From positions 1 to 59,149 of the IMG/VR virus record IMGVR_UViG_3300018465_000001: a stretch of DNA of 59,149 nt. The stretch is one strand, 5' to 3'. Made by a program: the position numbers and the translations under genes. The DNA comes from a virus. The notes under the pieces are model-generated. The model did no database searches. It worked only from the letters and a program-made list of their open reading frames with translations, and was not told where the DNA came from. Positions 1 through 59,149 of the stretch are shown here, piece after piece; the stretch's first letter is position 1, and every line of letters starts with the position of its first letter.

Positions 1-123
1 TCGGTGCCGGTGCGTGGTGGGCCTCGTCCACGATCAGCGTGCCGAACGGGGAGGACTTGGCACTCAGCGCCAGCTCAGCCAGCCGCTTGTCCCGGCTCAC
101 GGTCTGGACCGAGGCCACGACCA
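1..123. repeat. Terminal direct repeat (left copy)
   Basis: Bases 1-123 are identical to 59027-59149. A helicase reading frame continues across the join, so this is the overlap of a circular map (circularly permuted or circularly assembled genome), not two biological genes. Confidence 0.95.
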
Positions 124-400
124 TGTCCGCGTCCAGTTCGTTCCGGTCGGCCTTGACGATGCCGGTCGTCAGCTCGGGAGCCACCATCCGGATCTTCTCG
201 ACGGTCTGAGCGGCCAGCTCCTCCCGGTGGACTAGGACCAGGCCCCGGCCCTTCTCCGCACGCTCTTTCAGAGCATGGGAGAAGATCACGGTCTTGCCGG
301 TGCCGGTGGGGTAGACCAGCAGGGGGCGCCGTAGGCCCTCCCGTTCGGCCTCCTCGATGGCGTCCAGAGCGCGGCGCTGATAGGGGCGAACGGACAGCAT
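1..400 (-). CDS. SF2 DEAD/DEAH-box helicase, N-terminal part (continues at 59149-57723)
   Basis: ATP-dependent SF2 helicase, probably for phage DNA replication or recombination. Joined across the contig ends it is 567 residues. This piece begins with MLSVRPYQRR (Q-motif-like), has Walker A PTGTGKT at about 31-37, and runs into the DEAH box (125-128), which is complete only when the repeat copy is joined. The ATG at 400 overlaps the TGA of the upstream gene (ATGA), so translation is probably coupled. The cut is an artefact of linearising the map. Confidence 0.9.
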   Translation of the reverse strand, partial: MLSVRPYQRRALDAIEEAEREGLRRPLLVYPTGTGKTVIFSHALKERAEKGRGLVLVHREELAAQTVEKIRMVAPELTTGIVKADRNELDADMVVASVQTVSRDKRLAELALSAKSSPFGTLIVDEAHHAPAP

Positions 401-774
401 CAGTGCCCCCTCATGATCTCGGTTTCGTACTTTCGGTAGGCCCGGCCCGCGTACCTGCCGGACGAGATGGTGGCCTGGCCGGTGTACTGCACCGTCAGCG
501 TGTCACCCACCGTCGGCGCCAGCCGTTCCAGGTCCCGGCCCAGGCTCCCGTATCCGACCAGGCGGACCCGGTCGGTGCCGCTCAGCCAGAGGTCCACCAC
601 CGGAAGCGTGTCGACCGCCAGCACGGCGAACCGGTTCGGGATGGTCCCGACCCAGAGCACCACCCCCTTGACGGTGGCGGGCTCGCTCGGGAACCAGACT
701 TTTGGCTCCCCCTCGGTGAGTGCCCGGACGATGCAGACCGGGCACCCGTCCTTGATGTGATTCGTTGACGTCAT
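400..774 (-). CDS. OB-fold-like protein, paralogue of the 1146-1601 protein
   Basis: 124 residues. Positions around GVV-VG, GYG, AP-VGD-L-V-Y and GR-G-Y match the second half of the protein at 1146-1601, so the two are paralogues. A single-stranded DNA-binding (OB-fold) role is inferred from size, beta-rich pattern and place directly before the helicase. It has a CPVC pair near the N terminus. The ATG at 774 has no Shine-Dalgarno, but TAACCT lies 7 nt upstream, which fits a leaderless start. The stop overlaps the helicase ATG. Confidence 0.65.
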   Translation of the reverse strand: MTSTNHIKDGCPVCIVRALTEGEPKVWFPSEPATVKGVVLWVGTIPNRFAVLAVDTLPVVDLWLSGTDRVRLVGYGSLGRDLERLAPTVGDTLTVQYTGQATISSGRYAGRAYRKYETEIMRGH

Positions 775-784
775 GACTGCGAGG

Positions 785-1069
785 TTACTCGGTCGCCTGG
801 GAGGTGTCAACCGGGGAGGGGAAGACCTCGGCCCAGGACGTAGCCGCCTTGACCCAGAGCACGATCCGGCCGTCCCGCTCCAGCCATCGGTTAATGGCGG
901 TCCACCCGGCCGCCGTCGGGGCGCCGGAACCGCTGACGTACCAGAGCCCACCGGCCTTCAACAGCGCGTAGGTCCACACCTTGTCCGAGGTCTGAGCCTC
1001 GTACCGGATTCCCATGAGCAGGACGGTCCCGTCCGGCACCATGGCGTTGTCGATCTTGAACGTGGTCAT
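785..1069 (-). CDS. Small conserved phage protein, paralogue of 3767-4186
   Basis: 94 residues, function unknown. It shares with the 139-residue protein at 3767-4186 the order DGTV, Y-L-A-G-W-V-G, P, WL-GR, A, so it is a shorter paralogue without the N-terminal helix. ATG at 1069 is preceded by GGAGG with 5 nt spacing, which favours it over a GTG 30 nt upstream. Confidence 0.7.
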   Translation of the reverse strand: MTTFKIDNAMVPDGTVLLMGIRYEAQTSDKVWTYALLKAGGLWYVSGSGAPTAAGWTAINRWLERDGRIVLWVKAATSWAEVFPSPVDTSQATE

Positions 1070-1092
1070 GATTACCTCCAGAAAAGGGATGA

Positions 1093-1123
1093 GGGCCACC
1101 CGGCGGCAACCGGGCGGCCCTCG
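1093..1123 (-). terminator. GC-rich hairpin between two genes
   Basis: Arms GGGCCACCCGG and CCGGGCGGCCC flank a short loop in the 76-nt gap between 1146 and 1069. No clear T-run, so it may attenuate rather than terminate. Confidence 0.45.
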
Positions 1124-1145
1124 GGACTATCAGGGGCGGGGAAGG

Positions 1146-1601
1146 TCAGCGGTGCTTCACAGCCACCGAGAAGTGCTTGTACATCTTGCCCTGGAAGCGG
1201 CCCTTCTTGATGGGCTTCTCGCCCCAGTACTTGACCGCCAGGAGGTCACCGACCTTCGGGGCCGCGTCCTGGAGTTCACGCCGCAGAACGGCGCCGTACC
1301 CGATGATGCGGTACTTGTCCCCATCCTTGGTCTGGACGGTGACCGTCGGGCACATCGCGTCCTCCTCGGAGGTGGCGAAGTCCGACCGGGTCTCCCCGAC
1401 CTTGACGACCACGCCGGACACGGCCTCTCCACGCTCCGTCGGGACCCAGCCCTCCGCGTCGTCCTCGTCCACCGAGTTCAGGAGGTCGTCAGCCTCGTCG
1501 AAGTCGGTGTCCGCCGTGCTGGCACCGTCCGCCCCGAACAGGTCGGCCGCCTCGTCGAAATCGGCGTCCGTGGGGGTGGCGGTACCGGTGGCCTTGGCCA
1601 T
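1146..1601 (-). CDS. SSB-like protein with acidic N-terminal region
   Basis: 151 residues. The first ~60 residues are acidic with repeated DFDEA-DL motifs; the rest (GVVVKVG, GYGAVLRREL, APKVGDLLAVKYWG, KMYKHF) is beta-rich and paralogous to the 124-residue protein at 400-774. Likely a ssDNA-binding or replication accessory protein: the neighbouring genes are exonuclease, helicase and polymerase. ATG at 1601 has AAGGAG 6 nt upstream. No other SSB was seen in the genome. Confidence 0.65.
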   Translation of the reverse strand: MAKATGTATPTDADFDEAADLFGADGASTADTDFDEADDLLNSVDEDDAEGWVPTERGEAVSGVVVKVGETRSDFATSEEDAMCPTVTVQTKDGDKYRIIGYGAVLRRELQDAAPKVGDLLAVKYWGEKPIKKGRFQGKMYKHFSVAVKHR

Positions 1602-1786
1602 GTCGTGCTCCTTGAGTTGAGTGGTAGTTGAGTTGCGCTTTCTGGTGTGACCCGGCCGAGTCGGGTCATATCCCGAAGTCGTGTCGCCCGGCCGGGTCGT
1701 TGCCCCGATATCTGCCTCGGAACAAGGCGCGGATCCGCTTCCTTTTTGAAAGTCCTGAAGGTGCCCGCAAACCGACAGTGGACTCG

Positions 1787-1852
1787 TGCCCCGGCCAGGA
1801 GTCGCACCTGGCCCGACCGAAACCGGTCGTTGATACCTCCGTATACCGGGAC
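1787..1852 (-). ncRNA. tRNA-like hairpin structure, not a normal tRNA
   Basis: On the minus strand GTCCCGG (1852-1846) can pair with CCGGGGC (1794-1788), leaving a single A overhang, and a T-arm-like hairpin CCAGG-TGCGACT-CCTGG sits before it. The middle has a 5-bp stem with a 6-nt loop instead of 7, no good D-stem, G in place of T55, and no CCA. At 66 nt it is too short for a canonical tRNA. It could be a decayed tRNA or a leader-RNA fold. Confidence 0.25.
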
Positions 1853-1988
1853 TAGCGCCGGTGGGACTGTTGGGCGTTGGACGCATTGCCAGAAACGTTC
1901 CGCACCCACCGGCACCAGTCTTTCCTGGTCGTCAGCATGGCCCGCGTCTCCCAGCCCGGTCCTGCTCCCCTACTGTCTTACGGGTCTC

Positions 1989-2017
1989 ACCTTACAGTGT
2001 TGCCGGGAATGTCGCAA
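1989..2017 (-). promoter_or_regulatory. Promoter, TTGCGA-17-TAAGGT
   Basis: -35 TTGCGA at 2017-2012, 17-nt spacer, -10 TAAGGT at 1994-1989 preceded by CTG as in the other promoters of this phage. It should drive the OB protein/helicase operon. Confidence 0.55.
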
Positions 2018-2020
2018 TCT

Positions 2021-2036
2021 TGACGCTTACATGTCA
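2021..2036. promoter_or_regulatory. 16-bp operator copy TGACGCTTACATGTCA
   Basis: Member of the TGAC-N8-GTCA family; ends 4 bp upstream of the -35 box of the promoter at 1989-2017. Confidence 0.6.
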
Positions 2037-2127
2037 GGGTCCGGGCCGCGCGACGTTGTTCCAGGAATACCGGCGATCAGTTGGCGCTGAAAGCCGCGTA
2101 ATCTACGCCGCGCGGTCCCGGCCCTGG

Positions 2128-3303
2128 TCATGAGGAAAGCTTGTATTTCTTCGGCACCCGGATGGTCATCCGCCGGTACCGGCTCCTGACCGTGACGGCC
2201 TCGGCCACCTCGGGGTAATCCCTCTTCAGCGCCTCCACGTCGATACGTGTGGACGGGACCTCGGGGTATCCGACGATCTTCTCATCACCCAGGTACGCCG
2301 CGCCCGCGTCTCCGGTCCAGGCCCGGAACTCATTCTTGATAGCGGTGAAGTCCCGGTCCGCTTCCTCGAACCGCTTCTTGGCCACCTGGTAGTCCTTCAG
2401 CCACTCCTCGGCCAGGTCGGGAAGATCGGTGGACGGGGAGAGCACCGTAGGGTGCTGCTCCTTGAGCAGGCCTTCGGTGATCGGGTGCCGGTAGTCGTGG
2501 AGGGGGATTTCGTCCCCCAGTATGTTCTCGGCCCAGAACCGGTCGGCCGCTTCCATCATCTCGGCGAACCAGGCCTCGTCGAAGTGGACCTCCACCGTGA
2601 AGAACTGGCGGGACCGGTCGATGTGGAAGCATCCCAGGTAGCCCACGGGGAGCCCGAGGATGCCCATCTGCCACTGGATCTGGGCCTGGTACGACATCGG
2701 CGCCGAACCGGTCCCCCGGCCGCCCGGCCGGATCGTGCCGGACTCCCAGTGTTCATCGTCACCGGCGGTCTTGCACTCGATAACGGCCTCGGCCTTCCAG
2801 GACCGGGGCTTGCACGCGAACCGGTCGGGGGTCACCCGGATGTGCTCCTTGCCGTTCATGGCCCAGAGCCCGCCCCCGAATCTCGAGACCATGCCGATCT
2901 CTTCGGCGGTCTTCTGAGCCACCACGTCCTCCAGCCGGTGGCCCCACTCGATCGGAGCGCCGGTCAGCTCCACGTCCGGCTCGGTCCGTTTCTTCTTGTT
3001 CCAGATCGACATCGCCGTCTCGTGCTCGTTCACCCCGATCAGGGCGCCGACCTCGGAACCGCCCAGACCCTCCTTGCGCGCGGCCAGCCACGGACCACGT
3101 CCGGCGCACTCGGGGAGGATGAGACGACTGGGCGATTTCCTCGGGCTGGCGAACCGGTGGGCCGGGTGTGGGCACCCGAGCTTGCCGCCGGAGCGGGCCA
3201 GGTACCTCTCGACCTGACCCGCCTCACGCGCCGCCCGTTCCCGCTTTTCCCGTTCGGCCTGCTCGACCTCGGCCGGGAAGTAGGTCATGGCGTCGTCAGT
3301 CAT
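2128..3303 (-). CDS. YqaJ/lambda-Exo-like recombination exonuclease
   Basis: 391 residues. Phage 5'-3' exonuclease of the YqaJ (PD-(D/E)xK) family, which resects double-strand ends for recombination. The GLGGSEVGALIG block, EWGHRLE, the TPDRFACKP...VIECKTA stretch (D-x(n)-E-x-K core) and YQAQIQWQM are all visible. A helical C-terminal extension (KKRFEEADRDFTAIKNEF) follows. The start overlaps the previous gene's stop by 8 nt. No Erf/RecT-type annealing partner was recognised, though several unknown small genes lie beside it. Confidence 0.85.
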   Translation of the reverse strand: MTDDAMTYFPAEVEQAEREKRERAAREAGQVERYLARSGGKLGCPHPAHRFASPRKSPSRLILPECAGRGPWLAARKEGLGGSEVGALIGVNEHETAMSIWNKKKRTEPDVELTGAPIEWGHRLEDVVAQKTAEEIGMVSRFGGGLWAMNGKEHIRVTPDRFACKPRSWKAEAVIECKTAGDDEHWESGTIRPGGRGTGSAPMSYQAQIQWQMGILGLPVGYLGCFHIDRSRQFFTVEVHFDEAWFAEMMEAADRFWAENILGDEIPLHDYRHPITEGLLKEQHPTVLSPSTDLPDLAEEWLKDYQVAKKRFEEADRDFTAIKNEFRAWTGDAGAAYLGDEKIVGYPEVPSTRIDVEALKRDYPEVAEAVTVRSRYRRMTIRVPKKYKLSS

Positions 3304-3574
3304 TTTCGATTACCCCGATTCCGGCTGTCCACAAAGCGGATTTAATTGCGATATGAATATCTCCAGAGTCCTGGAAAGTCTTCAGGAGAATATTCACGAA
3401 CTCGGGCGTGACCTCGATCAACGTGGATTCTGCGATGACTTCTTCCATCGCTTTCAGCGGCGAATTACCCGCATTCTTTGAATCCCACCACAACTGTTTG
3501 AGGTCTTTTCTACGCTGGGCTATCGGACCGAGCCTCTTTCGGGGCTCGGTCCGTCGCTCTGACCTCTCGGTCAC
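3296..3574 (-). CDS. Small helical protein of unknown function
   Basis: 92 residues, basic N terminus followed by helices (DLKQLWWDSKNAG, PEFVNILLKTFQDSGD). GTG at 3574 has GGAGG 4 nt upstream. The 3' half is AT-rich compared with its neighbours, which may indicate recent acquisition. It overlaps the exonuclease start, so it may be co-translated with it; function not recognised. Confidence 0.65.
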   Translation of the reverse strand: MTERSERRTEPRKRLGPIAQRRKDLKQLWWDSKNAGNSPLKAMEEVIAESTLIEVTPEFVNILLKTFQDSGDIHIAIKSALWTAGIGVIEND

Positions 3575-3584
3575 TGCTCCTCCG

Positions 3585-3767
3585 TCACGCGTTCGCCTCC
3601 ACCGTGATGGTGATCGCCTTGGGCCACTCCCCGTTGACCTTGGGCATCTTGTCCTTGCGGACGTAGACCTGGCCGACGGCCACCGATCGGATGTCCTTGA
3701 CCTTGTAGACCAGGGCGCCCGGAGTCTCCCGCTCCAAGGGGAGTGTCACCTTCACCTTGTCCTCCAT
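3585..3767 (-). CDS. 60-residue protein of unknown function
   Basis: Beta-rich small protein (MEDKVKVTLPLERETPG...AITITVEANA). ATG at 3767 shares a base with the upstream TGA (TGATG) and has AGGGAG upstream. Reads like a small single-domain phage protein; no known family recognised. Confidence 0.6.
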   Translation of the reverse strand: MEDKVKVTLPLERETPGALVYKVKDIRSVAVGQVYVRKDKMPKVNGEWPKAITITVEANA

Positions 3768-4186
3768 CACAGCTCCCTCGGGTCGTTGCTGTACTCCGAG
3801 TCGTCCTTGATCCGGCGCCGGTTCTCCTGGAGCCCGTCCAGGAATCCGTTCAAGGCCGCGCCCAGGTCGAACACCGGGATGGACTCCACCGCGAACTCGG
3901 CCAGCACCTGGGCCGCCCGGAGGTGACGGCCGCCGGACATCAGCCACTCGGCCAGCGCGTCCGAGGTGGCGCCGTCCGGGCCGCGCTTGCCGGTGACGAA
4001 CCAGAACCCGTCCGCCTTGTACGCGATCACCGGGTAGCCCCGGCTCGGGCCGAAGGTGACGACCAGTCCCAGGACGGTCCCGTCGGCCAGCATGCCGAAG
4101 TCCGGCATGGCCTCCAGGGTCTCCAGGTATCGGGCCTTGCGCTCGATCTCCCGGCGCAACTCTTCCTTGCGCTTCTCCAGGCTCAC
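3767..4186 (-). CDS. Conserved phage protein, paralogue of 785-1069
   Basis: 139 residues: a basic helical N terminus (about 1-28), then the DGTV...WFVTGKRGPDGATSDALAEWL domain shared with the 94-residue protein at 785-1069, then a helical tail. GTG at 4186 follows GGAGG by 8 nt; the upstream TAG is only 3 nt away. Function unknown; sits in the recombination cluster. Confidence 0.65.
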   Translation of the reverse strand: MSLEKRKEELRREIERKARYLETLEAMPDFGMLADGTVLGLVVTFGPSRGYPVIAYKADGFWFVTGKRGPDGATSDALAEWLMSGGRHLRAAQVLAEFAVESIPVFDLGAALNGFLDGLQENRRRIKDDSEYSNDPREL

Positions 4187-4189
4187 GGC

Positions 4190-4696
4190 CTAGACCTCCA
4201 TCTTGATCTTGGTCAGCGAGTCACGCTGAACCTTGGGGAGCACGAACACCGGGGAGCCGGTCCAGTCGTTGACCGCGACCCACAGCCACCATGCGTCACA
4301 CTCGTTGTCGTTCGTGAACTCGATCCCGCCGCGCTTGTACGCGGCCAGGGCCATATCCGTCTTGCTCGCTCCGCCGGACCCGGTGGCGTACTTCTTGAGG
4401 CTGGCCGGGGGGAACGTGGCGTATGGGAGACCGGCCTGGATCAAGCCCTCCCGGACCGCACCGTGGACCATCCCGGTGATTCCGGCGGTCATCGACTTGT
4501 TGAGGTAGCCCTCGATCAGGACCATCTCGGCCCCGGTGACGACCTCCAGGATCTGGGCGCGGATGCTGGTCAGCCGGTAATCACCGTTTCCAACGGGCTT
4601 GATCAACCGGGTCTCGACCTCCCCGGCGGCTCCGGTCCATGCGGCACCAGGCGCCGTGATGGAGAGGTCCAGGCCCCCTAGCTTCTTGACACTCAC
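4190..4696 (-). CDS. RuvC-like Holliday-junction resolvase
   Basis: 168 residues. RNase-H-fold resolvase: GLDLS near the N terminus (first catalytic Asp), VLIEGYLN (second acidic residue), PASLKKYATGSGGASKTDM (RuvC-type loop with Lys) and NDNECDAWWL (final Asp). Expected to cut branched DNA left by recombination or replication before packaging. GTG start overlaps the upstream TGA by GTGA, so it is coupled to the 102-residue gene. Confidence 0.85.
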   Translation of the reverse strand: MSVKKLGGLDLSITAPGAAWTGAAGEVETRLIKPVGNGDYRLTSIRAQILEVVTGAEMVLIEGYLNKSMTAGITGMVHGAVREGLIQAGLPYATFPPASLKKYATGSGGASKTDMALAAYKRGGIEFTNDNECDAWWLWVAVNDWTGSPVFVLPKVQRDSLTKIKMEV

Positions 4697-5001
4697 GCGT
4701 CAGGACCCTTGAACTCCGGCTCGAACCCTCTCGGGAGCCGGTCGTCATCCGGCGTCAGCGCGGCCATGGCGAACTTGAGATGTTTCGCCAGTTCCCGGAA
4801 CGTGGGGACCAGGGTCAGGCCCAGCAGCACTCCCGAGACCTTGGACGCGGGCATCTCGACGTGCCGCTCCTCCTCGCCGTGGATCACGGTGAAGCAGGCC
4901 CGGCCCGCTCCCTCCGGGATCTCGTATCTGGCCTGGAGAAGGCTCTGAACGTGGTTCCACTGGTCCGGCGTCAGATCGTTGATCTCTACCTTGAGCCGCA
5001 T
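4693..5001 (-). CDS. 102-residue protein of unknown function
   Basis: Starts MRLKVEINDLTPDQWNHVQ; one compact alpha/beta domain with an acidic, Pro-rich tail. GGAGG lies 7 nt before the ATG, and the promoter at 5029-5058 is just upstream, so this is the first gene of the recombination operon. No family recognised. Confidence 0.65.
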   Translation of the reverse strand: MRLKVEINDLTPDQWNHVQSLLQARYEIPEGAGRACFTVIHGEEERHVEMPASKVSGVLLGLTLVPTFRELAKHLKFAMAALTPDDDRLPRGFEPEFKGPDA

Positions 5002-5028
5002 CGACGGCCCTCCTTCCTTCTGGCTGAA

Positions 5029-5058
5029 ACCTTACCGTATAGACTGCAAGGTTTGCAA
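5029..5058 (-). promoter_or_regulatory. Promoter, TTGCAA-18-TAAGGT
   Basis: -35 TTGCAA at 5058-5053, 18-nt spacer, -10 TAAGGT at 5034-5029. The spacer block CCTTGCAGTCTA-N2-CGG is shared almost exactly with the promoter at 48724-48752, suggesting a common regulator. Confidence 0.6.
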
Positions 5059-5089
5059 CCCCGGGGAGGAGGACCGCCGTTTCCGCTGG

Positions 5090-5809
5090 TCAGTCTCGGT
5101 TACGCGGAATGCTCTGGTGGCCGTACGGCCGGGTCCGGATCCAGACTCCGCCACCGGCGGGCTCCAGGGTCAGCCGGTCACCGATCCGGCCGGAACTCTC
5201 CTCGCCGTTCAGCCAGCGCCGAAGCTGGGCCGTCTCGGCCGCGTTCAGGATGACGATGTGCTCCCGGTCCGCGATCACGCGCGCCAGAGTGGCCCGGTAG
5301 ACGGCCTCGGCCACCTCCCGGCCGGTCCGGGCGTTCTCACCCCGGACGCCAGACGGGACCGTCGCCACCAGCCAACGGTTGCTCCCCATCCGGATCTCCA
5401 GGTCCCCGTCCGGGCTTTCAGCGAAGTGAAGCGCCAGGCCGTGGTGAACGTCGTGAAGCTGGATCCGGCGCTCGTCCTCCGGCCACGGGTAAGCCAGCAG
5501 AGCCGCCAGCTCCCCCGCCACGCGTGCGCGCGGCTGGAGTTCGTCCCGACCCTCCAGCTCGGTCAGATAGCGGCTCAGCGCGTCCACCAGTGTGGTCGGC
5601 TGACCCTCGGTGAGGTCCAGGACGGCCTCGTCGTCCATGGCCGCCTGAGCGTCCAGGAACTCGGCCACGACCTGGCGCCCCTCACCGGTCCGGGCCATAC
5701 CGATCCGGATCTCGCGCTCGCGCTCCACGGCCCGGCCGACGGCATCCAGGTCGTCGATCCCGGTCAGGATCCGCTGAACCCGTTTCAACTCGGTCATCGG
5801 ATATGTCAT
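5090..5809 (-). CDS. 239-residue protein of unknown function
   Basis: Starts MTYPMTELKRVQRILTGIDD; mostly helical first half, then a beta-rich segment (DVHHGLALHFAESPDGDLEIRMG) and a helical AEAVYRATLARVIADREH region. GGGGAGGAC precedes ATG 5809. It has its own promoter (5850-5878). No catalytic motif recognised. Confidence 0.6.
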   Translation of the reverse strand: MTYPMTELKRVQRILTGIDDLDAVGRAVEREREIRIGMARTGEGRQVVAEFLDAQAAMDDEAVLDLTEGQPTTLVDALSRYLTELEGRDELQPRARVAGELAALLAYPWPEDERRIQLHDVHHGLALHFAESPDGDLEIRMGSNRWLVATVPSGVRGENARTGREVAEAVYRATLARVIADREHIVILNAAETAQLRRWLNGEESSGRIGDRLTLEPAGGGVWIRTRPYGHQSIPRNRD

Positions 5810-5849
5810 GTCAGTCCTCCCCATCGGCGGGCCTCTCCCACCGTCTCTT

Positions 5850-5878
5850 ACATTACAGCACTGCCTACAAAGTAACAA
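5850..5878 (-). promoter_or_regulatory. Promoter, TTGTTA-17-TAATGT
   Basis: -35 TTGTTA at 5878-5873 and -10 TAATGT at 5855-5850 with a 17-nt spacer ending GCTG. The -35 starts right at the foot of the terminator at 5880-5901. Confidence 0.6.
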
Positions 5879-5879
5879 C

Positions 5880-5901
5880 CCCCGGCTAATCAGCCGGGGG
5901 T
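5880..5901 (-). terminator. Hairpin terminator after the SprT-like gene
   Basis: Perfect arms CCCCCGGCT and AGCCGGGGG separated by AATC; followed on the minus strand by TTGTTACTTTG. Confidence 0.7.
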
Positions 5902-5916
5902 CGCGATCGGGGAGGG

Positions 5917-6711
5917 TCAGTCCTTCCCGGCGAACAGTTCTCCGCAGTCGTCACACCGGACCACCAGCTTGGCGGCCACCTTCTTGGATGCCCGGATGAT
6001 GTTGGGCTCCTCGCAGTCACACGTCAGCTTGACGTTGTTCGAGGTGCTGGCCGAACCAGTTTTGGGCGCCTTGCCCATGTTCTCCCCGCCGTTGTCGTCC
6101 TGGTCGTCGTCGGACGACCCGCCCAGCCACCCGGGGAGGCGGACCATCAGGTGGATCTCGGCGTCCAGAGCCTCCAAGAGGTCCCTGTACTCCTCCACGG
6201 TCTCGGCCGTGAGGGTCACCTGGGAGAACCCCAGGGCCTTGTCCGCCTTCAGCCCGTTCGCCTTGTACTCCAGGCCCAGTTCCTTGGCGATCTTGAGGAA
6301 CACCTGGTTGTGCCACCGGCCCTGGCGACTCGTGTCCTTCTCACCTCGGTGCTCGGCCAGCGCGTGGGCCGACTCGTGGAGCATGGTCTGGAGCACCTGT
6401 CGCGATCCCTTGGCCAGGGTCTCCCCCGCCATGAACATCTCGTGGATGTGGGTGGCCTTGTCCTCGGCGTTGGTGGTCCAGCCCTGGGGGCGGAAGTGGC
6501 CCCACTTGCCGCCGCCGAACCCGATCCCGGCGCCGGTCACGATCACGACCTCCGGCACTTCCGGGTGGTTCTGGCGGATCCGCTCGTGGACTCGCTCCAG
6601 CAGGCGGACCACGGCCGAGCCGGTGGTCTCGCGGACGGTGGCCTTCTCGGTGTAAGCCACCATCCCGGGCTCTCCGGCGTACGCCGCTGTCTCGGTGTCG
6701 GTGATCGTCAT
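5917..6711 (-). CDS. SprT-like zinc metalloprotein with C-terminal zinc ribbon
   Basis: 264 residues. A zinc-peptidase-type HESAH motif (HExxH) near the middle is followed by GRWHN, a plausible third ligand, as in SprT/Wss1-like proteins that act on DNA-protein crosslinks. A low-complexity acidic linker leads to a C-terminal CDC...CDDC zinc ribbon. ATG 6711 has GAGGAG 6 nt upstream, only ~25 nt from the predicted transcription start of the promoter at 6743-6771. Role in this phage (crosslink repair or host-protein cleavage) is inferred. Confidence 0.75.
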   Translation of the reverse strand: MTITDTETAAYAGEPGMVAYTEKATVRETTGSAVVRLLERVHERIRQNHPEVPEVVIVTGAGIGFGGGKWGHFRPQGWTTNAEDKATHIHEMFMAGETLAKGSRQVLQTMLHESAHALAEHRGEKDTSRQGRWHNQVFLKIAKELGLEYKANGLKADKALGFSQVTLTAETVEEYRDLLEALDAEIHLMVRLPGWLGGSSDDDQDDNGGENMGKAPKTGSASTSNNVKLTCDCEEPNIIRASKKVAAKLVVRCDDCGELFAGKD

Positions 6712-6742
6712 CTCGGGCTCCTCGATCTCGCTGATGGATATG

Positions 6743-6771
6743 ACTTTACAGCCATGACTTTCAAGTGTCAA
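6743..6771 (-). promoter_or_regulatory. Operator-overlapped promoter, TTGACA-17-TAAAGT
   Basis: -35 TTGACA at 6771-6766, -10 TAAAGT at 6748-6743. The operator TGACTTTCAAGTGTCA (6755-6770) covers the -35 and spacer. Confidence 0.8.
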
Positions 6772-6807
6772 CACCTGGCCCGGACTTTCGTCCGGGCCTT
6801 TTCTCGC

Positions 6808-7110
6808 TCAGTGGTTGGCGCACTTCCGGCAGGTGATCTCCTCGCCGGTGACCTTGGTGACCAGCGTTCCGCCGAGCTTGCGGGAGCGGTAGCTGGAGCC
6901 ACAGGCGGCGACACCGGCGACGATCTCGTGGACCTCCAGGCCCTTGCCAGCCCGACCGGTGATCTTGGCGGGGGTCTCGGCCGGAGCCTCGTCAACGATC
7001 TCGACCTTGTAGCCGGTGCGCTTCAGACCCTCGGCGAACCGGTTGGCCAGAACCTCGGTCCGGAATTCGCGGTTTCCGTTGTGCTGGCCGGTCCACTTCA
7101 CCGTGATCAT
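6808..7110 (-). CDS. 100-residue two-domain zinc-binding protein (divergent pair)
   Basis: N-terminal beta-beta-alpha region (ITVKWTGQHNG...VLANRFAEGLKRTGY) followed by a zinc-finger-like segment (VHEIVAGVAACG...TCRKCANH). The same two modules appear in the opposite order in the divergent plus-strand gene at 7276-7578. Transcribed from the minus promoter at 7150-7178. Small Cys-rich proteins of this kind are common in actinophage early regions; function unknown. Confidence 0.7.
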   Translation of the reverse strand: MITVKWTGQHNGNREFRTEVLANRFAEGLKRTGYKVEIVDEAPAETPAKITGRAGKGLEVHEIVAGVAACGSSYRSRKLGGTLVTKVTGEEITCRKCANH

Positions 7111-7149
7111 CGTCGTGTTCCCCTCGTTCTCGCCGTCCTGATGAGAACT

Positions 7150-7178
7150 ACTTTACAGGCGTGACGCTTAAGTGTCAA
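7150..7178 (-). promoter_or_regulatory. Divergent promoter, minus arm
   Basis: TTGACA (7178-7173), 17 nt, TAAAGT (7155-7150). Operator TGACGCTTAAGTGTCA at 7162-7177. Near-exact mirror of the plus promoter at 7214-7242. Confidence 0.85.
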
Positions 7179-7192
7179 CCCAACAGTCAGTC

Positions 7193-7210
7193 CTGTGAAG
7201 TACTTCACAG
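7193..7210. promoter_or_regulatory. 18-bp perfect palindrome between divergent promoters
   Basis: CTGTGAAGTACTTCACAG is perfectly self-complementary and lies between the two -35 boxes. Its half ACTTCACAG recurs in the operators at 16171, 32614 and 34274. Probable regulator-binding site. Confidence 0.6.
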
Positions 7211-7213
7211 TCG

Positions 7214-7242
7214 TTGACACTTAAGCGTCACGCCTGTAAAGT
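7214..7242 (+). promoter_or_regulatory. Divergent promoter, plus arm
   Basis: TTGACA (7214-7219), 17-nt spacer, TAAAGT (7237-7242). Operator TGACACTTAAGCGTCA at 7215-7230 overlaps the -35. The same core is repeated at 7614-7642. Confidence 0.85.
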
Positions 7243-7275
7243 AGTTCTCAGAAGGAACGAGCGAGGGAGACGGAA

Positions 7276-7578
7276 ATGAACGGCACGATCGGGCGCGGTA
7301 CAACGGTTCACAGCATCACCGGTGACTACGCGGACTGCGGCAAGGGAATGGGCCGTAACTCGATCACCCGCACTTCCGCCCCGGTCGACTGCAAGGCCTG
7401 TCTGAAGATCAGCCCGGTTACCGTGACCGTCAAGATCACCTACCGGAAGAACACGCTGGCCCGGGGCTGGGTCACCAAGACCTCTGAGTACACCGGTACC
7501 GAGGAAATGGTGGCCAAGGTGCTCAGGAACATGGAGCGTTCCTCGGCCTTCCAACTGATCAACTCGGTTCAGGGCTGA
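7276..7578 (+). CDS. 100-residue two-domain zinc-binding protein (swapped order)
   Basis: N-terminal Cys/His segment (TVHSITGDYADCG...DCKACLK) then a beta-beta-alpha region (VTVTVKITYRKN...MVAKVLRNMERS), the reverse domain order of the divergent gene at 6808-7110. GAGGGAG precedes ATG 7276. Expressed from the strong-looking operator-bearing promoter at 7214-7242, so probably early. Confidence 0.7.
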   Translation: MNGTIGRGTTVHSITGDYADCGKGMGRNSITRTSAPVDCKACLKISPVTVTVKITYRKNTLARGWVTKTSEYTGTEEMVAKVLRNMERSSAFQLINSVQG

Positions 7579-7613
7579 TAAACGGGGGTCCGGGGGATTC
7601 TCCGGGCATCCTC

Positions 7614-7642
7614 TTGACACTTAAGCGTCACGCCTGTAAAGT
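7614..7642 (+). promoter_or_regulatory. Operator-overlapped promoter, TTGACA-17-TAAAGT
   Basis: Near-identical to 7214-7242 through TAGTTCTCA; operator TGACACTTAAGCGTCA at 7615-7630. Drives the 58-residue gene at 7693. Confidence 0.85.
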
Positions 7643-7692
7643 AGTTCTCATGAGCGGGGCGCACGGCCCCGGGGAGCGAGAGGACACAAGAG

Positions 7693-7869
7693 ATGAGCAA
7701 GCGTCAGACCGGCCGGGCTATCCGCAAGATCGTCAAGCTGGACAAGGCCTGGCGGGCCAGTGGTCGCGCCGAGGGCCGGACGGAGAACGACCTGGCCATG
7801 TTCCTGGGACACGCGTACCGGGCCGGGTTCGGCCCGGCGGCCGAGCGGGCGCGGCGCCGGAACGCCTGA
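7693..7869 (+). CDS. 58-residue very basic helical protein
   Basis: MSKRQTGRAIRKIVKLDKAW...AERARRRNA; strongly basic, helical, likely nucleic-acid binding or host-directed. It stands alone between its own promoter (7614) and the terminator at 7878-7914, a typical arrangement for an early phage effector. GAGAGGAC lies 10 nt upstream of the ATG. No family recognised. Confidence 0.65.
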   Translation: MSKRQTGRAIRKIVKLDKAWRASGRAEGRTENDLAMFLGHAYRAGFGPAAERARRRNA

Positions 7870-7877
7870 GACATGAA

Positions 7878-7914
7878 GAGACCCCCGGGGGGTGTCCAAG
7901 TCCCCGGGGGTCTC
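7878..7914. terminator. Bidirectional terminator
   Basis: Arms GAGACCCCCGGGG and CCCCGGGGGTCTC between convergent genes, with T-rich flank on the plus side (TCTCTTCCCC). Confidence 0.8.
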
Positions 7915-7937
7915 TTCCCCTACAGCCAGGAGAAAGG

Positions 7938-8189
7938 TCAGGCGCTGGCGGCCAGAAGATCGGTCCGGGCGCCCTGGCCCGGCCGGTTCTCCCGCCAGTG
8001 GTCCAGCTCGGCCTTGGTGAACACGGGCATGTTGTACTGGTCCCGGACCTCGTAGTGGTCCGCCTTGGGGCCGATGCCACGTGCGGCGTAGCTGGAGAGC
8101 GTGTTCCGCTTGAGGCCCAGGTACTCGGCGGCCGGGCCGTAGCCGACGAACTCGTCCGGCTCCTGGGTCGCGTTGTCCAGGGTCGTCAC
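7938..8189 (-). CDS. MerR/excisionase-like helix-turn-helix DNA-binding protein
   Basis: 83 residues. A winged-HTH of the AlpA/Xis (HTH_17) kind: VGYGPAAEYLGLKRNTLSSYAARGIGPKADH...FTKAELDHWRENRP, where the second helix and the tip containing the Pro/Lys turn are typical. The GTG at 8189 has GAAGGAG at good spacing and is preferred over a GTG 9 nt upstream with none. Promoter at 8230-8259. A recombination directionality factor is possible but no integrase is present, so transcription regulation is the simpler guess. Confidence 0.7.
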   Translation of the reverse strand: MTTLDNATQEPDEFVGYGPAAEYLGLKRNTLSSYAARGIGPKADHYEVRDQYNMPVFTKAELDHWRENRPGQGARTDLLAASA

Positions 8190-8229
8190 GGTCTTCACTC
8201 CTTCACAGGTCTAGTCGTCATCTCACCCG

Positions 8230-8259
8230 ACTATACAGTCACGCCGTTTGTCGGCACAA
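8230..8259 (-). promoter_or_regulatory. Promoter, TTGTGC-18-TATAGT
   Basis: -35 TTGTGC at 8259-8254, -10 TATAGT at 8235-8230, 18-nt spacer ending GACTG. Leads to the HTH gene at 8189. The rest of the gap to 8327 holds only the operator at 8293. Confidence 0.6.
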
Positions 8260-8292
8260 CCCAGAGATCAGCCAGGAAGATTCTCAACGCCA

Positions 8293-8308
8293 TGACTGTA
8301 ACGTTTCA
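8293..8308. promoter_or_regulatory. Degenerate operator copy TGACTGTAACGTTTCA
   Basis: One mismatch to TGAC-N8-GTCA, 35 bp upstream of the promoter at 8230-8259. Confidence 0.4.
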
Positions 8309-8327
8309 ATCGCGGGTTGACCAGCGA

Positions 8328-8666
8328 TTACTTGTGGTCGCGGTTCCGGCTCGGCCCAGGGTTGTCACTGGTGATCTCCTGGCAGTGCAGCACCTTGGAC
8401 CACTCCTGCATCGACGCCTGGATGGCCCGCCCCCGATCACCATCGGGACCCTCCGGCGGGGCGGGGGGAGCCAGGAAGACCTCGATCATGGCGCACACCG
8501 CGCGGTCCTGTTCGAGCTGGAGCTGGGCCTCGTCCTTCTCCTGCTCCTGCTCGTTGTGCCAGATCCAGTAAGAGAGCAGGCCCGCGATGGCCAGGACAGC
8601 GATGCCCCAGCTCAGCAGGACCAGCCAGACCGGCCGGGACATCGGTTCCCGCAGAGCACCCCTCAT
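8328..8666 (-). CDS. Single-pass membrane protein
   Basis: 112 residues. One N-terminal transmembrane helix (about WLVLLSWGIAVLAIAGLLSYW) followed by a charged coiled-coil-like stretch (EQEQEKDEAQLQLEQ) and a Pro-rich part; the layout recalls an i-spanin or phage membrane accessory protein, but lysis genes lie elsewhere. ATG 8666 overlaps the upstream stop (ATGA); a second ATG at 8642 is possible. Confidence 0.6.
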   Translation of the reverse strand: MRGALREPMSRPVWLVLLSWGIAVLAIAGLLSYWIWHNEQEQEKDEAQLQLEQDRAVCAMIEVFLAPPAPPEGPDGDRGRAIQASMQEWSKVLHCQEITSDNPGPSRNRDHK

Positions 8667-8935
8667 CGCGCATCAGCTCCCGATGGACCGGATGACCCAG
8701 GCGACGAGGAGGGCTCCAGCCCCGGCGGTTCCTCCGACTGCGATTGCAGACTGGGCCGCATACCGGGTCCGGAGAGCCAGAGCCTGAGAAAGCCAGGTCC
8801 CATCATGGTCGCCGCGCTGATCAGCATGATCGGCCACGGTCCTTCTGTGTACGCGGTCCACGTTCCCCACGTCCCGCCCAGAACGAGAAAGAAGATGTCC
8901 CGTCCCAAGGGGGGCAAAACCCGCCGTCTGGTCAC
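8663..8935 (-). CDS. Small membrane protein with two hydrophobic segments
   Basis: 90 residues: GRDIFFLVLGGTWGTW and WPIMLISAATMMGPGFLRLWL could both span the membrane; the C-terminal 30 residues are Ser/Pro-rich. GTG 8935 follows GGAAGGG. An overlapping frame in the 3' part also encodes a hydrophobic segment (see findings). It follows the glycosyltransferase genes and is coupled to the next membrane protein. Confidence 0.5.
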   Translation of the reverse strand: MTRRRVLPPLGRDIFFLVLGGTWGTWTAYTEGPWPIMLISAATMMGPGFLRLWLSGPGMRPSLQSQSEEPPGLEPSSSPGSSGPSGADAR

Positions 8936-8945
8936 GCACTGGTCC

Positions 8946-9686
8946 CTACCCTTCCGGTGCGAAGCGCCTTTTCAGTGAGGTTACCTGGCGGTTTACCGAC
9001 GGTCCCGACCTCGGCCCCCGCATTCGGGTATACACAGGGTCACGGACCACCGGACCTCCCCAAGACAGTTCCAGCGCTGAGCCCGAGTGGTGTCTGACCG
9101 CGCGCCGGTCGGCCGCGCGGTGCTTGGTGATAGACGCTACGGGCCGATGATCCACGAGCGATGGCCAGGTGTACCAGACCTCCCCGCCCCGTCTCTTGGT
9201 CCACCCGGCAACTCGCATGTCATCGGGTACCCGGTACATGGTGTCGGCACGCGCGATCATGTCCGGGATCAGTGCGACGGGGAGGCAGATGGCCACCCCC
9301 CACATCAGGGACTGGCTGACCACGAACGAGGCCCGGCGCTGGTCGGCCAGCGTGCCGAGCGTCAGCCACTTCCGGGGCGCGGCGCCACCCTGGCCCAGGT
9401 ACGGGCACACCGTGGCGTCCGGCGGGACGTGCTCGAGCGCGCGCTCCAGCCCCTCCAGGAAGTCCGGACAGGGAAGAGCGTCGTCCTGGATCAGGACGTG
9501 CCAGTCGGCCGCCGGATCGTGGAGCTGCCACGCGGCACGGGCCACGCGCCAGACCCGGTCCCCGTCACCCTTGGGCGGTCCCTCGGGATCCCAGTGGACC
9601 GGGACCTCCCGGCCGAGCCGGTCCTGGAGGTCACTCACCAGGTCGGCCCGGTCGGGGTGGGCCATGATGCTGGCCGAGAGCTTCAC
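8946..9686 (-). CDS. Glycosyltransferase-like protein (GT-A fold)
   Basis: 246 residues. SASIMAHPDRADLV start, WRVARAAWQL, and WHVLIQDDALPCPDFLEGLERAL with a DxD-like IQDDA motif point to a GT-A glycosyltransferase resembling family-25-type enzymes. GTG 9686 overlaps the upstream stop (GTGA). With the two upstream genes it forms a three-gene sugar-transfer module next to the tail genes; decoration of virion proteins is the likely role, host surface modification an alternative. Confidence 0.65.
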   Translation of the reverse strand: MKLSASIMAHPDRADLVSDLQDRLGREVPVHWDPEGPPKGDGDRVWRVARAAWQLHDPAADWHVLIQDDALPCPDFLEGLERALEHVPPDATVCPYLGQGGAAPRKWLTLGTLADQRRASFVVSQSLMWGVAICLPVALIPDMIARADTMYRVPDDMRVAGWTKRRGGEVWYTWPSLVDHRPVASITKHRAADRRAVRHHSGSALELSWGGPVVRDPVYTRMRGPRSGPSVNRQVTSLKRRFAPEG

Positions 9687-11401
9687 GCGCCGTCCCGGAG
9701 CGCCTGGAGCATCGCGTCCCGCTTGTCCTTGCGCGCGCCCAGCTTGATGTCCCGGTGCTTGGCCAGCGCGCGAAGCTGGGTCGTGTTCAGATCCTCGATC
9801 TTGGAACCGGCCAGCGGCTCCTCCAGTTCCCCCGGCTGGACGTGACACCTACGTGTCAACTCCTCGGCGGACGTCTCCAGGGCGGCCACCCCCTCGGGGT
9901 CGGCCATCCAGTCCTCCTCCGGGGAGGGCGAGACTCCCTCGCTCGTGATGGCCGAGAGCGCGGAAGAGCGATTTCCCGCGCTCTCGGCCAGCCGGGTGAC
10001 GGCCAGCCGGTCGTGGTACAACTCGATCGGCGCCAGGAAGCCCTCGGCTACCAGTTCGTCCACGGCCTCCCCGACGCCGGGCCAGTCCGGGTGGCCGTAG
10101 TCGTCCACCGCGATCACGGCACCCGGCGCCAGGTGCGGCGCCCACGAGACGATGTCCTGGCGCGCGCCCTCCTTGGTGTGGTCGCCATCCACGTAGAGCA
10201 GGCCGACCTTCTGGGCGCCGTTCAACGCCTCCCAGTTCTCGGCCACGTCCACCGAGAAATTCTGGATCAGGAGAACCTGATCCTGGTACCCCAGTTCCCG
10301 GATGCGGTACTCCGCCCACCGGCGGGAGTCGGCCTCGGTGAAGGGCGGATCGTAAACGTTGCCCTCCAGGTCCCACGGGTCGATGGCCGTCACGTGCGCG
10401 CCATGGCCCTGCTTCGCTCCCCAGGCCATGATCAGCGCGGTCCGGCCCTGGAACACGCCCAGCTCCACAATCTCCTGGTCAGCGGGCACCTGGAGCGCGA
10501 AGTCAGCGAGCGTCATACCGATCTCGTCCGGGGTCGCGCCCCGGACCTCCTTGAACTCCTTGGAGAACGGGAAGCGTGCCACGTCAACCTTCCTGGTGGT
10601 CGGGCCGGACCGGCGGACCACGCCGCGCGTCCGGGGAGTGGAGATGATGATCGGCTTGTCAGGGGACACCCGGTACTCAGGCTGGCCGAGCCGGAAGGCA
10701 CGAACCGTGTTGATGTCCGTGACCATCCCGGAGGAACGCCAGCGCTCGTACGCCACCCGGTCTTTGCGGAACTGGTCGCGGTGGTTCACCCGCTTGTACT
10801 GGTCATCGCTGTCGGCCTTACCGGCCACCGGGTGCATGTGCTCGATCCGGACCTCGGGGAGGTGACGGAGCGCCCCGGCGCCGTTGAACAGGTCCATCAT
10901 GGCGTTATCGCAGTACATGTGCTCCACCGGCGCCGGGACCATGCGGCCCAGCGCGCGAACTACGTCCGAAGTGACGGCCCACTCGGTGCTGAGCTTGCGG
11001 CCCTGGTATCCGTCGTCGCCGTAGACCATGCCGGTGCCCATCTCGTGCAGCACGGTCAAGTACCGCTTGGCCCAGTCGATCGTCTGGGGGAAGTGGTCGT
11101 CACCGGCGAATCCGATGGCGAAGTAGCCCTCGGTCAGTGTGAAAGCCACGTAGTCGAGTTTGTGCACCATCGGCACCCAGTGCGGTTGCACGTGGATGGA
11201 GAACAGCTCCTCCCCCGTGTCCGGGTGCCGATGCTCCTCGTGGAGCGCCTCGTACCGCTGGTACTCCGGGTCGTCCGCGTCGACGGCCAGGATCATGTCC
11301 GCCACGTCCCAGGCGTTCGTGAAGTCCCAGGCGCTGATGACCTTGCGGATGTTCCCCGGGCGCCCCCGGGTGGGGATGACGATCGCGAGATCGACGGTCA
11401 C
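9683..11401 (-). CDS. Glycosyltransferase - methyltransferase-like - SAP-like fusion
   Basis: 572 residues with three parts. (1) About 1-220: GT-A glycosyltransferase starting LAIVIPTRGRPGNIRKV with AVDADD and GFAGDDHF motifs. (2) About 310-480: class I SAM-methyltransferase-like domain (VELGVFQGRTALIMAWG, AIDPWD, LYVDGDHTKEGA, GAVIAVDDYG). (3) Last ~35 residues: DLNTTQLRALAKHRDIKLGARKDKR, a SAP/HeH-type helical motif. GTG 11401 is chosen because homologous sequence starts there; an ATG at 11470 is possible. An operator copy lies inside at 9843. Confidence 0.75.
   Translation of the reverse strand: MTVDLAIVIPTRGRPGNIRKVISAWDFTNAWDVADMILAVDADDPEYQRYEALHEEHRHPDTGEELFSIHVQPHWVPMVHKLDYVAFTLTEGYFAIGFAGDDHFPQTIDWAKRYLTVLHEMGTGMVYGDDGYQGRKLSTEWAVTSDVVRALGRMVPAPVEHMYCDNAMMDLFNGAGALRHLPEVRIEHMHPVAGKADSDDQYKRVNHRDQFRKDRVAYERWRSSGMVTDINTVRAFRLGQPEYRVSPDKPIIISTPRTRGVVRRSGPTTRKVDVARFPFSKEFKEVRGATPDEIGMTLADFALQVPADQEIVELGVFQGRTALIMAWGAKQGHGAHVTAIDPWDLEGNVYDPPFTEADSRRWAEYRIRELGYQDQVLLIQNFSVDVAENWEALNGAQKVGLLYVDGDHTKEGARQDIVSWAPHLAPGAVIAVDDYGHPDWPGVGEAVDELVAEGFLAPIELYHDRLAVTRLAESAGNRSSALSAITSEGVSPSPEEDWMADPEGVAALETSAEELTRRCHVQPGELEEPLAGSKIEDLNTTQLRALAKHRDIKLGARKDKRDAMLQALRDGA
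9843..9858. promoter_or_regulatory. Intragenic operator copy TGACACCTACGTGTCA
   Basis: Exact TGAC-N8-GTCA inside the fusion glycosyltransferase gene. Confidence 0.55.
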
Positions 11402-11516
11402 CGAGCACCCCTGAACACGCGTCGACCAATCCAGGTCAGGTGGTGGGTGTGAGGCGACGTGTCCGGGCATCCGCCCTCACATCGCCGTGTCCACCACCGG
11501 GCAGGAATCTTGATCA

Positions 11517-12170
11517 TCATTCACTCCAGGTGAAGTGCGGGTGGTCGATCATCGATCGCTCCCCGGGGGTGATGGCGCGCGGTTTCTGCCAGCGCGTCCC
11601 GGTCGTGGTGAACAGGTAGTGATACATGATCCGGGGGACCACCACCTGGGTCCGGAGGATCTTGGCACGCCGAAGCTGCCCGGCCCAGTCCCGGTCCTCG
11701 GCGCCACCGGTCCGCGTCCGGGCGAAACTGGCACGCCTGGCCAGTACGGTCCGGATCGGGTTGATGTGCGAGATGTCCCGTTCGAACCGGCCGGGGAGGT
11801 TGCGCCACTTCCGGAATTCCAGGGAGTGGTACGCCACCGCCGTGGGCGCGCCGTCCGAGTAGCACTGAACCTGGAACCCGACGTAGTCCGGCCGGGTCTC
11901 CAGAGCGGCCACGATCTCGGCCACGTAGTCGGGGCTCACCAGGTCGTCATCGTCCACGAAAGAGACATAGTCCGTCTCGGCCTGCTCGATCATCGTCTGG
12001 CGGATCCGGGGGAGAGGAGGTGTGCCGTTGTTGAACCAGCCGACCACGCGCACGCGGCCGCCGTAGGGGTCGAGCTGGGGGAGCAGGCCGCGCATGAGGC
12101 GCCCGAACAGCTCCCGGCGCTCCCCGAGGGTCGGCACCAGGATGCTCCACGTTGGCGGCATGGCTGTCAT
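11517..12170 (-). CDS. Family 2 glycosyltransferase
   Basis: 217 residues. MPPTWSILVPTLGERRELFGRL is the usual N-terminal strand/helix of family 2; VSFVDDDDLVSPDYV carries the metal/nucleotide-sugar-binding DxD. GAEDRDW matches the acceptor-site ED motif. No Shine-Dalgarno; TACGCT lies exactly 6 nt before ATG 12170, so the mRNA is probably leaderless. First gene of the sugar-transfer module. Confidence 0.8.
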   Translation of the reverse strand: MTAMPPTWSILVPTLGERRELFGRLMRGLLPQLDPYGGRVRVVGWFNNGTPPLPRIRQTMIEQAETDYVSFVDDDDLVSPDYVAEIVAALETRPDYVGFQVQCYSDGAPTAVAYHSLEFRKWRNLPGRFERDISHINPIRTVLARRASFARTRTGGAEDRDWAGQLRRAKILRTQVVVPRIMYHYLFTTTGTRWQKPRAITPGERSMIDHPHFTWSE

Positions 12171-12200
12171 GTCCTCAGCGTATCAGGTCGGCGGACATCC
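12168..12200 (-). promoter_or_regulatory. Leaderless-type promoter TACGCT-6-ATG
   Basis: -10 TACGCT then GAGGAC and ATG; upstream GGATGTCCGCC resembles GAGATGTCC at 25801, 40551 and 51246. The rest of 12201-12360 contains only the terminator-like hairpin. Confidence 0.5.
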
Positions 12201-12320
12201 CGGTGTGCCCGGCTATCGGCGAGGAAGCGGGGGGAGCGGGGGCAGCTCTCCGGCGCTCTCCCCCGCGTGCACGCGCTCTCGGGTGTGCCCACACACCTAA
12301 CAGGCACGTCTTTTTCTCAA

Positions 12321-12356
12321 CGTGTATAGCGTAGGGGGTCTCCCCGCTCCCCCCGC
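12321..12356 (-). terminator. Probable terminator of the tail operon
   Basis: On the minus strand TAGCGGGGG can pair with CCCCC-TA-CGCTA (2-nt bulge), just after the last tail gene. Confidence 0.5.
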
Positions 12357-12360
12357 TACT

Positions 12361-12633
12361 TCACTCCGGCTCGGGATCGGGGTCCGGCGGGAGATCCTGG
12401 TTCGTCGCACTGATCGGTATGAGCGACGTGTCGTAGACCTGGCCGGTGACGTTGCCGAACCTGTCCGGCCACCCCTGGAGAAAGTCGATCAGCTCCTGAG
12501 GGATGGTGTCGAGAAGTGCGTTCCCCTCGGGCGTGCCGTCGCTCTGGATCTGGACGGAGATGAACAGGTGCTCGTGCGGGACGTTGATCTGGGCCGGGAA
12601 GATGACGATGGGCTGTGGAGTACCGAGCGGCAT
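12361..12633 (-). CDS. Small protein at the end of the tail operon
   Basis: 90 residues, beta-rich (IVIFPAQINVPHEHLFISVQIQ) with an acidic, Pro-rich tail. ATG 12633 is preceded by GGGGG. Its place after the tail-tip genes suggests a structural or tail-associated role; no family recognised. Confidence 0.55.
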   Translation of the reverse strand: MPLGTPQPIVIFPAQINVPHEHLFISVQIQSDGTPEGNALLDTIPQELIDFLQGWPDRFGNVTGQVYDTSLIPISATNQDLPPDPDPEPE

Positions 12634-12645
12634 GCTGCCCCCTGT

Positions 12646-12661
12646 TGACTGTTAAGTATCA
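12646..12661. promoter_or_regulatory. Operator copy containing a stop codon (TGACTGTTAAGTATCA)
   Basis: One mismatch to the family (ATCA); its complement supplies the TGA stop of the gene at 12659-13330. Confidence 0.5.
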
Positions 12662-13330
12662 CTGTGGCCTGACGAGTATGTATCTCCGGTTGAACCGCGC
12701 GGTACCGGCCGTACAGGCGTAGGTGAGCGACGCGTTGTAGACCGCGCCGGGCGTCATCCCACTCACCAGGCCCACGATGTTCAGCGGCCCCTGGCCCGCC
12801 GACGTGCTGGACATGAAGACCGATGCTGTGTCCGTGGTGGTCGCCCGGTAGACCGTCCCCGATCCGACCGTCGATCCCTGGCGGACCTCGTGGTCCAGCA
12901 GGGAGTACTGGCCCACCGTGTCGTTTCCGCCCCCGGCCCGGCCGAAGATCTGAACGATGCCGGAGGGGGGCGCGATAAAGGCCACCCCGTGCACGCCGGT
13001 CGTGGTCAGGCTGTTGGTGAAGGAGGTGGAGGTGGTGCTCCCCAGGGTGGTGTTGCCGGTGGCCTCGACCGGCACGGCCGATGCCGCGTTCGATCCGCCG
13101 AGGATCAGCAGTGAGCCCCGATACGAGAGCACCTGGACCGACGTGCCGACCGTGAACACGGCCGCCCCCAGCACCGGCACGTCGGTCACGAGAGCGTCGT
13201 TCAGGGTGATGGATACCCGGCCGGTGCTGGCGTCCCGCGCGGCGATGACAGCCGTCCGTAGACGGAGAACGTCCTGACCATCCGGGGTCGGGTTGATCTT
13301 CTTCTTGATCTTGCTGAGATCGATCGGCAT
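12659..13330 (-). CDS. Minor tail protein
   Basis: 223 residues. N-terminal MPIDLSKIKKKINP..., then small-residue- and Thr/Ser-rich beta sequence (TTLGSTTSTSFTNSLTTTG) and a C-terminal YNASLTYACTAGTARFNRRYILVR block that resembles tail-fibre/spike ends. ATGA overlap with the preceding tail gene. Probably exposed at the tail tip. Confidence 0.65.
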   Translation of the reverse strand: MPIDLSKIKKKINPTPDGQDVLRLRTAVIAARDASTGRVSITLNDALVTDVPVLGAAVFTVGTSVQVLSYRGSLLILGGSNAASAVPVEATGNTTLGSTTSTSFTNSLTTTGVHGVAFIAPPSGIVQIFGRAGGGNDTVGQYSLLDHEVRQGSTVGSGTVYRATTTDTASVFMSSTSAGQGPLNIVGLVSGMTPGAVYNASLTYACTAGTARFNRRYILVRPQ

Positions 13331-14406
13331 CAGCCCAGCTCCCGAACCTGGAGGGACGTGTCACCAGTGAGGTTGACCGTCACAGCATCCACCGCCAGGA
13401 TCGCACCCCCGACGGCCACCACGTCCCCGGCCGTGATGGTTGGGTCGTACGGCACGATCAGCGCGTACGTGGCCCCGGCGCCGACGTTGGCCGCCAGGAT
13501 CGTATTGGCCGCGCTCTGGGCCTGGGCCACGGTCGTGAGCAAGGGGGAGGAGTAGAACTCCGTCACGCGGCCGTACGGACTGGTTCCCGGCCCGGTCCCC
13601 GCGTACGTCGGGGAGGAGGGGTCGGTGTCCATGGCCACCGCCTGAACCGGTGCGGATCCGTCCTGGGGCTCGCCTCGGGCCACCACGACGTTGGGCGGCC
13701 GCGTGTCGAAATCGGCCGAGAGGCTGGCCAGGGAGGACAACGGGTAAGCCGCATCGGTGTCCGCCGTCACCACGCCGATCTGGATGTCCCCCACTCGGTC
13801 GTACCAGGCCGTCCGGCTGAACCCGGCCAGCACGTCCAGGATCTCGGACCACGGCGCGGTCGCGCTGTCGAGTCCGAACGTCCGGGGCGCCCCGAGCGTG
13901 GCTCCCGTGGCAGGCACCCCCGGGTTGATACCCGTTCGGTTCGAGATCACGTTGTTGACCATGGTGGCCAGGTCGGTCCCGGCCGCCACGGTGTGCGGGC
14001 TCTCGAACCGGTAGCGCTCCACCTCGCCCGAGATATCTGACAGGCCCACGTCGATCACACGGGTGTCGGCCGAGATCCTCGTCCCGACCGTGCTGATCTC
14101 GTAGGTGCCGTACGGGACAGTTGACACTGAACCGTCAAGAAGCTCGAGGCCCAGATCCACGGTGAACGTGGTCCCGAACGGGGTGAGGATGTCACTGGGC
14201 CGGGACGGGATGAGGTCATCACCGACGAACGAGAGGCGCCCGTCCCACCGGCCGTTGCGCCGGTTGTCCTGGGTGAGACTGCCACCCACCGGCTCCAGCT
14301 CCACGGTCTGACCGCCCCGGCTGGCTGTGAACCTCATCCACCGGCGGTAGGCCGTCGGGGTGGCGAGAGCCGCCTGGTGGCGCGCACTGTCGAACCGAGT
14401 AGGCAT
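13330..14406 (-). CDS. Minor tail protein (DUF5047-like)
   Basis: 358 residues. Beta-rich protein with YRRWMRFTASRGG..., LTQDNRRNGRWDGRLSFVG, and GLSDISGEVERYRFESPH, close to the DUF5047-type minor tail proteins of actinophages that sit between the fibres and tail tip. Starts 1 nt after the preceding TAG. Contains operator copy 14122-14137. Confidence 0.7.
   Translation of the reverse strand: MPTRFDSARHQAALATPTAYRRWMRFTASRGGQTVELEPVGGSLTQDNRRNGRWDGRLSFVGDDLIPSRPSDILTPFGTTFTVDLGLELLDGSVSTVPYGTYEISTVGTRISADTRVIDVGLSDISGEVERYRFESPHTVAAGTDLATMVNNVISNRTGINPGVPATGATLGAPRTFGLDSATAPWSEILDVLAGFSRTAWYDRVGDIQIGVVTADTDAAYPLSSLASLSADFDTRPPNVVVARGEPQDGSAPVQAVAMDTDPSSPTYAGTGPGTSPYGRVTEFYSSPLLTTVAQAQSAANTILAANVGAGATYALIVPYDPTITAGDVVAVGGAILAVDAVTVNLTGDTSLQVRELG
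14122..14137. promoter_or_regulatory. Intragenic operator copy TGACACTGAACCGTCA
   Basis: Exact TGAC-N8-GTCA inside the minor tail gene. Confidence 0.5.
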
Positions 14407-17217
14407 CTACAGGTACTCCTCCGGGTCGGCCGTGGTGGGCCACGGCTGGTTGACGAGGGTGATCTGTACGACCCAGACGTCCGGCGCCGGACGGTTGACC
14501 GTCCAGCTCCCCGGCGCGTACCAGCCCGACGTACCGCCGAGCGGCGAGAAGTAGAGCCGGTCCGAGGCCAGCAACTCCTCCAGTTCGTCGATCGCGGCCA
14601 TGCCCTCCACCGCGATCGACAGGGTGATGTCCTCCCCGGGCTCGGTGGTGCTGACCGAGTGGAGCCCACCGTCCAGCGGGGTGGAGTCGGCCACCAGCCG
14701 GGGGTACGCGCTGGACCGGTCGGTCACCACGGCCAGCTTGGTGGTCAGGCTGGCCAGCCGGTCCAGGCCGTCGGCGTACTCCAGCGCCGGGACCGTCACC
14801 GAAGCGAACGCGGAGATCTTGAGTTCCGGCACGGGGAGCGGGCCACCGGAGATCGTGCCGTCCAGCCGGACGAAGTGAGCCTCCCGGTACGGAGGGAGGT
14901 GGCTGACCGTGTTGGTGGCGCCGGAGTTGGCCGGGTTCACGTCCGGGGAATCGCTGTCCGTCGTCCCGGCTGAGTGCGTGTGCCCGGTCGTTGGGCTGTC
15001 TCCCAGGTCCCCGAAGGATGGGGCCTCGTATGAGGTCGTGGTGGAGGCCAGCACGTCCAGCGTGTGTGCGTGGCCTGGCATCCCGTGGGTGTGGTTCGGG
15101 GTGGTGTGGGAGTGGTTCGACGCACCGCCGGTGGAGTTCACCGAGTCGGAACCGGCCTCCCGGGCGAAGTAGGTGCGCATGTCCGGGGTGCCGTTCGATC
15201 CGTCGCAAAGGGTCAGGATCGGATCTAGATCCGCGACCGCCCCGAGATACAGCCCGATGATCCGGGTCTGGGTCCCTCCGCCCGTGTTCTGCAGAACTCG
15301 CAACCGCCGGTGCGGTGGCTCCAGGGTGGCCGCGCCGGTGGTGCCGCCGTTCGCGCTGGCCGTGTTCCCGGTGGCCGCCGTGTCCACGTTCATTGGGTGC
15401 GTGTGCCGGGGGAGCCACCGAGGGGTGCTCGATCCGGTACCGGCCTCCTGGGAACTGGACGGGTTGCTCAACCCGGTCGAGCCGATGGAGTGGTCGTGCG
15501 TCACCCCACCGTGGAGGTGGCTGTTGACGACGTGCTGATGGCTGGCAGAGCCCGAGGTCCCCCCGCCGTTTCCGCCGGTGGCCGCGCCCTTGAGGTACCG
15601 GCCGCTGGCCGCCGCGTACGTCGTCCAGCCGGACACACTCTCGGTGGACCAGCCCACCGCGCCGATCGGGTACGCCGCTTGCGACCCGTCCGATTCGATC
15701 CAGATCACGTCCAGGGCCGGGGGAGTGTTGTTCGCCGAGCTGGTCCCCGGCGCCGTCACGGTCGTGTAGAACGCTCCGGCCGACCCGGTCGAGCTGGGCT
15801 TGGCATGCGAGTGCGGCTGGTCGGCCTGAGCTTTGCTGGCCCCGTTGAACCGGGCGGAGGTGGTGCTGGAGTTGCTGGTCCCCGTGTTGCCCCCCACGCC
15901 GTGGCTGTGCGCGTTGACCGCGTGCCGGTGGCCCGGAGTGGTGTGGGAGTGGCTCGCCGCGCCACCGGTCGTCACTGGCGCTCCGGTCCCGGTGGCGCCC
16001 CGGGGGAACACACCGTCCAGCGCCGTCACCCGTGTCCAGCCGGACGGGATGCTGGCGGCCGTGCTGGGCCAGGCCAGGATCAGGTCGGACGGGATGGTGT
16101 CCGGCAACTCGACGAACGTGGAGACGTAGCCCTGATACCGGACCAGGTACGTGACATCGCACGCTTCGCTTGACACTTCACAGTCAGGGCCGCTGGCAAT
16201 CGGGTCGAGCTGGGGGATGGCCAGGTCCAGGTATGAGCCGTTGAGCCCGTCCGGCACCGTGGCGATCCGGGCCAGCCCGTTGCAGTCCTGGCGCCAGACC
16301 TCGGCCACCACGTAGTCGTTGTCCCAGGCCTGGCCACCCGGATTCTCCCAGGAAACTAGGTAGCCGCCGTCCGACTCGGTGACCGTGACCAGGGGAGGCG
16401 ACGGCGGGGGGACCACGTTCTGGACGGAGAACGCGATCGTGTCCGTCACCTCGAACGCGTCCGCTCCCCGGATCGTGGAGGTGACCGAGAACAGTGCGGT
16501 GTACGCACCGTCCTCAAGACTGGTGGTCACTTCCACGCTGGTCGGCGGGACACCGGTGCCGGACGACGTGAAGACCGTGGCGTCGACCGCGTCCTTGACC
16601 GTCACCGACCAGGAGGCGGCCGGGAGACCGTCGTAGTCCACCGCGCCGATGAACAGGGTGGGCTGGGTCGTATCGGTGACCGTGCCACCGCTCTGGTCGT
16701 CCCCGGCCGCGTCCTGAACCTCGGCGTTGTACTGGGGGCCGAGACGGCAGTCCACATCGAGGTAGCACTCGGCGGTCCGGATCTCGGTCGCCCCGACGGA
16801 TCCGGCCATCCACCCCCCGCCGATGTTGAGATCGGACAGAGCGCCCACCGTGTTCAGCCCGAACGCCGCGTCCTGGAACCATGGGGTGGCCTGATCGGCG
16901 AAGGCGTCCGTGACCGGCACCGTGCCGTACCGGATGTACGAGGTCGCTCCCCGGCCGACGTCGATGTCCTCGAACGTCGTCCCCGCATCGGTCCGGATGC
17001 GGATGCGCCCCCGGATCTGGTGGCGCTGGTATCCGGCGGCCGGGGTGTGCGACTCCAGCCGCAGACTCCAGTTATGGTCCGAATTGACCAGGAGGAACTG
17101 GATGTAGGTCGAGTCGGAGTTGTCCGAGGTCACCCCGGCCAGGTTGCCGGAAGGCACGGCCACACCGGCACCCGCCAGGCGCACGGAGAGGGGCCGGAGC
17201 ACGTCGGTTACAGCCAT
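14407..17217 (-). CDS. Tail fibre with three His-rich collar-type repeats (copy 2)
   Basis: 936 residues. N-terminal beta domain with DNSDSTYIQF, an Ig-like region (TTQPTLFIGAVDYDGLPA), then three consecutive tail-collar-like domains, each with a GW/DG turn, a KGA/RGA-type motif and a Gly-Gly-Ala-Ser-H-x-H segment (ASHSHTTPGHRH, ASHQHVVNSHLHG, ASNHSHTTPNHTHG). His clusters of this type coordinate metal in T4-like short tail fibres. The C terminus resembles the paralogue at 17402-20182. ATG 17217 has GGAGG 9 nt upstream. Likely receptor-binding. Confidence 0.8.
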   Translation of the reverse strand: MAVTDVLRPLSVRLAGAGVAVPSGNLAGVTSDNSDSTYIQFLLVNSDHNWSLRLESHTPAAGYQRHQIRGRIRIRTDAGTTFEDIDVGRGATSYIRYGTVPVTDAFADQATPWFQDAAFGLNTVGALSDLNIGGGWMAGSVGATEIRTAECYLDVDCRLGPQYNAEVQDAAGDDQSGGTVTDTTQPTLFIGAVDYDGLPAASWSVTVKDAVDATVFTSSGTGVPPTSVEVTTSLEDGAYTALFSVTSTIRGADAFEVTDTIAFSVQNVVPPPSPPLVTVTESDGGYLVSWENPGGQAWDNDYVVAEVWRQDCNGLARIATVPDGLNGSYLDLAIPQLDPIASGPDCEVSSEACDVTYLVRYQGYVSTFVELPDTIPSDLILAWPSTAASIPSGWTRVTALDGVFPRGATGTGAPVTTGGAASHSHTTPGHRHAVNAHSHGVGGNTGTSNSSTTSARFNGASKAQADQPHSHAKPSSTGSAGAFYTTVTAPGTSSANNTPPALDVIWIESDGSQAAYPIGAVGWSTESVSGWTTYAAASGRYLKGAATGGNGGGTSGSASHQHVVNSHLHGGVTHDHSIGSTGLSNPSSSQEAGTGSSTPRWLPRHTHPMNVDTAATGNTASANGGTTGAATLEPPHRRLRVLQNTGGGTQTRIIGLYLGAVADLDPILTLCDGSNGTPDMRTYFAREAGSDSVNSTGGASNHSHTTPNHTHGMPGHAHTLDVLASTTTSYEAPSFGDLGDSPTTGHTHSAGTTDSDSPDVNPANSGATNTVSHLPPYREAHFVRLDGTISGGPLPVPELKISAFASVTVPALEYADGLDRLASLTTKLAVVTDRSSAYPRLVADSTPLDGGLHSVSTTEPGEDITLSIAVEGMAAIDELEELLASDRLYFSPLGGTSGWYAPGSWTVNRPAPDVWVVQITLVNQPWPTTADPEEYL
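16171..16186. promoter_or_regulatory. Intragenic operator copy TGACACTTCACAGTCA
   Basis: Identical to the operators at the promoters 32613 and 34273 but inside the fibre gene. Confidence 0.5.
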
Positions 17218-17281
17218 GCCTGTGATCCTCCCATACCCGGAGTTGCGGAACCTCGCAGCCATGCGGTAACGTCACAGGCAG

Positions 17282-17393
17282 AACGAGGAAGTACCCCGGG
17301 CTTATCGTTCGGCCCGCACAACGAAGCACCACCCGCGATTATCGTTGGTCGCACCCAGAACGAGGCACCACCTGGGCTTATCGTTCGGCCCGC
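17282..17393. repeat. Three tandem 38-39-bp repeats between fibre genes
   Basis: Units begin at 17282, 17320 and 17359 with AACGA, and each ends near TATCGTT, so each unit can also form a hairpin (AACGA/TCGTT). The gap 17218-17401 has no gene otherwise. Confidence 0.75.
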
Positions 17394-17401
17394 GTCCCTG
17401 T

Positions 17402-20182
17402 TCATACGCCCACGTCAGCCAGTTGCGGTGACGGTTGCGGCCCGGTAGCGATGAACTCCGCCGACACCTGGCGGATACGGCCGATCTTGATCACGCGAAC
17501 GGACGAAGCCACGGGCGCCGCCCAGACCTCGGCCGAATCGCTGGGAGAGATCAGCACCAGAGGACGAGCCAGGACTGCCTTGAGCTGGGCCAGCTCGGCC
17601 TCTGATTCCACCGCCGTGGTCAGCCGGACGTTCCGGCCCCCGGGGGATGAGCTGGTCACGAAGCGGCCGCCCATCACACCCGTGGCCACGGTGAACGGTC
17701 GATCCCTCTCCCAGGTGATTAGGCCGCCCACCTCGGCCCACATGGGTCCATCCGGGCCTTCGGTACGCAAGAGGTGGTAGTCCTCGTCCCAGGTCAGGCA
17801 GAACTCGTCCGGGGAAGGGGGAGGAGTAGGGGTCTCGACCAGTTGGACGAAAGCCACTTCCTCGAACGGGGGTTCGCTGGTCGTGCTGGCCAGCGTGCCC
17901 GAGGTCGAGTTCGTCACGGTCGGCGTTGTGCTGTCCGTGTTCCCGTGCGTGTGCGTGTGGGTGGAGTTCGCCACCGACACCGTGGCCGTGGCGCTGACGT
18001 TCGTGCTGCCCCCGCTCTGGACCCCGATGGTCATCGAGTGGGCGTGCCCGGTCGTGCTGTGGCTGTGGCTCGGAGTGCTGTGCGTGTGCGGGTCGAGAGA
18101 TCCGCCGGTGGAACCGATGGAGGAGGTAGCCCCCTTGGGGTACCGGGCGATCAGGTTGGGCGTACCGCTCGTCCCGTCGCACAGAGCCCAGTGATCCGGG
18201 ATGCTCCCCAGAGAGCCGCGCCAGATACCGATCAGGCCGACCGGGAGACTGACGTCCCCGGACGTGTTCTCCTTCACCCGGACCTGAGTGAACGGGGGCT
18301 CGTTGGTGCCGAGCGACGACGCACCCGAGGTTCCTGATCCACCGCTGTCCAGAGACGATGTGTTCGCGTTCCCGATGCTGATTGGGTGGGTGTGGTTGAC
18401 CGTGAACGTGGCCGGGTTCGGACCGCTGAACAGGTTCTTGGTAGAGGTCACAGCCCCGGTGCTGGAGCTGGTGTGACTGTGGCTGGTTCCGGTGTGGGTG
18501 TGCGCGGAGATGCTGTGCGTGTGGTTGTCGATCACGCTGGCTGCCGTGGCACCACCGTCCCCGGCGGCGGCCGCGCCCTTGATGAACCGGCCGTTGGCGT
18601 CCGCGTAATCGGTCCATCCTGACAGTGAAGTGTCAGGCGTCAGGGCCAGAGCGCCGTCCGGCACGCCCAGCGGCTGGCCGTTGCTCTCGATAAACACGAC
18701 CTCGAGCCGAGCCGGATCGTTGCCAGCCGTGCCGATCGTCGGGGCGGTGCTCCCGCTGACCACCGTGGCCGAGTTGGTACTGGGCGTGGTGTGCGTGTGC
18801 GTGGAGAGAGGTGCCGCGTTCCCCGCCCCGTTGTCACCGGTGCTCAAGGTACCGACGGCGGCCGACGTGGCGCCCGTGGTCGTGTGGATGTGAGAGGTGT
18901 CGTGCGTGTGCGCGGTCACCGTGTGCGTGTGGCTGGCCGCCCCTCCCGTGGTGCCCGGTTGGGTCGCCACGGTCGCGACCCCCTTGGGGTACCGGCCGTC
19001 CAGCTCGGTGACCCGGCTCCAGCCCTCCGGCACGCTGGCGGCCGTGCTGGGCCAGAGGAAGACCATGCCGCTCGGGATGCCCGGGTCGTACGCGTCGGAC
19101 CAGTCCGAGATCTGGAGGGATCCGTCGATGCGGCCCAGGGTCCGTGCCCGGTAGTACGAACAGCACAGCTCGGGAGAGTGCGTGCACGTGGCCCCCACCC
19201 CCGTCCGGGGGAGCGAGTAGTCCACGTACGTCGCACACTCATCGGTGTCGAGAGGCCCGAGGATCGCCACGCTGACGGTCGTGGGTTCATCGCTGCTCGC
19301 ACAGTCCACGCGCTGGATCTCGATGTACGCCGCGCTGTCATCAAAATCCCCCGCGTACGGCGCGCAGACCTCAAGTTCGTAGAACGGGGTGTCCACCACC
19401 TGTGCCACGACCGGGTTCTCCGGCGCCGGGATCGCGCCGACGGAGACCGTGAACGTCACGGTCTCCTCATCGCTGGCGTACTCCGTGTTGTTGCCCAGGG
19501 TGGACCATACCTGCAGGTGGGCGGTGTACGTCCCGTTGTCCAGCGCGGTGGTCTCCTGATCGAACGCTGGGCCCGGCACGATGCCGGTATCCCACACGAT
19601 CGAGGCGCCCGAGGTGACCCAGAACCGGTACTGCCGCGCGGTCAGCCCGTCCAGGTCGACAGTGCTGGCCCGGATGGTGGGCTGAGCTGTATCGCTGATC
19701 GTCGTGGTGACCACGCCGGACCCGTCGATCACCTGGGCCGTGAACGTCGGCGCCAGCCGGGAGTCCACGTCCAGGTAAAGCTCCTGGAGCTTGACCCCCG
19801 AGGTCTGGCCGGTCACGTAGGCGGAGAGCACGGTGGATCCGTCGGCCGGTACGCCGAATCCCCAGGATCCGGTCACGGTCCCGGGGGAGGAGGAGAAGGG
19901 CGCGGCCACCCCGGCGGCCAGTCCACCGGACGCCAGCCGGACGGCGCCCCAGGCGTCTCCGTCCTCACCGCGCATCCGCAGCCGCGCCTGATGACGACGC
20001 TCACCTACGGGCGGTTCGTCGGCGGGGGTGGCCAGGATCAGGGCCGAGCCCGAGCCGGACCAGAGCGCGTAAGTGGAGTCCGAGTCGTCGGCCGTTACCC
20101 CGTGGAGAGTGCCGCTCGGCGTGGCCGTCCAGCCGACCCCCGAGGAGGTGGCGGACGGCCGGAGCGTGGTGATCGTGCCCAT
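17402..20182 (-). CDS. Tail fibre with three His-rich collar-type repeats (copy 1)
   Basis: 926 residues, same architecture as 14407-17217: N-terminal DDSDSTYALW domain, Ig-like TAQPTIRASTVDLDGL, three collar-type units each with GGAASHTHTVTAHTHDTSHIH-like His runs, and a C-terminal RPFTVATGVMGGRFV segment. Tandem paralogue, diverged mostly in the repeat regions. GGGGAGG precedes ATG 20182. Probably forms a second fibre or hetero-oligomer. Confidence 0.8.
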   Translation of the reverse strand: MGTITTLRPSATSSGVGWTATPSGTLHGVTADDSDSTYALWSGSGSALILATPADEPPVGERRHQARLRMRGEDGDAWGAVRLASGGLAAGVAAPFSSSPGTVTGSWGFGVPADGSTVLSAYVTGQTSGVKLQELYLDVDSRLAPTFTAQVIDGSGVVTTTISDTAQPTIRASTVDLDGLTARQYRFWVTSGASIVWDTGIVPGPAFDQETTALDNGTYTAHLQVWSTLGNNTEYASDEETVTFTVSVGAIPAPENPVVAQVVDTPFYELEVCAPYAGDFDDSAAYIEIQRVDCASSDEPTTVSVAILGPLDTDECATYVDYSLPRTGVGATCTHSPELCCSYYRARTLGRIDGSLQISDWSDAYDPGIPSGMVFLWPSTAASVPEGWSRVTELDGRYPKGVATVATQPGTTGGAASHTHTVTAHTHDTSHIHTTTGATSAAVGTLSTGDNGAGNAAPLSTHTHTTPSTNSATVVSGSTAPTIGTAGNDPARLEVVFIESNGQPLGVPDGALALTPDTSLSGWTDYADANGRFIKGAAAAGDGGATAASVIDNHTHSISAHTHTGTSHSHTSSSTGAVTSTKNLFSGPNPATFTVNHTHPISIGNANTSSLDSGGSGTSGASSLGTNEPPFTQVRVKENTSGDVSLPVGLIGIWRGSLGSIPDHWALCDGTSGTPNLIARYPKGATSSIGSTGGSLDPHTHSTPSHSHSTTGHAHSMTIGVQSGGSTNVSATATVSVANSTHTHTHGNTDSTTPTVTNSTSGTLASTTSEPPFEEVAFVQLVETPTPPPSPDEFCLTWDEDYHLLRTEGPDGPMWAEVGGLITWERDRPFTVATGVMGGRFVTSSSPGGRNVRLTTAVESEAELAQLKAVLARPLVLISPSDSAEVWAAPVASSVRVIKIGRIRQVSAEFIATGPQPSPQLADVGV
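18620..18635. promoter_or_regulatory. Intragenic operator copy TGACAGTGAAGTGTCA
   Basis: Exact TGAC-N8-GTCA inside fibre copy 1. Confidence 0.5.
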
Positions 20183-20194
20183 GAACCCTCCCCG

Positions 20195-23134
20195 TCAGTC
20201 CTGTGCGTTGGCCAGGGCCTCCAGGAGGGCCTCGGCCGCTTCCTGCCCGGCCTCGGCGCCCTGGCCCTGGATCACGATGGCACCGGGCGCCAACGTCACA
20301 GTAGTCATACGGCCGCCGGTCGGCACACTCACGCTGGCCCCGTCCCCGCCCCGGATCGCGCCCGAGGGCATGTTCGCCGGAGTGAGGTCGGAAGTCAGCC
20401 CGGCCAGCGTCCGCTTGACCGAGTCGAACTGGCTGGTGAGGCCGGACTCGAAACCGGCCATCACCAGGCGGCCGGAATCGTGAAGGATCTTCTTGTCCAC
20501 CTCGGCCGGGCCCTTCCAATCGGGAAGCATCCCGGTCAGGTTGTTCAGCAGGCCACGCACGCGGTCGAACCCGGACTGGATGCCGCTGATCAGGCCGTCG
20601 ATGATCTGGCGGCCAGCACCGACCAGCCAGGAAGCAGCACCGGATAGCGCGTTCTGGGCGGCTGTCTTGGCCCCCGCCAGCACGGACCGGATCTTCCCCA
20701 GCGCGTTGCCGATCCCGTTGGTCAGGCCCGTGATCACGTTGCGGCCAGCCGAGACCAGCCACGAGATCGCGTTTGCGGCGGCCGAGACGATCGCTCCCCG
20801 AACCGAGTTGATGGCCGAGCGGGCGCGGCTGACGCCAGCCGAGACCAGGGAGGAAGCGAACCCGGCCATCAAACTGACAGCCGCTGAGACCAGGCCTCCG
20901 GCGGCCGACAGGATCGCACTCAGGATCGCGGCGATGATCTTGCCGACGGAGACGACGATCGTCGGGATTGCCCGCAACAGACCGAGAGCGAGTTGCCCGA
21001 TCAGTTCCGCTCCGGCAGACAGGATTCCCGGCCCGTTCTGAATGATGAACTCGCCCAATTTCGGGATCAGAGTTCCGGTCACAAATGTCGCTATCTTCCC
21101 GATCCCATTGACGAGGCCGACCACCAATTTGGTGATCATCTCGACACCGGTCGAGATGATGTCCGGGTTGTCGCGGAAGAACTGGGTGATCCGGGGAAGC
21201 AGGGTCCCGCTGACGAATGCGGCGAGAGTTCCCAGCCCCTGGAGCAATCCGTCCGTTATCTTGCCGAGGATCTTGAGACCGACATCCAGGAAGTTCGGAG
21301 CGTTGTCGAACAACGACGTGATGGCCGGAATGATGGTCCCGGTGATCAGAGATCCGATGGTCCCGACATTCTGGGCCAGCCCCTGCATGAATTGCTGAAG
21401 GGCTTTCTTCCCCTGCTCCAGCAGCATCGGGCCCTGGGTCTGGAACGCATTGATCAGCGCCGGGATCACATCGCTCTGGATCGCCGCCACAAGTTGGGGG
21501 ACAGCGGTCGCCAGGCCCTCGACGATCGTCCGGATGATGTCGGTCCCCAGCAGCAGGAGATCGGGGAGGACCGAGAGGAAGGACGAGATGATCTGGGGGA
21601 CCGCCTGGATCAGCGCCGTGGCGAGCCCGGGAAGTGCGGCCAGGACCCCCTCGATCAGACCCTGGATCAACTGAAGCCCGGTCGAGATCAGCATCGGGAC
21701 CAGGTTGATCAGGCCGTCGATCAGGGTCACACCGAGCTGGACGATAGCGGGCAGGACCACCGGCAGAGCGGACAGCAGGCCGTCGGCCAGTCCCTGGATC
21801 AATGCACCGGCGGCCGTCACCAGATCAGGAGCGGCCGAGACCAGTGTGTTCACCAGGCCGGTCACCAGTTGGACGGCGCCCGCGATCACCTGAGGGATCA
21901 GGGTGGGCAGGGCCTCGGCCACGGCACCCACCAGCTTGAGCAGAGCGTCCGTCACCATCTCCCGGAAAGCAATGATCCGGTCGACGATGGCGGGAAGATT
22001 CTCGCCCAGATACTGGAGCCCGTTGGTGACCAGATTCTGGATCGCGTCACCGATCCGGGAGAATACCTCCCCAGCGTTTTCTGCCCCGACGAACAGACTG
22101 CGAATCGAGGTGTAAGCGCGTGCCGACCAGTTGATGAATTCGCCGAGCTTGGTCACGACGAACTGAATGCCGTTGAAGAAATCCTTGAAGAACAGGGCCA
22201 GTCCGGGAGCGGCATCGGCGATGTTGTTGAACATGCCTTTCAGTGCCCCACCCAGACCGGACAGACCATTGGCGAATTGCTCGGTGATCGGCCCGCTGGA
22301 CTTGACCAGGTTGACGAACCCGGGGAGCGCGTTCTCCACCAGGCCGACCAGCCCGCCGGTCAGCGTTTCCACCTGGGGACCGAGCCCCTGGAACATGGTC
22401 TTGAGCTGGGGGGCAACCCGAACGGCCAGTTTCTCGAACTCACCGAGCGCGCCCACGAGCGGCTGGAGGAGCGGCTGAGCGGCCGCCGTGAACTCGGTCT
22501 TTACCGTGTCCATCAGGCTCTTGGCGGCCGACTTCAGTTCCGGCTCGTTCTTGAGCAGGGCCGCACCCAGGCCGATCGCGCCGAGCACGCTGCCCGTGGC
22601 GATACCGGCGCCGATCAGGGAGCCGATCGCGGGGACAGCCGCCGCAGCGATGGCACCGGCGATGCCCACACCGGCCACCGACAGGGCCGGTCCGGCCACC
22701 TTGGCCAGCCCGCTCAGACCACCGGTGAGCGCCTTGGCGAACAATCGGGAGGACTCCCGGCCCGCGTTACCGAACAGGCCGCTCAGGAATCGGCTGATCC
22801 CGTTGCCGTCGGTGTCTCGCCGCAGAGACGGTCCGAAGAACCGGCCGAACCCCCGGCCAGCACCCCGGCCGACATCCTCGCCGATCTGCTCTCCGGTCTT
22901 GATGAACCGGCCACGGGCATCACGGAGTTTGCCGTCCGCGCCCCGGGTGATGCCCTCCCCCAGTTGCTCCCCGGCCTCTTCTCCGGCCTTGCTTACGCCT
23001 TCCGTGTCCACCGGCACGTCGACAGGCTTGACCTTGACCCGGTCCAGCGCACGGTTGAGGTCTCGTTCGGTCTTACGGGCGAAATTACGTACGTCGCCCT
23101 CGACCTCTATCCTGGCTTCTCCCACGTCCGGCAC
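20195..23134 (-). CDS. Tape measure protein
   Basis: 979 residues, setting tail length and probably injected with the DNA. N-terminal charged helix, Gly-rich spacer, then repeated hydrophobic helices (PALSVAGVGIAGAIAAAAVP; LQLIQGLIEGVLAALPG and similar) and a C-terminal DWKGPAEVDKKILHDSG block. The middle (roughly 20950-22200) is noticeably less GC-rich than its surroundings. GTG 23134 has no Shine-Dalgarno but TACGCT lies 6 nt upstream, suggesting a leaderless transcript; an operator is just upstream. Confidence 0.9.
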   Translation of the reverse strand: MPDVGEARIEVEGDVRNFARKTERDLNRALDRVKVKPVDVPVDTEGVSKAGEEAGEQLGEGITRGADGKLRDARGRFIKTGEQIGEDVGRGAGRGFGRFFGPSLRRDTDGNGISRFLSGLFGNAGRESSRLFAKALTGGLSGLAKVAGPALSVAGVGIAGAIAAAAVPAIGSLIGAGIATGSVLGAIGLGAALLKNEPELKSAAKSLMDTVKTEFTAAAQPLLQPLVGALGEFEKLAVRVAPQLKTMFQGLGPQVETLTGGLVGLVENALPGFVNLVKSSGPITEQFANGLSGLGGALKGMFNNIADAAPGLALFFKDFFNGIQFVVTKLGEFINWSARAYTSIRSLFVGAENAGEVFSRIGDAIQNLVTNGLQYLGENLPAIVDRIIAFREMVTDALLKLVGAVAEALPTLIPQVIAGAVQLVTGLVNTLVSAAPDLVTAAGALIQGLADGLLSALPVVLPAIVQLGVTLIDGLINLVPMLISTGLQLIQGLIEGVLAALPGLATALIQAVPQIISSFLSVLPDLLLLGTDIIRTIVEGLATAVPQLVAAIQSDVIPALINAFQTQGPMLLEQGKKALQQFMQGLAQNVGTIGSLITGTIIPAITSLFDNAPNFLDVGLKILGKITDGLLQGLGTLAAFVSGTLLPRITQFFRDNPDIISTGVEMITKLVVGLVNGIGKIATFVTGTLIPKLGEFIIQNGPGILSAGAELIGQLALGLLRAIPTIVVSVGKIIAAILSAILSAAGGLVSAAVSLMAGFASSLVSAGVSRARSAINSVRGAIVSAAANAISWLVSAGRNVITGLTNGIGNALGKIRSVLAGAKTAAQNALSGAASWLVGAGRQIIDGLISGIQSGFDRVRGLLNNLTGMLPDWKGPAEVDKKILHDSGRLVMAGFESGLTSQFDSVKRTLAGLTSDLTPANMPSGAIRGGDGASVSVPTGGRMTTVTLAPGAIVIQGQGAEAGQEAAEALLEALANAQD

Positions 23135-23140
23135 GTGACC

Positions 23141-23200
23141 AGCGTAGATGACCGTTAAGTGTCACGGCCATCCGGTGCAAGAGGGCATTTCAGTTACGCT
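23141..23200. promoter_or_regulatory. Divergent leaderless promoters with operator
   Basis: Minus: TACGCT (23146-23141), 6 nt, then GTG 23134. Plus: TACGCT (23195-23200), 6 nt, then ATG 23207. Operator TGACCGTTAAGTGTCA at 23149-23164 lies directly upstream of the minus -10. Confidence 0.55.
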
Positions 23201-23206
23201 GTCCAC

Positions 23207-23662
23207 ATGGATGTCTCACGCGCCCAGCTCACCAACCTGGGAAACACCGTGGTTTTCAATGACCCGGCGTTCCCGTGGGGGATTCAGGTGCGCCTCTCCG
23301 GTGACGCGGATCGACCGGCCATCACCGAGTTGGTGGTCCGATCACAGAACGGAGAGCCCATCACGTCCACCGCGCTGGCTCAGCTCCCCATCCGGCAGAT
23401 CGCCAGCGTGGCCGCCAGCGCGCTCCTGGGGGAGGGGGAGGCTCTTTACCGGATGCTGGCCAAGCCCCGGCCGCCCGGCGCCCGTAGCTGGCCGGTGGAC
23501 CACTTCGAGCGGGTGGTCAGGGTCGCCGCTTGGGCACGCCGGATCGGCCGTCCTGGGGGAGCTGGCGGGGCCGTGTCCGAGTTCTGGGCCGTGGACTACC
23601 GGACGGCCCGGCGCTGGCTTTCCCAGGCAAGGGGGCTGGGGCTGGGCGGGGACCGGCCATAG
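23207..23662 (+). CDS. Plus-strand gene inside the tail operon, unknown function
   Basis: 151 residues. MDVSRAQLTNLGNTVVFND then a beta strand/helix protein ending in a HTH-like helical segment (DYRTARRWLSQARGLG). It is the only plus-strand gene between the tape measure and the chaperones. TACGCT is 6 nt before ATG 23207. Its 3' end overlaps antisense with the C-terminal codons of 23517-24182 by 146 bp, so the two transcripts are complementary there. Confidence 0.6.
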   Translation: MDVSRAQLTNLGNTVVFNDPAFPWGIQVRLSGDADRPAITELVVRSQNGEPITSTALAQLPIRQIASVAASALLGEGEALYRMLAKPRPPGARSWPVDHFERVVRVAAWARRIGRPGGAGGAVSEFWAVDYRTARRWLSQARGLGLGGDRP

Positions 23663-24182
23663 TCTCGAACTCGTCGACCACGCGCTGACTCGGGGTCCTC
23701 TTCCTGCCCGGCAGGGAGACCGTGTCGTTCTCCAGGAGTTCCAGGAACTTGTCCCGGTTCTTCTCCTTCAGGCTCTCCACGATGATCGCGTAGATGGCGT
23801 CCAGGGCCGCGCCGATCGGCGCTACGTCCCAGCGGAATCCGTCCCGGGCCAACTGGCCGCCGACCATGGGCCATGCTGAAGTGGCTATGGTGGCCAGGAC
23901 GAAAGCAGCGTGAAACGAGCGGCCGGTCACCTCCTCCACCACGTCCGCGATCGCCTGGCTGATCTCCTCGGTGGTGATCCGCCCATCCAGGAGCATGGCG
24001 TCCAGGGCATCGTCATCGGCCCGGGTTTCTGACCTTAAGAGGTCAACGATCTGGGTAGCGTCTCCGGACACGATCAGGGACCACCAGTCCACGGCCGGAA
24101 GGGCCGGGATCTCAAACTCCCGGCCCCCCAGTTCCACACTGATCGCCCAGCACCGCATGGATGCCAGCGGGTCAACGTTCAC
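23517..24182 (-). CDS. Tail assembly chaperone-like protein
   Basis: 221 residues. VELGGREFEIPALPAVDWWSLIVSGD...LLRSETRADDDALDAMLLDGRITTEEISQ is the pattern of actinophage tail assembly chaperones, which act with the tape measure protein immediately downstream. The C-terminal ~35 residues are basic and Pro-rich and may be disordered; that part overlaps the plus gene. GTG 24182 has CGGGAG upstream. Contains operator 24030-24045. Confidence 0.65.
   Translation of the reverse strand: MNVDPLASMRCWAISVELGGREFEIPALPAVDWWSLIVSGDATQIVDLLRSETRADDDALDAMLLDGRITTEEISQAIADVVEEVTGRSFHAAFVLATIATSAWPMVGGQLARDGFRWDVAPIGAALDAIYAIIVESLKEKNRDKFLELLENDTVSLPGRKRTPSQRVVDEFETMAGPRPAPAPLPGKASAGPSGSPRPRTRTRPRQLPQDGRSGVPKRRP
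24030..24045. promoter_or_regulatory. Intragenic operator copy TGACCTTAAGAGGTCA
   Basis: Exact TGAC-N8-GTCA, nearly palindromic throughout, inside the chaperone-like gene. Confidence 0.5.
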
Positions 24183-24306
24183 CGCGCTCCCGCTCCTTCT
24201 GGGCCCGGCGCGCATCGCGCCGGTTCTTCTCGGCCAGGGCCTCACGGATATTGCGGGACCGCCGGATGGAGGCCCGCAACTGAGCCCGTCGGCCCCGGCT
24301 GTTCAC
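24172..24306 (-). CDS. 44-residue basic protein, possible frameshift extension
   Basis: VNSRGRRAQLRASIRRSRN...KERERGER, strongly basic helix. GTG 24306 overlaps the upstream stop (GTGA). Alternatively it is reached by a -1 slip on the GGGG run just before the upstream TGA, giving a longer tail chaperone form as in lambda G/GT-type systems. Confidence 0.55.
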   Translation of the reverse strand: MNSRGRRAQLRASIRRSRNIREALAEKNRRDARRAQKERERGER

Positions 24307-24875
24307 TCCCCGGTCTCCGGGGAGGTGATGCCCAGATCCTGGGCCGACCCGGCCAACCGCGCCGTCTCCAGCAGGCGGGCCACGGTGTCGTCCGGACTGG
24401 CGCCGTCCCACTTCGGCGCGTGCTCCAGCTCGGGGACACCCGTGAAGTCGTCCCAGTGTTCCAGGTTGTAGTGGTAGGTGATCGTGCCGGTGGGCAGCTC
24501 GATCCCCACGATGAACGACCCGTCGAACATCGGCCCGTCCTCGGTGTGATGCGCCTTGCTCCGCCACGAGTCACCGGACGTGGCGGCCGACACCGCCACC
24601 ACGGCGGTCAGTGCGCGCCGGTGGTCGTACAGCTCCCCGAACGTGTGGTACCCGTCCGAGATGGCCTTGGCCCCGGCCGGGAGCGCCCAGAGGGTTTTGG
24701 TCAGCAGGCCCCTCAGCGTCTTCTCTTCGGGCGCGCTGGTGGACACCCGAATTGTAAGATCCGGATTGATCGTCTTGGCCACGACGAACGCGTACGGCAT
24801 GTGATCAGCCAGCATGTCCAAGATCTTGGATTCGGTGTCCTCGTCGTCGACCTGGACTTCGCGGTACTCCGTCAT
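24303..24875 (-). CDS. Tail-region protein, possible chaperone G-type
   Basis: 190 residues; mixed alpha/beta with PYAFVVAKTINPDLTIRVSTSAPEEK and SAATSGDSWRSKAHHTEDG. ATG 24875 is preceded by GGGCAGAG. Last codons ACC GGG GAG TGA permit a -1 shift into the basic 44-residue frame. Function uncertain. Confidence 0.5.
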   Translation of the reverse strand: MTEYREVQVDDEDTESKILDMLADHMPYAFVVAKTINPDLTIRVSTSAPEEKTLRGLLTKTLWALPAGAKAISDGYHTFGELYDHRRALTAVVAVSAATSGDSWRSKAHHTEDGPMFDGSFIVGIELPTGTITYHYNLEHWDDFTGVPELEHAPKWDGASPDDTVARLLETARLAGSAQDLGITSPETGE

Positions 24876-24882
24876 CTCTGCC

Positions 24883-24930
24883 CTTCCCCGCCGAGACTTT
24901 CCCGGCGTGACTGCTAGGTTATCACGCCTG
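24883..24930 (-). promoter_or_regulatory. Inverted repeat after 24922-25362
   Basis: GGCGTGA and TCACGCC enclose the AACCTAGCAG segment. Could be a weak terminator; as plus strand it also has a TGCTAGGTT -10-like core. Confidence 0.3.
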
Positions 24931-25362
24931 GGGATTGTCGCGGATGGGACGGGGCTTGGGCTGACCGGCGCCGTAGTTGCCCACCTGGCGGTCCTGAATC
25001 GGACGGCCGAAGTTGGGGCCGATCCGGTTGTCGATCACCGGAGGGTCCACCACCTCGGCGGGACGCGGGACCGGCCCGGGACGGCCCAGGTCCGAGCGGA
25101 TCCCGGCGCGGACCGCCCAGTCCTTGGCCTCCACCAGCGTGTTCAGAGCGGTGGTCAGTTCGGCCGAGTCCTGGCACTCGATGATCAGCTCCACGGCCGT
25201 CTGGTAGAAGGGCCTCGAGAAGTCCTGGAGCCGTGAGGGGAGGTGGGAGAACGCCAGCCACGCCAGCGCCGTGACCACTCCCGGGTGCCGCCCCTCGGTG
25301 ATCCGGGCCGCGTGCTCGGCCGTGCCCAGCGTGGTGGCCGCGCTCTGGAACGGGGTCGTCAT
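24922..25362 (-). CDS. Candidate Acb2/Tad1-hairpin-type (anti-CBASS) protein
   Basis: 146 residues. The middle (about 30-75: FSHLPSRLQDFSRPFYQTA...LIIECQDSAELTTALNTLVEAKDWAVRAGI) is a two-helix hairpin with the spacing and EAKDWAVRA end of the Acb2/Tad1 family of phage proteins that bind cyclic-nucleotide signals. A Pro-rich tail follows. It is embedded in the tail operon by ATGA overlap, so a structural/assembly role is the main alternative. Family assignment rests on pattern recall only. Confidence 0.4.
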   Translation of the reverse strand: MTTPFQSAATTLGTAEHAARITEGRHPGVVTALAWLAFSHLPSRLQDFSRPFYQTAVELIIECQDSAELTTALNTLVEAKDWAVRAGIRSDLGRPGPVPRPAEVVDPPVIDNRIGPNFGRPIQDRQVGNYGAGQPKPRPIRDNPQA

Positions 25363-25775
25363 GAGGTCGTCGCCTTCTTTCTGGTCGCCTTCTTGGCCGG
25401 GGCCTTCTTGGCCGCGCGCCGTTCCTCCCGGTTGCCGTTCTCTTCGGCCGCCTTGGTGAAGGCCTCGGTCACATCAGTGATGAACGGCGCCAGATCCCGG
25501 AACGTCACGGCGCCGTCCAGGAACTGATCGTCCAGCCAGTTGATGTCAGCCTTCTCGACGATCAGGGAGTCGATGATCTTGCGAAGACGTTCGAGGGCGC
25601 CCATCACCTCGGACCCGGTCCAGGAGGCATTGATGGGGGCCTCGGTCAGCCGCTTGACGGTCCTCTGCCAGACGAGGAGCTGTTCGGGACTCGGCATCCG
25701 GGAGTAGACCTCCCGGCCCATGAACGTCACGGGAAGGGCCGGGAACTCCTCGGCCGGTTCGGTGGTCGTCGTCAT
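25359..25775 (-). CDS. Tail assembly chaperone-like protein with Lys-rich tail
   Basis: 138 residues. LPVTFMGREVYSRMPSPEQLLVWQRTVKRL..., LRKIIDSLIVEKADINWLDDQFLDG, and a Lys/Ala-rich tail (KKAPAKKATRKK). It matches actinophage tail-assembly proteins in composition. No Shine-Dalgarno; TACCGT lies 6 nt before ATG 25775 and GAGATGTCC upstream. Confidence 0.6.
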   Translation of the reverse strand: MTTTTEPAEEFPALPVTFMGREVYSRMPSPEQLLVWQRTVKRLTEAPINASWTGSEVMGALERLRKIIDSLIVEKADINWLDDQFLDGAVTFRDLAPFITDVTEAFTKAAEENGNREERRAAKKAPAKKATRKKATTS

Positions 25776-25809
25776 GCTGTCACGGTACCACCGGGCGACA
25801 GGACATCTC
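25773..25809 (-). promoter_or_regulatory. Leaderless-type promoter TACCGT-6-ATG
   Basis: TACCGT, GACAGC, ATG; GAGATGTCC 13 nt upstream of the -10, matching the elements at 40524-40558 and 51218-51254. Confidence 0.5.
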
Positions 25810-25906
25810 AGCCGTGTGGCCAGGCTGTCAGCCAGAGGTACGCGATGAACGCCAGTAACCCGAGGCCCACGGCCAGGCAGATCCCGGCCACCTTCCACCA
25901 GGTCAC
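25808..25906 (-). CDS. 32-residue single-pass membrane peptide
   Basis: VTWWKVAGICLAVGLGLLAFIAYLWLTAWPHG: one hydrophobic helix with a Trp-Lys-Val-Ala-Gly start. Clearly related to the 29-residue peptide at 38167-38256 (TW-KVAG, GL, AF-AY). GTG 25906 overlaps the preceding stop (GTGA). Confidence 0.55.
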   Translation of the reverse strand: MTWWKVAGICLAVGLGLLAFIAYLWLTAWPHG

Positions 25907-26313
25907 CGTGTGGAGACCCTGAGTCCTTCCCGGGTCGCCACCTCCACCAGCGCGGTCCGGAGGAAAGGCCGACCGGCCCGAGCGGGCTGGTGGACACGGC
26001 GCGCGAACACGACCCGGCCGTCCACGACGAACCGTAGGCGGCCGTTGCCCTTGGCCGTGATGGTCAGGGCGCGGCGCCCCTCGTGCACGGCGGCCGCGTA
26101 CCGGGCGGTGTACTTCACCTCCCCGGACACGATCAGGCCCTGGGTCTGGGTGCTGAACTGGCCGGTGGCGCGGAGGTTGCCGGTGTTCACCGGGCACAGC
26201 ACCTGGGACCGGTTGAACGTGCCACGCGTGACCCGCCTGACTAGGCGCTGAGCGGTCTGGACCCCTTGACCGTTCAGCGCGGCCTGATCGAGCCGGAGTT
26301 TGTAAGTCGCCAC
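25903..26313 (-). CDS. HK97-gp10-like / tail completion protein
   Basis: 136 residues. CPVNTGNLRATG..., YTARYAAAVHEGRRA, and RAGRPFLRTALVEV are the standard markers of this head-tail joining family. GTG 26313 has GGAAGGA upstream. Neck component. Confidence 0.8.
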   Translation of the reverse strand: MATYKLRLDQAALNGQGVQTAQRLVRRVTRGTFNRSQVLCPVNTGNLRATGQFSTQTQGLIVSGEVKYTARYAAAVHEGRRALTITAKGNGRLRFVVDGRVVFARRVHQPARAGRPFLRTALVEVATREGLRVSTR

Positions 26314-26335
26314 GATGTTCCTTCCCCACGGCCTA

Positions 26336-26365
26336 TTGTGATCATGGTAGCTACGGCTGTAAGGT
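26336..26365 (+). promoter_or_regulatory. Possible antisense promoter TTGTGA-18-TAAGGT
   Basis: Plus-strand -35/-10 like the other phage promoters, facing into the minus-strand neck genes; no plus gene follows. The gap 26314-26422 also has a GCCGGGGG/CCCCCCGGC hairpin. Confidence 0.3.
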
Positions 26366-26422
26366 CGGGGGACATTGGCGCTGGCCGGGGGTGAGGTAGG
26401 GCTCCCCCCGGCTAGCTGCTGT

Positions 26423-26971
26423 TCAGGATGAGGTATCCCCCGCGTCCGCGCAGTCACACGCGGGTCCCATGATCGTGATGGGGAGGGTGCCGCCGACACA
26501 GCCGCCCTCCACCGGGGCCGGTTCCCATTGGCCCGGGACGATCCGCTGGGCGCGCATCGGCTGAGCGTCTGTCATGCAACAGATCGCGCGTCGCATCGCC
26601 GCGCCCGCGTCCATCACGGCCGTGAGCACGTCATCCCAATCATCGTTGCTGGGAATCGAGTGCTCGTCCGGGGTCGGCGCGCACCGGACGTAGCCCATCT
26701 CCAGCGTGACGGCCCAGGCCCGGGTCCCCTGTTTCTGGGCCACAGTGTCTTGATTCGGGAACGCGGTAGAACTCGGGTAGAACGTGACTGGCCGGACCCA
26801 GGCCAGACCCGAGCAACACTCGTCGTCACCGGTGGAGAGCAGGTGCCCGACGATGGTGCCGGGCCGGAGACCGATCGACACCGGAGGGTCGGCCAGCTTG
26901 GCCAGCTCAGTCTCGTAGCACTCCAGGAGTTCCCGGACCAGCGGCATCACGAGCGGGTCTGACACTGCCAT
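26423..26971 (-). CDS. Neck protein / head-tail connector
   Basis: 182 residues. LVRELLECYETELAKLADPPVSIGLRPG, WAVTLEMGYVRC, and DDWDDVLTAVMDAGAAMRRAI suit a neck or head-closure protein, as does its position after the adaptor. The ATG lies inside an operator copy (26960-26975). Confidence 0.6.
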   Translation of the reverse strand: MAVSDPLVMPLVRELLECYETELAKLADPPVSIGLRPGTIVGHLLSTGDDECCSGLAWVRPVTFYPSSTAFPNQDTVAQKQGTRAWAVTLEMGYVRCAPTPDEHSIPSNDDWDDVLTAVMDAGAAMRRAICCMTDAQPMRAQRIVPGQWEPAPVEGGCVGGTLPITIMGPACDCADAGDTSS

Positions 26972-26975
26972 GTCA
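26960..26975. promoter_or_regulatory. Operator copy spanning a start codon (TGACACTGCCATGTCA)
   Basis: Exact TGAC-N8-GTCA; complement contains ATG of the neck gene. Confidence 0.55.
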
Positions 26976-27782
26976 ACTACCCCCGATCCAGACCGTGGTC
27001 CGGTCGCATCCCTCGGGGAGGTCCAACGACATCACACGCGGGGGCTGACGAAGCTTGCCCGGGTTCAGCGTGGCCACCACGTCGTCCACCGTCTTGATTC
27101 CGGTGGTCCCACCGGCCGGGTCCGGCGCGGCCACCTCGACCTCGACACCCTGACGGGACAGCCGTGTCATCTTGGCCGGGAGCGCACACCGGCCGCCCGA
27201 AAGGTGCTTGGCGTACTCACACGCCAGGATGGCAGTGGCGATGGCCAGAGCCTCGGGCACGGCCGTCCCCTGGCCGTACGTCACCTCAAACGTGTCAGGC
27301 TCACCGGGCGTGGCAGTCATGTTCTGGCACGCGGGCCAGCACTCACCGTCGGTACGGACCAGGAGCCAGGCGCCGCCGGACACGTCCACGCGGTAGGCCG
27401 ACGGAGAGACGACCTCCTCCCCGACCACGACTTCCTCCACCTCGGCCACCGGACCCCGCAGCACGACGGCGCACGCGGAAGAGCCGCAGCATGCCGTCGC
27501 GCACCCGGCGTTGAACCACCGGCCGCCGAACAGGAACGGGCCACCCGCCACGCCCAGGCCCTGGGCGCCCGGAGTGACCGCGAACTCCCGGTAGGCCGAC
27601 TCGGACCGGCGGGCCTGGCCCGGCCGGACGGTCACCGGGCACACGCCGAACCGGCGGCCGGTGGCACCCCACAACCAGGTCGATGCCAGCCAGAGTGCGG
27701 AGTTCTTGGTGGCGTCCGAGTAGTCGTTCCACGTGGAACAAAAGTCGATCGGGACCGTCACGTCCCAGGCGCATGGCATCAT
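26973..27782 (-). CDS. Head-to-tail adaptor-like protein
   Basis: 269 residues. STWNDYSDATKNSALWLASTWLWGATGRRFG, CPVTVRPG, and the C-terminal LACEYAKHLSG...VEVEVAAPDPAGGTTGI region fit the connector family of actinophages. Many Cys residues. ATG 27782 is reached by TGATG overlap. Confidence 0.65.
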   Translation of the reverse strand: MMPCAWDVTVPIDFCSTWNDYSDATKNSALWLASTWLWGATGRRFGVCPVTVRPGQARRSESAYREFAVTPGAQGLGVAGGPFLFGGRWFNAGCATACCGSSACAVVLRGPVAEVEEVVVGEEVVSPSAYRVDVSGGAWLLVRTDGECWPACQNMTATPGEPDTFEVTYGQGTAVPEALAIATAILACEYAKHLSGGRCALPAKMTRLSRQGVEVEVAAPDPAGGTTGIKTVDDVVATLNPGKLRQPPRVMSLDLPEGCDRTTVWIGGS

Positions 27783-28750
27783 CAGCAATCCCCTCCTGGG
27801 AATGACCTTACAGCCCGTGGCGTCCAGGGGAGGACGAGTCCGGACCGGGGAGCGAACGGGAACGGCGGAACGGGACAGCCCACATCCCCGTTGGACCCGG
27901 CGCCGGACACGGCTAGGTTGAGGGCCAGCGCGGCTGCGCCCAGGGAGTCACGCGCTCCGGCGCCGGACACGGCCAGCCCGAGGCCTACGGCCGCCGCGCC
28001 CAGGGAGTCACGTGCTCCGGCACCGGCCGGTGACAGGTCCAGGGTGAGCGCGACCGAACCACCGTGCGGCGCCGATCCGGTCGCGGTGACCGCCAGCCCG
28101 AGGCCCAGAGCCGCCGCGCCCTCGGAGTTCCGGGCGCCGGTGGCCGCCACCCCGAGGCCGATCTCGAGGGCGGCCGACCCGGCCGAGTCCCGGCCGCCGG
28201 TGGCCGCAACAGCCAAGTCCAGGCCCAGCGCGGCTGAGCCCTCGTTCGGGGGGATCGTTCCCCCGTCGTCCATGATCGGGCTGACGTAGTACCAGGCATT
28301 GAACGGATCCGGGGGGTAGGGCGCCAGCGGAGCGCCACCGTTGAACCCGATCAGGCGCCCGTTGTCCGCGACGATCTTGCCCGAGGGTGACGTGACCTCA
28401 GACGTGCTCGGAGACCGGAAGACGTAGTGCGTGGTGTAGACGGTGGCCACGTAGAGAGCCGGTGCCGGGTCCAGGGTGGGCTTCGTGGTGAACTCCACCG
28501 ACTGGAGTCCACCGGGGACCGGCGTGAACTCCTCGTAGGCGACTCGGCTGGCCGTGGCCACGTCCCAGATGGCAACCGCGTGTGTCCCGCCCGGAGGATC
28601 GGTCACCGTGTCCGGGACACGCCATTGCACCCCCCAGCACGGGCCGCCGTCCTCGTGCGAGAACCGGATCCCCATGTTGTAGGACTGCCCCGGGTCCACC
28701 AGGTCGGTGAACGCCGGGGTGGCTGGCCACGCGATCGATTCGAGCGCCAT
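27782..28750 (-). CDS. DUF4082-like protein with tandem 19-20-residue repeats
   Basis: 322 residues. N-terminal domain (YNMGIRFSHEDGGPCWG..., GLQSVEFTTKPTLDPAPALYVATVYTT) resembles DUF4082. About residues 175-290 hold six Ala/Gly-rich repeats of pattern GSAALGL-L-VAATG-RDS. Likely an exposed, flexible decoration, perhaps sugar-binding or glycosylated. Repeat number may vary by slippage. Confidence 0.6.
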   Translation of the reverse strand: MALESIAWPATPAFTDLVDPGQSYNMGIRFSHEDGGPCWGVQWRVPDTVTDPPGGTHAVAIWDVATASRVAYEEFTPVPGGLQSVEFTTKPTLDPAPALYVATVYTTHYVFRSPSTSEVTSPSGKIVADNGRLIGFNGGAPLAPYPPDPFNAWYYVSPIMDDGGTIPPNEGSAALGLDLAVAATGGRDSAGSAALEIGLGVAATGARNSEGAAALGLGLAVTATGSAPHGGSVALTLDLSPAGAGARDSLGAAAVGLGLAVSGAGARDSLGAAALALNLAVSGAGSNGDVGCPVPPFPFAPRSGLVLPWTPRAVRSFPGGDC

Positions 28751-28754
28751 GGGC

Positions 28755-29090
28755 TCAGGTGCTGGAACCGGTGATGGTGAGCGCGGTCAGGTTGTACGCC
28801 CCGGCGGCGTTGAACGTGGTGTCACCGGTCAGCGCGTCGTACCCGTAGAACGTGCCACCGCTGGCGGCTGAGAAGAACAGTGCGTGCGTGGCGCCGTCCC
28901 CCGGCGTGCCGGTGAACGCGTACGGAACGCCGGTGGCCGTGATGACTCCCCCGGCCACCGTGCTGGTGAGCTGGACGCGCGCCGCACTGGTCTGATCGGC
29001 CGATGTCGGCCCGTCGCCGATGGCGACGTAAACGACCGCCTCGTTGCCGTCCTCCAGGAACGCGTTGATCCCGGCTGTGTTGAGTGGCAT
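28755..29090 (-). CDS. Small tail or decoration protein
   Basis: 111 residues. MPLNTAGINAFLEDGNEAVVYVAIGDGPTS resembles the TAG-NA proteins found with the tail-tube or capsid decoration set. GGGAGGG before ATG 29090. Beta-rich, small-residue-rich. Confidence 0.6.
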   Translation of the reverse strand: MPLNTAGINAFLEDGNEAVVYVAIGDGPTSADQTSAARVQLTSTVAGGVITATGVPYAFTGTPGDGATHALFFSAASGGTFYGYDALTGDTTFNAAGAYNLTALTITGSST

Positions 29091-29124
29091 GGTCCCTCCC
29101 TGTCTGTCCAGGTCAGTGTACGGA

Positions 29125-29152
29125 AAAGGCCCCCGGTTTCCCGGGGGCCTTT
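29125..29152 (-). terminator. Terminator after the tail-tube gene
   Basis: AAAGGCCCCCGG/CCGGGGGCCTTT with TTTC loop, followed by T residues on the minus strand. Probably attenuates late transcription after the most abundant tail protein. Confidence 0.8.
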
Positions 29153-29160
29153 CGCGTTGC

Positions 29161-29850
29161 TCAGGAGCTGAGCGACTGGCAACCGCACTCCGCCTCGGGC
29201 GGAGCAAGCTGGGTCCAGATCGGCAAGTGGTGCGTGTCGTCCGCGATCGCGGTGAACAGCGGCGACGGGTCACCGTTCTGGTCCACCACCACGTCGTACG
29301 GGCCGGTGCCCCACGGGGTGCCCTTGCGCGTGCGACCGGCCACCGTGAAGGTGATCAGGTCGTTGGTGATGACGATGTCCTCGGTGAGGGCACCCTCGGT
29401 CACCCACGGCAGGAGGTTGTACCCGTAGAACGGGTCGGTACCGGGGAGGCAGGCCTCCTCGGCGTTGCCCATCCACAGCTCCAGCGCGAAGTTGGCCGTG
29501 GCGAACTCGGACTCGGTGACCGGGAAACCGATGACGCGGTCCTGGTCGTCGTAGTACGGGGACAGCCCGGTCAGGATGGTGAACAGCTCGGGGTCCACCT
29601 CCTGGAACTGGATCGACACGTCGTACCAGTTCAGGATCGGGGCACCACGCTGGTTGACGATCGCCCGGCCCGAGGCGGTCCGCTGGAGGAAACGCTCCCC
29701 CTCCTCGGTGTTCGGGGTGATCGTCGCGGAGACGTAGCCGTCGGACACGCCGAAGGCACAGTCCCCGAACTCGGGGTTACCGCACACGTCCAGGCGGGTC
29801 ACGCGCAGCGTGGATCCCTGGAGCGGCTTGGCACAAAGCAGGTTCGTCAC
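29161..29850 (-). CDS. Major tail (tube) protein candidate
   Basis: 229 residues. LCAKPLQGSTLRVTRLDVCGNPEF..., GSVNQRGAPILNWYDVSIQFQEVDPELFTILTG-type sequence and FALELWMG are typical of actinophage tube proteins; size and place before a terminator agree. GTG 29850 overlaps the preceding TGA. Not proven. Confidence 0.6.
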   Translation of the reverse strand: MTNLLCAKPLQGSTLRVTRLDVCGNPEFGDCAFGVSDGYVSATITPNTEEGERFLQRTASGRAIVNQRGAPILNWYDVSIQFQEVDPELFTILTGLSPYYDDQDRVIGFPVTESEFATANFALELWMGNAEEACLPGTDPFYGYNLLPWVTEGALTEDIVITNDLITFTVAGRTRKGTPWGTGPYDVVVDQNGDPSPLFTAIADDTHHLPIWTQLAPPEAECGCQSLSS

Positions 29851-30659
29851 GAGACCGCCTCCAGGGGGTCGAACTCGGCGCGGCCCGCGAAGCAGTCGAA
29901 CCCGACCGCGTACGTGCGCTCCGCGACCAACAGGACTTCATTGGTGGCCTGATCGAACGCGTCGTAGACCTGAGTCTCCGCCGCGCGCCACACTGTCGTT
30001 TGGCCAGTGATGATCACCGCGCCGGGCGCGTAGGCGCCGAACACCCAGACGCTCCCCATCGGCGTCACCTTGCGGTTGCCATCGGGGATCACCAGGCCGG
30101 ACTCGGCCGCGAATGCCGCGACCTCTACCGGCGCGTGGATGAACGCCCGGTACCCGTACTCCTGTTCGGTGTACGCGTACCGTTCCAGGGCGCCGACCAC
30201 GTCCGTGAGCAGACCCGGGTCGTAGCCCGCGTCCACGTTCACGGCCTGACCCGTAAGTGTCAGGATGTCCAGGGAGTTGCCCTCCAGGTCCAGGCCGGAC
30301 CAGAGAGCGCGCTCCACGGCCGATTGCTCGGCCGACTCCAGGCGCCGGAGCACCTTGGCCCGGTACTCCTCCCGGGTGTAACCCGGCGCACCACAGTTCA
30401 GCGTGGACAGCACCGCGAACACGCCGGTACTGACCTCGTCGTTGTCCGGGTCGTGCGGCTTCTCGGGGGACGGATTGTCCCCGTCGTAGCAGGCGACACC
30501 GTACGTGTAGGCCGATCCACACGCGTTGGGCACGTAGCGGACGCCGCCCCCCTGCCCGTGGGTGGGGAGGTCGAGAGGCCCGCTGGCGGCCGTGAACAGG
30601 CCGTACCGCGTGTTAAGCGGTTCCGGCGCCGGGACGATCGGTGCTGGCACAAGTGCCAT
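29847..30659 (-). CDS. Second coat-like or head structural protein
   Basis: 270 residues. EYRAKVLRRLESAEQSAVERALWSG, YAYTEQEYGYRAFIHAPVEVAAFAAESGLV, and VTPMGSVWVFGAYAPGAVIITGQ resemble parts of HK97-fold coat proteins. A second HK97-like protein beside the capsid gene is unusual. GAAGGAGG precedes ATG 30659. Role as a cement or minor capsid protein is inferred. Confidence 0.5.
   Translation of the reverse strand: MALVPAPIVPAPEPLNTRYGLFTAASGPLDLPTHGQGGGVRYVPNACGSAYTYGVACYDGDNPSPEKPHDPDNDEVSTGVFAVLSTLNCGAPGYTREEYRAKVLRRLESAEQSAVERALWSGLDLEGNSLDILTLTGQAVNVDAGYDPGLLTDVVGALERYAYTEQEYGYRAFIHAPVEVAAFAAESGLVIPDGNRKVTPMGSVWVFGAYAPGAVIITGQTTVWRAAETQVYDAFDQATNEVLLVAERTYAVGFDCFAGRAEFDPLEAVS
30247..30262. 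promoter_or_regulatory. Intragenic operator copy TGACCCGTAAGTGTCA
   Basis: Exact TGAC-N8-GTCA inside the coat-like gene. Confidence 0.5.
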
Positions 30660-30694
30660 ACGTGCTCACCTCCTTCTCGTGATCTCGGTTCGTG

Positions 30695-30746
30695 CCTCCC
30701 CGGCCGGACCTACTCGCGTGGTCCGCTTCGTGCCCGGCCGGGGAGG
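30695..30746 (-). terminator. Hairpin after major capsid gene
   Basis: CCTCCCCGGCCGG and CCGGCCGGGGAGG arms, large loop; in the 96-nt gap after the capsid gene, probably a partial terminator. Confidence 0.6.
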
Positions 30747-30755
30747 TGATCACGA

Positions 30756-32483
30756 TCAGGCCAGGGCGCGGGCCGCGACGACGCCCAGCGGCTGGACGTC
30801 GGTCGTGTAGAGCCGGGAGTCCCGGCACATCTTCAGGGCGGCGAAACCGTCCTCGACGAAGAGCGCGGTGAACTGGTTCTGGGTCAGGAGCGCGTTGTCG
30901 TAGACCGTGTCCAGGTTGATCACGTCCTGCTCGGCCTTCACCCAGGTACCGGCCGGGTAGACCATGAACGTGACCGAGGTCGGGAACGCGGTGGCGCTGG
31001 CCGAACCGCCGAAGGTGCCGCCGGTGAACGCGTCCTGCCAGTCGTAGACGAACTGCGGGCGCGCGCCACGGATGGCGAACCAGTTCATGATCTCGGCGTC
31101 GGTCACGGCCATCTCGGCCACGCCGTTCCGGCGCGCCATCGACGCGCGGATCGGGCCGAGCACCCAGGCCGGGAACACGACCTCGGAGGTGGCGGTCAGC
31201 GGACGGCGGTGACGGTACCGGCTGTCCATGATCGCCAGCTCGACGGCCGCCAGGAGGTTGCTGGCCGCGTCGTCGGCGGACGCGGGCTCGGTGATCGTGG
31301 CCGGGGCGGTGGAGCCCGCGACCAGGCGCGCGATCATCGACGCGTTGACCTTGTGGGCCAGCGCGGTGACGGCCTCCTGGGTGAAGTGGGTGACGGCCTC
31401 GGGGTAGCCCCGCTGCTGCAGGAGCGCACCGGTGATGCACAGGTACGCCACGTCCAGCCGGGTGTCCGTGAAGTCCGGGCACGGGATCTCGACGCAGACC
31501 TTCTCGGCGCCGTTCTCGACCTCGTACTCCGTGAGGATCACGTCCCCCTCGTCGCCGATCAGGTCGTAGATCGTGGCGAAGTCCGGGCCACCGTCCTCAG
31601 GGATCTGGAAACCGCCCCGGCTGGCCTGGATGGTCGGCAGGTCCAGCATGCCGTCCAGGCTCGACAGGGAGCACAGGTCGTACAGGATCTCCGACGGCGC
31701 GCACCATCCGGCCGCCGCCGTCAGGCTCTTACCGGCCTTGATGTTGGCCAGCATCGACGCGGCCAGCGAGCCACCGGGGAGGCGAGCCTCGTTGCGGACG
31801 TGCTCCAGCACCTCGTGAGCCCGGGACGGGTCGGTGATCCGGAACTCGGCCGGGTACTCCCGCTGGATCATCGCGATGTTGTGCCGGGTCATGGACCGGC
31901 CGCCGACAGCGAAACGGCTCCCGCCCTTGACCAGCGGAGCGCGGCCCTTGGCGTTCGCACCCGGGCGGCCGTAGCGGCTGAGCTGGGTGTCGATCAGGCG
32001 GCCGACCTCTGCGAAGCTCGACAGCTCACCGGTGGCCCGGGACGGCGCATCGGCCGCCGCGACCAGGGCGCCGACGCGCTGGCGCTCCACCACCGGCGGG
32101 GTGTCCAGAGTGCCGCCGATCCGGCCGGTGCTGGCGGTCACCGCGACCGGCTCGGGCTGGGGAACCGGGGTCGGTTCCGGCTGGGGGACGGGGGTGGGCT
32201 CCGGCGCCGGGGTCGGCTCGGGCCGGGGGGTCGGCTCGGCCAGACCGGCGGCCAGCTCGGCACGCGCGGCAGCAGCCTCGGCCGTGACGGTCTCGCGCCG
32301 GGTCTCCTCGGTGAGAACACCGTTGGTGAGGTTGCGGTACGCGATCAGCGCGGCGGGCTGGGTGTCGTCGGCGCTGAGCGCCTGACGGGCGTGGTCGCGG
32401 ACCGTCGCGGCGTACGCCGCGAACTCTTCCGCACTGAGTGCGGACAGGTCGGCCGGGACCTCGAACGGGAACTCGAATTCCAC
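30756..32483 (-). CDS. Major capsid protein (HK97 fold) with scaffold-like N terminus
   Basis: 575 residues. About 1-110: helical, Ala-rich (AEEFAAYAATVRDHARQAL) scaffold-like region; then a Pro/Glu-Pro-rich linker (PTPRPEPTPAPEPTP, 95-130); then the HK97-type core from about 230 with WCAPSEILYDLCS, GYPEAVTHF, VFPAWVLGPIRAS, and a C-terminal coat domain (VKAEQDVINLDTVYDNALLTQNQ). GTG 32483 has GAGGAG upstream. Linker probably cut by the capsid protease at 34785-36191. Confidence 0.85.
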   Translation of the reverse strand: MEFEFPFEVPADLSALSAEEFAAYAATVRDHARQALSADDTQPAALIAYRNLTNGVLTEETRRETVTAEAAAARAELAAGLAEPTPRPEPTPAPEPTPVPQPEPTPVPQPEPVAVTASTGRIGGTLDTPPVVERQRVGALVAAADAPSRATGELSSFAEVGRLIDTQLSRYGRPGANAKGRAPLVKGGSRFAVGGRSMTRHNIAMIQREYPAEFRITDPSRAHEVLEHVRNEARLPGGSLAASMLANIKAGKSLTAAAGWCAPSEILYDLCSLSSLDGMLDLPTIQASRGGFQIPEDGGPDFATIYDLIGDEGDVILTEYEVENGAEKVCVEIPCPDFTDTRLDVAYLCITGALLQQRGYPEAVTHFTQEAVTALAHKVNASMIARLVAGSTAPATITEPASADDAASNLLAAVELAIMDSRYRHRRPLTATSEVVFPAWVLGPIRASMARRNGVAEMAVTDAEIMNWFAIRGARPQFVYDWQDAFTGGTFGGSASATAFPTSVTFMVYPAGTWVKAEQDVINLDTVYDNALLTQNQFTALFVEDGFAALKMCRDSRLYTTDVQPLGVVAARALA

Positions 32484-32541
32484 CGGGTTCTCCTCGGATC
32501 GGTTCGGAAAGATCGTCAGACTCCCCGGCCGGTCCGAATCC

Positions 32542-32557
32542 TGACACCGGTGTGTCA
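32542..32557. promoter_or_regulatory. Operator copy TGACACCGGTGTGTCA
   Basis: Palindrome-rich TGAC-N8-GTCA between the capsid gene and the divergent plus promoter at 32613. The gap 32484-32687 holds no gene. Confidence 0.6.
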
Positions 32558-32612
32558 AGCGCGATCGTAGCACCGGACAGGTCAGCCCGGATCAAATGTC
32601 CTCCTCCCCGTG

Positions 32613-32641
32613 TTGACACTTCACAGTCACCGCTGTAATGT
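32613..32641 (+). promoter_or_regulatory. Operator-overlapped promoter, TTGACA-17-TAATGT
   Basis: Operator TGACACTTCACAGTCA at 32614-32629 overlaps the -35; same form at 34273. Drives 32688. Confidence 0.85.
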
Positions 32642-32687
32642 AGTTCCCGTGAGGCCGACGAGCGGCCGGGACGGAAGGACACGAATC

Positions 32688-33461
32688 ATGCGGACCATCG
32701 AGCGCAACTACCGGAAGAACCCGCACACCGCCTCCTTCCTCCAGACCTTCCACACCGGCATCAGCAGCACCGGCCGCAACTACCGCGAGGAGATGAACGT
32801 GGACGACGCGGCGGCGAGGATCCGGGAGGTCATGGAGAACGGCACGGCGTTCACCCCCGCTTGGATGGCGGACGACGCCGAGGCCCGGGAGCTGGAGGCA
32901 GCCCAGGACGACGACCTCCTGGACCTGGTCCCGGACACCGAGGTCACCGACACCCGTACCCCCGGTCAGGTCAAGTTCATGAACGACCTGATCGAGCGCC
33001 TGACCAAGCTGGACGCCGAGACCGGCCGCCAGGCCCGCGAGTTCACCGACCTGGTGACCGGCAAGGGCGGATGGACCTCCGGCCGGGGCGGCAACGCCAG
33101 CGAGTGGATCGACCGGATGCTGAACAAGGAGCGGGAGCTGAGCGCCAAGATCAAGAGCGTCCCGGTCGCGGTGGCGGACGGCCGCTACGCGGTGGAGGAG
33201 GACGGGACCCTCCGGTTCTTCAAGGTCAAGAACGGCCACAAGCCCGGGTTCGTCTTCCTGGACATCCAGGCGTCCGACGAGTGGCACAGCATCCGCAACC
33301 TGGCCCGCATCCGCGCGGTCCTGGCGCTGATCGCGGCCGACCCCAAGGCGGCGATGGTCCGCTACGGCCAGGAGCTGGGCGTGTGCGGGCACTGCGGCCG
33401 GACCCTGACGGATGAGGCCAGTCGGGCCGCCGGTATCGGCCCGGTGTGCGCCAGTAAGTGA
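32688..33461 (+). CDS. DUF6011-type zinc-finger protein
   Basis: 257 residues, mostly helical and charged (GQVKFMNDLIERLTKLDAETGRQ, WIDRMLNKERELSAKIKSV), ending in GVCGHCGRTLTDEASRAAGIGPVC, a DUF6011-type zinc-binding motif. GGAAGGAC precedes the ATG. First gene of an early-type plus-strand operon under an operator-bearing promoter. The region 33462-33536 has no further gene but the AACCTTGCAGTC element also found at 5040 and 48735. Confidence 0.75.
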   Translation: MRTIERNYRKNPHTASFLQTFHTGISSTGRNYREEMNVDDAAARIREVMENGTAFTPAWMADDAEARELEAAQDDDLLDLVPDTEVTDTRTPGQVKFMNDLIERLTKLDAETGRQAREFTDLVTGKGGWTSGRGGNASEWIDRMLNKERELSAKIKSVPVAVADGRYAVEEDGTLRFFKVKNGHKPGFVFLDIQASDEWHSIRNLARIRAVLALIAADPKAAMVRYGQELGVCGHCGRTLTDEASRAAGIGPVCASK

Positions 33462-33536
33462 TCGACCGGGCGGGGGCTCCGGCCCCCGCCTTTCCCGTGG
33501 TAACCTTGCAGTCAAAACAGCGAAGTGGAGGACGCA

Positions 33537-33800
33537 ATGCCCAAACGCAAGTACCGCATCGGCCAGATCCCGGCCCGGGACGTGGCCTCAGGGGACATCC
33601 TGATCGAGATGGCATACGACCAGGGAGGAATCCGGTGGGACCTGGCTCAACCGATCGGGACCGTTCTGACCGTTCAAAACCACGGGGGAACCGTGAGCTG
33701 GGTTGTCCGGACTGTGTCCGACGCCGTTAGGAGGGTGACCATCGAGTGCAAGAACCCGGCCGAACTGACCTACGTTCACGTCCCGTGGGGACAGCTCTAA
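33537..33800 (+). CDS. Small beta-rich phage protein
   Basis: 87 residues, MPKRKYRIGQIPARDVASGDILIEM...; related in its start (YRI-QI-A-D-A-GD-LI) to the 75-residue protein at 43149-43376. GGAGG 5 nt before ATG 33537. Function unknown. Confidence 0.6.
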   Translation: MPKRKYRIGQIPARDVASGDILIEMAYDQGGIRWDLAQPIGTVLTVQNHGGTVSWVVRTVSDAVRRVTIECKNPAELTYVHVPWGQL

Positions 33801-34138
33801 TGATCCACCTGTACGGGCGCGGTGACGTGCTCACCATCTGTGGACTGACCTCGGCACTACCCGGGTCGTTGACGACCGAGATAGAGAATGTCACCTGCCG
33901 ATACTGCCGGATGACGATGATCGCCCAGGGCCAGTGCCCGGAGTGCGGAGAGCGCGACACGCTGAGGTGGGACCCGCACCCCAAGAAGTTGACCACGGTG
34001 GTGGACGGTCGCCTGACCATGAACGACGTGACGGCCGTGTTCTACCTGGCCTGTGACTGCTGCTCGGAAACCTTGATCCCCGAGGTGGACCTGGACGCCG
34101 TGGCGAAGTACCTGACCGAGAACCGGTTCATGCCGTGA
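33800..34138 (+). CDS. Cys-rich zinc-binding small protein
   Basis: 112 residues. CRYCRM, CPECGE, CDCCSE pairs indicate one or more zinc ribbons; acidic C terminus. Start uses TAATG overlap. Confidence 0.6.
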   Translation: MIHLYGRGDVLTICGLTSALPGSLTTEIENVTCRYCRMTMIAQGQCPECGERDTLRWDPHPKKLTTVVDGRLTMNDVTAVFYLACDCCSETLIPEVDLDAVAKYLTENRFMP

Positions 34139-34209
34139 TCCGTATATGGCGGGATCTGATCGACGGCCTGAAGTCCGCGATCAGATCATTCGTCAGGCTC
34201 GGCCTGTGA
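34135..34209 (+). CDS. 24-residue amphipathic peptide (tentative)
   Basis: GTGA overlap with the previous stop opens VIRIWRDLIDGLKSAIRSFVRLGL, which would form a basic amphipathic helix. No independent ribosome site. Confidence 0.3.
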   Translation: MIRIWRDLIDGLKSAIRSFVRLGL

Positions 34210-34237
34210 TTCAGATGCTCCCGCCGATCGCGTGACC

Positions 34238-34267
34238 GAGAGCCCCGGCCGAAAAGTCAGGGCTCTC
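34238..34267 (+). terminator. Hairpin terminator
   Basis: GAGAGCCC/GGGCTCTC with purine-rich loop, then TCTCG; ends the 32688 operon just before the next promoter at 34273. Confidence 0.65.
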
Positions 34268-34272
34268 TCGTA

Positions 34273-34301
34273 TTGACACTTCACAGTCAAGGCTGTAACG
34301 T
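34273..34301 (+). promoter_or_regulatory. Operator-overlapped promoter, TTGACA-17-TAACGT
   Basis: TTGACA 34273-34278, TAACGT 34296-34301; operator TGACACTTCACAGTCA at 34274-34289. Confidence 0.85.
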
Positions 34302-34351
34302 AGTCCTTGTTCGGGGCGCACAGCGCCGGTAGGTCGGGGAGGACCGCAGTC

Positions 34352-34543
34352 ATGAGCGAGATGATCACTAACACCATCGGTGCGGACGCGATCCAGAAAG
34401 GGATGTTCATCGACGGCAAGGAGGTCAAGTACGCGCGGCCCGGATGGAAGTCGACCAAGGTTTACATCTACGTGACCTTCATGGACCGGACGAACACCCG
34501 GATCAGCCGGAACCGACGGGTCTCCGTCCAGATCCCTAAGTGA
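34352..34543 (+). CDS. Small single-gene-operon protein
   Basis: 63 residues; beta-rich (VKYARPGWKSTKVYIYVTFMDR) with basic end. Its TGA stop is the first three bases of the operator at 34541, and a strong terminator follows. GGGGAGG precedes ATG 34352. Likely an early effector. Confidence 0.65.
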   Translation: MSEMITNTIGADAIQKGMFIDGKEVKYARPGWKSTKVYIYVTFMDRTNTRISRNRRVSVQIPK

Positions 34544-34556
34544 CACTGAAGCGTCA
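34541..34556. promoter_or_regulatory. Operator containing a stop codon (TGACACTGAAGCGTCA)
   Basis: TGA stop of 34352-34543 is bases 1-3. Terminator follows at 34561. Confidence 0.7.
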
Positions 34557-34560
34557 ACGG

Positions 34561-34597
34561 AAGGTGCCCCGGTCCTGATGGACCGGGGCACCTTTCC
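34561..34597. terminator. Strong bidirectional terminator
   Basis: 15-bp perfect stem AAGGTGCCCCGGTCC/GGACCGGGGCACCTT with 4-nt loop TGAT, flanked by T on the plus side; separates plus operon from the minus protease operon. Confidence 0.9.
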
Positions 34598-34629
34598 ACA
34601 TCCGGGAGAGCAAGCTCCCGGCGCCGTGA

Positions 34630-34779
34630 TCAGGCCCTGGCGGGGACCTTGGTCACGGTCGCCCCGGGGTGTTTGGCCGCGTACGCCGTGGCCTGGGCCT
34701 CGGTCGTCTTGGTCACGGTCAGCCCACCGGGGAGCTTCACCTTGTAGGTCTCACGCTTCTTGTTGCAGGCACAAGCCAA
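34630..34779 (-). CDS. Small conserved actinophage protein, 49 residues
   Basis: MACACNKKRETYKVKLPGGLTV... (TTG start at 34779; GGGGAGG lies 10 nt upstream). CxC pair plus a short beta-rich domain (TVTKTTEAQATAYAAKHPG). Such small Cys proteins often sit beside the capsid protease. Length is below usual gene-finding limits. Confidence 0.6.
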   Translation of the reverse strand: MACACNKKRETYKVKLPGGLTVTKTTEAQATAYAAKHPGATVTKVPARA

Positions 34780-34784
34780 GTTGA

Positions 34785-36191
34785 TCAGTCCTCCCCGAGC
34801 ACCGAGGCCAGCGCGCGCCGCGCGTCCTCAGCCCTGTTGCGGTCGTCGGTCTCCACGATAGCGGCCAGCTCGGCCCGAGCGGCCAGGCGCGCCTCCTCGG
34901 CCCGCTCGGCCGCCAGCGCCTGGCGCACGATCGCCTCCACGTCCAGCTTGGGCGCGGCCCGGAACGTGACCGGGTCCGGCCCGAGGCTGGCCACGAGCGA
35001 CACCTGGCGCCCGTTGCGGGAGTGGGTCTCCACCGGGAACCCGGGCTCGGAGTGCGCACGCGGACCGGGGGACAGAGCCAGCACCTCCACCAAGGACAGG
35101 TTGCCGCCGATCTCGCGCCAGTCGCCCGACACCTTCCGGCGCTCCAGGACGACCCGGTCCGAAGCCGACAGATCCGGCTCGATCGCACCGGCCACGACGA
35201 TCCCGTACGCGTCCGGGTACGCGCGCACATGCGCGGCCGTGGTTTTGCGGTCGTACTCCGTCATGGTGGCCGCCGCGCCCAGGGCTAGACCGGCGTGTCG
35301 GCCGCCCAGGGTGATCCGGCCCGCCGTGATCTCCTCGCCGTCCGCCGTCTCCACCGTGAAGCGGTTGAACCAGGAGTACGAGTCGTCCTCCCGGGGAGGG
35401 GTGATGCACACACCCTCGTAGCCGACGTGGCAGGTGGCCCAGGTGGCGATGTGGCCGTAGACCCGGCCCGCCTCCCAGTCCCATGTGATCGGGGTCGGGC
35501 CGTCCAGCTCAGGGAGCGTGAACAGGTCGATGCTCGGCGCCTGGCGCGCCATTCCCGCCACCGAGGCCACGAGGGCCAGCGTGTCCGATCCGGCCTCCTC
35601 CGGATCCGGTTCGATCAGCTCGAACGGCCGGGAGGTCTCGGCGAACGCCGGGATGCTGACCAGCGTGGCGGCGCGCACCCGGCCCTGACTGATCAGGAGT
35701 TCCACCGGTGGCTCCTTGCCACCGTTGGCCTCCATGTACTCCTCGACCATCTCCCAGGTGAGGGGCTCGTCCGACCCGGCCATCACGGCGGTGGCCTCGA
35801 ACGAGTCGAGATCGACGCTCGGGCCGAGCGTGCCGTTGGTCGCGAGGTGCATGGCCTCGGCCACGTCCTCGGCCAGCCGGGGCATGGACTCACGGTCCAC
35901 GTCGTCGAACATCACGCCGCGCGCCCAGACGGCCATAGCCGCCTTGTCCATCCCCTTGGTAGCGGCCGGGGTGGTCCAGCCGTCCGCGAGCGCCTGCTCG
36001 ACGGTGAGGATGGCCGCCTCCTGGACCGCGCCGACCTGGACGGCGCCGTCGTGGCCGCCCTCCCGCTGGCGCACCCACTCGAACGGCATCGGCAGATCGG
36101 CCAGCGAGATGCCGCCGGTGGCGAACCGGCGGCCGTCACCGGTACTGGCGTTGATCGGCGCCAGCATGGTCCGGAACCTGGTACCTGGCAT
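34785..36191 (-). CDS. Capsid maturation protease
   Basis: 468 residues. ISLADLPMPFEWVRQREGGHDGAVQVGAV, FEATAVMAGSDEPL and AATLVSIPAFAETSRPFEL match the actinophage head protease family between portal/MuF and capsid; catalytic residues not certain by eye. C terminus is helical and charged (EAIVRQALAAERAEEARLAAR), like a scaffold. GGGAGG precedes ATG 36191. Confidence 0.8.
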   Translation of the reverse strand: MPGTRFRTMLAPINASTGDGRRFATGGISLADLPMPFEWVRQREGGHDGAVQVGAVQEAAILTVEQALADGWTTPAATKGMDKAAMAVWARGVMFDDVDRESMPRLAEDVAEAMHLATNGTLGPSVDLDSFEATAVMAGSDEPLTWEMVEEYMEANGGKEPPVELLISQGRVRAATLVSIPAFAETSRPFELIEPDPEEAGSDTLALVASVAGMARQAPSIDLFTLPELDGPTPITWDWEAGRVYGHIATWATCHVGYEGVCITPPREDDSYSWFNRFTVETADGEEITAGRITLGGRHAGLALGAAATMTEYDRKTTAAHVRAYPDAYGIVVAGAIEPDLSASDRVVLERRKVSGDWREIGGNLSLVEVLALSPGPRAHSEPGFPVETHSRNGRQVSLVASLGPDPVTFRAAPKLDVEAIVRQALAAERAEEARLAARAELAAIVETDDRNRAEDARRALASVLGED

Positions 36192-36213
36192 GTCGTCCTC
36201 CCTCGATGCCAGG

Positions 36214-37881
36214 CTACCGGCGGGACCGGTACTGGCGGTTGCTCATGTCGACTATCTCGCCGGGCTCCACCAACAGCATGGTGCACCGGCAATTACGGGT
36301 GATGATAGAATTGGCGATGTACCAACCGTGACCAGTATCGAGGTTGAACACATGGCCGTTGAACGTGTACCGCTCGATCCTGACGACCTCCGCGAGCGTC
36401 ACGCTCGTGGGGAGAGCGTCCTCAAGATGGCCCGGGAGCTGGGAACCAGCCGACCGACTATCGTCCGCAAACTGGAGAGCTTGGGCCTGGAGGTCCGGGG
36501 AGGTAGTGAGGCCAACCGGATCCGTATGGCTCAGCTCAGCCCCCAGGCCCGGCGCACCCTGGCCGCCCCCGCCAACTTCGCGCGTCGGTTGCAGCGAGCC
36601 ATGCCCGTGCTCCCCTCGGTCAAGATCCCGGAAATCAAGTCCCCCGCCTACGGGGATCGGGTGATCGGTACAGCCGCTACCCGTACCCGCAAGGTGGGCA
36701 AGGGCGAGGCCGAGCTGATGGACCTCCTCGTCCGTCGCGGGATCGAGGTGAGCGCCCAGGTTCCGGTCTACGGGTACAACCTCGATCTGGCCGTGGGGCG
36801 CGTCGCCGTGGAGGTCTTTTGGGGAGAGGGTTACCCGGTCCGTCATCTTCACCAGGCGAGACGTGCGATAGACCTGGCCGATCTGGGCTGGCACGTGGCC
36901 TGGGTATGGCTCTCGCACCGTATGCCCACCGAGGCGTGCGCTCAGGAGTTGGTCACCTTCCTGGAGTTCGCCAGCGGGTGTCCAGACACCATCCGCCCGG
37001 AGTACCGGGTGATTCGGAGTGATGGTGAGGTTGTCGCCGGTGGCCAGCTCGATACGGACCATCTGGCCCTGGTACCTCCGGCGTAGCGCGTTGCGTAGCC
37101 CGGGGTACTGGACCACGGTGTCCCCGGGTACACACTGGATCACTTCCTGGGGAGGACCGTTCGGGTCCCCGGGGAACGCCAGCTCGAACCCGCCCACCAG
37201 GAACGGCTGGCCGAGCGGCACGCGCTGACCGTCGGCCTCCTGGTGGGTGTTGCGCGTGCGGTGGTCGTCAGTGGCCAGCCAGACGCGCTCCAGCTCTTGA
37301 TCCGGGTCCTCTTCCGCGACCGCCCGGAAGGCCTCGGCCCGGCCCGCGTTCAGGGCGCCGATGGCCTCGGTCCGGGCGATCACCGTGGCCCGGTTGCTCC
37401 AGCGCTCCGACCCGGTCGTTGACAGCACAGTGTCAATGCGCGCCCGGAGTTCCGGGATACCCTCCCCGAGGTTGACCCCGGTGGCCACCTCGTGGGCCAC
37501 CAGGTCGAACACCTCGTCAGGCACCCGGACCAGGCGGTTGGTCACCTCGGCCAGGTAGGTCACGGCGCGCACCCGCTGATCCCAGCGGAACGCGTCGCCG
37601 AAGATCCGGCGGAACCCGGCGGCGAACGCCTTGCGAATCTCGCCGGACACGATCAGGTCCACGGCCTCACGCCACGCGGGAACCCGGGACCAGACCGCGT
37701 CCGGGTTCGGCCGCTGGCCGCCCCGGAGCACGGCACGCGCCGTCTCCACCAGCCAGCCGGACAGCTCGGCCCAGACCGCTTGCCGGATGTCACGTTCCGC
37801 CGTGCCCACCTCGAGACGTGCGTCCAGGCGCTGGGGCAGCCACGGGTCCTCCCCCCGCCCGTTCCAGACCGGCTCGGTCAC
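36214..37881 (-). CDS. MuF head morphogenesis protein interrupted by an intein
   Basis: 555 residues as translated, 274 after splicing (extein 1-249 and 531-555). Extein shows the MuF motif: RTEAIGALNAGRAEAF, WLATDDHRTRNTHQEADGQ, VGGFELAFPGDPNGPPQEVIQ joined to CRCTMLLVEPGE. The intein is placed at the conserved cysteine, 36292-37134. GTG 37881 overlaps the small membrane-peptide stop (GTGA). MuF acts with the portal during capsid assembly. Confidence 0.85.
   Translation of the reverse strand: MTEPVWNGRGEDPWLPQRLDARLEVGTAERDIRQAVWAELSGWLVETARAVLRGGQRPNPDAVWSRVPAWREAVDLIVSGEIRKAFAAGFRRIFGDAFRWDQRVRAVTYLAEVTNRLVRVPDEVFDLVAHEVATGVNLGEGIPELRARIDTVLSTTGSERWSNRATVIARTEAIGALNAGRAEAFRAVAEEDPDQELERVWLATDDHRTRNTHQEADGQRVPLGQPFLVGGFELAFPGDPNGPPQEVIQCVPGDTVVQYPGLRNALRRRYQGQMVRIELATGDNLTITPNHPVLRADGVWTPAGELQEGDQLLSARLGGHTVREPYPGHVPAQIGQVYRTSRLVKMTDRVTLSPKDLHGDAPHGQIEVVPVDRNLGAHLDPATDEEVHQLGLALAHLAGTGSGCTDHPIPVGGGLDFRDLDRGEHGHGSLQPTREVGGGGQGAPGLGAELSHTDPVGLTTSPDLQAQALQFADDSRSAGSQLPGHLEDALPTSVTLAEVVRIERYTFNGHVFNLDTGHGWYIANSIITRNCRCTMLLVEPGEIVDMSNRQYRSRR
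36306..36351 (+). promoter_or_regulatory. Putative promoter/RBS of the antisense endonuclease
   Basis: TAGAAT at 36306-36311 fits a -10; CGAGG at 36339-36343 is 8 nt before ATG 36352. The -10 comprises reverse-complement codons for the intein end. Confidence 0.45.
36352..37086 (+). CDS. Antisense nested homing endonuclease candidate
   Basis: 244 residues, wholly inside the intein but on the opposite strand. Residues ~18-42 form an HTH (GESVLKMARELGTSRPTIVRKL); ~118-185 fit an EDxHD/Vsr-like nuclease: E119/E121 (KGEAEL), D145 (NLDLAVG), E154 (VEVFWG), H165/H167 (VRHLHQ), D174, then GWHVAWVW. Third-position GC is high in this frame and lower in the antisense frame, supporting real coding. Would cut the intein-free MuF allele so that the element spreads. 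Exact start could be GTG 36328. Confidence 0.7.
   Translation: MAVERVPLDPDDLRERHARGESVLKMARELGTSRPTIVRKLESLGLEVRGGSEANRIRMAQLSPQARRTLAAPANFARRLQRAMPVLPSVKIPEIKSPAYGDRVIGTAATRTRKVGKGEAELMDLLVRRGIEVSAQVPVYGYNLDLAVGRVAVEVFWGEGYPVRHLHQARRAIDLADLGWHVAWVWLSHRMPTEACAQELVTFLEFASGCPDTIRPEYRVIRSDGEVVAGGQLDTDHLALVPPA
37430..37445. promoter_or_regulatory. Intragenic operator copy TGACAGCACAGTGTCA
   Basis: Exact TGAC-N8-GTCA inside the MuF gene. Confidence 0.5.
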
Positions 37882-37961
37882 GACAGTCCGGCCCAGATCA
37901 TCAGGCCAGCGATCACGGCCAGAACCGCCAGGGTCCACACCTTGCGCTGAAGATCGGTCAC
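37878..37961 (-). CDS. 27-residue membrane peptide
   Basis: VTDLQRKVWTLAVLAV... one transmembrane helix. GTGA overlaps at both ends (with 37958-38170 and MuF). Coupled translation makes it likely expressed. Confidence 0.5.
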   Translation of the reverse strand: MTDLQRKVWTLAVLAVIAGLMIWAGLS

Positions 37962-38170
37962 AGCACGCTCCCGGGGTGGTAGACAGCCGGGTTGACCGGC
38001 CGCGCCCCCGTCAGGGTGAGAACCCGGTCCCAGGCGAACCCGCCCGGATCCAGCGGATAGGCCTGGTGCTCCACCGCGTACCAGGCGGCCTCGGCCTCAC
38101 AGGTGGGGTAGAGCATCGCGCCGTCCGGCGTCTCCATGCCGTACTCCACGTCGATGTCGATCCCGGTCAC
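37958..38170 (-). CDS. Small protein between portal and MuF
   Basis: 70 residues: VTGIDIDVEYGMETPDGAMLYPTCEAEAAWYAVEHQAYPLDPGG... A compact unknown domain. GTG 38170 overlaps the preceding stop. Confidence 0.55.
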   Translation of the reverse strand: MTGIDIDVEYGMETPDGAMLYPTCEAEAAWYAVEHQAYPLDPGGFAWDRVLTLTGARPVNPAVYHPGSVL

Positions 38171-38256
38171 CGGGCCACCGCCACGGTGGCGTAGGCCGAG
38201 AAAGCGACCCAGAGCCCGGCGTACCCCGTCAGCCACCCCGCCACCTTCCACGTCAT
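38167..38256 (-). CDS. 29-residue membrane peptide, paralogue of 25808-25906
   Basis: MTWKVAGWLTGYAGLWVAFS-type helix with basic end; W-KVAG, GL, AF-AY matches to the 32-residue peptide. ATG overlaps portal TGA (ATGA). Confidence 0.55.
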   Translation of the reverse strand: MTWKVAGWLTGYAGLWVAFSAYATVAVAR

Positions 38257-40211
38257 GCGGTCACCATCCCCTGTCCCCGGTTCGCCACCTGCAGCGCGGC
38301 GAACAGCAGATCGTCGTGGTGCCGGATGCCACGCGTCAGCAGCTCCAGCACGTAGCCCTGCAGCAGCGCCCCCAGGTCGGCCGCGTCCACCCCGAGGTCG
38401 GCGGCCAGCACGGGCACGTGGCGCCATGCGTCCTCGGTCACCTTGGCCGCCTTGTCCCGGGTGATCGGGCCGACATGGTGGTGCAGTTCGTGGCGCGGCA
38501 CGTCGGCCCACCGGCCTCGGCGCTCCTGGGGTGTGGTCAGGCGGCCACCGGCCAGCTCCAGCGCGCGGTAGACGGTGAGCTTGGCGGCGGCGTTGAACAC
38601 GGCCTGAGGGGAGGGCAAGGCGGGCACGGACGGCGCGCTGAGCGCCCGAACGCGCGCGCCCAGGGCCTCGGTCAGGGCGCGGGTCTCCGACTCGGCAGGA
38701 GGCTCAGGAGCGGTCCCGCCGTTGGGGGGACCGTCGGCCGGTGGCTCCTCGTCCGGGTTCGGGTTGTCGCCGTCGGTGTTCTGGGCGGAGGTCGGGGGCA
38801 GGCCCACGGTCTCGATGGCGGGCAGACCGAGCACCCGCTGGATCTCGGGGTCGGTCATCAGGTCGGGCTGGGTCTGGATCGCCCGGAGCAGGATCTGGAC
38901 CACGCGCTCCTGGGTGCTGGGGATGACAGCCGGGTCGAACGCACCGGCGCGCACGAACTCCTCGTCCGAGATCAGGAACTGGTCCCGGAGACGGGACGCG
39001 TCCTCCAGCCGGTTCGGCTTGGCCGCCAGGGTGGAGGTGTCGAACGCGAACGCGTAGCGCTCCGGGTCGGCCACCCCCATGGAGACCAGCGCCAGCCGGA
39101 GGAAACCGCGCGTGAGCGCGTCCGCGATCGGCCCGAGGTATCCGGCCTTGATCCACCGGATGCCCTCGTCCGAGATCAGCCAGGCAGTCCAGTGATTGGC
39201 GTCGCCGATGCCGGTCAGCACCTCGGCCGGGATCTCGGCGCTGGAGGCCACGCGGGTGATGGCCCGGTCTTTCATGTCACTGATCTCGCCGGACAGCTCG
39301 GACCAGAAGGTGGTGGGCTTGAGCTGGTCCAGGTAGGGGAGCACGGCGTCCGGCACGGTGGCCATGATCGGCACCATGGCGCGTGCGTCGCTCTGGTCGC
39401 GGATGCTGGCAGCAGCGGCCCGTTGCATCACGGCCATGAACCCGGCCAGGCCCTCGGGGTCACCCTCCTCCCGGGGGAAGTCCACACCCTCGGGCAGGAA
39501 CATGATGCCAGCGCCGGTCAGCCGGGAGTCCAGCTCGGCGAACTCCCGCTTGGTCAGCAGCTCGATCTCCCGAAGCGGGACGATGGCAGAGCGCGTGAAC
39601 GAATCGGCCTGGTCGGTGTCGTTGGGGTGCGGGTTCCAGCACCGGATGAGGATGTCGACCTTGTCGGTCAGCTCCAGGTACGAACCGCCCCGGTTCTTGG
39701 GCCGCTTGACCTTGACCTTGTCACCCTCCTTCTTGAAGGCCGAGCTGGTCACGACGAACCAGGATCCCTGGGCCTTCTCGGGGGAGCGCGCGGCGCCCTC
39801 ACCGACGATCCAGCACTCGCCGCCCACGGCCAGGTCGATCCCGGCCAGGCGCAGACAGTCGTCGCGCTGAGCGCCGGTGCCCAGCGGTACGGCGGCCAGG
39901 CGCCGGATGTTCTCCTCGGTGACCTCTCCGGTCTCCTCGCCGGTCTCGTCGACCTCGGTCACGTAGAGGCGCGCCTGGGCGATGCTGTCCCCGATGCGGC
40001 CCGAGATCTTGTGCAGCTCGGGGATCAGGTCGTAGAGACGCCAGGCCTCGTTCTGCCATTCGCGGTTGCCGAAGTTCCAGGTGCGCCAGGAGCTGGCGGC
40101 GCCGAGATCGACCATCGCGGTGGCAGCGGTCAGGACTGCCGGACGACCACGTAGAGCTGGCGGAGAGGGGTGGTCCCAGCCCTTGTTGCGGTTGCGGCGG
40201 CGAAGGGCCAC
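38253..40211 (-). CDS. Portal protein
   Basis: 652 residues. AWRLYDLIPELHKISGRIGDSIAQARLYV, VGGECWIVGEG, RCWNPHPNDTDQADS, and SGEISDMKDRAITRVASSAEIPAEVLTGIG are hallmark portal regions; Pro/Gly-rich linker then helical C-terminal part. GTG 40211 follows GGGAGG. Forms the dodecameric DNA entry ring. Confidence 0.9.
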   Translation of the reverse strand: MALRRRNRNKGWDHPSPPALRGRPAVLTAATAMVDLGAASSWRTWNFGNREWQNEAWRLYDLIPELHKISGRIGDSIAQARLYVTEVDETGEETGEVTEENIRRLAAVPLGTGAQRDDCLRLAGIDLAVGGECWIVGEGAARSPEKAQGSWFVVTSSAFKKEGDKVKVKRPKNRGGSYLELTDKVDILIRCWNPHPNDTDQADSFTRSAIVPLREIELLTKREFAELDSRLTGAGIMFLPEGVDFPREEGDPEGLAGFMAVMQRAAAASIRDQSDARAMVPIMATVPDAVLPYLDQLKPTTFWSELSGEISDMKDRAITRVASSAEIPAEVLTGIGDANHWTAWLISDEGIRWIKAGYLGPIADALTRGFLRLALVSMGVADPERYAFAFDTSTLAAKPNRLEDASRLRDQFLISDEEFVRAGAFDPAVIPSTQERVVQILLRAIQTQPDLMTDPEIQRVLGLPAIETVGLPPTSAQNTDGDNPNPDEEPPADGPPNGGTAPEPPAESETRALTEALGARVRALSAPSVPALPSPQAVFNAAAKLTVYRALELAGGRLTTPQERRGRWADVPRHELHHHVGPITRDKAAKVTEDAWRHVPVLAADLGVDAADLGALLQGYVLELLTRGIRHHDDLLFAALQVANRGQGMVTA

Positions 40212-40214
40212 GGA

Positions 40215-40526
40215 TTACCTCCCGAGGTTTGCGGTGGCGCCGGTGACCTGACTGAAGGCCAGGGCCAGCGCTGGGATCAGCATGACCGGGGAGTCGCCCC
40301 AGAACCAGACCAGGGGGGCGGCCGCCAGGCTGATCCACATCCCGGCGCACCACGGGCACTCGATCAGGCTGGCGAACCACTCCCCGAGCGAACCGGGGGT
40401 GTCGTCCAGCCAGCGGACGATCCGGATGCGGATGGGCTCGGTGATCGCGTCTGCCACGACCAGGCCCGTCAGGCGCGCCACGGCCAGCGCGTAGATCAGG
40501 AGCTGGAGCCATACCGGGATCGTCAT
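40215..40526 (-). CDS. DUF1360-like membrane protein
   Basis: 103 residues, several hydrophobic stretches (LLIYALAVARLTGLVVAD, WISLAAAPLVWFWG) and the SLIECPWCAGMWISL core of the DUF1360 family. No Shine-Dalgarno; TAGGAT 6 nt before ATG 40526. First gene of the portal operon. Confidence 0.8.
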   Translation of the reverse strand: MTIPVWLQLLIYALAVARLTGLVVADAITEPIRIRIVRWLDDTPGSLGEWFASLIECPWCAGMWISLAAAPLVWFWGDSPVMLIPALALAFSQVTGATANLGR

Positions 40527-40558
40527 GTCGTCATCCTACGGGTACTGGGGGACATCTC
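40524..40558 (-). promoter_or_regulatory. Leaderless-type promoter TAGGAT-6-ATG
   Basis: TAGGAT then GACGAC then ATG; GAGATGTCCCCC upstream as at 51218-51254. Confidence 0.55.
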
Positions 40559-40574
40559 GGCCGGGCTGGCCTGT

Positions 40575-40590
40575 TGACACGTCAGTGTCA
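40575..40590. promoter_or_regulatory. Operator containing a stop codon (TGACACGTCAGTGTCA)
   Basis: Exact copy; complement gives the TGA of 40588-40851. Confidence 0.65.
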
Positions 40591-40851
40591 GGATGGAGCG
40601 AACCAAGCGCGGTGATTGAGGATGTCCTGGTCCAGATAGCGAGCGTTGTGGCCGTGCGCACGCCGAACCGGCGCATCCGAATAATCACGCCGTAGGGCCT
40701 GGCCCAGAATCTGAGCCGTGACCTCCACCCTCCCCACCCTCTTGGCCCACTCGTTGTAGATAGGGAGGAGGTCAGTGGTCAGGTACCAACCGGGCTCCAG
40801 GCTCTTGAGAGCCTCCTTGATCCCTGACTCGGTCACATCGCTGACGGTCAC
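40588..40851 (-). CDS. Winged-helix-like protein (copy 2)
   Basis: 87 residues; GIKEALKSLEPGWYLTTDLLPIYNEW...VTAQILGQALRRDY suggests a winged helix; same module as 40848-41123. GTGA overlap with it. Stop overlaps operator 40575. Confidence 0.55.
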   Translation of the reverse strand: MTVSDVTESGIKEALKSLEPGWYLTTDLLPIYNEWAKRVGRVEVTAQILGQALRRDYSDAPVRRAHGHNARYLDQDILNHRAWFAPS

Positions 40852-41123
40852 AGGATCCAGCCCTTCACCATGTAGCCCTTGGGGAATCCCTTGGGCTTGT
40901 TGGGCCGCTCCTTGTGCTTGTCCCATTTGGGTTTCTTGAGGGCGCCGTACTCCTTGAGTACCTGGCCCAGGCGGACGGCGTTCATCGGCTCCCGGCCGAG
41001 TCCGGCCGAGTCCGCGCGGTGCTGGTGGTGGATGCGCTCCATCGAGAAATGGCCCGGACCCAGAGAACGGACCAGTAGGCGGACCGCTTCCATCTCGTCG
41101 GGCTTAGCCGGTTGGACTCCCAT
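40848..41123 (-). CDS. Winged-helix-like protein (copy 1)
   Basis: 91 residues; EAVRLLVRSLGPGHFSMERIHHQH...NAVRLGQVLKEYGAL, tandem paralogue of the next gene. Basic C-terminal tail (KPKWDKHKERPNKPKG). ATG 41123 with a weak ribosome site. Confidence 0.55.
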   Translation of the reverse strand: MGVQPAKPDEMEAVRLLVRSLGPGHFSMERIHHQHRADSAGLGREPMNAVRLGQVLKEYGALKKPKWDKHKERPNKPKGFPKGYMVKGWIL

Positions 41124-41441
41124 ACTCCCAGACTACCAGACGCCCAGTCCGTCACCCCCAGGGGAGCCAACGGGGGGACTCACCGGACTGGTAACTCCGC
41201 TCCGCCCGGTAGAAAACCCCCCGCGTGCGCGTGCTCGCGCCCAGGCGCGCCCCCGCACACCCCTGACACCATGTTTTTTTCCGGTGACGAGAGTACTTAC
41301 CAGTCCGGTGAGTCCCCCCAGAGGCCGACAACCCGGGGGTACCCATGGCCTTTTCACCCCATGAGTACCCCCGCGTTCTTGTACATCTGTCCAACTCATG
41401 CCGGTGAGGTCAACCCACGACCTCGTATGTGAAACGGTTGT
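41124..41441. repeat. 318-bp non-coding region with inverted repeats
   Basis: Arms 41172-41194 and 41297-41319 are exact 23-bp inverted repeats (core CACCGGACTGGTAA). A second hairpin, CGGGGGTAC.../...GTACCCCCG, is at about 41332-41375. A run of seven T lies between the long arms. No gene is supported. Confidence 0.8.
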
Positions 41442-41873
41442 TCAACGTTCGGGCTCGCTCCCGCTGGTGGATCTCGGAGCGGACGAGGAGGACCCCTCGC
41501 TGAGAAACAGGTCCAGAGGTACCAGCGGAGTGGCCCGCATCACCCGCTCCCGCTTGGCCAGATCGTCCGCCGTCACGGGGAGGTGAGGCCGGATGCCGTA
41601 GACCGTCCCGTCGGCCCGAGCCCTCCGCTCTGATCGGCCCGGCTCACGGTCCGCTGGATCCCCGGTGCACCAGAAACGCCCGAGACTCGGCGACTCGTGA
41701 AGGTGGCCGGGATGCTCAGCCCGGTCGGCGCACAGACCAGAGGACGGGGCGGGCTCACCGATCCCTGTCCCGTAGCAATCCCAGCATCGGCCGTTGGTCT
41801 CCGGGTCCCGGCCCGACATACCCGTGCCCTCACACTCCGGACAGGAGATGTCCATCAGTTCTTCCGCGCTCAT
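41442..41873 (-). CDS. DnaJ-type zinc-finger protein
   Basis: 143 residues. ISCPECEGTGMSG...GRCWDCYGTGIG is the CxxCxGxG pair of a DnaJ central zinc ribbon. Followed by Cys/His-rich and disordered segments. ATG 41873 has GAGGAG upstream. Common small phage protein. Confidence 0.7.
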   Translation of the reverse strand: MSAEELMDISCPECEGTGMSGRDPETNGRCWDCYGTGIGEPAPSSGLCADRAEHPGHLHESPSLGRFWCTGDPADREPGRSERRARADGTVYGIRPHLPVTADDLAKRERVMRATPLVPLDLFLSEGSSSSAPRSTSGSEPER

Positions 41874-41889
41874 GCTCGACTCCTCCTCT

Positions 41890-42135
41890 TCACACGTCCA
41901 CGTCGTATCGGTCGCTTCCCCAGTCGGGGTCGTAGAACCGGCGGTAGGCCAGATCGGCGTCGGTCCGGTAGCTACGGCCCAGATCGACCGGCGGGGTGGC
42001 CCGGCGGCCGAACGGCCGCAGACACCACGTGCACCTCCCGTCGGTCCGGCCGTTGTTGTCATGCCCCCGGACACTCTCCGGGCACGAGGTGTCCACCACG
42101 GCCAGGGTTCCAGCCTTGGTCCGTCTGATCGTCAT
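41890..42135 (-). CDS. Small zinc-binding protein
   Basis: 81 residues. DTSCPESVRGHDNNGRTDGRCTWCLRPFGRR is a Cys/His metal site. ATG 42135 after GGAGG; TGATG overlap. Confidence 0.6.
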   Translation of the reverse strand: MTIRRTKAGTLAVVDTSCPESVRGHDNNGRTDGRCTWCLRPFGRRATPPVDLGRSYRTDADLAYRRFYDPDWGSDRYDVDV

Positions 42136-42578
42136 CACGACCTCCGTTTCTTCTTGCTCATCGTGATGTGCCAGTGGTCCCCGATCGCGGGGGCCGGGAG
42201 CTGACACCGATAGATCCGGCCCCCGGTCAGCCCGGCCACCCGGCGCGCGACTTCCTGATCGGTGAACGCCACCTTGGAGTTGCCGCCGTGGTGGAAGGTG
42301 GCCCGCTGAGCGCACCGGGGTAGGCCCCGGCTCAGCTCAGCCACCTTCTGAGCCACCGTCAGCGGCCTGGCCGGGGTGTCCGGCCGGGCCAGCCTCACCG
42401 GCGCGCGGCGCGGCGAATGGCTGACGTAATACGCCCACCAGCCGGGCTCGATCTGGCGCGCCCGCACCCAATACCGTTTCTTGCTCCCCTGAGCCAGCCG
42501 GTAGGCCACCAGGTCCATGGCGCGCTTCCAGCTCTCACCCTGGGGAAGTCGCCCCTTCTCCCCGACCGGCGTGCTCAC
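42135..42578 (-). CDS. Protein of unknown function
   Basis: 147 residues, basic; WWAYYVSHSPRRAPVRLARP... and WHITMSKKKRR. GTG 42578 overlaps the HNH stop. No family recognised. Confidence 0.5.
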   Translation of the reverse strand: MSTPVGEKGRLPQGESWKRAMDLVAYRLAQGSKKRYWVRARQIEPGWWAYYVSHSPRRAPVRLARPDTPARPLTVAQKVAELSRGLPRCAQRATFHHGGNSKVAFTDQEVARRVAGLTGGRIYRCQLPAPAIGDHWHITMSKKKRRS

Positions 42579-42928
42579 GTGCGGGCCTTCCTCCGCGTCG
42601 TGGCACCGGTTGAGGAGTTGCACCTGCCGCACGCGGGCCGGATGTTGTTCCGGGCGTACGTGCCGCCCTGACACCCCGGAACGATCCGGTCCACCGTAAG
42701 CGTGTCCGCCGTGAGCAGCTTGCCGCACCGGTAGCACCGGCATGCGGGCATGGATCCCTCGGTGCCGGGGAGCACCGGAACCAACAGGTCCCCGCCCAAC
42801 CCGAACTGTCCCGAGGTCACCACGTCCGCGTCCGCCCGGAACGTCTGGATCAGCCACTCCCGGCGCCGTCGCCGGTCGTCACTGCCACCCCGGGCGTTGC
42901 CGTTGGTCGTCCCCCTCTTGACGCTCAC
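42575..42928 (-). CDS. HNH endonuclease
   Basis: 117 residues. CYRCGKLLTADTLTVDRIVPG, GGTYARNNIRPACGRCN form a classic HNH with two zinc-Cys pairs. Could assist packaging or be mobile. GTG 42928 overlaps upstream stop. Confidence 0.85.
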   Translation of the reverse strand: MSVKRGTTNGNARGGSDDRRRRREWLIQTFRADADVVTSGQFGLGGDLLVPVLPGTEGSMPACRCYRCGKLLTADTLTVDRIVPGCQGGTYARNNIRPACGRCNSSTGATTRRKART

Positions 42929-43152
42929 ACCCGCCCCCGCATCCGCTTGTTCGGCCGCTTGCCGGTTCGGTTACGGGTGATGTAGTGCCCGTCGCCTCTG
43001 CCGACGTGCCAGCCCAGGCACTGGTCACACCGGTAGACGTTGACCGTCTTCTTACCGGTCCCGCCCAGCAGGGCCGCTCGGGCGGCCACGGCCTCGTCCT
43101 TGGTCTCGTGCCGCTTCTTTCGCGCGCACCGGCGCATGTATGCCGCGCTCAT
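42925..43152 (-). CDS. Small zinc-finger protein
   Basis: 75 residues: CARKKRHETKDEAVAARAAL...YRCDQCLGWHVG, the short C-C / C-C-H actinophage zinc protein. ATGA overlap with 43149-43376. Confidence 0.65.
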   Translation of the reverse strand: MSAAYMRRCARKKRHETKDEAVAARAALLGGTGKKTVNVYRCDQCLGWHVGRGDGHYITRNRTGKRPNKRMRGRV

Positions 43153-43376
43153 CGCGGAATCCGGATCCGGACCAGCCGGGTGTCCGGCCAGCGCTGGCCC
43201 CTGACCTTCGTGTCCGCATACACATCCGCGTAGACGTAGCCGTCCGAGTCGGCCTCGGGGTCGGAAACGATCCGGCCGATCCGCTCCCCGCTGGCGTCGA
43301 TCAGCACGTCCCCCATGGCCAGGTCCGTCGCATAGACCTTGACCACCCGGTATGCCGCCGTGTTCTTGCGCCTCAT
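43149..43376 (-). CDS. 75-residue beta-rich protein
   Basis: YRVVKVYATDLAMGDVLIDASGERIG... related to the plus-strand gene 33537-33800. GGAAGGA precedes ATG 43376. First gene of the operon from the promoter at 43408. Confidence 0.6.
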   Translation of the reverse strand: MRRKNTAAYRVVKVYATDLAMGDVLIDASGERIGRIVSDPEADSDGYVYADVYADTKVRGQRWPDTRLVRIRIPR

Positions 43377-43407
43377 CGTTGCCGTCCTTCCGATCGATCT
43401 TGCCTCT

Positions 43408-43435
43408 AGCCTAGCAGTCATCACTGTGAAGTCAA
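43408..43435 (-). promoter_or_regulatory. Promoter, TTGACT-16-TAGGCT
   Basis: TTGACT 43435-43430; TAGGCT 43413-43408; spacer includes TCACAGTGATGAC, an operator-like half site. Confidence 0.5.
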
Positions 43436-43440
43436 GGAGG

Positions 43441-43475
43441 AAAAGAGGCCCGGTCCCGCTCGGGGACCAGGCCTC
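43441..43475. terminator. Bidirectional terminator
   Basis: GAGGCCCGGTCCC/GGGACCAGGCCTC followed by T residues. Confidence 0.8.
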
Positions 43476-43477
43476 AT

Positions 43478-43493
43478 TGACACGTCAGTGTCA
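43478..43493. promoter_or_regulatory. Operator containing a stop codon (TGACACGTCAGTGTCA)
   Basis: Complement supplies TGA of 43491-43868; terminator follows. Confidence 0.7.
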
Positions 43494-43868
43494 GCCGTAG
43501 ATCGGCTCCAGGGGGCCGAACTCCTGCTCGACCACGTCCAGGGGCCAGATCCCCCCACCGTCGCCGTAGGCGTAGGTCAGCGTTCCGTCCGGCCGGACAG
43601 TCCACTGGTCCCCATCGCGGTCCATGTAGCCGGTCGGCCGGGGAGCCGGGGTGGCCCAACGGCGCTTCAGCATCCTGACCAGGACCAGCACGGTGAAGCC
43701 CGCCAGGATCGCGTACACGACGATGCCCAGCGCCAGCCACCACGTGGGCCTGTCGGAGTAGGCGCCGGTCAGGTGGGTCAGCATCCCGGCGAAGATCCCG
43801 AAAGCCGCCGCGTTCCCGGCGATGGACCACCGGCTGGGCACCCCGTTACGATTGTCGTAGTTGGTCAC
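43491..43868 (-). CDS. Membrane protein with two transmembrane helices
   Basis: 125 residues. AGNAAAFGIFAGMLTHL and WWLALGIVVYAILAGFTVLVLV are hydrophobic; cytoplasmic/basic linker and acidic-polar tail. GTG 43868 after GGAAGGG. Confidence 0.65.
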   Translation of the reverse strand: MTNYDNRNGVPSRWSIAGNAAAFGIFAGMLTHLTGAYSDRPTWWLALGIVVYAILAGFTVLVLVRMLKRRWATPAPRPTGYMDRDGDQWTVRPDGTLTYAYGDGGGIWPLDVVEQEFGPLEPIYG

Positions 43869-43889
43869 GTCTTTCCCTTCCTGTTGTAT

Positions 43890-43927
43890 GCCGCCCCGGG
43901 ACTCGTCACCCCGGGGCGGCGCCTTTT
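43890..43927 (-). terminator. Terminator after 43928-44158
   Basis: GCCGCCCCGGG/CCCGGGGCGGC hairpin; T-run on plus side (GCCTTTTT). Confidence 0.65.
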
Positions 43928-44158
43928 TCAGCGGATCAGGGAGTCCCGGTCGCCGCCGATCACCACCGGCTCGTGCATGTCCACGTGCACCCGGGCATCC
44001 GCCACGGCCCGGTAGAAGGCCCATCGGTGAATCGGCCAGCCACACTCCGTGCAGACCCCGTGCGTTCCCTGGGCCTGGCCAGGCGTACCCGGCGCCACCT
44101 CCACCAGCACGATCGCGATCTGCGGATCGATGTCGTTGTGGATCACGGTCTTGGCCAT
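43928..44158 (-). CDS. Small zinc-binding-like protein
   Basis: 76 residues. GVCTECGWPIHRW gives a Cys-Cys-His metal site; beta-rich. ATG 44158. Confidence 0.55.
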   Translation of the reverse strand: MAKTVIHNDIDPQIAIVLVEVAPGTPGQAQGTHGVCTECGWPIHRWAFYRAVADARVHVDMHEPVVIGGDRDSLIR

Positions 44159-44183
44159 GTCCGGCCCCCTTCGCTCGGTTCGG

Positions 44184-44213
44184 TTGCCACCTTACCGCCA
44201 CGACTGCTATGTT
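44184..44213 (+). promoter_or_regulatory. Leaderless promoter TTGCCA-18-TATGTT
   Basis: TATGTT at 44208-44213, six bases before ATG 44220. Confidence 0.6.
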
Positions 44214-44219
44214 GCAACT

Positions 44220-44453
44220 ATGACGAACGATTCCAACTGGCTGCTGGCCAGACAGGCGCTCGACCACAAGGAAACCGTGGAGGCGATGAGATCCGCATTG
44301 CCCAAGACGATCCATGACGGATTCGCCGAGATCGAACTGGACGAGATCCTGCTCGACAACCTGTCCTCCGACCTGGCGATCGAGCTGGCGCGGGCCGGTC
44401 TGGTCCTGGTCCGGCTCGACCCCATCCCCTTCACGTCCCGCACGGAGGACTGA
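44220..44453 (+). CDS. First gene of plus-strand small-protein cassette
   Basis: 77 residues; helical, NWLLARQALDHKETVEAMR... predicted soluble. ATG 44220 lies at the expected transcription start, so the mRNA is probably leaderless. Confidence 0.6.
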   Translation: MTNDSNWLLARQALDHKETVEAMRSALPKTIHDGFAEIELDEILLDNLSSDLAIELARAGLVLVRLDPIPFTSRTED

Positions 44454-44455
44454 TC

Positions 44456-44560
44456 ATGAGCCCTGTCGAGATCGGTGACAACGCACTGTGCGCCCTGATG
44501 ATCATCGCCATCGCCGTGGTGGCCGGGATCTACGCCTGGCGCCGGGGTCCCCGGCGATGA
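44456..44560 (+). CDS. 34-residue membrane peptide
   Basis: Transmembrane segment ALMIIAIAVVAGIYAW then basic end; ATGA overlap with the next gene. Confidence 0.5.
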   Translation: MSPVEIGDNALCALMIIAIAVVAGIYAWRRGPRR

Positions 44561-44706
44561 GCCCCGAAGAGCAGCGGGCCCGCCGCGAGATCGAGAAGCT
44601 GGACCGGGCCGCTGACATCGTGATCCTGGTGACCGTCCTGGTGATCCTCGCCCTGTTCGTTCTCGCCCTCGTCTTCCTCCCCTTGCCGACCAACTTCCGC
44701 ATGTGA
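44557..44706 (+). CDS. 49-residue membrane protein
   Basis: Charged helix (EEQRARREIEKLDRAAD) then a long hydrophobic helix (IVILVTVLVILALFVLALVF). Antiholin- or toxin-like form; role unknown. Confidence 0.5.
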   Translation: MSPEEQRARREIEKLDRAADIVILVTVLVILALFVLALVFLPLPTNFRM

Positions 44707-44753
44707 TACCTTGTAGTCGTGGCTGGGAGGTACCCAGCTCAGGGGAGGACATC

Positions 44754-44918
44754 ATGGCCAAGGGAGACAGCGCGGGCCCGGGGCGCAACGACAAGAGCGC
44801 CGGGGGCTCGGACAGCCGGAGCACCGGCGGCGCCGGTACCGGTCCGGGTCGCACCGAGGGCGGCGCCCGGGACGGCAACCAGGGTGGCCGGGGCACCGGC
44901 TCGGGCAAGAGCAAGTGA
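44754..44918 (+). CDS. Glycine/serine-rich 54-residue peptide
   Basis: MAKGDSAGPGRNDKSAGGSDS..., low complexity and basic. GGGGAGG before ATG 44754. May be disordered; codes through a region with promoter-like upstream sequence. Confidence 0.45.
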   Translation: MAKGDSAGPGRNDKSAGGSDSRSTGGAGTGPGRTEGGARDGNQGGRGTGSGKSK

Positions 44919-45070
44919 TCGAGGGGACGGGACCCGGCCGTGGGGTGCCCTGGTGGCGCTCCGGCCGGGTCCTGATCCTCCGGTTCGATCAGGGGCTCGG
45001 CCGCCCGTTCCGCGAGGAACCAGGCCGACCCCGCGAAGGCCGTCTCATCACGAAGATCGGAAAACGGTGA
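44915..45070 (+). CDS. Basic 51-residue protein (tentative)
   Basis: GTGA overlap; VIEGTGPGRGVPWWRSGR..., Arg/Gly-rich. Supported only by coupling to both neighbours. Confidence 0.35.
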   Translation: MIEGTGPGRGVPWWRSGRVLILRFDQGLGRPFREEPGRPREGRLITKIGKR

Positions 45071-45246
45071 AACCGAGAATCAGGTTCGTCCTGGCCGCCT
45101 GCTGGGGGTTGTTCTGGAGCCTGGTCTGTGCCTGGCTCAGCCATCTTCTGGACTCGGAGCACCTCTGGCCCGGGGCTTTCCTGGCCTTCCTGTCCACCAG
45201 CATCACGTTCCTGATCCTCTACCGGGACGGCAGGCCCGCCCGATGA
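45067..45246 (+). CDS. 59-residue two-helix membrane protein
   Basis: VKPRIRFVLAACWGLFWSL... and GAFLAFLSTSITFLILY; GTG overlaps the previous stop. Confidence 0.55.
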   Translation: MKPRIRFVLAACWGLFWSLVCAWLSHLLDSEHLWPGAFLAFLSTSITFLILYRDGRPAR

Positions 45247-45413
45247 GGTACTGGCATTGGCGAATCGGCTGGCACCTCGGTCAGTTCCGCTGGTACCTCG
45301 GTGAGTTTACACTTACACGTCACGGCTGTAAAGTGACAAGGGCAAGCAAGCAACCCCCGCCGGGCGTCGCGCTCAGCGGTCCGATCAGTGACAGGATCAG
45401 GGGAGAACGATGA
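45243..45413 (+). CDS. Trp/His-rich 56-residue peptide (tentative)
   Basis: ATGA overlap, begins MRYWHWRIGWHLGQFRWYLG; the later half crosses the promoter at 45306 and may not be translated. Confidence 0.3.
   Translation: MRYWHWRIGWHLGQFRWYLGEFTLTRHGCKVTRASKQPPPGVALSGPISDRIRGER
45306..45334 (+). promoter_or_regulatory. Operator-like promoter TTTACA-17-TAAAGT
   Basis: Degenerate operator TTACACTTACACGTCA (45307-45322) overlaps -35. Drives the 51-residue gene. Confidence 0.65.
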
Positions 45414-45565
45414 CCAAGAAGACCAAGATCGTGGGCTACCAGACCGGTGGTTCCGGCAACGACAAGTGGCTGTCGCCGCGCAACCCGCAGACCGGCGACG
45501 GCAGGACCACCCGGTCCATCTTCGACGCCATCAAGGTGGTGTTCCAGCCGGGCAAGAACAAGTAG
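45410..45565 (+). CDS. 51-residue small protein
   Basis: MTKKTKIVGYQTGGSGNDKW...; basic, single compact domain. GGGGAG before ATG. Terminator follows. Confidence 0.6.
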   Translation: MTKKTKIVGYQTGGSGNDKWLSPRNPQTGDGRTTRSIFDAIKVVFQPGKNK

Positions 45566-45578
45566 CCCCGGGACACAG

Positions 45579-45617
45579 AAAGGCTCCGCATCCCTTTTGA
45601 GGGGAGCGGAGCCTTTT
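45579..45617. terminator. Bidirectional terminator
   Basis: AAAGGCTCCGC/GCGGAGCCTTTT, loop TTTT; convergent with the holin gene. Confidence 0.85.
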
Positions 45618-45652
45618 CCGGTTCTCAGCCCGAGATCGTTGCGCTGACGATC

Positions 45653-46018
45653 TTACCGGATGTTGCCGGTAGCCGGAGAGACCGGCGCCGGGTCGTGGGA
45701 CGGGGTCACCTGGGGCCGGATGCCGAACAGCGCGAACCCGGTCAGGATGATGGTCCCCAGCGCCGTCACGGCGTTGTCGGACCAGTTCAGCCCGTACGCA
45801 CCAGCCAGTGCCGCCCCGGCCGACACGATGCCGACGAACAGGGCAGGCGCCCACGGGCGGGTAGTGGCCGCGATGACCACGGCCGACAGGAAGGTGATCA
45901 GCGCGGTGGACTGGCCCGCGTCCAGCCACTCGAACTCCAGCGTGGCGATCCACGAGAGCACGGCGCCGATGGCCGCCATCACCAGAGCGGGCTCGCGCCC
46001 GAAGATCTTGGTCTGCAT
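45653..46018 (-). CDS. Holin
   Basis: 121 residues with three hydrophobic segments (LVMAAIGAVLSWIATL, FLSAVVIAATTRPW, TALGTIILTGFALFG), immediately after the endolysin. ATG 46018 has GGGAG 8 nt upstream. Forms membrane holes releasing the endolysin. Confidence 0.75.
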   Translation of the reverse strand: MQTKIFGREPALVMAAIGAVLSWIATLEFEWLDAGQSTALITFLSAVVIAATTRPWAPALFVGIVSAGAALAGAYGLNWSDNAVTALGTIILTGFALFGIRPQVTPSHDPAPVSPATGNIR

Positions 46019-46023
46019 CAGGG

Positions 46024-46773
46024 TCACTCCCCCTGGAGTACGGCCTGGGCCGCCTTGGTCTGCACGACCACCGGGGCGGTGGCCGGGATGGCACCCTCCC
46101 TCGCGTCGTCGGCACCGACCAGGTAGCCACGAAGCGCGGAGAGGTCGATGAAGTGATTGCGGACCTCACGGTCCGGGTTGGTCGGGTCGCCGGTCTTGGT
46201 CGTCAGCAGCTCCCGGGGGATCGCGTTGATCTCCGCGATGAGCTTCGTCTCCAGGGCATCGACGCGGGCGTCGAGCTGCTGGGCGATCCACTTCTTGTCG
46301 GTCTCGGTCATTGCCACGGGAATGTCCTCCAGATGCCACGAGGCGGTGCTGGCCTCATGCTTGGTCTCATACGATGCGCTGAAGTGCGCATGCTGGGTGT
46401 GCGCGTTGTCGCCGCTGTAGGAACGCTGGCGCCAGCCGTTCGACGCCTCCCAGATCCGCCGGTTGTAGATGATGTACCGCAGCCGCTTCTCCACACCGGA
46501 CCGGCACCTCAGCACCACGTGCTGCACGACCATCTCCATGGTGAGGCCGGGCTCGCGCAGATCGGCATCGAGGTCGATCGCGTGCACCTCATGCCGCGAG
46601 TCCGCGTCCTTGATCGGAACGCGGCCTACCTCGTCGTCGTTGTGATCCGACACCGATCGTTGATGGGCCAGGTCCCCGATCGTGCCGTCCGAGGCCTTGT
46701 CCCGGTTCGGCGCGATCCGGCTGAGGTCCACCCGTAGCTGGCCCAGGCAGGGAACCAGTTCCCAGTTGGCCAT
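46024..46773 (-). CDS. Endolysin, VanY/M15-type peptidase
   Basis: 249 residues. SDH (H44), HAIDLD (D67) and HTQHAHFS (H128/H130) form the zinc site of an M15-like D,D- or L-alanyl-peptidase. A helical region (KKWIAQQLDARVDALETKLI) follows, perhaps for oligomerisation. GGAGG precedes ATG 46773. Confidence 0.85.
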   Translation of the reverse strand: MANWELVPCLGQLRVDLSRIAPNRDKASDGTIGDLAHQRSVSDHNDDEVGRVPIKDADSRHEVHAIDLDADLREPGLTMEMVVQHVVLRCRSGVEKRLRYIIYNRRIWEASNGWRQRSYSGDNAHTQHAHFSASYETKHEASTASWHLEDIPVAMTETDKKWIAQQLDARVDALETKLIAEINAIPRELLTTKTGDPTNPDREVRNHFIDLSALRGYLVGADDAREGAIPATAPVVVQTKAAQAVLQGE

Positions 46774-46808
46774 GGTCGTCCCTCCTCTCGTCTACTTCAC
46801 AGTAACAG

Positions 46809-46997
46809 CTACCGTCCCCGGGACCTCCTGGTCCGGGCCGCTTTCCTCGCCATCCGGGATCGCTTCGCGTGCGTGTCCCCCGCATTGGCGATCCTGGCCG
46901 CCTTGCTCTTGGTCATCCCCTTGCGCCGCAGCGCCTTGTAGGCCCGCTGACGGGACTTCTTGACGTACCCCTTGCGGCCCCCGGCGTCGCTCACCAC
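46809..46997 (-). CDS. Small very basic phage protein
   Basis: 62 residues: YVKKSRQRAYKALRRKGMTKSKAARIANAG..., a family seen in many actinophages near HNH or terminase genes. GGAGG 8 nt before the GTG. Confidence 0.65.
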   Translation of the reverse strand: MVSDAGGRKGYVKKSRQRAYKALRRKGMTKSKAARIANAGDTHAKRSRMARKAARTRRSRGR

Positions 46998-47043
46998 AGC
47001 CCATCACCTCCGTCCCCATGGTCTACCCTCCCCCGGACACGAG

Positions 47044-47079
47044 AAAGCCCCCAGGGGCCTCTCGGCGCCCTGGGGGCCT
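47044..47079 (-). terminator. Terminator of the I36 operon
   Basis: CCCTGGGGGC/GCCCCCAGGG stem and minus T-rich CTTTCTC. Confidence 0.8.
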
Positions 47080-47090
47080 GTCTCACCGGA

Positions 47091-47483
47091 TCAGAACTCG
47101 ATGTCCTCCACGGCACTGGCCGCGTTGTCGTATCCGGGCGTACTGGCGAAGTCCACCACGGACTGACTCGGCAGGTCGTAGTACCAGCCGGTGCAGTTGC
47201 CGTGCTGCCAGATACGCATCAGGTGGGAGCCCTGGGTGTTGTTCCAGAAGACCGTCCCGCGATCATTGAAATCGTCCGGAACGAGCGACCGGCATCCGGT
47301 GATCTGCCACGGGTACTGACGCCAGACCCGGCCCGAATACCCGGTGAACTGGAAGATGCACATCGTTCCGGGGTAGGCGGAGCAGTCGGAGGCGGCCGCC
47401 TGGGCTGGGGAGGTGGCGGCCAGCGTGCCGCCGGTCAGCCCGACCACCACGGCGGCCACGAGGGCCGCGATCCGGCGGGTCAC
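47091..47483 (-). CDS. Secreted I36-like (SMPI) protein, copy 2
   Basis: 130 residues. Sec signal (VTRRIAALVAAVVVGLTGG... ending SPAQAAA), then CSAYPGTMCIFQFTGYSGRVWRQY with conserved Cys, like the gamma-crystallin-fold protease inhibitor SMPI. GTG 47483 overlaps copy 1's stop. Acts outside the host cell. Confidence 0.75.
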   Translation of the reverse strand: MTRRIAALVAAVVVGLTGGTLAATSPAQAAASDCSAYPGTMCIFQFTGYSGRVWRQYPWQITGCRSLVPDDFNDRGTVFWNNTQGSHLMRIWQHGNCTGWYYDLPSQSVVDFASTPGYDNAASAVEDIEF

Positions 47484-47878
47484 CACGGGCCGACCCACTG
47501 CATGCGGATCGAGCTGATGCGGTCGTTCCACCAGGTGTTCGTCGTGCTGAAGGAACGGATGTCGCCCCGGCCCACCGACATCGACGCACCCGAACAGTTC
47601 GAGTGCTCGTAGACGTGGAGGATGTACTCGCTCGTGGAGTTGAAGACCGTGCTGGCCTTGTCGTTGAAGCTGTCCGGAGACATGTCCCGGCAGTTGATGA
47701 TCTGGCCCGGGTACTGCCTCCACACCGTGCCGGTGAAGTTGCCGTGCTGGTGGAAGCACACAGTGTTCTCGTAGGCCGCGCAATCGCTGTAAGCGGCCTG
47801 GGCCGGGGAGGTGACGGCCAGGCCGCCGATCGCCCCCATCAGGATGGTGATGGCCACCATCAGGAACCTCTTGAACAT
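47480..47878 (-). CDS. Secreted I36-like (SMPI) protein, copy 1
   Basis: 132 residues. Signal peptide MFKRFLMVAITILMGAIGG...SPAQAA, then DCAAYENTVCFHQHGNFTGTVWRQYPGQIINC. Same fold as copy 2, distinct sequence. AAGAAGG ribosome site. Possibly protects lysing or infected cells from proteases. Confidence 0.75.
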   Translation of the reverse strand: MFKRFLMVAITILMGAIGGLAVTSPAQAAYSDCAAYENTVCFHQHGNFTGTVWRQYPGQIINCRDMSPDSFNDKASTVFNSTSEYILHVYEHSNCSGASMSVGRGDIRSFSTTNTWWNDRISSIRMQWVGPW

Positions 47879-47912
47879 GGTCACCCTTCTTGTTGACGGC
47901 CGGGGGCCCTCG

Positions 47913-48182
47913 TCAGTCGTCCCCCGGGAACTTCGCCACGATGGTCCCACGTAACGCCTTGACCCACTGCATCGTGATGGCCAGCGTTGGCATGGTCTGG
48001 TCGTTGCTCTCCAGTTTGGCCACGTAGTCACGCGACCTGCCCATGCGCTCGGAGAGCTGAACCTGGGTCAGGCCCAGTCTCTTACGGCGCTCGATCAGCC
48101 GGTTGCGCAAGGCCTCCCAATCGGTCAGGGTCCAGATCGGAACCTGGTGCCGGGGCCGGACGTTCGGCTCAATCGCGGTCAT
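47913..48182 (-). CDS. XRE-family helix-turn-helix regulator
   Basis: 89 residues. RLIERRKRLGLTQVQLSERMGRSRDYVAKLESNDQTMPTLAI is an HTH_XRE core. C terminus is a small dimer-type helix. Member of the I36 operon, candidate to bind the phage operators or to control this operon. GGAAGGA before ATG 48182. Confidence 0.85.
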   Translation of the reverse strand: MTAIEPNVRPRHQVPIWTLTDWEALRNRLIERRKRLGLTQVQLSERMGRSRDYVAKLESNDQTMPTLAITMQWVKALRGTIVAKFPGDD

Positions 48183-48292
48183 GATTCCTTCCGGCCCAGG
48201 TTGGCCAGCCACGCGGCCGCGTAGACCAGCCAGACCAGGAGAACGGTCGGGGTGGTCTTCTTGGAGCACCCATCGCGGTAGTCGTCGCTCAT
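48179..48292 (-). CDS. 37-residue membrane peptide
   Basis: MSDDYRDGCSKKTTP then TVLLVWLVYAAAWLANLG; one transmembrane helix. ATGA overlaps at both ends with the regulator and 48289-48681. Confidence 0.55.
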   Translation of the reverse strand: MSDDYRDGCSKKTTPTVLLVWLVYAAAWLANLGRKES

Positions 48293-48681
48293 CGCCTCTT
48301 GTCCTCCTCGGGCTCGGTGGGGATCGGGAACTCCAGCAGCCCCAGTTTCCGGGCCGCGTCGTTGATCATGTTGCGGACGTCGACGACGTCGAACGTGCGC
48401 CAGCACTCTTCACCGGCGTTCTCGTTCCTGTGGTCGTTGGCGTAGTGGTTCTCCCGGGATCCCCGGATCCAGTCGTCCAGCACGGCGCGCATGACAGCCA
48501 GCGCCTGGCGCTTGTCGGCCGCGACCTCCAAGCTCTTGGGCAAACGGGGAGTGCCGACCGTTGTCCGGCTCCCATCCATCCGCCGAACCGTCACCGGCTC
48601 CTCCGGGATGTCCCGGACCGGGAGGCGGTCGCGGATCTCCTCCAGGAGACCCTTGATCGCCTTGTACTGGCTGGTGATCAC
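48289..48681 (-). CDS. Protein of unknown function, operon leader gene
   Basis: 130 residues; helical ITSQYKAIKGLLEEIRDRL and RQALAVMRAVLDDW. GTG 48681 overlaps the leader-peptide stop and has GGGGGA upstream. Confidence 0.55.
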   Translation of the reverse strand: MITSQYKAIKGLLEEIRDRLPVRDIPEEPVTVRRMDGSRTTVGTPRLPKSLEVAADKRQALAVMRAVLDDWIRGSRENHYANDHRNENAGEECWRTFDVVDVRNMINDAARKLGLLEFPIPTEPEEDKRR

Positions 48682-48716
48682 GACGGATCCCCCGCTTCCC
48701 AATCTCTCTCGGTCAT
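48678..48716 (-). CDS. 12-residue leaderless upstream ORF
   Basis: ATG 48716 lies at the predicted start of the mRNA, encodes MTERDWEAGDPS, and its TGA overlaps GTG 48681; likely couples translation. Confidence 0.45.
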   Translation of the reverse strand: MTERDWEAGDPS

Positions 48717-48723
48717 GACGACA

Positions 48724-48752
48724 ACCTTACCGCCTAGACTGCAAGGTGTCAA
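48724..48752 (-). promoter_or_regulatory. Promoter, TTGACA-17-TAAGGT
   Basis: TTGACA 48752-48747, TAAGGT 48729-48724; spacer block shared with 5029-5058. Operator 48756-48771 is 3 bp upstream. Confidence 0.75.
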
Positions 48753-48755
48753 ACT

Positions 48756-48771
48756 TGACAATCGAGTGTCA
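48756..48771. promoter_or_regulatory. Operator containing a stop codon (TGACAATCGAGTGTCA)
   Basis: Supplies TGA of terminase large subunit; next to promoter 48724. Confidence 0.65.
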
Positions 48772-50238
48772 GCGCCGGGCCGGGCTCAGGTTGGTGCTGG
48801 GCATCGTGCCCTGGGGGAGGACGAACGATCCGCCACCCGAACGGTCCGCCCAGAGCGACATGGCCACCGCGTCGCCACGGTCGGGGCTGCGTCCCAGCCT
48901 CTCCATCACCTTGTCCTTCGGCTCCACCTGGATCTTCGGCGGGACCCCGGTGGTGATCGTCCACTTCGGTGTAGTCAAGTCCGAGATCATCAGGTCGTCC
49001 GGGGGGAGCATGAGCGTCGGTTCGTAGGCAGGGTCCAGCAGCTCCCGGAGGTGGTAGTACGCCGCGCTCCGGACGTTGGTGAACCCGTACTTGCCGGACC
49101 GGTCCCGGACCACGGCCTTACCGGCGCCGACGTACGCGACCGCCTTCAGCCCCAGCTCACGTGCCCGGTCGTAGACTCCGGCGCCCACCCCGATCACGTC
49201 GATGATCGGCCGCTCGTCCAGGCCCTGGAGCATGGACACGGTGGACATCGTGTCCCGGCGCCGGTGTCCCTCCAGCCAGAGCGCCGGGCCGTCCCTGTGG
49301 GCGAGAACCGACTCGTCCCCACCACGGCCCACGTCCACGCCCACCCAGAGCGGACCGCCCTGATCCGGCCGACCCGCCTGGTCCCAGACGTGCCACCGCT
49401 CGATGGCCGCCTCCAGCCAGGACAACGGGATCACCGCGTCCTCGTCACCGGCGTGGAACTGGCCCAGCACACGGTTGTGGTAGACCGCGCTGTCCTCTCC
49501 CCACTGGCGGGCCCGCTGTTCCGCCCAGGCCCGGGAGATCCGTCCAGCCTGGATCGCCTCCTCCAGGGTCACCGAGCGGGTCCACCAGTCCTCGTATCCG
49601 GGAGCGCGCCGGTGGATGTCGTAGAACCGCCCCGACGGGGCGCCGGGGGTGCTCATGGCGAACGCGTACGCGTTGTCGGCGGTGTCGGGACCGGCGTTCG
49701 AGAACGCACCCTCGATGGAGTCCCAGGTGGCCGGAGGGACGATCTTGGCCTCGTCCAGGAGGTACAGCAGCTCCTCGGCATGCGCGCCCTCGATGCGCTC
49801 CGGCTGGTTCGACGCGACCGCCGTGGCCGCGCCGTGGTTGAGCTTGAGCCGCAGATCCAGCAGCTCGGTCCGGGGGTTGTACGGCGCCCGGCCCAGGGTT
49901 TCGAAGTCGATCCGGCCCGCCCACTTGTGGATCTCGGGCCAGAGGTAGACCTCGAGATGACGCCACGCGCTGGCGGTCGTAATGATCTTCCACTCCCGGC
50001 CCATCAGGTCCCGGGTGGTGGCGAACCAGTTGACCAGTACGGCGCCCGAGAACGACTTGCCCAGACCGTGCGGCCCCTTGACGGCCACCTTGCGCTCCCG
50101 GGGGACGGCGTCCAGGATCTCGCCCTGGTATCCGGCCAGCCGGACGTTGAGGCAGTCCCGGGCCCAGGCCACCGGGGAGTCCTTCCACCGGTCGAGCCGG
50201 GTCCGGCTCATCACCTTGGATGCCAGGTCGATCCTCAT
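48769..50238 (-). CDS. Terminase large subunit
   Basis: 489 residues. Walker A GPHGLGKS (55-62), Walker B LLYLLDEAK (about 157-165), nuclease VGVDVGRGGDE (299-309). Motor/nuclease for DNA packaging. ATG 50238 has GGGGAGG upstream. Confidence 0.9.
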   Translation of the reverse strand: MRIDLASKVMSRTRLDRWKDSPVAWARDCLNVRLAGYQGEILDAVPRERKVAVKGPHGLGKSFSGAVLVNWFATTRDLMGREWKIITTASAWRHLEVYLWPEIHKWAGRIDFETLGRAPYNPRTELLDLRLKLNHGAATAVASNQPERIEGAHAEELLYLLDEAKIVPPATWDSIEGAFSNAGPDTADNAYAFAMSTPGAPSGRFYDIHRRAPGYEDWWTRSVTLEEAIQAGRISRAWAEQRARQWGEDSAVYHNRVLGQFHAGDEDAVIPLSWLEAAIERWHVWDQAGRPDQGGPLWVGVDVGRGGDESVLAHRDGPALWLEGHRRRDTMSTVSMLQGLDERPIIDVIGVGAGVYDRARELGLKAVAYVGAGKAVVRDRSGKYGFTNVRSAAYYHLRELLDPAYEPTLMLPPDDLMISDLTTPKWTITTGVPPKIQVEPKDKVMERLGRSPDRGDAVAMSLWADRSGGGSFVLPQGTMPSTNLSPARR

Positions 50239-50510
50239 CGGTACGTCCTCCCCATGATCCGCGCGAACTCGGCCACGCGGGCCTTGGCCTCCTCGCGCGC
50301 CTGCTGCTGGTACCGGCGGTTGGCGCTCTTGCGCCCGGCCCGGTTCACCGGTTCGAGTGCGGGGGCAGGGGGTTGTCCCTTGGTCTCCCGCTTCACGGCG
50401 CGGCGGGCCGCGCTGTCGGCCGCCTTGACCGACCGGCCCGGCCGCCAGTGGTGGCACCCGGTGTCCGCCGGGATGAGCGTGCGGCACGCACCGCACGGCC
50501 GCATCCTCAC
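50235..50510 (-). CDS. Small zinc-knuckle protein between terminase subunits
   Basis: 91 residues. MRPCGACRTLIPADTGCHHW then a basic helical tail. GTGA/ATGA overlaps both sides, so probably co-expressed with terminase; possible DNA-binding helper. Confidence 0.65.
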   Translation of the reverse strand: MRMRPCGACRTLIPADTGCHHWRPGRSVKAADSAARRAVKRETKGQPPAPALEPVNRAGRKSANRRYQQQAREEAKARVAEFARIMGRTYR

Positions 50511-51220
50511 GGCTTGCCGTCGGTGATCGCGGCCATGCCCTCCATGTCGATCGACCCGAGGTGCGCCTGGAGAAGCGCCGGGACCATGGCCTGCTGGTCC
50601 TCGGTGAGACCGAGAGCGTCCAGCATCACGGCGATGCGACCGGCGACGATGTCTCCCCAGCGCTCCGCCAGGGAGGTCAGCCGGTCCGAGATCCCCATGT
50701 CGTGGGCGGTCTTGGCGTACTTGACCACCCGGTCCCGCTCGGCCGCCTCCAGGACGACCAGGGCCCGGACCTCCTCGGTCTGGACGTAGGTGATGCCGTC
50801 CTTGCCACCCATCCCGTACCGGTGGCCGATCAGGCCGGAAGGGGCCGGAGCGTCGTCGTCCTGGTAGTCCCCAGCGGTGTCGCCCTCGGTCACGACCTGG
50901 CGTCGCAGCAGCTCGGCGTACATGCCCAGGCGGAGGTACGTCATCTGGAGCACGGCCAGCACGGCCGCTCCGGCGTCGATCGGGGTGCCACTGCCGTTGG
51001 GGTTGAACGCGGTGATGCGCGCTTCCCCCTGGGCCTTCTGGATCTCGGTTCGCACACCGGAGTGGTTCCGGCACTTGTCGGTCCCACGGACGGCCGCCTG
51101 GTGACACTGGCCCCGACCCTTGGTGCGCTGTTTGGTGCACTCCAGCCGGTTCCAGTGCTCGGGGCACGGCCGGGCGCCACCCGGGTTGTTCTCCGCCGTG
51201 AGCGGGACTTTGCGTGTCAT
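50507..51220 (-). CDS. Terminase small subunit
   Basis: 237 residues. N-terminal zinc-like Cys/His segment (CPEHWNRLECTKQRTKGRGQCHQ), helical middle, C terminal ALGLTEDQQAMVPALLQAHLGS. Adjacent to TerL. No Shine-Dalgarno; TACCAT is 6 nt before ATG 51220. Confidence 0.7.
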   Translation of the reverse strand: MTRKVPLTAENNPGGARPCPEHWNRLECTKQRTKGRGQCHQAAVRGTDKCRNHSGVRTEIQKAQGEARITAFNPNGSGTPIDAGAAVLAVLQMTYLRLGMYAELLRRQVVTEGDTAGDYQDDDAPAPSGLIGHRYGMGGKDGITYVQTEEVRALVVLEAAERDRVVKYAKTAHDMGISDRLTSLAERWGDIVAGRIAVMLDALGLTEDQQAMVPALLQAHLGSIDMEGMAAITDGKP

Positions 51221-51254
51221 GTCGTCATGGTATCTGGAACCAGGGGGACATCTC
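51218..51254 (-). promoter_or_regulatory. Leaderless-type promoter TACCAT-6-ATG
   Basis: TACCAT, GACGAC, ATG; GAGATGTCCCCC upstream as at 40524. Confidence 0.6.
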
Positions 51255-51279
51255 ACACCTGGTCGTCATGCCTGGAAAG

Positions 51280-51328
51280 CACTCAGCCCCAGCTCTCGGA
51301 CGGGGAGGTCAAGAGCCGGGGCTGAGTG
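51280..51328 (-). terminator. Terminator after metzincin gene
   Basis: CACTCAGCCCCGGCTCT/AGAGCTGGGGCTGAGTG, then CTTTCC. Confidence 0.85.
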
Positions 51329-51378
51329 AAAGCAGTAAGGGCAACGTCCCGGGAAACCCTCACCGCTAGGCCAGACTA

Positions 51379-52059
51379 CTACCTGGCGCGTAGGTATGCA
51401 CGCTGCGAAGTGGTCAGGCTCAGCCGCATCCGGTCCACGGTGGTCGCCATCAGGTTCCGGCCCCCGGCGTGATGCAGGCCGAACGTGTGGGCCAGTTCGT
51501 GGGACAGCAGGCGCTGGCGGTAGGTCGCCGAGCGGTACGGGCTTCTGGCCACCTTGGCCGTGTCGATGGTGATCGTGGTCCCCTTGGCCCAGCCGACGGT
51601 CCGGCCGGGCAGCTTGCCGCCGCGCACCGTAATGCACCGGTACGCCTTCCCCGAGCACCGGGGGACCAGGACCATGTTGCTGGCCGTGTAGCGGTCCAGC
51701 CACTCGGCCGCCGCGCCCACCCTCCACGCGGCCGGGGCCAGCCGGTCCACCACCTCGATCCGGCGCTGAGCGGCCGGGGTGACCTTGGGGGTCGGCGGGG
51801 TGGTCCAGTCGTAGACCAGTGGCGCCGGGGTCATCACGGGCGCGGCCGGAGCCGGGGTGCCGCACGAGCCCAGCGCGAGCGCGGTCACGCCCAGCGCGGC
51901 CAGGACGGTCTTCCACCCCGTGCGCTGGCGGGGCGCCCGGTGGCGGCCGCTCCGGAGACTGACCGAGATCCGGGTTCGTCCCGGTACCGCCCGGTGGCTA
52001 CGGATCCGCCTGGTGAGAACCTGTGTGTCCTCGTTGCTCCCCGTCTGAATGTTGCTCAC
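51379..52059 (-). CDS. Secreted metzincin-type zinc protease
   Basis: 226 residues. Basic N-terminal region, hydrophobic helix with LGSC (C66, possible lipobox), Pro-rich linker, catalytic HELAHTFGLHH (H187,E188,H191,H197) and Met-turn NLM (202-204). Own promoter and terminator. GTG 52059 with AAGGGA. Could cut extracellular or cell-surface proteins. Confidence 0.75.
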   Translation of the reverse strand: MSNIQTGSNEDTQVLTRRIRSHRAVPGRTRISVSLRSGRHRAPRQRTGWKTVLAALGVTALALGSCGTPAPAAPVMTPAPLVYDWTTPPTPKVTPAAQRRIEVVDRLAPAAWRVGAAAEWLDRYTASNMVLVPRCSGKAYRCITVRGGKLPGRTVGWAKGTTITIDTAKVARSPYRSATYRQRLLSHELAHTFGLHHAGGRNLMATTVDRMRLSLTTSQRAYLRAR

Positions 52060-52097
52060 AGCATGTCCCTTCTGGGTCAATCGGTTGGTTGAGCGGA

Positions 52098-52127
52098 ACC
52101 TTACAGTACTGACGTCCAAGTTGGCAA
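52098..52127 (-). promoter_or_regulatory. Promoter, TTGCCA-18-TAAGGT
   Basis: TTGCCA 52127-52122, TAAGGT 52103-52098, starting at the foot of the terminator. Confidence 0.65.
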
Positions 52128-52160
52128 GAGGCCCGGAAGGAGTTACCTCTCCGGGCCTCT
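52127..52160. terminator. Terminator of polymerase gene
   Basis: AGAGGCCCGG/CCGGGCCTCT arms. Confidence 0.85.
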
Positions 52161-52163
52161 GCC

Positions 52164-52179
52164 TGACACTTACGTGTCA
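52164..52179. promoter_or_regulatory. Operator containing a stop codon (TGACACTTACGTGTCA)
   Basis: Provides TGA of the polymerase, followed by the terminator. Confidence 0.7.
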
Positions 52180-55100
52180 TTTCTCGTAGCACTTGCTCCA
52201 GTCCGTGCCGGTCCGGCTCACATCCGCCAGGATGGGCACGCCGCGCCACTCGAACGACAGGGCCTCTACCACCGTGCGGCCGATCTCCTCGGCCCGGTCG
52301 GCCGGAACGCTCAGCACGATCTCGTCGTGGACCTGAGCACGAAGCATGGGGAGGATCTCCGCCGGGAGCCGAAGCAGGCCGGTCATCATGATGTCCCGGG
52401 CCGCGCCCTGGCCCATCAGCGCCGGGCCCTGGGTGTGGGCGCGCTGGGGATCGGGCCGCATCTTGCGGCCGAACCCGTTGTCCAGCAGAGCGCCGGACTC
52501 GGCCAGTGCACGGACCTCCTCGCGCCACTCCACCAGGCGGCCGAACCGCTCCCGCATCGACTGGTCGAACTGAGCCACCAGGCGCGGCTCGATGTCGTTC
52601 TCGGCCGAGATCCGGCGCAAGCTCTCCCCGTAGTTCCAGCCGTGACCAATCGCCTTGGCCTGCTCGCGGTACTCCTTACTACCGAACAGAGCGATAGCCA
52701 GTTCGGAGTGTGGGTCCTCGGACTTCAGCATCTCGATGTAGGCCTGGTCCTGGGACAGACCGGCCACGGCCCGCATGTCGACCTGACTGAGGTCGGCCGA
52801 GATCAGCACTTGACCCGGGTCGGGGAGGAGCACCGCGCGTTCCACGTGGCGGCCGCCGCGCTTGCCCATGACGGTCAGACCGGGCTCGGTCAGGCTCCAT
52901 CTCCCCGTGGCCTGGCGGAACGACACCCGGGGGTGGACCCGGCCGTCCGGCATGGTGTGGTTCTGGATCGTCTCGTAGACCGACCGGGCCGACACGATCC
53001 GGTAGACCGCCGTGCAGAGCTTGCGGAGGTCCGGAGACTTCTGGCCGTACTCCCGGCCGTAGAACCGCATCGCGTCCGCCGAGAGCTGGAGGTCCCCGGA
53101 CTTCGGCGTACGCCACAAGGCCTTGTCCGGAACCCCGAGGTCCGTCAGCGCCTTGCCGATCGCCTCCTTGCCCGCCTTGGTCGCCAGCGGGCTCTTGTAC
53201 GCCGTGCCCTTGCCGTCCGCCAACGGCACCCCGAACCGGGCGGCCAGGTAGGCCAGGGCCTTCTCCTTGGTCTGCTGGATCTCCGTCACCCGCTCGGCCA
53301 GCAGCTTCTCGTCCACCCGGAACCCGTTGTGCGTGATCTGGGCGGCGATGGCGGCCACCCGGTGTTCCCGCTTCACGTACTCCGGCACGACGCCGTCCAG
53401 CTCGATCATCAACCGGGCGTGGAGCAACCGGCTCAGCTCCACGTCCCGGTTCATGTAGTCGATGAACAGGGCGGCATCGGCCGCGCGCTCGGTGCTCGGA
53501 TCGTTGACGTCGATAGGGATCTGGTCCCACCCGCCGTACTTCTTCTCCAGGCCGTGGCTGACGTCGGTCAGCTTCTCGCCCAGGCGGTACTTGGCGGCCA
53601 GCGTGCCCAGGTCGTACTTGCGGGCCGCGTCCACGCCCTTGTCCCGGGCCATCGGTGGGTCCAGGTACCGGGCGCCGATCAGGGCATCGAACACCCGACC
53701 GTCGGCCACCATCCGATGGACCTCGTCCATCGTCATGGCGCCGGACCGGACCAGGGCGGGGATGTCGAACGCCATGATGTTGTGGCCGGTGACCGTCCGA
53801 CCCCGCTTGATCTCGTGAGCCACGTACTGGGCCACGCGCTTGGTCGTGTGGGCATCCACGTCCTGGTCATCGCGCGCGGTCGCTCCGATCCGGACGTACG
53901 TCTCCGGGTCGGCCCGGTAGAGGTCACCGGCATCGCCGGTCTCCAGGTCGAACGTCACCACGCTGGGAACGTCAGGAAGCGCCCGGAAGTGGCCATCCGA
54001 TGTGTCCTCGTCCGGATCGATCTGGATCGGGCTCAACAGGCCGTGGCCTTCCTCAGTCGTGACCACGTTGACGGCCTCTACCTCGGGCTCGTGGCCGCAC
54101 ACGGTCGGGGCACAGTCAATCCACCCGGATACGTCAGGCCCACGGTCCACGCACACCCCGCCGTGGAGCGAGCAACCCAGCTTTCCGTCCCACTCGGTGT
54201 CCACCATTCCGGCCACCAGCGCCTCCAGTTCGTCCGTGATGCTCGGGGGCTGGTCGGTCTGTCCGCCGGTCAGGTCGGACTCGTCTGCGCCGCGTGCGTC
54301 CCCGTGCTCGTTGTACGGCGCCGGGTCCGGCTCAGGGATTGACACGTCAGTGTCATCCCACGGCGGGCTCTCCGGCTCGGGCTCCACCGGTGGCGCCGGG
54401 GGGAGGTCGTCGTCGGAGAACACCCGGTAGACGCTCACGTGGCCGTGGGCCGAACCGACGCGCTCCAGCCAGTGGTCCCCATACCTCCGGCCCCGGATGC
54501 GGCCGTACGCCTCCCCCAGAGCCTTGCCGTAGGTCTTTTCGCTCGGGTCGTCCAACTTGGGCGGGGCGAGGAAGGAGGCCGGATCGGTGAGGGCCTTCTC
54601 CCGGACCTGTGCGGTCTTGAAGGGACGATCGGCGAACTGGTCCCGCAGCCAGCCCAGGTGGCCGATCCAGTACTGGGAGTCGAAATCGGACTCGGAGCGC
54701 CAGACCTTGAGGTTGCCCAGGAAGTCGGCCATCCCGGCCGTTTCCACGATGCCGCCCACCATCCGTTCCCAGACCTCGAACGAGCCGAAGCTGACCCCCC
54801 GCTTCGGGTACGGGGCACCGGCGGCGTACCAGGCCCGGACCAGGGTGAGGATCGCGGTCAGCAGCTCCTTGCGGTGCTTGCGGGTCCAGCTCAGCAGATC
54901 GAGGCCGGACTGGCCGGGGTGCCGGAACGAACTGGCCGCCCGGTCCTGGGGGTTGGCGTACCGGGGCCGAAGTGCGATCCGGTAGACCCGGCGTGTGATG
55001 TCGCCCTTGACCTGGACGTTGTTGCCGAGGGACATCCAGGTCACCCGGTTGGGGAAGTGGGCCATGGTGCTCACGCCCAGGATCCGGTCCTGCCAGGTCT

Positions 55101-56643
55101 CGGCGGTCAGCGCCTGAGCCAGCGCCGCGCCCTCCAGGACCGGCGCCTCATCGAACACGAAGAACTCGGCGCCGGTGCGGAACGCGCTGGTGATCTGCTT
55201 ACGGAGTTCGTCCGGCTCGTTCACCCAGTTCATCGGCTGGGCCGCGTGGCCGGTGTAGACCGTGAGGATCGAGTCGGCCAGCAGGTTCTTGCCCACGCCC
55301 ATCTGCAGGCCGTCAACCACGGCCATCGGGGCGCGCGGCATCATGCCCCGGATCGTCGGGGTGATCACCAGGCCCAGGAGGTTGGCCCGGTCGGCCTCGG
55401 TGTCGACGGGGAAGTCCCCCAGCCACTCCTCCATGATCAGGTTTCGGGCCTGAGCGATCTGGTCGGCCGTCGGGCTCTCCGGAACCTCGATCCCCTCGAA
55501 TGCCTCGTCCGGCATGAGGATGGTCCTGGTTGTCTCGTCGTATCCGGGCTCGGTGACGATCGTTCCGTCGGGGCGGACGAACGGCGCGTGCGCCAGCCGC
55601 TCCAGCTTGGCGAACCGGTCGGACCGGCTCATGGTCGCGGCCATGGTGCCGGAGTCCGGCCAGGCGAACGAGTAGGTGGTGCCCTGGGCTCCCTCGTTCT
55701 CGTTCACCGTGACGGCCGTGGCCTGGACGATGTCGTGGAAGGACCCCCGGTCCACCGGGTGCATGGCGTCGTTGATGCGCCGGGAGATCACCCCGCCATG
55801 GCTGAACAGCTCGGTGGCGTTCCAGCGCTTGAGGAGAGCGTCGGTCAGGTCGTTGATCACCTCGTACCGGTCGCGGTTCACGATGAGGGTCGGTCGGTCG
55901 GCTCCCCCGGTCGGCACGGTCCCTCCCTTCTTGCGCGCCTTGGGCGCACGGTCGGCGGGCTTGGGCTTCGCGCCCTCGATCAGGCGGACCAGGTACGCGG
56001 CGCGCCGGTCGGCCGGTCGGCTGGCCAGGATGTCGTCCAGGCCGGACTTGCCGCCACCGGGGAGGCGGCCGAACAGCACCTTGTCTGCTCCCTCCATGGC
56101 CAGGGCCTCGGTCAGCCCCATCCCGGCGGAGTAGACGTCCGGGTTGGTGGCCGCGTCCGCGTCCAGGATCACGACCACCTTCTTGCCGTCCAGAACGGCC
56201 AGGTCGGGGATCGGCACCCCGTCGATCTGCCACATCCGGCATCCGGCGATCGAGTAGACGCTCATCCCGGCCGGTGCGTAGCTGGCCCCGGCCAGTCCCT
56301 GTTTGGTCCCCTCGATGATCAGCGCGGTGTCTGCGCCGTCCACCTCGCGCAAGGCCCACAGGACCGGCTCGGCCGCGCGGCCGAACACGTACTTGCGGGG
56401 CTTGCCGGTCTTCTGGTCCACGGTCGGGTTGTCCGGCCGGGCCTGGAACATGACCCGGCCGTCGGGGGAGGTCCAGGGGAAGAGGATGGCCGGGAAGTTG
56501 GCGAAGTTGACCCAGTTGTCGTCGCCGGTCGCCTCCATGTCGGCGCGGCTGTTGACGGTGCGCACACCCAGCTTCTCAGCCAGGTCGGGGTCCACGGCCT
56601 GGCTGGCGAGGTATGCCCGGTGCTCGGTGCTCAGGTTGGTCAC
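52177..56643 (-). CDS. Primase/ATPase/DNA polymerase I fusion
   Basis: 1,488 residues. TOPRIM-type EGTKQG (111) and LDADA (D161/D163) near the N terminus; AAA-like ATPase with DGLQMGVGKN (444-453, Asn instead of Ser/Thr) and FFVFDEA (about 494-500); Cys-rich insert ~823-850; 3'-5' exonuclease D899/E901, NIMAFD (955-960), YMNRD; family-A polymerase motif A D1284, O-helix K1330/Y1338, motif C HDE (1439-1441). GTG 56643 has GGAAGGA 7 nt upstream. Replicates the phage genome. Confidence 0.9.
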   Translation of the reverse strand: MTNLSTEHRAYLASQAVDPDLAEKLGVRTVNSRADMEATGDDNWVNFANFPAILFPWTSPDGRVMFQARPDNPTVDQKTGKPRKYVFGRAAEPVLWALREVDGADTALIIEGTKQGLAGASYAPAGMSVYSIAGCRMWQIDGVPIPDLAVLDGKKVVVILDADAATNPDVYSAGMGLTEALAMEGADKVLFGRLPGGGKSGLDDILASRPADRRAAYLVRLIEGAKPKPADRAPKARKKGGTVPTGGADRPTLIVNRDRYEVINDLTDALLKRWNATELFSHGGVISRRINDAMHPVDRGSFHDIVQATAVTVNENEGAQGTTYSFAWPDSGTMAATMSRSDRFAKLERLAHAPFVRPDGTIVTEPGYDETTRTILMPDEAFEGIEVPESPTADQIAQARNLIMEEWLGDFPVDTEADRANLLGLVITPTIRGMMPRAPMAVVDGLQMGVGKNLLADSILTVYTGHAAQPMNWVNEPDELRKQITSAFRTGAEFFVFDEAPVLEGAALAQALTAETWQDRILGVSTMAHFPNRVTWMSLGNNVQVKGDITRRVYRIALRPRYANPQDRAASSFRHPGQSGLDLLSWTRKHRKELLTAILTLVRAWYAAGAPYPKRGVSFGSFEVWERMVGGIVETAGMADFLGNLKVWRSESDFDSQYWIGHLGWLRDQFADRPFKTAQVREKALTDPASFLAPPKLDDPSEKTYGKALGEAYGRIRGRRYGDHWLERVGSAHGHVSVYRVFSDDDLPPAPPVEPEPESPPWDDTDVSIPEPDPAPYNEHGDARGADESDLTGGQTDQPPSITDELEALVAGMVDTEWDGKLGCSLHGGVCVDRGPDVSGWIDCAPTVCGHEPEVEAVNVVTTEEGHGLLSPIQIDPDEDTSDGHFRALPDVPSVVTFDLETGDAGDLYRADPETYVRIGATARDDQDVDAHTTKRVAQYVAHEIKRGRTVTGHNIMAFDIPALVRSGAMTMDEVHRMVADGRVFDALIGARYLDPPMARDKGVDAARKYDLGTLAAKYRLGEKLTDVSHGLEKKYGGWDQIPIDVNDPSTERAADAALFIDYMNRDVELSRLLHARLMIELDGVVPEYVKREHRVAAIAAQITHNGFRVDEKLLAERVTEIQQTKEKALAYLAARFGVPLADGKGTAYKSPLATKAGKEAIGKALTDLGVPDKALWRTPKSGDLQLSADAMRFYGREYGQKSPDLRKLCTAVYRIVSARSVYETIQNHTMPDGRVHPRVSFRQATGRWSLTEPGLTVMGKRGGRHVERAVLLPDPGQVLISADLSQVDMRAVAGLSQDQAYIEMLKSEDPHSELAIALFGSKEYREQAKAIGHGWNYGESLRRISAENDIEPRLVAQFDQSMRERFGRLVEWREEVRALAESGALLDNGFGRKMRPDPQRAHTQGPALMGQGAARDIMMTGLLRLPAEILPMLRAQVHDEIVLSVPADRAEEIGRTVVEALSFEWRGVPILADVSRTGTDWSKCYEK
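54340..54355. promoter_or_regulatory. Intragenic operator copy TGACACGTCAGTGTCA
   Basis: Exact copy within the polymerase. Confidence 0.55.
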
Positions 56644-56694
56644 GCTCGGTTCCTTCCGATGAAACGACCGGCCCACCCCCGGTGGGCCGGTCCG

Positions 56695-56710
56695 TCGTTG
56701 TCCAGTGTCA
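56695..56710. promoter_or_regulatory. Half operator spanning a stop
   Basis: Only CAGTGTCA half is good; again includes the TGA of the coiled-coil gene. Confidence 0.3.
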
Positions 56711-57379
56711 CGCGAGCGTGTCGAGAGCCTTGCCGATCTCCCGGCTGAGGAAGGTGATTCCACGTGCGGAGGTCATCTCGCAGACCCGGGTCACCTCGGG
56801 GTTGGACAGGATGACCCGGGTGTTGTCGATCCGGCGTGTCAGCTCGGCCACGTCGTTCTCCAGCTTGGCCAGCGCCTGACGGCCGAGCATGGCCACGTGT
56901 TGGTCACCGTCGCATCCGCCGGTGCACACGTGGGCCGTGCTGAATTTCAGATTGGCCTCGTCCCGCTGACGCCGAAGTTCTACGATCTCCCGGTGGTCGG
57001 CCTGACGCCCTTCCTCCAGCTCGGCCACCCGGCGCTCCAGCTCATTACGCTGGGCCCGGAACATGTCCGCGTCCTTCTCGCGCAGCTCCAGTTTCCCGGC
57101 GCACGTGGAGTGCTCCCGGGTGACCCGGTCGGCGCGGTTCCGCTCGGTGTGCCGGTCCTCGTCGTATCCCCGGACCTTCTCCTCCAGCTCGGAGACCCGG
57201 CCCCGGAGCTTGCCGATCTGCTCCAGGTGCATCTCCTCGTTGGTCTGGTACTGGTCGATCTCGGCCTGGGTGTAGACCCGGCTCTCGGCCACCTGGCGGA
57301 TCTCGGCACCGGACCCCGTGATCTCGATGGTCACGTGGTCGGCGTGGAACTCCTCCGCCGTTCTGATCCTGATCTCCAT
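56708..57379 (-). CDS. Coiled-coil protein upstream of polymerase
   Basis: 223 residues; long coiled coil (LEQIGKLRGRVSELEEKVRG...ELERRVAELEEGRQ) and C-terminal VCTGGCDGD. ATG 57379 after GGGGAG. Role in replication unknown. Confidence 0.65.
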   Translation of the reverse strand: MEIRIRTAEEFHADHVTIEITGSGAEIRQVAESRVYTQAEIDQYQTNEEMHLEQIGKLRGRVSELEEKVRGYDEDRHTERNRADRVTREHSTCAGKLELREKDADMFRAQRNELERRVAELEEGRQADHREIVELRRQRDEANLKFSTAHVCTGGCDGDQHVAMLGRQALAKLENDVAELTRRIDNTRVILSNPEVTRVCEMTSARGITFLSREIGKALDTLA

Positions 57380-57435
57380 GGACTCTCCCCGTCCTCAGAT
57401 GATGCGGGGGGACTGATCTCCCCCCGCCTTCAACG

Positions 57436-57726
57436 TTACCTTACAGCCCGGCCGGGCAAGTATGCAACCCGGCCGGTCACGCGGGCCTCGGACCTCCAGC
57501 CGTGGACCCGTTGAGCAAATCCGTCTTTCCAGCGCTCCCCGTACTGATCGTGAACCCACCGGAACGTGTATCCGTAGTGCCGGGCGAACCTGATCACCGA
57601 GTCCCGGGCCGCAGTCTGGAGGTCGGCCCCGGCCGGGTGGCGGTCCTCCCAGGCCACCCGGACGATGTAGTCCCCGACCTCCAGCGCCTTGTTGGCCTCA
57701 TCCTGGGGCCGTCCGTCGCTCGTCAT
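57436..57726 (-). CDS. Small protein after the helicase
   Basis: 96 residues; DRHPAGADLQTAARDSVIRFARHYGYTFRWVHDQYGERWKDGFA, alpha/beta, unknown function. ATG 57726 overlaps helicase TGA. Confidence 0.6.
   Translation of the reverse strand: MTSDGRPQDEANKALEVGDYIVRVAWEDRHPAGADLQTAARDSVIRFARHYGYTFRWVHDQYGERWKDGFAQRVHGWRSEARVTGRVAYLPGRAVR
57438..57467 (-). promoter_or_regulatory. Promoter, TTGCAT-18-TAAGGT
   Basis: TTGCAT 57467-57462, TAAGGT 57443-57438; overlaps the stop of 57436-57726. Confidence 0.6.
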
Positions 57727-59149
57727 CGGGGAAGCATTCCCAGGCGCCGGAGCGCGTGACGGCCCGCGATCCGCGTGGAGAGATCGCTGGCCTCCCCTGC
57801 CGTCGCGATGCGGTCCAGCTTCTCGGACGGGAACCCCTGGCGGATCAGGCGTGCCTTCTGAGCCTCGGACGGCTTGTTCTTGCGCCACCGGGCGGATCGC
57901 TCGGCCAGCTTCTGGAACGCCTTGGCCCTGTCCTCCCCAATGCCCATGGCCCAGTCAGCCGGGATCTCGTCCTGGATCACGGTCAGTCGGTTGCCTTCGT
58001 AGGTGACCAGTTTCCACGCGTCGGTGCTGACCGGTGCCATCACCACGACCTCCTTACCGGCGGTCAGGCAGTACGCGCCACCGGGGAGGGGCAGCCAGGT
58101 CAGCCGGGACGCGCCGAACACGTCCACCTTGCCGCCACCGACGGCCCGGCAATTCTCGTGCCGGGTCCCGCCACCCAGGCAGATGTCCCGAGGGAGATAG
58201 CGCTGGCAGAGTCGGCACCGGTGCTCGGGGAAGTCGCACGGCACCTCGCAGCTCGGGCACGCCTGCTTCTCCCCCGGGCCCTTGCGCTCCACCGGCGCAT
58301 CCATGTCCAGCCCGAGGTCCACCAGGCCGACCAACTCGTGCCGGTTGCTGGCCCCCACGATGTCCAGGACCATCAGATCCTTCTTGGTGGGGTGGAGGCG
58401 GGTGCCCCGGCCGACCATCTGGACGTACAGCCCGTGGAACCGGGTGGGCCGGGCCACGACCACGCACGACACGGAGGGCTCGTCGAACCCCTCGGTGAGC
58501 ACGGCGCAGTTGACCACGACCTGGGTTTCACCGGTCTTGAGGCGCCGGAGGATCGCGCGCCGGAGTTCGGTCTCCGTCCCACCGTCCACGGCCTCGGCCG
58601 GGATGCCGCGCTTGCACAGCTCGGCCGCCAGGTGGTGCGCCGTGGCGATCGTCGGGGTGAAAGCCACGCCCTTCCGGTCGGCCGCGTGCTCCTTGTAGGC
58701 GTCCGCGATCTGCTCGATGGCGCCCGCGTCCTCCATGGCCTTGCCCAGGTCTCCGCCGGACAGGTCCCCGTCCGAGCCCTTGCGGACCTTGCCCATGTCC
58801 ATCTTGGTCTCGACCACCACGGCCGGAAGGATCGGGACGAGGTACCCGCCCTCCTCCCCCTTCTTGCGATCGCCGTAGATGGCTTCCCGGATTGACATGT
58901 AAGAGACAACCCGCTCCCACACGCCCAGGGTCTTGCCGTTGTCGCGCTCCGGGGTGGCTGTGAACCCGACGGTCAACGGGCCGTATTCGGACCAGGAGCC
59001 CATCCCCTGGAGAACCTTGGTCCAGGTCGGTGCCGGTGCGTGGTGGGCCTCGTCCACGATCAGCGTGCCGAACGGGGAGGACTTGGCACTCAGCGCCAGC
59101 TCAGCCAGCCGCTTGTCCCGGCTCACGGTCTGGACCGAGGCCACGACCA
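57723..59149 (-). CDS. SF2 helicase, C-terminal part (joins 1-400)
   Basis: Contains VDEAHH, GFTATPERDNGK, QMVGRGTRL (motif VI), a Cys-rich zinc segment (ACPSCEVPCDFPEHRCRLC) and a basic helical end. The N-terminal 92 residues are only on the other contig end. Confidence 0.9.
   Translation of the reverse strand, partial: VVASVQTVSRDKRLAELALSAKSSPFGTLIVDEAHHAPAPTWTKVLQGMGSWSEYGPLTVGFTATPERDNGKTLGVWERVVSYMSIREAIYGDRKKGEEGGYLVPILPAVVVETKMDMGKVRKGSDGDLSGGDLGKAMEDAGAIEQIADAYKEHAADRKGVAFTPTIATAHHLAAELCKRGIPAEAVDGGTETELRRAILRRLKTGETQVVVNCAVLTEGFDEPSVSCVVVARPTRFHGLYVQMVGRGTRLHPTKKDLMVLDIVGASNRHELVGLVDLGLDMDAPVERKGPGEKQACPSCEVPCDFPEHRCRLCQRYLPRDICLGGGTRHENCRAVGGGKVDVFGASRLTWLPLPGGAYCLTAGKEVVVMAPVSTDAWKLVTYEGNRLTVIQDEIPADWAMGIGEDRAKAFQKLAERSARWRKNKPSEAQKARLIRQGFPSEKLDRIATAGEASDLSTRIAGRHALRRLGMLPR
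59027..59149. repeat. Terminal direct repeat (right copy)
   Basis: Identical to 1-123. Confidence 0.95.

Follow-up and report, generated by a model that had tools for sequence, protein, structure and literature searches.

An intein in phage MuF genes with a probable homing endonuclease gene on its opposite strand

The MuF-type minor capsid gene of a viral genome from IMG/VR (record IMGVR_UViG_3300018465_000001, 59,149 bases; this whole stretch of DNA is called the window below) is interrupted by an intein, and the strand opposite to this intein contains a gene for a separate nuclease. Very likely, this intein is mobile and has its homing endonuclease encoded on the antisense strand; splicing, the cleavage site, independent transcription and its timing, and antisense repression of the MuF mRNA are inferred. 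As far as sequence alone can establish, both open reading frames are there, nested and codon-aligned, as are empty sites, selection on two strands, a selected Shine-Dalgarno, ATG and -10, and a presence/absence polymorphism.

In the proposed mechanism, the MuF transcript would be translated straight through the intein, whose ends would fold into a Hint domain and self-splice, with a poorly structured linker as the middle, which mirrors the nuclease gene codon for codon. A putative promoter and ribosome-binding site, lying antisense to the intein C-terminal block, would give a separate HTH and Vsr-fold nuclease from the opposite strand. The targets of this nuclease would be the CxC codons of intein-free MuF genes, and repair of the cut would copy intein and nuclease together into the gene. 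The features are listed in Table 1.

Table 1. Features of the window and of the Gordonia phage Lennon locus (L247), with the basis for each.
Feature	Position	Strand	Basis
MuF-type minor capsid gene (N-extein, intein, C-extein)	36214..37938	-	Pfam Phage_Mu_F E 6.8e-10; intein-free homologue in phiAsp2
Intein, 281 aa, 843 nt (C1...RN, then C+1)	36292..37134	-	splicing blocks at both ends; phiAsp2 empty site
+1 Cys codon, first residue of MuF CRC motif (C-extein)	36289..36291	-	
Antisense nuclease gene (HEN), 244 aa: N-terminal HTH, linker, Vsr-fold nuclease domain	36352..37086	+	ATG 36352, stop TAG 37084-37086
HTH DNA-binding domain, HEN residues about 10-44	36379..36483	+	Pfam HTH_7/HTH_38/HTH_50; AF2 helices 10-43
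Nuclease core, HEN residues 119-189, including E119, D145, E154, R171	36706..36918	+	Pfam MTES_1575; residue conservation
Putative extended -10 box TGA-TAGAAT, antisense to intein C-terminal block	36303-36311 (TAGAAT 36306..36311)	+	sequence
Shine-Dalgarno GAGGT, antisense to intein codons Asn-Leu of HVFNL	36340..36344	+	sequence; codon randomisation
Nuclease ATG start, antisense to His codon (CAT) of intein HVFNL	36352..36354	+	sequence; codon randomisation
HEN residues 205-244, antisense to intein N-terminal splicing blocks (TPNHPVL)	36964..37083	+	substitutions favour intein frame
Lennon intein, different type at same MuF codon	L247:1448-2272	+	
Lennon antisense codon-aligned protein, 196 aa	L247:1559-2149	-	LAGLIDADG-like motif (AAYVAAFIDGEG)

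The intein and its insertion site

The intein protein starts with CVPGDT (C1 codon at 37132-37134, minus strand) and ends with ITRN (last Asn codon at 36292-36294) directly before the Cys of the MuF CRC motif. After its removal in silico, the junction reads EVIQ followed by CRCTMLLVEPGE, identical to the intein-free MuF of Actinoplanes phage phiAsp2. Since the phiAsp2 gene is uninterrupted at this junction and its DNA matches closely on both sides, the insert is exactly 843 nt. The criteria for an intein are satisfied, with a nucleophile at position 1, a terminal Asn, a Cys at +1 and the same codon uninterrupted in the phiAsp2 homologue. On the other side, the penultimate residue is Arg and not the usual His, which counts against the proposed explanation. 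The Pfam match of the minus protein to Intein_splicing (E 1.5e-6) is below the curated cut-off.

Structures were predicted with AlphaFold from alignments of 49 sequences for the intein and 69 for the plus protein, limited to the window and the loci of the collection scans, with phage records left out. Residues 1-70 and 240-281 of the intein are modelled with high confidence, and most of 126-227 has a pLDDT below 50. A Foldseek search with this model finds the RadA, RecA and GyrA inteins (prob 1.00, best E 5e-4), which satisfies the criterion of a Hint fold. The initial annotation had placed an intein at the MuF CRC motif, and the exact empty site in phiAsp2, the splicing blocks and the Hint fold match all bear this out. 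It had also suggested looking for MuF genes without the intein, and these exist in phiAsp2, in Gordonia phage ChadMasterC and in Salmonella jerseyviruses, all of them exact empty sites.

As for the middle of the intein, the Pfam scan of the minus protein gave no endonuclease match there, and pLDDT is low. With most of it at low confidence, the middle is taken as a mostly poorly structured linker, the other strand of which encodes a folded enzyme. The criterion for a canonical in-frame endonuclease is not satisfied, the nuclease being on the opposite strand. An Rfam scan of 35900-37500 gave no intron match at E<=1, so membership in group I or II introns is not satisfied either. A motif search found no second intein elsewhere in the window, the polymerase-primase gene included. 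That gene (52177-56763, 1,528 aa) joins primase-like and family A DNA polymerase regions and has no intein motif.

The antisense nuclease

The plus protein is predicted with a mean pLDDT of 88.5, with an HTH joined by a linker to a nuclease domain of mixed alpha/beta structure. Its best solved structure in Foldseek is 3r3p, the catalytic domain of I-Bth0305I (prob 1.00, E 5e-3, TMt 0.57), and the top matches include the endonuclease-like 3hrl. The sequence profile of the nuclease matches 3hrl (E 1e-8), 3r3p (E 9.6e-5) and, weakly, Vsr 1cw0 (0.08). Both searches satisfy the criterion of a Vsr-like catalytic fold, as in the EDxHD nucleases of the I-Bth0305I type. The Pfam matches, to the nuclease family MTES_1575 (E 6e-4) and to several HTH families, all fall short of the cut-off; with 20.3 bits against a curated cut-off of 38.2, membership in REase_MTES_1575/DUF559 is not satisfied. 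Among 25 nuclease homologues, MTES_1575 is matched at E<=0.01 in 11 and HTH_7 in 15. The earlier reading of 36352-37086 as an HTH joined to a Vsr-like nuclease is therefore supported by the model, by the I-Bth0305I match and by the HTH families, and the fold searches proposed with it gave a match for each product (I-Bth0305I and the Vsr fold for the plus protein, the RadA, RecA and GyrA inteins for the minus protein).

The active site proposed at the outset (E119/121, D145, E154, H165/167, D174) holds only in part. In about 194 homologues, the conserved set comprises E119 (184/196), Q136 (177/194), Y142 (193/194), N143 (190/194), D145 (193/194), E154 (194/194), R171 (187/194) and also G179. 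H165 (22/172), H167 (14/191) and D174 (19/194) are not conserved. The criterion of a conserved E, D, H, D active site is thus not satisfied, the H/D pair not being conserved, which counts against the proposed explanation, and we describe the nuclease by fold only, without filing it as an EDxHD member.

The ribosome site GAGG and the TAGAAT box of the initial annotation are both found, the former as GAGGT 7-8 nt upstream of the ATG and the latter preceded by TGA. The -35 of this gene is weak, which also counts against the proposed explanation.

Distribution of the layout

The layout is conserved in phages of Actinomycetota, of Pseudomonadota (Salmonella, Pseudomonas, Vibrio and Haemophilus phages included), in Helicobacter and in others. 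A plus protein with 67% identity was found in the same nested layout. With the nuclease as query, tblastn found matches in 125 phage records, the carriers being Salmonella, Gordonia, Pseudomonas, Klebsiella, Escherichia, Vibrio and Haemophilus phages, a Helicobacter prophage and others. In all 23 phage records examined, the nuclease lies antisense inside one host open reading frame, in the codon-aligned frame each time. The annotated records that we examined have labels only for the host gene, or for host gene plus intein, and the nuclease is unannotated.

IMG/VR and bacterial genomes were scanned with sub-alignments, the 25-member alignment being too diverse for this use. The scans gave 69, 166 (80 kept) and 29 viral loci and 5 bacterial loci. 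Some are near-duplicates, and all loci form 146 clusters at 70% identity. By a simple scripted rule, 170 of 176 loci are antisense-nested. The six exceptions are three contig ends, two loci that are truly nested and just under the threshold (L196, L199) and one non-intein copy (L138). Two loci that passed the rule (L075, L076) look like non-intein copies, with an intact MuF and then the nuclease, oriented oppositely. L138 likewise has an intact MuF, after which the nuclease lies on the other strand, with a remnant intein C-terminus, a duplicated C-extein (CRCTTLPAFGP) and stops in the antisense frame.

The host N-exteins (n=140) match Phage_Mu_F in 81 cases, Phage_min_cap2 in 15, VG15 in 7, dCMP deaminase in 2, and NUDIX and UDG in one each; portal matches among them are probably reading frames read through from upstream in the extracted sequence. 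The usual insertion point is just before the CxC/CxH motif of MuF. Other sites are CRARD (Escherichia phage), TIDGKTR (Mycobacterium phage Sejanus) and the zinc motifs of deaminases. One annotated head morphogenesis protein (L016:616-1968, Virus Rctr197k) seems to be a dCMP deaminase into which an intein with an antisense nuclease is inserted. In enterobacterial phages, two related MuF genes (L020 and L012) were invaded at separate codons, CRARD in one and CRSTTAP in the other, and both inteins have an antisense nuclease.

Mobility

Near-identical genes differ in the presence or absence of the insert at one site, which satisfies the criterion for a homing element. In Gordonia phages with MuF genes about 95% identical, the same codon is empty (ChadMasterC) or filled with a Sedona-type intein, a Fosterous-type intein or a third type (Lennon). 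A query of Salmonella jerseyvirus MuF plus intein matched 348 phage records, of which 58 cover at least 80% of it; among the matches listed, most others, SETP13 included, have the two flanking pieces only, spanning 816 nt less. The polymorphism and the different inteins at one codon indicate homing, with transfer and cleavage being inferred from these comparisons.

A nested nuclease could also be real without homing, or without homing any longer, serving competition between phages or regulation of MuF through antisense RNA, with ordinary recombination to account for the spread of the intein. Homing endonucleases of phages can have a role in competition, a transcript from the antisense strand would overlap the MuF mRNA, and in the non-intein derivatives (L138, L075/L076) the nuclease persists downstream of an intact MuF. 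Such an explanation sits badly with the clean presence/absence at one codon of near-identical genes and with several unrelated inteins at that codon. It also has to face the nuclease sequences from the deaminase and TIDGKTR sites, which group by insertion site. All three are the usual footprint of homing. We regard it as unlikely, and prefer the mobile intein with an antisense homing endonuclease.

Selection on both strands

In the codon-aligned antisense arrangement, position 3 of a plus codon is position 1 of a minus codon, and vice versa. Such frames inherit similarity from each other, and the plus frame might be only a shadow, left open by GC-rich, codon-aligned composition over an intein-frame protein whose conserved middle is the real product. 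The initial annotation had appealed to third codon positions to tell the strands apart, in wording that was ambiguous as to strand. In the window, GC3 does not separate them clearly (0.78 on plus, 0.74 on minus); the substitution pattern does. Gene-body wobble substitutions fall on the plus frame in 12/12 chosen pairs. In 58 independent pairs, the ratio of plus-wobble to intein-wobble substitutions is 1.2-2.0 over HEN residues 1-204, that is, most of the gene, except at 145-156 (1.03). It is reversed at residues 205-216 (0.67) and is 0.8-1.0 at 217-244, facing the intein N-terminal splicing blocks.

These last regions are what the shadow explanation can draw on. HEN residues 205-244 mirror intein block B, and the C-terminal 40 residues of the nuclease may be hitch-hiking on the intein blocks. 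Residues 145-156 (36784-36819; YNLD..VAVE) are frozen at both wobble positions (0.21/0.06/0.21, 58 pairs); their antisense reads "DFHGD..VEVV" in the intein, where the intein model is confident. Either a double constraint from the two proteins or a DNA element could account for this segment. We also considered DFHGD as a general intein motif and rejected it, with none of 32 control inteins having it after block B.

Missing stop codons point to constraint on the intein frame as well. Each TTA, CTA or TCA codon in the nuclease gene would be a stop in the intein, and none occurs in 25/25 nuclease genes, where the neighbouring genes in each phage would predict 0.7-14. This absence has P of about 10^-5 to 10^-7 (log10 P down to -7.4) in Vibrio phages and in the Helicobacter prophage with 34% GC; the values are approximate, only flanking genes having been used for the background frequencies. 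Among 175 further loci, such codons occur in L075 and L076 alone; L138 has them also, two in each of these three non-intein loci. A freestanding nuclease gene that sits in the intein as a chance passenger, with no selection on the antisense frame, is hardly credible given the stops missing from nested copies and the conserved, constrained splicing blocks, even if the same nuclease family can occur outside inteins, as in these three loci.

Furthermore, the start of the nuclease gene leaves its mark on the intein. Across loci, the nuclease ATG lies opposite the His codon in intein HVYNL, and the Shine-Dalgarno opposite the Asn/Asp-Leu(-Gln) codons. Bacterial intein loci were considered as controls for these block F codons; only 9 have the motif and none has the His, so synonymous-codon randomisation was used instead. 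For 99 non-redundant loci, intein amino acids were kept fixed and codons were drawn from the usage of each phage, 100 times. The Shine-Dalgarno is observed in 59 loci (16.8+/-3.1 at random), the ATG in 87 (37.2+/-4.5), a TATAAT-like -10 in 73 (33.8+/-3.4) and a -35/-10 pair in 38 (18.2+/-3.0), and none of these counts was reached in any of the 100 randomisations. The intein C-terminal codons are chosen to serve the opposite strand, with an antisense Shine-Dalgarno, ATG and -10. The independent expression unit postulated by the initial annotation gains support from this codon selection, in the absence of plus-strand RNA data.

A mere shadow is very improbable in view of this. The plus protein is confidently modelled and matches a nuclease whereas the intein middle stays below 50, the wobble substitutions favour the plus frame over most of the gene, the plus-strand Shine-Dalgarno, ATG and -10 are under selection, and the layout is kept at 34-50% GC, a range in which antisense frames would not be expected to stay open. 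Both strands are in fact coding, and constraint dominates in different segments. As the same back-to-front layout occurs in phages of several bacterial phyla, two proteins are under selection from the two strands of one stretch of DNA.

A second nuclease family and the extent of the class

The Lennon intein has an antisense, codon-aligned protein of another kind (Table 1). It matches a PHROG endonuclease family labelled HNH (E 2e-15) and the LAGLIDADG enzyme I-MsoI (E 1e-3), with no Pfam match. Nine Gordonia records have this type of antisense nuclease, and a cyanophage relative is freestanding. No relatives were found in the viral-contig scan, and no Shine-Dalgarno is evident for the antisense gene. 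With an unrelated, LAGLIDADG-like nuclease in the same layout, the arrangement seems to have arisen more than once.

We lean somewhat towards a broader proposal, in which inteins with antisense endonucleases would be a widespread class, intein and nuclease being a co-evolved, codon-aligned pair. The reversed HVYNL would supply Shine-Dalgarno and start, and the class would have arisen at least twice, mostly with Vsr-fold nucleases and with a LAGLIDADG-like one in Lennon. Transcription of the nuclease would not depend on that of the late host gene, which would itself be under antisense control.

Such a class would explain the continued spread of phage MuF inteins with a long, poorly structured middle, the lack of the nuclease in annotations, and how a mobile element times its nuclease independently of a late structural gene. 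The loci also form a large, natural and statistically tractable data set on the long-debated reality of long antisense overlapping genes, with selection at the protein level on both strands and the non-intein derivatives as a control.

Comparison with known systems

Inteins are usually described as mini-inteins or with an in-frame endonuclease domain. In the open-licence literature, we found no account of an endonuclease encoded antisense within an intein; this leaves out a 2025 preprint on actinophage inteins with "non-canonical architecture". Like canonical large inteins with in-frame LAGLIDADG or HNH domains, the present element has an endonuclease region that splits its Hint domain, occupies a conserved codon in an important gene and shows presence/absence polymorphism. 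It differs in that the nuclease is a separate protein of the opposite strand with its own start, Shine-Dalgarno and promoter-like box, so that the intein, once excised, is a different protein from the nuclease.

The nuclease fold is that of I-Bth0305I (EDxHD/Vsr-fold), which is intron-encoded, and Vsr-like homing nucleases at intein loci recall the fractured-gene split inteins, in which the nuclease reportedly lies between separate split-intein genes (as described by Dassa et al. in 2009). Unlike in both, one uninterrupted intein reading frame overlaps the nuclease here, and the second catalytic His/Asp pair is not conserved.

Hidden HNH insertions without a detectable splicing domain occur in the methylases of phages ShiLan and Pacc40, and in ShiLan the HNH nuclease is in another frame of the same transcript (PMC11855218). 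These insertions share with the window a homing nuclease that is concealed, in another reading frame, within an in-frame insertion in a phage gene (PMC11855218). The window differs in its opposite strand, its true intein with a Hint domain and its Vsr-fold nuclease, and a ShiLan-type assignment is not satisfied.

Finally, group I introns of rDNA, for example in Porphyra, have His-Cys box homing genes on the complementary strand (PMC2585584). They have in common with the window a self-splicing element whose homing gene runs on the strand opposite to that of the host gene (PMC2585584). In these introns, the element is a ribozyme in an rRNA gene, and so its antisense strand is under no protein constraint, whereas in the window both strands encode proteins, codon for codon.
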